DNA of 12,626 nucleotides from Bacteroidota bacterium (lineage in GTDB: Bacteria > Bacteroidota > Bacteroidia > Chitinophagales > Chitinophagaceae): assembly GCA_023436685.1 (NCBI GenBank), contig JAEZIL010000142.1, forward strand, positions 1 through 12,626. The letters run 5' to 3'. Position numbers and translations under genes: made by a program. The first letter of the stretch is position 1. Each line of letters begins with the position of its first letter. Under the pieces are notes generated by a model, which saw only the letters and a list, made by a program, of their open reading frames with translations, was not told where the DNA came from and did not search any database. Positions 1 to 12,626 of the stretch are shown here, piece after piece.

Positions 1-850
1 CAATAGAACCGTTGTAAGTACCATCTTGAGACAGCGTATTGAAACCACCTGCGATACTGGCATTCAATATCCTTTTTTCAGGAGCAGTACGCGTGATGAA
101 ATTAATAGAACCGCCAATAGCATCACCTTCTATATCGGGCGTTATAGCTTTCGCTACTTGTACATATTGGATGATTTCTGATGGCACTACGTCTAAAACT
201 GTAGATCTGTTGCCCATTACGTTGGCGCTAGGTAAACGGTTTCCGTTGAATAAGGTAGATGTCCATGCGAAAGGCGTACCCCTTACAGTAGCCTGATCTG
301 CCTCACCATGATATCGGGCTACAGCTACACCTTGTACGCGTTGTACCGCTTCTGCTGCATTACGATCGGGCAGTTTGCCAATAGCATCGGCCGAAAGCAC
401 ATCCATTATCGCATTAGCGTTCTTTTTTATGCTATACGCTTTTGCCTGAGATGGTGCCATTGTACCAGTTACCATAACCTCCCCCAGGTGGCCACCTGCA
501 GGTTCCAGCTTTAAAACCCCAAGACTATTGATACCATTCTTTACGTCTACTTCTACCATCTTTACTTCGTGACCTATGTATGATATCTCCAGGTTTACAG
601 TTCCTGTTACCTGTGTGTTTAGTGTAAATGTGCCATCAAGATCGGTAGCAGTACCCAGTTTTGTATTGGCTACTTTTATAGTAGCCCCCGGTAGCTGTCC
701 ATCATTATTTACGATAGTGCCTTTTACAGTTTGGGCATAGCCGCCAGTAGCAAATGCCGATGCTAATATTATAAGCGAGAACGGCTTATAATATTCTTTA
801 CCCAAAACCTTTAGGGGGTAGTTTTTGTGAGTGGATAAAATCTGCTTCAT
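1..850 (-). CDS. TonB-dependent outer-membrane receptor, N-terminal part (runs off the left edge)
   Basis: The minus strand is open from an ATG at 850 to the window edge, 283 codons, all in one frame. Residues 1-39 form a signal peptide with an unusually long N-terminal stretch, a hydrophobic core (FSLIILASAFA, about 24-34) and a cleavage-like GGYAQ at 36-40. Residues about 41-105 match the carboxypeptidase-regulatory-like beta-sandwich common in Bacteroidota receptors (GTIVNNDGQLPGATI, then TDLDGTFTL). From about residue 125 the plug domain follows: EVMVTGT, then ADAIGKLPDRNAAEAVQRV, TVRGTPFAWT, and the VVPSEIIQYVQVAKAITPDI-type segment ending in GGSINFITR. That wording is typical of the TIGR01782-like TonB-receptor group. 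It should import a siderophore, carbohydrate or other large nutrient across the outer membrane, powered by TonB/ExbBD. The substrate cannot be read from this part, because the barrel lies outside the window. It is divergent from a membrane AraC regulator that may control it. Confidence 0.93.
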   Translation of the reverse strand, partial: MKQILSTHKNYPLKVLGKEYYKPFSLIILASAFATGGYAQTVKGTIVNNDGQLPGATIKVANTKLGTATDLDGTFTLNTQVTGTVNLEISYIGHEVKMVEVDVKNGINSLGVLKLEPAGGHLGEVMVTGTMAPSQAKAYSIKKNANAIMDVLSADAIGKLPDRNAAEAVQRVQGVAVARYHGEADQATVRGTPFAWTSTLFNGNRLPSANVMGNRSTVLDVVPSEIIQYVQVAKAITPDIEGDAIGGSINFITRTAPEKRILNASIAGGFNTLSQDGTYNGSI

Positions 851-952
851 AAAATATTTTTTACAAAAGTGGCGAGGTGCCTAATTCTTATCGACCGTCT
901 TAAACCATACGGACAAATGCACGTTCGTTTAGTTTATAAAGAACTTATACTT

Positions 953-965
953 ATTGACAATCAAT
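953..965. repeat. Short inverted repeat ATTGA-CAA-TCAAT
   Basis: Perfect 5-bp arms lie around a 3-bp spacer, 2 bp away from the larger palindrome at 968-983. On its own it is short enough to arise by chance. Its place beside the larger palindrome in a divergent promoter region makes it a possible second protein-binding site. Confidence 0.35.
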
Positions 966-967
966 GG

Positions 968-983
968 CTTAACACCTGTTAAG
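968..983. promoter_or_regulatory. Palindrome CTTAACA-CC-TGTTAAG, candidate operator
   Basis: Perfect 7-bp arms (968-974 and 977-983) flank a CC spacer. It lies 118 bp before the receptor ATG and 92 bp before the regulator ATG. The symmetry suggests a dimeric DNA-binding protein. AraC-family proteins more often use direct repeats, so the binder could be another regulator. Binding is inferred from symmetry and position only. Confidence 0.4.
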
Positions 984-1074
984 TAAACATTATCAATTAC
1001 AAATAGTGGGTGGATGAAGCGGTAAAGCATATGAACGTAACATTGGGTTAATACCCGCATTCTAATTTCGCCTT

Positions 1075-2226
1075 ATGAATTATATCATTGCGATAGGAAC
1101 ATTTCAGGCAATGGTGGCCACGTACTTGCTGTGGCAAAACAGGGCTAAGAACAAAGCCGACAATCTGCTTCTTTTATTGCTGCTTTGTGTATGCACACAC
1201 TTGGCTATCAAATTCATCATATACAATTTTGTGCAGGATGCCGATGTGCGTTTGCAGATGAACACATTCATTGGCTTTTGCTACGGCCCACTTATATATT
1301 TGTACACGCTTAAAAAGAAGAATGATTTATTCGTGGCCATTAATAAATGGTATCTGTTTATACCACTTATACTAGGCGGCATCGCTTACTTGAGTGTAGC
1401 TGTATTGTTAGTTGTATCGGACAGGGCAGGTCACCAGGCTTTGCATATATATAATATATCCACATCGTATTCTCTGTCGATGTTCAACCTGTATTTTTTT
1501 GTCAGATCTTTTTTAATAGCAAATACACTGACCGACACAGCAGGAAAAGAGAGACAATTGATAAAACGTATATCAGTATTTCTTAGCGTGGTAAGTCTCA
1601 TAGGCATAACTTATGGTTTTATCACCCTATTTATACCAATGAATCAAAACCTATTGGTAAGAAGTATTTGCTATGCCGCCCTTAGCATTGTGTGCCTTAT
1701 TATTCTGCGCTACAAATATGTAGGTGTTATACAACAGAACAATATTTTGCAACAACCGGCTATACATAACCTGATACAAAAAGAAGTTGCAGCAGCAATA
1801 AGTAAAGAGCCTATACTTGAACGTAAAGACCTGCTGACTGAAAATGAGCAGCAGAGAATATGGGAGAAACTACAAATGTACCTGAGCGCGACAGAGGCAT
1901 ATACTGATGCTGAATTGAGCCTTGAGAAATTATCTTCAGCAATATCTGTTAGCAGGTACCATTTGTCGGAAACATTGAATAGCTATGCGGACAAATCATT
2001 TTACCAATATATAAATGAGCTACGCATTAGCCGTGTAACAGAACAAATGCGTTCGCTTACCGAAAAGGGATTACCCATAAACATATTGGCGCTCGCATAC
2101 GATAGTGGCTTCAAGGCGAAGTCTTCATTCAACCAGTATTTTAAAAAAATAACGGGCTATACACCTTCTTTATATATAAAAAAATTGTCGGGAACCTTAG
2201 AGAATATATCATTAAGCCAAAATTAG
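1075..2226 (+). CDS. Membrane-anchored AraC-family transcriptional regulator
   Basis: This 383-residue protein has about seven hydrophobic segments (roughly residues 3-20, 30-50, 63-80, 91-114, 134-150, 166-187 and 195-213), then a cytosolic linker and a C-terminal AraC/HTH_18 domain at about 266-370. Recognisable HTH pieces are LEKLSSAISVSRYHLSETLN for the first helix-turn-helix and ILALAYDSGFKAKSSFNQYF followed by GYTPSLYIKK for the second. This architecture, a helical membrane sensor joined to an AraC output, is widespread in Bacteroidota. It should sense a signal in or at the membrane and act on DNA near the inner face. The ATG at 1075 is preferred because the next Met (residue 13) would cut the first helix. 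The divergent TonB receptor gene is the obvious target candidate, though this is an inference from neighbourhood. Confidence 0.9.
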   Translation: MNYIIAIGTFQAMVATYLLWQNRAKNKADNLLLLLLLCVCTHLAIKFIIYNFVQDADVRLQMNTFIGFCYGPLIYLYTLKKKNDLFVAINKWYLFIPLILGGIAYLSVAVLLVVSDRAGHQALHIYNISTSYSLSMFNLYFFVRSFLIANTLTDTAGKERQLIKRISVFLSVVSLIGITYGFITLFIPMNQNLLVRSICYAALSIVCLIILRYKYVGVIQQNNILQQPAIHNLIQKEVAAAISKEPILERKDLLTENEQQRIWEKLQMYLSATEAYTDAELSLEKLSSAISVSRYHLSETLNSYADKSFYQYINELRISRVTEQMRSLTEKGLPINILALAYDSGFKAKSSFNQYFKKITGYTPSLYIKKLSGTLENISLSQN

Positions 2227-2405
2227 GCTACAGCAGAGACTGATACAGTTCATTTGCAGCAATAACCATTATCATCTTAATATTGCTTTGAAGAGTTTAG
2301 CTTCGCCGCTACTTGCACTAGAGTTTTATAAATACAATTGAACATGCTGCATAATAGCAATATGCGGTAATAAATAAGTAGTCGTTTAACCGTTATTTGC
2401 ACAAT
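2227..2405. other. Intergenic stretch before the patatin gene
   Basis: The 179 bases between the AraC-type regulator and the phospholipase gene hold no convincing gene. A 7-bp inverted repeat (AGCAATA at 2258-2264, TATTGCT at 2281-2287) has a 16-nt loop and only TTTG beyond it, so it is a poor terminator candidate. A TGA-N6-TCA core lies at 2241-2252 but matches the FNR box at only 7 of 10 positions. No clear Bacteroidota promoter is visible. Confidence 0.4.
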
Positions 2406-3218
2406 ATGGATGTAATCAAGAATAGAGATTTTGGACTTGTATTGTCTGGCGGTGGTGCGCGTGCTGTAGCTCATATTGGCATGTTGAAGGCGTTCGAAGA
2501 AATGGGATTGAAACCTGCTGCTATTTCTGGAACAAGTGCTGGTGCATTGATTGGCGTTTTATACGCTGCGGGATACAGTGCTATTGATATACTTAATCTA
2601 GTTAAGGAAGAAGGAGGTTTTTCTGTATCTCGTTTTTTACGCTATCCTACGGGACTTTTCTCTTCTGAGAATCTGAGGAGGATTCTTAATGATCTGATCC
2701 CAGTAAATAGTTTCTCCAGCTTGCTAATTCCTGTGGTGGTAACAGCTACAGACCTTATAAGTGGTAGTGCCATTAATATATCAAATGGTGCACTGTACGA
2801 TGCTGTAATAGGCTCTTGCTCTATACCGTCCATTTTTTCTCCCGTACCTTTTAATGGCCACCTGCTCGTAGATGGTGGGATTCTGAATAACCTACCTGTT
2901 GAGCCGTTGCTAGGCAAAGTACAGGTCATCATTGCTTCACATGTAAACAATCTAGAACATGGGTTGCTCATAAAACAACCCGGACGTTTGGCAGTCTTAG
3001 AGCGGTGCTTTCATCTTGCTATATCTGCAAGTGTTAGGCAGCAAGCTTCCTCTTGCGATTTACTTCTTGAGCCTCCGATGGCTCAATATAGCATGTTCGA
3101 CTTGCGTCATTCTGATGAACTATTTCAAATTGGATATCAGACAGCCATTGAATGTGCAGCAAAAATCAAAAAGCTTCTTACAAGTGTACAAACTATTAAA
3201 TACCAGAATGGCCAGTAA
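2406..3218 (+). CDS. Patatin-like phospholipase family protein
   Basis: This 270-residue protein, counted from the ATG at 2406, carries all the patatin hallmarks: an oxyanion-hole glycine loop GGGAR at 15-19, the nucleophile elbow GTSAG at 42-46 (Ser44) and the catalytic DGG at 156-158 (Asp156), giving a Ser-Asp dyad. It should hydrolyse acyl esters of phospholipids or related lipids, probably in the cytosol or at the inner face of the membrane. No signal peptide or transmembrane segment is evident. The length fits the short bacterial RssA/YchK-like branch. A TTG start nine bases upstream (2397) is possible but would add only three residues, so the ATG is preferred. Its end lies 10 bp from the convergent L,D-transpeptidase gene. 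The specific substrate is unknown. Confidence 0.92.
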   Translation: MDVIKNRDFGLVLSGGGARAVAHIGMLKAFEEMGLKPAAISGTSAGALIGVLYAAGYSAIDILNLVKEEGGFSVSRFLRYPTGLFSSENLRRILNDLIPVNSFSSLLIPVVVTATDLISGSAINISNGALYDAVIGSCSIPSIFSPVPFNGHLLVDGGILNNLPVEPLLGKVQVIIASHVNNLEHGLLIKQPGRLAVLERCFHLAISASVRQQASSCDLLLEPPMAQYSMFDLRHSDELFQIGYQTAIECAAKIKKLLTSVQTIKYQNGQ

Positions 3219-3228
3219 CATGCTATAA

Positions 3229-4479
3229 CTAATTTATTTTTATGCCATAAATGTCGGGGTAATATGTAATTGATGTGCCACTAACATCCGCTGTCATATA
3301 CAAGACAAAGATAGGGACAGGTTCCTGTAAAGAAACTATTTTCGGCTTTTGCCCCTTAACACAAGCATGTAAGAAGCTGCTATCTACCTTTCCCGGTATC
3401 AATAGTTCTGCAAGTTCAACAGGCTTCTCGATGCGTATACAGCCATGGCTAAAATAGCGCTGGGATGATGCGAAGGCAGACTTTAGATTTGTATCGTGCA
3501 AATACACACTATATGGAGATGTAAGATTAAACTTAATAACTCCCAAGGCATTATCGCACCCAGTTCCCTGTCGAAACTGATATGGGAAATTACCCTTGCT
3601 AAGAGATGCCCAAGGAACAGATTGAGCGTCGACAACAGCGCCATTTGCGTTAAGCACTTGAATATTCATTGCCTTTAGAATTGCTGGATTTTTTTTGCAT
3701 GCTGGTAATAGCTCATTAACGGCAATACTTTTAGGTACATGCCAGTAAGGGTAGAATATAATCTGATCAACATATGCAGCAAACCTTGGCGTTCTTGTGC
3801 TTGGTTTTCCTGCAACTATTTTCATCTCCAGCAATGGGAAATCTACACTGTAATATTTCAATTGAGTACTAGCAATATTAACTAGAATAAAACGATTAAA
3901 GCGGAAGTGCAATATCCAGCGATAGCAGTTTAGCGTATGTGCCAATTGTAATTCTGCACTTCGATTGTTAGTAGCTATAGCTTTAGCTAGTTCTTTTTTC
4001 AGTAGAATGTACTCATGAGAATTAGGTTCAAAACCTGCTATAATCCTACGCATGTCCCTTTCAGACCGTATCAGTGACATAGCATTTATTACATCTTCTT
4101 TATCTTGATTGGAGTACGCACTACTATGTTCATCATAGCTTATATCATCTATAGGTCTTTTACCTAAGTTCAAGTCCATCAAATATGCAAGCATTCCATC
4201 TGTCAACCATTGCTCACGCTGTAATATGCTAGCATCTGGTCGCTCATACAGATCTGCATAATGATACTGATATTTATCTAGCCCTGTATAACGACAGCTA
4301 TCCAGCATCTTTCGAAATGTATGTAATACAGTTGTATAACGGTCTAAGCAAAGATATTCATTGCAACTTGTATCTACCCGCGATAGTAACTCAGGATATG
4401 CCAGTTGTGAATTTACTCCTTGTGCATAAGTGTTTATGTTAAAAAGAGTGATAATTATTATGTGTATGCCACGTTTCAT
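3229..4479 (-). CDS. YcbB-type murein L,D-transpeptidase
   Basis: This 416-residue protein starts with a hydrophobic export signal (residues about 1-20, ending NTYAQ). The C-terminal half is a YkuD-fold L,D-transpeptidase of the YcbB kind: a strand with ILVNIASTQLKYY at 198-210, IVAGKPSTRTPRF at 221-233, YPYWHVPKSIA at 243-253, then YLHDT at 326-330 (His328) and the active-site FSHGCIR at 343-349 with nucleophile Cys347. Between them, about 255-300, lies the YcbB-like capping segment. The family forms 3-3 cross-links in peptidoglycan or attaches proteins to it, acting in the periplasm. At 416 residues it is shorter than E. coli YcbB (615), and I see no peptidoglycan-binding repeat. It lies 47 nt downstream of the universal stress gene on the same strand, so co-transcription is likely. 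Confidence 0.93.
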   Translation of the reverse strand: MKRGIHIIIITLFNINTYAQGVNSQLAYPELLSRVDTSCNEYLCLDRYTTVLHTFRKMLDSCRYTGLDKYQYHYADLYERPDASILQREQWLTDGMLAYLMDLNLGKRPIDDISYDEHSSAYSNQDKEDVINAMSLIRSERDMRRIIAGFEPNSHEYILLKKELAKAIATNNRSAELQLAHTLNCYRWILHFRFNRFILVNIASTQLKYYSVDFPLLEMKIVAGKPSTRTPRFAAYVDQIIFYPYWHVPKSIAVNELLPACKKNPAILKAMNIQVLNANGAVVDAQSVPWASLSKGNFPYQFRQGTGCDNALGVIKFNLTSPYSVYLHDTNLKSAFASSQRYFSHGCIRIEKPVELAELLIPGKVDSSFLHACVKGQKPKIVSLQEPVPIFVLYMTADVSGTSITYYPDIYGIKIN

Positions 4480-4526
4480 AATGCTTACTTATCAAGAACT
4501 AAAATTAAATGAGACCTGAAATATGA

Positions 4527-5345
4527 CTAGAGGTGAGCCATGAAAATTGGTAACTTATGATCTTTAATGACTTGCAAAGAAAAGTTCTTCTTTAATAATT
4601 CAGAAAAGCTACTACGGCCAAAAGAACCTGTTACTAATAATGCGTCTCCCTTATCGGCTATCCAAGTGGCAAAATATTTTTTAGGCTCTGCCTCCAACTT
4701 AAAAAAGCTTACGTCTTTAAAGTGTCTGGCAGCTAACTCTTTTGTATAGTCTATATCTGGTATGGTATCATCGCTCGTTGACGCATATACTATAACTGTG
4801 CTTAAATTAGATAGTTCGGGAAATAAATAAGCAAATTGCTTCAGCGCAAAAGATGCAGTTTCGCTCCCGTCAAATGCAATAATAATACTTTGGGGAAAGA
4901 CGTAATTTTCAGGTACTAAGATGATTGGACATTCAGCCTTGTGGAGAGTGTCTTTCAAATATTCGTTTTGACTCATCTCACCAAGGTTTTCATAAAACAG
5001 CTCATTACTTAATACTAATAGATCTGCATAGCGTGTTTCCTTTTGAATTGTTAAGAGTGCGTTCCCTTCGTATTCTGAATGAACGCGATATTCAATATTG
5101 TATTTCTGACAATAAGCTTCAAATTTCTTAATGTTTGTTTCTATTGCTGGTTTGTCATTTATAATTTCAGGATAATAAAGGGGACCAGACATACTCAGGT
5201 AGTAAACCATTAAATCGGAATAGTCGATAGATGGTAAAAAAATGCCAGTTAGCAAAACCGGCGATAATTCATTTAGCCTTGTAATAAAATGTAGTGAACT
5301 TTCAGAGAAGTGTGTGCCGTCAAACACTGCTAATACCTTTTTCAT
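4527..5345 (-). CDS. Universal stress protein, tandem Usp domains
   Basis: This 272-residue cytosolic protein is made of two Usp folds. Domain 1 (about 1-147) begins KKVLAVFDG and ends with the strand PIILVPENY. Domain 2 (about 152-272) begins SIIIAFDGSE and ends with the glycine-rich loop TGSFGRSS at 239-246 and the strand PIFMAHL. The second domain keeps a recognisable nucleotide-loop-like G-x2-G pattern (Gly240, Gly243). In the first domain the equivalent region (LSNELFYENLGE) has lost it, so only one half may bind ATP. Usp proteins of this layout are often induced by oxygen limitation or growth arrest. The gene heads a two-gene unit with the transpeptidase and is divergent from the PAS kinase gene. 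An FNR-like box and a long inverted repeat lie directly upstream. Confidence 0.93.
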   Translation of the reverse strand: MKKVLAVFDGTHFSESSLHFITRLNELSPVLLTGIFLPSIDYSDLMVYYLSMSGPLYYPEIINDKPAIETNIKKFEAYCQKYNIEYRVHSEYEGNALLTIQKETRYADLLVLSNELFYENLGEMSQNEYLKDTLHKAECPIILVPENYVFPQSIIIAFDGSETASFALKQFAYLFPELSNLSTVIVYASTSDDTIPDIDYTKELAARHFKDVSFFKLEAEPKKYFATWIADKGDALLVTGSFGRSSFSELLKKNFSLQVIKDHKLPIFMAHL

Positions 5346-5346
5346 G

Positions 5347-5375
5347 CTTTTAGATTTTGTTTAAAAATCTAAAAG
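5347..5375. repeat. Perfect 12-bp inverted repeat just before the uspA-like start codon
   Basis: Arms CTTTTAGATTTT (5347-5358) and AAAATCTAAAAG (5364-5375) are exact reverse complements around a 5-nt centre, GTTTA. The repeat ends one base before the ATG of the stress gene (5345-5343, minus strand). It could be a DNA operator or, if transcription starts upstream of it, a leader hairpin covering the ribosome entry site. The repeat is seen; its role is inferred. Confidence 0.6.
5364..5371 (-). promoter_or_regulatory. Candidate -7 promoter element TAGATTTT for the uspA-like gene
   Basis: On the minus strand this reads TAGATTTT, 7 of 8 to the Bacteroidota TAnnTTTG element. It would give a start near 5357, 12 nt before the ATG, which puts the FNR-like box at exactly -41.5. 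No TTG element is present at the usual upstream spacing, as is common where an activator replaces it. It overlaps the inverted repeat. Confidence 0.35.
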
Positions 5376-5391
5376 AGTAGTGTACTATTTT

Positions 5392-5405
5392 ATGATTAGA
5401 ATCAA
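5392..5405. promoter_or_regulatory. FNR/FixK-like box ATGAT-TAGA-ATCAA
   Basis: It matches the FNR/FixK/ANR consensus TTGAT-N4-ATCAA at 9 of 10 fixed positions; on the minus strand it reads TTGAT-TCTA-ATCAT. Its centre is 53.5 bp upstream of the first base of the stress-gene ATG. The Crp/Fnr-type response regulator encoded next door is the natural candidate to bind it. Confidence 0.55.
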
Positions 5406-5414
5406 ACCGATTTA

Positions 5415-5426
5415 TGATACACGTCA
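5415..5426. promoter_or_regulatory. Second TGA-N6-TCA core, two helical turns upstream
   Basis: TGA-TACACG-TCA shares the Crp/Fnr core with the box at 5392-5405, and the centres are 22 bp apart, so both would lie on the same helix face. Beyond the core the match to the FNR consensus is only 7 of 10. It is supported mainly by its spacing. Confidence 0.35.
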
Positions 5427-5664
5427 CCAAGTAATAGGGTATTGATCTTCATATGGTTTTGAGGCTTATGTATCATATTCTCTATCATAATAGTGTTTAT
5501 GGATATGCTTGCTTGGAGGGCATTTTTATACGTTTACCGAGAATGTCTAAAGCCAGCCGAAGTATCTTTTTCGCAAATAGTTCGGTCATGAAGAATGTGT
5601 TCATAGCAGAAAATTCATGTATAAAATTCATTTTTGGTTGTAACTTAGTGTTATACAATATCCC

Positions 5665-6840
5665 GTGGAGAGTAAACGCTATGAATTTGAAGCGCTGTTT
5701 AACAATGCTGCAATAGGAATAATTATTGTGAATAGCGAAGGCAATATTTTGCTAGTTAATCAATTTGCACTAAATCAGTTTGGGTATGAGTCTGAAGAGT
5801 TGATTGGACAGAAAATAGAAGTGCTGATCCCACGTCGTTTTCAAAAGCGGCATGAGGCACACCGAGACCATTACCACCAGCATAATCCTCACAGTCGTCC
5901 AATGGGACGAGGTATGGATCTGTTTGCAATAAAGAAAGGAGGCACCGAATTTCCTGTTGAAGTAAGCCTCTCAACTTATCATAACGAAGCCGGACATTTT
6001 AGTATAGCCTTTATTAGTGATATTACAATTCGCAAGCAATCTGAACAAGCTTTGGTCCAGCTTAATGCTGAGTTAGAAAAGAAGGTAAGTGAACGTACGC
6101 AGTCTCTTCGGGAAGCATTAGAGAAAGAGAAGGAGTTAAATGAATTGAAGTCACGATTTGTGTCTATGGCTTCACACGAGTTTCGTACGCCATTAAGCAC
6201 CATTCTTTCTTCAGTGTATCTTGTATCGCAATATACAAGTACTGAAGATCAGCCAAAAAGAGATAAGCATGTACAGCGGATTATTTCTTCGGTAAACATG
6301 TTAACTGATATACTGAACGATTTTCTTTCGGTGGGAAAAATAGAAGAAGGGAAGATACAGGTACGGATGTGTGACCTGAACATGAAAGAAACTGTGGAAT
6401 CGCTAATAACAGAGATACACCCGATTCTCAAGGGTGGCCAGCAAATAAGTTACAATCATCGCGGCATAAATACTTTGCGCCTAGACGTTGGATTATTGCG
6501 GCATATTCTAATGAACCTGGTATCCAATGCTATCAAGTTTTCCCCCGATAATGGTACTATCTGGATAGAAACTATCCTAAATACGGAAACACTTGACCTT
6601 AGCGTGCGCGATGAAGGTATGGGCATTTCAGAGGAAGATAAGCAGTATCTTTTTCAACGATTTTTTCGTGGTGCAAATGTCAGCAATATACAAGGTACGG
6701 GCCTGGGGCTACATATAGTATCAAAATATGTCGAATTGCTAGATGGAAAAATCACTTGCCAAAGCGAACTTGGAAAGGGTACAACATTTACTATTACATT
6801 CAATTTAAAAGACAGTCATGAAGAAGGTACTGCTCGTTGA
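5665..6840 (+). CDS. Cytosolic PAS-domain sensor histidine kinase, FixL-like
   Basis: This 391-residue kinase begins at GTG 5665; a TAA at 5641-5643 and the absence of an upstream ATG leave this start, and the PAS fold begins at once. Residues about 5-122 are one PAS domain (GIIIVNSEGNILLVN, FGYESEELIGQ, then KKGGTEFPVEVSLS). Its helix/loop at 60-83 is His-rich, with His63, 66, 69, 71, 73 and 76. A coiled-coil linker spans about 123-163. The HisKA box SHEFRTPL places the phosphoacceptor at His171. The HATPase has an N box at 280-294, DEGMGI at 316-321, the F box at 329-336 and GTGLGLHI at 344-351. There is no transmembrane segment. RH at 62-63 aligns with the haem-ligand region of rhizobial FixL (RHDSY), so oxygen or gas sensing is plausible but unproven. 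The gene overlaps its response-regulator partner by 23 nt. Confidence 0.92.
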   Translation: MESKRYEFEALFNNAAIGIIIVNSEGNILLVNQFALNQFGYESEELIGQKIEVLIPRRFQKRHEAHRDHYHQHNPHSRPMGRGMDLFAIKKGGTEFPVEVSLSTYHNEAGHFSIAFISDITIRKQSEQALVQLNAELEKKVSERTQSLREALEKEKELNELKSRFVSMASHEFRTPLSTILSSVYLVSQYTSTEDQPKRDKHVQRIISSVNMLTDILNDFLSVGKIEEGKIQVRMCDLNMKETVESLITEIHPILKGGQQISYNHRGINTLRLDVGLLRHILMNLVSNAIKFSPDNGTIWIETILNTETLDLSVRDEGMGISEEDKQYLFQRFFRGANVSNIQGTGLGLHIVSKYVELLDGKITCQSELGKGTTFTITFNLKDSHEEGTAR

Positions 6841-7876
6841 AGATAATACAGACATACGCGAAAACATGTCTGAGATACTTACTTTATCTGGTTATGAAGT
6901 TTTTACCGCACCAGATGGGAAGCAAGGTGTAACAGCTGCGATAACTCATAAGCCGGATATTATTATATGCGATATAATGATGCCGGTTTTAGACGGTTAC
7001 GGTGTTATTCATATGTTGCAACGAAATGCTGATACGCGTAATATTCCGTTCATATTCCTGACGGCAAAAGCTGAAAGAGATGAGATTCGTAAAGGTATGT
7101 CGCTGGGTGCCGATGACTATATTACGAAACCTTTTAATGGTACTGAGCTTCTAAATGCTATAGAAAGCAGGCTACGCAAAAATGAATTATTGCGTATGGA
7201 CCTATCGCAAGGTATTGCGGGTATACAGGATATTGCCACCTATGTGGGTAGCTCTGATATAGTTCAATTGATAGCGGATGAAGGCTATACACATCAATAC
7301 AGGCGTAAGCAGGTAATTTACAATGAAGGAAATCATGCTCATAAATTATACTATGTCCAGGCAGGCAGGGTTAAAACTTATAAAACAAATGACGATGGTA
7401 AAGAACTAGTAACAGGCATATTTAACCAGGGAGAGTTTTTTGGATATGTTCCAATACTTGAGCATACTCCTTACCGCGAAACAGCTGAAACGCTTGATGA
7501 TAGTGAAATATCCACAATACCCAGAGATAGTTTCGAAGATCTGATCTATAAAAGTCCTGAAGCACTGAGAAAAATGGTATCCTTGTTGGCGCATAACGTT
7601 GCACAGAAAGAAGAACAATTATTAGGCCTGGCTTATAATTCTCTACGCAAAAAGGTGGCTAATGCATTGGTAGCTGTATATGAAAAGTATAATGGAGATA
7701 CTCAAAGGGCAACACCAATAGATATTAGCAGGGAGAATTTAGCATCAATTGCGGGAACGGCAAAAGAATCTTTAATTCGTACACTCAGTGATTTTAAAGA
7801 AGAGAGGCTGATAGATATTGTTAAAGGTGAGATTATAGTGCTTGACGAGAAAAAACTGCGAACGCTTATGAATTAA
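6818..7876 (+). CDS. Response regulator with Crp/Fnr-type output (REC + cNMP-like + HTH_Crp)
   Basis: This 352-residue regulator opens with a complete receiver, about 3-120: acidic pair Glu8/Asp9, phospho-acceptor Asp52 in ICDIMMP, Thr82 and Lys104 in TKPF. Residues about 145-265 form a Crp-like beta-barrel (KQVIYNEGNHAHKLYYVQAG, then GEFFGYVPI), followed by a dimerisation helix and a winged HTH at about 275-345. The recognition helix reads GTAKESLIRTL; Glu317 and Arg321 align with the residues that contact TGA/TCA in E. coli CRP (Glu181, Arg185) and FNR (Glu209, Arg213). FNR Ser212 is replaced by Ile320. There is no FNR-type cysteine cluster at the N-terminus, so control should come through the receiver. 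The ATG lies within the end of the kinase gene, indicating translational coupling. Confidence 0.93.
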   Translation: MKKVLLVEDNTDIRENMSEILTLSGYEVFTAPDGKQGVTAAITHKPDIIICDIMMPVLDGYGVIHMLQRNADTRNIPFIFLTAKAERDEIRKGMSLGADDYITKPFNGTELLNAIESRLRKNELLRMDLSQGIAGIQDIATYVGSSDIVQLIADEGYTHQYRRKQVIYNEGNHAHKLYYVQAGRVKTYKTNDDGKELVTGIFNQGEFFGYVPILEHTPYRETAETLDDSEISTIPRDSFEDLIYKSPEALRKMVSLLAHNVAQKEEQLLGLAYNSLRKKVANALVAVYEKYNGDTQRATPIDISRENLASIAGTAKESLIRTLSDFKEERLIDIVKGEIIVLDEKKLRTLMN

Positions 7877-8267
7877 ATATACTGCGTATATAGTCGTTAA
7901 ATTCTACACGTAACGAGCTAAATTCTTTTTCCATGCGTTGTACGTCTTTCCGCAACTGTGAAATCACTGTTTCAGACCTCTCGCCGTTGTGAGAAAGTTG
8001 TACAATATCTCTACGAAGCAACACTATTACAGCGTCCTTGTTTATAAACAAGCTCTGGTAATGTTCTAGTTTTTCAAGTGTTTCTTTGCCTACATTACGC
8101 TTCACAATATCTGCAATGCGGTTTTTCATATGTACATTCTCCTGTTGCTGATAATCAAGCATGCGTAACCATGTGCCAGTTTCATAATGGCCTTGCTCCT
8201 CATATATATCTCCTGTTGCTGTCAAGTTTGTTTGTTCTTTTGGTAAAGCTATATGTAATCTTTTCAC
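7866..8267 (-). CDS. Small coiled-coil protein of unknown function
   Basis: This 133-residue protein starts at GTG 8267; no in-frame ATG lies nearby upstream. It has no signal peptide, membrane segment or known catalytic motif. Residues about 33-60 (WLRMLDYQQQENVHMKNRI) and 96-125 (VISQLRKDVQRMEKEFSSLR) are rich in charged residues with heptad-like hydrophobics, so it is probably a helical, coiled-coil protein. I do not recognise a named family. It sits 50 nt behind the TauE/SafE-like gene on the same strand, as the last member of the cbb3 operon. Its 3' end overlaps the end of the response-regulator gene by 11 nt in opposite orientation. The consistent coding frame and operon position make it likely real. 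Confidence 0.72.
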   Translation of the reverse strand: MKRLHIALPKEQTNLTATGDIYEEQGHYETGTWLRMLDYQQQENVHMKNRIADIVKRNVGKETLEKLEHYQSLFINKDAVIVLLRRDIVQLSHNGERSETVISQLRKDVQRMEKEFSSLRVEFNDYIRSIFNS

Positions 8268-8317
8268 GGTTTTCTTATTGTGGTCAACATAATAAATGAT
8301 TTTGGTTATTATGGTGA

Positions 8318-9034
8318 TTACTTGTCTGCTTTATGGCAACAATTAGCTTTTATTTCTTCTCCTTGAATGCTCAATTCAGGGCTAAAATATGGTATGCCCA
8401 GGTTCATGCCCCGAACAATAAATAAGCTGCCGAAAGTAAACAGTACTAATGGTACCCATTTCCTTACCCACAAACTTTTAAATAAGTTAGCTTGGTTCCC
8501 TAATATCGTTAGGGTTACCAGCATTGGTATAGTGCCCATGCCAAATGCGTACATTAGTGATATAGATTCTAATGATGTGCCTGCAGACATACTCAGTGAG
8601 AGCGCCATATAAACCAAGCCGCATGGCAATATCCCGTTAAGTGCACCAGCAACAAGTAAAGTTGCTAATGATGGGTTGCTCATCATATGGCCTAATGCAC
8701 TTTGTGCCGGCTTTGCCCAAGGGAAGCGTAGCCATGTTAACATGCCAGGTATAAAAGTGGCAAGGCCAACTAGCAGCAATATTACTCCTGCTATAATAGA
8801 TATGTATTGCTGTATGTGTGGGTTGAAAAGCGATTTGAATGAATATAGTGTCCATCCTAGTACAGCATATACAGAAATTCTACCAAGATGATATAACAGT
8901 ACAGCCGCCCATTTTTTATAAGATTTAAGGACATTATATGGTATTATCCACATAATTGGTCCGCAGATGCCTGCGCAATGTAGGCTACCTGTTAGGCCCA
9001 TAGCGAATGCAGCAATTATGGCTGGAGTGTTCAT
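8318..9034 (-). CDS. TauE/SafE-UreH-like membrane protein, probable metal transport in cbb3 assembly
   Basis: This 238-residue integral membrane protein has about six hydrophobic segments. It begins with the characteristic MGLTGSLHCAGICGP (residues 12-26, Cys20 and Cys24), and the second half contains NGILPCGLVYMALS (133-146, Cys138) and AFGMGTIPML (163-172). This is the sulfite-exporter TauE/SafE family, UreH-like branch, related to the DsbD membrane core. Members that follow ccoH in cbb3 operons are thought to help supply copper or assemble the oxidase, but the substrate here is inferred only from position. The C-terminus ends in NCCHKADK (231-238), a possible metal-binding tail. The start overlaps the ccoH stop by 4 nt, so the two are translationally coupled. 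Confidence 0.87.
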   Translation of the reverse strand: MNTPAIIAAFAMGLTGSLHCAGICGPIMWIIPYNVLKSYKKWAAVLLYHLGRISVYAVLGWTLYSFKSLFNPHIQQYISIIAGVILLLVGLATFIPGMLTWLRFPWAKPAQSALGHMMSNPSLATLLVAGALNGILPCGLVYMALSLSMSAGTSLESISLMYAFGMGTIPMLVTLTILGNQANLFKSLWVRKWVPLVLFTFGSLFIVRGMNLGIPYFSPELSIQGEEIKANCCHKADK

Positions 9035-9486
9035 TTATATATTTTAATGGGAGTTTCCTGGTAATATTCTCTGTTTCCTGTATTCCATTTAAGTTTAACC
9101 AGGTAGCTAGTTTCTTGCAATTCTTTTGTTGGAATATTATAGCAACCTTCTGCATTGGTTTCTATGTTATAGATTCTATCCCAACGTGCATTCACCTGCG
9201 AGTAGAAATGGATTGTTCCTTTTAGCGTACTGTTTCTAAATTCTTCAGGAAAGGTGATCTGAATATTTTGGCTAGTTTGTTTTAATGAAATTGCTTCAGA
9301 AAGTTTAGATTGGTTTTTGCTGGCATTGATGATATTTTGATATTTAAGCTCTTCACTATAATAGTCTTTTGAAACTAGGTCAAAGTCTTGTCGCATACTG
9401 CCCACAACCAATGTGGCAATAAGTGCTACAAAACCTAGATATAGAATAATAATTCTTGTCCCCCAACTAAGCGTGATATTGCTCAC
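9031..9486 (-). CDS. ccoH: CcoH/FixH-family cbb3 oxidase assembly protein
   Basis: This 151-residue protein has one N-terminal membrane helix (about 11-28, IIILYLGFVALIATLVV) followed by an extracytoplasmic domain. The FixH signature is visible: MRQDFDLVSKDYYSEELKYQ (31-50), then a beta-rich segment with GTIHFYSQVNARWDR (90-104) and the closing YLVKLKWNTGNREYY. In well-studied bacteria CcoH joins the cbb3 complex and is needed for its assembly and stability. The start is GTG at 9486, 22 nt after the ccoG stop; the leader between is A/T-rich and lacks a clear Shine-Dalgarno sequence. It overlaps the next gene by 4 nt. The symbol rests on the family signature and on its place between ccoG and the TauE/SafE-like gene. 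Confidence 0.9.
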   Translation of the reverse strand: MSNITLSWGTRIIILYLGFVALIATLVVGSMRQDFDLVSKDYYSEELKYQNIINASKNQSKLSEAISLKQTSQNIQITFPEEFRNSTLKGTIHFYSQVNARWDRIYNIETNAEGCYNIPTKELQETSYLVKLKWNTGNREYYQETPIKIYK

Positions 9487-9508
9487 GATAATATTTTTTT
9501 AAAAACAG

Positions 9509-10903
9509 TTAATTAGAATTGAATGGCCCAAGAAAAGTAGTTTGGATAGTTTTGATCTTATGCCCATTTTCGTAAACACCCAGTTCGAGTAGTGTCTTTC
9601 TTTTTTTGACGTTACTGGCATCCAGGCTGATAAACAATGATCCTGAACTTACATTCTCTCCACGAACTTTTAATGTTGTTTCGCCAACAAGGGCTATAGT
9701 ACCTTCAAAGTTCTCTGGTCTTAGCTCTAATGTCTTTGCTTCATATGTCTTATTTAGCATTCTATAATTATATAGGTTGCTGATTTTACCGTTTGTTTGC
9801 TGATAGAGTTGTCCCGGTGTACGAAGTAATGAAATGCCTACATCTGTTCTGCTGGCTAGTAAATATACCAGTACACCCAACAGTACGGCCATAACAGCTG
9901 AATAGGCACGCATACGCTTGGTGAATCTGAATGGGATACTATTTGAGATAGTATTTTCCGAAGCGTAACGTATCAGCCCTTCTTGGAATCCAACAGCACG
10001 CATCATATTGTCACAAGCGTCGATACATGCTGTACAGTTGATGCATTCCAGTTGAGTTCCGTTCCTGATATCAATACCAGTGGGGCAAACTTTTATGCAT
10101 TGAGCGCAATCAATACAATCCCCGGAACTTCTCGCTTGTTTTTTATTAAACTTATTGCGGGGCTCACCTCTTTTATAATCATAAGTAACATTGATAGAGT
10201 TTTTATCAAGAAGCACACCTTGCATGCGGCCGTATGGGCATACAACAGTACATACCTGTTCACGGAACCAGGCATAAACCAAGAAAAAAACTGTTGTAAA
10301 AAGTGCGATAGCGCCTAAACCACCTAAGTGTTTGGTAACAGGTTCTGTGATAATTCGCTTTAGCTCATCCACACCTATAATATAGGCTAGAAATGTGTTT
10401 GCAATCAGGAAACTAATCAACCAAAAAATGGTCCATTTACCCGTTTTTCGCATTATTTTATTGGTATTCCAAGGTGTCTTCGCCAGCATTTTTTGATGTG
10501 CTGCATCACCCTCAAACCAATATTCTACCTTTCGGAATACCATCTCCATGAAAATAGTTTGCGGACATGCCCAGCCGCAAAATATCCTGCCAAAAACTAC
10601 AGTGAATAGAGCAATGAAAACAATAAACAGTATCATGCCCAAACCGAAAATGAAAAAATCCTGTGGCCAGAAGATTTGACCGAACAAAATAAACTTACGC
10701 TCCAGTATGTTGATCAGGAAAAAAGGATGTCCATTTATTTTAATAAAAGGAAGAATGAAAAATACAGCCAGGTATAAAATACTAAGGTAAGTGCGAGCAA
10801 GATAATATCTACCTTTAGGTTTTTGCGGATAAACCCAAACTCGCTTCCCTTCTTTATCAATAGTAGCTACACTATCCCGAAATGTATTTGCCTCAGATTG
10901 CAT
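9509..10903 (-). CDS. ccoG: CcoG/FixG cbb3 oxidase accessory protein with two [4Fe-4S] motifs
   Basis: This 464-residue protein has about five membrane helices (near 36-55, 85-107, 157-177, 196-212 and 333-350). Two classical 4Fe-4S ferredoxin motifs lie at 263-273 (Cys263, 266, 269, 273) and 287-297 (Cys287, 290, 293, 297). Two further cysteine pairs lie in the membrane part: CGWAC at 109-113 and CTVVC at 218-222, as usual in FixG/RdxA. An Ig-like C-terminal domain fills about 385-460. CcoG is reported as a copper reductase (Cu(II) to Cu(I)) serving cbb3 maturation. Length and domain order match the family, and nothing is missing. It begins 11 nt after ccoP and is followed by ccoH, the usual gene order. 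Confidence 0.96.
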   Translation of the reverse strand: MQSEANTFRDSVATIDKEGKRVWVYPQKPKGRYYLARTYLSILYLAVFFILPFIKINGHPFFLINILERKFILFGQIFWPQDFFIFGLGMILFIVFIALFTVVFGRIFCGWACPQTIFMEMVFRKVEYWFEGDAAHQKMLAKTPWNTNKIMRKTGKWTIFWLISFLIANTFLAYIIGVDELKRIITEPVTKHLGGLGAIALFTTVFFLVYAWFREQVCTVVCPYGRMQGVLLDKNSINVTYDYKRGEPRNKFNKKQARSSGDCIDCAQCIKVCPTGIDIRNGTQLECINCTACIDACDNMMRAVGFQEGLIRYASENTISNSIPFRFTKRMRAYSAVMAVLLGVLVYLLASRTDVGISLLRTPGQLYQQTNGKISNLYNYRMLNKTYEAKTLELRPENFEGTIALVGETTLKVRGENVSSGSLFISLDASNVKKRKTLLELGVYENGHKIKTIQTTFLGPFNSN

Positions 10904-10914
10904 GGGTGGTACTG

Positions 10915-12057
10915 TTATATATGTTTTGTGTTGCCAGTAGCAGAGGTAGTACTATCCTGTTTAGCCGTACGCTCTTCAAATAAGTCTCCTTGCTTTTCCT
11001 TTGGTGCTACAGGTTGTTTGCCTTTAAGTGACTGAACATAACTGCTGACTTCTGCGATCTGTTTAGGAGAAAAATCATCCTTCCAACTTTTCATCCCCTT
11101 GTCCGGCCATCCATACTTTATTGATTTAAATATGTCTTGAAGGCTACCGCCATGTAACCAATAACTATCTGTAAGGTTAGGGCCCACACCGCCGCCGCCA
11201 TCCTTTGCATGACATGCTGCACAGCTTGTTTGGAAAATTTGCTCTCCGGCTGCTATGCCTGATGCATCAAGCAGTACCACTGTATTCTCATCTACATTAT
11301 TGGCAGATTTAGCTAAGTATGCCGCTTTTTCTTCTTCGCCTTTTTCAACTTCTGCTGCATACTCCTGCAATGAGCTGGGACCGTTACCGCCCATATGGTA
11401 GTAGTACATATAGACTATAGATATTACAATTGTTAGATAAAATCCATACTTCCACCAAGGGGGTAAGCTATTGTCTAGTTCTTTGATACCATCATAGTCG
11501 TGGTCAAGCATTATGTCATTCTCTTTTTCAATTGCTACAGCCTTATTGAATCTATCCCAGAACGGTTTATTTACAATGGTTTTTACTTTTTTAGCAGCTT
11601 CAGGTTTTTTGCTAAGCATCCTTACCATTATAGCCATAACAATAAGCATAGCCATAACAATGAATAATTCAAATATGATCAGTCCAACTAATAGATAGAA
11701 GTCATTTGCTGCAATGCCGGCAACCATCTGGGGTTTGCTTGATACTATTGCTTCCTGCGCATTTACATAGCTAAGTGGGAATAATACTAGTGCTATAGCC
11801 AGTAAGTTTCGAGTAATTGTTGGAGTGTTTAAATCATCCTTAAGCTTGTCTCGATATACTGAAACCAGCGAGCTTAGCACATTGCCAAGTACTCCTATGG
11901 CAAAAAGCAAACAAATAGCAAGTGTTACAAGGCCAATAAGTAATACATTGAAGGTTTCGGGTTTTTCTTGTATAGCTGCTACGTCACTGCCAAATGTTAT
12001 TAGCGGCATAATTGAGAGACAGGTCAAAACAAGCAATTTGAAATAATGTCGTTGCAT
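10915..12057 (-). CDS. ccoP: cbb3 cytochrome c oxidase subunit III, CcoP, with a single haem c
   Basis: This 380-residue membrane cytochrome has hydrophobic segments at about 5-22, 36-62, 82-100, 119-147 and 203-220, and then a periplasmic cytochrome c domain at about 265-346. The haem c site is CAACH at 279-283, with a likely axial Met322 in KGMKSW. WWKYGFYLTIVISIVY (201-216) is the conserved CcoP segment ahead of the cytochrome domain. Only one CxxCH occurs, whereas proteobacterial CcoP has two; the mono-haem form is usual in Bacteroidota. CcoP receives electrons from soluble or membrane cytochromes and passes them toward CcoO and CcoN. A lysine/glutamate-rich tail follows residue 347. It lies 23 nt after the ccoQ-like gene and 11 nt before ccoG. 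Confidence 0.94.
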   Translation of the reverse strand: MQRHYFKLLVLTCLSIMPLITFGSDVAAIQEKPETFNVLLIGLVTLAICLLFAIGVLGNVLSSLVSVYRDKLKDDLNTPTITRNLLAIALVLFPLSYVNAQEAIVSSKPQMVAGIAANDFYLLVGLIIFELFIVMAMLIVMAIMVRMLSKKPEAAKKVKTIVNKPFWDRFNKAVAIEKENDIMLDHDYDGIKELDNSLPPWWKYGFYLTIVISIVYMYYYHMGGNGPSSLQEYAAEVEKGEEEKAAYLAKSANNVDENTVVLLDASGIAAGEQIFQTSCAACHAKDGGGGVGPNLTDSYWLHGGSLQDIFKSIKYGWPDKGMKSWKDDFSPKQIAEVSSYVQSLKGKQPVAPKEKQGDLFEERTAKQDSTTSATGNTKHI

Positions 12058-12080
12058 AGTATTATATGGATTTCTTTAAA

Positions 12081-12251
12081 CTATTGTTCCTGTCCGTTGA
12101 ACGGCAATTGTTTCAGGTCGTTGATATATTTTCTATTTACGCGCAATGCCCAAAGGGTTAATACTGAGAAAAAAAGAAAGAATAAGATCAACGAGATCAT
12201 TGGATACAAGCCAATACCTGTTATATGTTCGAGATAAGTTTTAAATTTCAT
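12081..12251 (-). CDS. ccoQ: CcoQ/FixQ-like small membrane subunit of cbb3 oxidase
   Basis: This 56-codon gene starts at ATG 12251 and stops with TAG at 12081-12083. The product has one hydrophobic helix at about 15-36 (LYPMISLILFFLFFSVLTLW) followed by a basic turn (RVNRKY) and a short polar tail ending NGQEQ. This is the shape and size of CcoQ/FixQ, which stabilises the oxidase, and it has the expected position between ccoO (32 nt upstream) and ccoP (23 nt downstream). CcoQ sequences are poorly conserved, so the name rests on size, topology and gene order more than on a motif. Confidence 0.85.
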   Translation of the reverse strand: MKFKTYLEHITGIGLYPMISLILFFLFFSVLTLWALRVNRKYINDLKQLPFNGQEQ

Positions 12252-12283
12252 ATTGAACTATTTTGTTGTTGGTCGATTCTATT

Positions 12284-12626
12284 CTATTTCTGTTGAAGTT
12301 TTATGTCAGTACCTACTCGTTGCAGGTAAGCTATCAGGGCAATAATTTCCTTATCGCTTTTTATCCGGATATTGTCTTTTGCAAGGTTTGCTACAACTAT
12401 TGCCGATTGTTTGCTGATATCTGCATTTGCTATTTGGTCAAATCCTTTAGGATAAGGCACCCCAAGAGTTTGCATTGCCCTGATCTTTGAACCTGTGATA
12501 GTAGTGTCAAGCTTATTCTCAAATAGCCATTGGTAATTTGGCATAATTGAACCTGGCGACATACTTGATGGTTCGTACATGTGGTTGAAATGCCAACTAT
12601 CAGGGTATTTTCCACCTATCCTGGCC
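12284..12626 (-). CDS. ccoO: cbb3 oxidase subunit II, CcoO, C-terminal part (runs off the right edge)
   Basis: The minus-strand frame is open from the right edge to a TAG at 12284-12286, giving 113 residues. It opens with ARIGGKYPDSWHFNHM and continues EPSSMSPGSIMPNYQWL, which match the mono-haem CcoO region around the axial methionine (family pattern RVGGKY-D-WH followed by S-MP-Y-WL). The CxxCH should lie just outside the window. The tail then has KEIIALIAYLQRVGTDI, typical of the last helix of this cytochrome c fold. CcoO carries one covalent haem c and passes electrons to the CcoN catalytic subunit in the inner membrane. In many Bacteroidota ccoN and ccoO are one fused gene; this cannot be judged here. 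It is the first gene visible of the operon transcribed leftward. Confidence 0.93.
   Translation of the reverse strand, partial: ARIGGKYPDSWHFNHMYEPSSMSPGSIMPNYQWLFENKLDTTITGSKIRAMQTLGVPYPKGFDQIANADISKQSAIVVANLAKDNIRIKSDKEIIALIAYLQRVGTDIKLQQK

What the first reader, a model, noticed from the sequence alone, without database searches (positions are those of the whole stretch)
5665..7876. Condensed FixL-FixJ-FixK circuit: PAS kinase coupled to a REC-Crp fusion beside a cbb3 operon
Rhizobial control of cbb3 oxidase uses three proteins: a PAS kinase, a REC-LuxR regulator and a Crp/Fnr regulator. Here a soluble PAS kinase gene overlaps by 23 nt a gene whose product carries the receiver and the Crp/Fnr DNA-binding module in one chain, and the pair abuts ccoOQPGH. 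This looks like a one-step relay from an oxygen or redox signal to high-affinity respiration genes. The architecture and neighbourhood are seen; the target set is inferred. REC-Crp proteins are known in Bacteroidota, but I do not know of a defined oxygen circuit for them.
Basis: partly seen in the sequence, partly recalled or inferred. Interest (0 to 1): 0.72.

Follow-up and report, generated by a model that had tools for sequence, protein, structure and literature searches.

The report
Two-component low-oxygen switch in Bacteroidota
A sensor kinase and a gene activator made by fusing a receiver to a Crp-type DNA-binding module form a conserved pair that probably switches on low-oxygen respiration and stress genes in Bacteroidota, doing with two proteins what rhizobia do with three.

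Summary
Window 5665-6840 encodes a soluble PAS-HisKA-HATPase kinase; it overlaps by 23 nt a REC-cNMP-HTH_Crp gene (6818-7876) that converges on a cbb3 operon. A kinase lies directly upstream in 123 of 139 non-redundant loci. Of 86 genomes listing both genes, 35 have REC-Crp within 15 kb of ccoG, in all orientations. Usp, HemN, CcoI-type, Hsp20 and Fe-S-repair genes recur nearby. An unbiased dyad search found a Crp/Fnr box, TGAY-N4-RTCA, fixed at -41.5 and often also -63.5. The window's only two such cores stand 22 bp apart in the usp-kinase promoter. In genomes without a strong FNR-like match, box counts are higher where REC-Crp is present: 3.47 vs 0.81. Against uniqueness: genomes without REC-Crp carry the same box at cco (15 of 19), so REC-Crp looks like an alternative driver of an FNR-type regulon. 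FixL's proximal-heme histidine position is kept in 118 of 123 partners and 4 of 27 unpaired PAS; this favours O2 sensing without proving it. Heme, oxygen, phosphotransfer and DNA binding are untested.

The parts
5665..6840 (+). soluble PAS-HisKA-HATPase sensor kinase (391 aa, GTG start)
   Evidence: Pfam PAS, HisKA, HATPase_c; kinase directly upstream of REC-Crp in 123 of 139 loci; model mean pLDDT 90.9
5851..5853 (+). codon of kinase His63, aligned with the FixL histidine recalled as the proximal heme ligand
   Evidence: PDB-sequence alignments; His in 118 of 123 paired kinases vs 4 of 27 unpaired PAS domains, 4 of the 27 being gaps there
6175..6177 (+). codon of His171 in the SHEFRTPL H-box (phospho-acceptor, inferred from the family)
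   Evidence: invariant in alignment A3 of 56 kinases
6818..7876 (+). REC-cNMP-HTH_Crp response regulator (352 aa)
   Evidence: Pfam; D9, D52, K104 invariant and T82 nearly so in 24 homologs; 7999 homologs scored, a capped number
6818..6840 (+). 23-nt overlap of kinase and regulator genes
   Evidence: the same -23 offset recurs among relatives, -4 being the commonest
7760..7798 (+). putative recognition helix AKESLIRTLSDFK (residues 315-327)
   Evidence: largely invariant in A1; aligned with ATExxIRLL of FNR-like proteins found near cco
5392..5405 (.). Crp/Fnr-type box ATGATTAGAATCAA (proximal for usp)
   Evidence: motif class found de novo in relatives
5414..5427 (.). second box ATGATACACGTCAC, centre 22 bp from the first
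   Evidence: spacing 22 is the commonest in the loci examined (51 of 91 successive pairs)
5364..5371 (-). weak -7-like element TAGATTTT for usp (1 mismatch, 2 bp off the canonical offset)
4527..5345 (-). universal-stress-type protein, divergent from the kinase
   Evidence: Usp match below Pfam's cut-off (19.2 vs 24 bits); own small cluster in 4 loci
7866..8267 (-). 133-aa ORF of no known family, tail-to-tail with the regulator
   Evidence: no Pfam or NCBIfam hit; relatives in the same place in 6 loci
8318..9034 (-). DsbD_2-type membrane protein of the cco cluster
   Evidence: lies next to CcoH in many fetched loci
9031..9486 (-). FixH/CcoH
9509..10903 (-). CcoG
   Evidence: TIGR02745 above cut-off
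10915..12057 (-). CcoP
   Evidence: FixP_N and cytochrome c; TIGR00782 below its cut-off
12081..12251 (-). small membrane ORF, candidate CcoQ
   Evidence: position and size only
12284..12625 (-). C-terminal end of CcoO (in relatives a fused CcoNO)
   Evidence: FixO; C-terminus of subunit I/II model NF011053

Best explanation
This is a two-component system in which a soluble FixL-like PAS kinase phosphorylates a response regulator whose output is an effector-free Crp/Fnr module. The activated regulator binds TGAY-N4-RTCA boxes centred at -41.5, often with a second at -63.5, and works as a class-II activator at TAnnTTTG promoters of cbb3 oxidase and its maturation genes, Usp, Hsp20, DoxX and Fe-S repair genes, and sometimes of its own operon. 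Most likely signal: low oxygen, read by heme on the PAS domain. It does in one relay step what FixL-FixJ-FixK does in two, and stands in for, or beside, an FNR-like regulator. Shown by computation: pairing, linkage, box, geometry, target classes, box shared with FNR-bearing genomes. Inferred: phosphotransfer, DNA binding by this protein, heme, oxygen, direction of regulation.
For: Kinase directly upstream in 123 of 139 loci, 110 with a gap of 50 nt or less. REC-Crp within 15 kb of ccoG in 35 of 86 genomes, orientations 11/9/8/7; the cco label changes at least 26 times on the REC-Crp tree (shuffled mean 34.5, least of 100 is 28). REC-Crp tracks ccoG (OR 5.4, p 3.5e-11). Recurrent neighbours: Usp, CcoI-type ATPase, HemN, Hsp20, RIC. 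De novo dyad ATGAT-N4-ATCAT: 39 of 913 regions vs 0.4 expected, 0 of 144 convergent regions. -7 element at exactly 29 or 51 bases from the box centre, which with T at -12 (PMC6847099, passages) is -41.5 and -63.5. Composite sites: Usp 38 of 71, CcoNO 9 of 15, CcoI 8 of 18, DoxX 8 of 9, RIC 6 of 9, Hsp20 6 of 10 vs 92 of 859 other genes. In genomes without a strong FNR-like match: target classes 46 of 125 vs 45 of 455 others, 0 of 125 at control spacings. Genome-wide composite counts: REC-Crp without FNR-like mean 3.47 (98 genomes) vs neither 0.81 (78), p 2e-14; against only the 18 'neither' genomes of 3.8 Mb or more, mean 1.22, p 3e-4. cAMP-pocket positions not kept (24 homologs); one Cys only, C51, in the window protein, so the Crp half lacks the known built-in sensors. 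FixL heme-His position kept in 118 of 123 vs 4 of 27 control PAS.
Against: The box is not specific: cco promoters of REC-Crp-negative genomes carry it (15 of 19), and the strict ATGAY-N4-RTCAT composite occurs 38 times in 40 REC-Crp-negative and 55 times in 40 REC-Crp-positive genomes, all with ccoG. Phylogeny is not controlled in the genome-wide counts, and the FNR cut-off is not a clean gap. HemN 3 of 12, NosZ 0 of 2 and thioredoxin 0 of 3 first-gene promoters give no significant support. 16 of 139 loci lack an adjacent kinase above the score used. 51 of 86 genomes show no link within 15 kb in the listed matches, and in the genome contigs sample only 6 of 45 loci hold cco genes within the flank. 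8 of 35 linked genomes also have a strong FNR-like match. The FixL distal-Arg position is Met in the window, and Arg in only 36 of 123 partners. -7 spacing in the window is off by 2 bp (usp) or 4 bp (kinase), each with 1 mismatch.
Confidence: 0.68

Rival explanations
1. The boxes are used by an FNR-like (or another Crp/Fnr) protein, and the kinase/REC-Crp pair controls something else and merely lives in the FNR-regulated neighbourhood.
For: The same box sits at cco promoters in REC-Crp-negative genomes (15 of 19), where a Crp/Fnr protein without receiver lies near cco in 8 of 20 loci, 7 of these with the cysteines; recognition helices are alike. In G292, counted as linked only at 31 kb, an FNR-like gene lies about 6 kb from ccoG.
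Against: 98 genomes with REC-Crp and no strong FNR-like match have higher composite counts than 78 genomes with neither, 3.47 vs 0.81, and genomes with both have the most; target promoters in FNR-negative loci keep the box; none of the 42 linked stretches held within 9.4 kb of REC-Crp contains a separate Crp/Fnr gene, CcoNO being inside 28 of them.
Confidence: 0.15
2. The relay is real but its signal is not O2 via heme: NO, redox state or a flavin or other small ligand of the PAS domain; the output is a general redox or nitrosative stress regulon.
For: Fe-S repair (RIC), Hsp20 and, in 5 loci, NosZ lie among the neighbours; the distal heme residue varies; kinases differ in length.
Against: cbb3, CcoI and HemN are typical low-O2 genes (general knowledge); the proximal-His position is kept in 118 of 123 but in only 4 of 27 unpaired PAS.
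Confidence: 0.22
3. The neighbourhood is a coincidence of this window.
For: The pair and cco converge without a shared promoter; 51 of 86 genomes show no link within 15 kb.
Against: 35 of 86 genomes within 15 kb, about 1% expected per genome, in all orientations and with at least 26 changes on the tree.
Confidence: 0.02

Closest known systems
FixL-FixJ-FixK cascade of rhizobia
   Same: Soluble PAS kinase whose PAS matches heme-PAS FixL, Crp/Fnr-type final regulator without Fe-S cysteines, cbb3 genes as targets. PMC4999443 (passages) describes FixK as lacking the Fe-S cluster and driven by FixLJ, and proposes that FixLJ-FixK replaced FnrN on existing FnrN sites in Caulobacterales.
   Different: Receiver and Crp module in one chain, no LuxR-type FixJ; receiver nearest to PhoB/OmpR-type models; Bacteroidota -7 promoter; heme not shown.
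FNR-like regulators of Bacteroidota
   Same: Same TGAY-N4-RTCA box, same cco promoters, similar recognition helix.
   Different: The 12 FNR-like proteins aligned keep four cysteines (C44, C47, C93, C146 of the first row; Fe-S cluster inferred); REC-Crp lacks them and carries a receiver.
CRP (cAMP receptor)
   Same: cNMP-binding fold and HTH_Crp.
   Different: Positions that I align with CRP Glu72 and Ser83 (numbering recalled) are Tyr and Glu in the window protein, so cAMP control is unlikely.
DosP / FixL heme PAS domains
   Same: PDB sequence matches with E from 7e-11 to 5e-9; histidine aligned in the FixL alignments shown.
   Different: Met where FixL has its distal Arg (Arg220 of the Bradyrhizobium protein, recalled); heme binding not tested.

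Membership tests
Two-component system (cognate kinase-regulator pair) | Kinase and response regulator genes adjacent, with catalytic and receiver residues kept | tested here: met
   H-box invariant; D9, D52, K104 invariant, T82 nearly; 123 of 139 adjacent.
Two-component system (cognate kinase-regulator pair) | Phosphotransfer from kinase to regulator | not testable with these tools
   Needs biochemistry.
FixL (heme oxygen-sensing kinase) | Heme-PAS with proximal His | tested here: inconclusive
   His at the aligned position in 118 of 123, 4 of 27 in control PAS; heme itself untested.
FixL (heme oxygen-sensing kinase) | Distal Arg (recalled) | tested here: not met
   Met84 in the window; Arg in 36 of 123 partners.
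FixJ-FixK two-regulator cascade | Separate REC-LuxR and Crp proteins | tested here: not met
   One chain carries REC and Crp modules.
FNR | Cysteines for an Fe-S cluster | tested here: not met
   Window protein has one Cys, C51, in the receiver; 12 FNR-like proteins keep four.
FNR | TTGAT-N4-ATCAA-like box at class-II position | tested here: met
   Core TGAY-N4-RTCA at -41.5; the outer base is A rather than T. That REC-Crp itself binds it is inferred.
CRP | cAMP-contacting residues | tested here: not met
   Positions 210 and 221 are Tyr/Phe and Glu/Asp in 24 homologs; equivalence to CRP residues by my own alignment.

The most novel reading that the evidence does not exclude
REC-Crp is the main oxygen switch of much of this class of Bacteroidota: a heme-PAS kinase plus a one-chain FixJ/FixK equivalent that took over, or shares, an ancestral FNR regulon and its -41.5/-63.5 boxes. 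It is the only one of the two regulators found in 82 of 178 ccoG-bearing genomes, and it also controls an undescribed small protein family (cluster 45).
Probability: 0.5. Interest if true: 0.8.

Novelty: new variant of a known kind. Interest (0 to 1): 0.68.

Why it matters
To my knowledge (recalled), oxygen control in Bacteroidota outside the gut genera is little described. If right, this gives the phylum a named oxygen relay, a testable promoter code (boxes at -41.5 and -63.5 of a TAnnTTTG promoter) and a case of regulator turnover on a fixed set of DNA sites, parallel to the replacement of FnrN by FixLJ-FixK proposed for Caulobacterales (PMC4999443, passages). Of 178 ccoG-bearing genomes, 171 have REC-Crp, a strong FNR-like match or both, so most cbb3-bearing members of the sample could be assigned a candidate regulator.

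Tried and rejected
ATGAY-N4-RTCAT as a REC-Crp-only box: rejected. The composite with the -7 element occurs 38 times in 40 REC-Crp-negative and 55 times in 40 REC-Crp-positive genomes, all bearing ccoG (hand sums of the table). The 40 were the lowest-numbered of 63 negatives, and 40 low-numbered of 115 positives with G005, G009, G058 and G097 skipped. A TTGAY-N4-RTCAA version is rare: 12 of 80 genomes. A one-mismatch E. coli FNR box alone was not significant in the window (3 matches, 1.1 expected).

Mutual exclusion of linked REC-Crp and FNR-like protein: not significant genome-wide (8 of 35 vs 17 of 51, p 0.34).

The first PAS control, drawn by similarity to the window PAS, could not discriminate (9 of 11 with His); it was replaced by a Pfam-drawn control that used the 30 loci held out of 86 matches.

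The fold search with the kinase model returned mainly kinase-core and PAS/LOV-kinase matches among the 50 shown and said nothing on heme.

Literature: of ten searches that ran, two found nothing and the others listed no paper that by title and start of abstract describes a REC-Crp oxygen circuit; one search showed 20 of 894 papers and 15 of 17. Most subscription journals are not in that library. PMC8510549 was checked by passages only: 'receiver' does not occur, 'response regulator' once.

Rows dropped or limited: the match lists were cut, so distances use listed matches only. 100 of 150 listed REC-Crp copies were fetched, cco-linked first, so neighbour frequencies among the 139 loci overstate cco; the linkage count does not depend on that. 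3 loci without a usable REC-Crp gene and 6 near-duplicates were dropped. Genes were called by a simple longest-ORF rule. FNR-positive was set at best E below about 1e-65 by eye, where there is no clean gap: 19 of the 78 'neither' genomes have a weaker match (mean composite count 1.11; 0.71 in the other 59). REC-Crp-positive leaves out 53 genomes whose best E was only about 1e-40 to 1e-50. Table values were typed into a script by hand; the totals 198, 178 and 238 agree with the tool's tallies.
Full report
What is there. Window 5665-6840 encodes a 391-aa PAS-HisKA-HATPase kinase and 6818-7876 a 352-aa REC-cNMP-HTH_Crp protein, overlapping by 23 nt. Upstream and divergent is a Usp-like gene (match below Pfam's cut-off). 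Downstream, tail to tail, are a 133-aa ORF of unknown family and then a DsbD_2-type protein, FixH, CcoG, CcoP, a small candidate CcoQ and the end of CcoO, all on the minus strand.

A conserved pair. 7999 homologs of the regulator were scored, a capped number, and the 120 listed all have the same three Pfam domains. In 139 non-redundant loci (the window included) the gene directly upstream on the same strand is a kinase related to the window's in 123, with a gap of 50 nt or less in 110. 113 of these 123 kinases show no TM-strength hydrophobic stretch. Receiver residues D9, D52 and K104 are invariant and T82 nearly invariant in 24 homologs; the kinase H-box is invariant in 56 kinases. The window protein has one cysteine, in the receiver, and lacks the CRP cAMP-pocket residues at two aligned positions, so control through the receiver is the natural reading.

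Linked to cbb3. 296 genomes were drawn from the class of the genome of L018 (Flavihumibacter). 145 have a strong REC-Crp match and 178 have ccoG; 115 of 145 REC-Crp-positive vs 63 of 151 negative genomes have ccoG (odds ratio 5.4, p 3.5e-11). Among 86 genomes with both in the listed matches, 35 have them within 15 kb and 42 within 35 kb; at 15 kb the four relative orientations count 11, 9, 8 and 7. With about 1% chance per genome the binomial tail is 9e-46. On the REC-Crp tree the label 'cco genes in the held stretch' (40 of 139) changes at least 26 times (shuffled mean 34.5, least of 100 shuffles 28), so linkage has phylogenetic signal but arose or was lost many times. In the separate genome contigs sample 6 of 45 loci hold cco genes, with many short contigs. 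Other recurrent neighbour clusters are Usp (59 loci for the largest), a CcoI-type P-ATPase (30), HemN (22), Hsp20 (12), RIC/ScdA (11), DoxX (11) and a 128-136-aa family without Pfam or NCBIfam match (40 loci) (one representative of each named).

A promoter code. From 913 promoter-type intergenic regions an unbiased search for gapped palindromes put ATGAT-N4-ATCAT first (39 regions, 0.4 expected from shuffles, 0 in 144 convergent regions), then ATGAC-N4-GTCAT (21 vs 0.1). Of 447 loose sites upstream of genes, the Bacteroidota -7 element TAnnTTTG (at most 1 mismatch) begins at offset 29 from the box centre in 137 and at 51 in 96, against a background near 1.3% per offset. With the first T of that element at -12 (PMC6847099, passages seen), these offsets put box centres at -41.5 and -63.5, the class-II activator position and a second site two helical turns upstream. 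Successive cores are 22 bp apart in 51 of 91 cases. With this geometry as test, Usp 38 of 71, CcoNO 9 of 15, CcoI 8 of 18, DoxX 8 of 9, RIC 6 of 9, Hsp20 6 of 10, the unknown family 15 of 23 and the kinase itself 27 of 98 carry a site, against 92 of 859 other genes. HemN (3 of 12), NosZ (0 of 2), thioredoxin (0 of 3) and cco genes that are usually inside the operon (CcoP 0 of 15, CcoG 0 of 9, CcoH 0 of 4) do not stand out. The window holds exactly two TGAY-N4-RTCA cores, both in the usp-kinase intergenic region and 22 bp apart. The -7 spacing there is not canonical: 27 on the usp side and 33 on the kinase side, each with one mismatch. The window's own cco promoter lies outside the window.

Whose box is it? 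REC-Crp-negative genomes also carry the composite site at cco (15 of 19 loci), and there a Crp/Fnr protein without receiver sits close to cco in 8 of 20 loci, 7 of them with the FNR-like cysteines; unlinked REC-Crp genomes show the site in 16 of 20 and linked ones in 17 of 28. The strict ATGAY-N4-RTCAT composite does not separate the two kinds of genome. The box is therefore shared. To separate the two regulators, genomes were scored for FNR-like proteins with four invariant cysteines (alignment of 12; the Fe-S cluster is inferred) and composite counts were compared: neither regulator, 0.81 per genome (78); REC-Crp without FNR-like, 3.47 (98); FNR-like without REC-Crp, 4.12 with and 2.18 without ccoG (56 and 17); both, 8.36 and 5.79 (33 and 14). 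REC-Crp alone vs neither has p 2e-14, and p 3e-4 when only the 18 'neither' genomes of 3.8 Mb or more are used (mean 1.22); phylogeny is not corrected for. Inside FNR-negative loci the target classes keep the site (46 of 125 vs 45 of 455 other genes; 0 of 125 at shifted spacings; in FNR-positive loci 32 of 56, with 3 of 56 at shifted spacings). Of 178 ccoG genomes, 82 have REC-Crp alone, 56 the FNR-like protein alone, 33 both and 7 neither. The two do not exclude each other: 8 of 35 linked genomes have a strong FNR-like match, and in G292 one lies about 6 kb from ccoG.

The signal. The PAS matches FixL and DosP heme domains by sequence (E 7e-11 to 5e-9), and His63 aligns with the FixL histidine that I recall as the proximal heme ligand. 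It is His in 118 of 123 paired kinases, and in 4 of 27 Pfam-drawn PAS domains not paired with REC-Crp from eight REC-Crp-bearing genomes (4 of the 27 have a gap there). The residue at FixL's distal Arg is Met in the window (Arg in 36, Met in 35 of 123). Heme-based O2 sensing is the best reading, not a result. The model of the kinase is confident (mean pLDDT 90.9), but its fold search is not informative on heme.

Known or new. PMC4999443 (passages) describes FixLJ controlling FixK and FixK lacking the Fe-S cluster, and proposes that FixLJ-FixK replaced FnrN on existing sites in Caulobacterales. The present system is the same idea in another phylum with receiver and Crp module fused. Ten literature searches that ran listed no description of a REC-Crp oxygen circuit; most subscription journals are not in that library, so this is weak evidence of absence. 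I rate it a new variant of a known kind.

Noticed in passing
L087:10614-11021 (cluster 45; 42 proteins in 40 of 139 loci): A 128-136-aa protein family with no Pfam or NCBIfam match for its representative (consensus holds EFFskp and FRKSGkvWLETTvTDxWTLeeQNxqGE), often directly downstream of REC-Crp, with the composite box at 15 of 23 first-gene promoters: a candidate undescribed low-oxygen protein.
   Followed up: partly
L181-L184, L194, L198, L200, L205, L210, L212, L219, L220: FNR-like regulators with four invariant cysteines lie near ccoI/cco in 7 of 20 REC-Crp-negative and 5 of 20 unlinked REC-Crp-positive genomes, and the cco promoter box is the same, suggesting regulator turnover on fixed sites.
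   Followed up: partly
L185:16665-17390: A Crp/Fnr protein near cco that has none of the cysteine positions shared by the other twelve (one Cys in all), so probably not an Fe-S sensor.
   Followed up: no
window 7866-8267: A 133-aa ORF of unknown family, tail-to-tail with REC-Crp; relatives lie in the same place in 6 loci.
   Followed up: partly
L021, L038, L042: Loci with two full-length REC-Crp genes close together; in L038 and L042 they are tandem and no kinase like the window's was found on the roughly 5-kb contig.
   Followed up: no
L067:4693-6702: A Sec-dependent nitrous-oxide reductase (TIGR04246) lies within 10 kb of a REC-Crp pair, so the regulon may reach denitrification in some genomes; its cluster is in 5 loci.
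   Followed up: no
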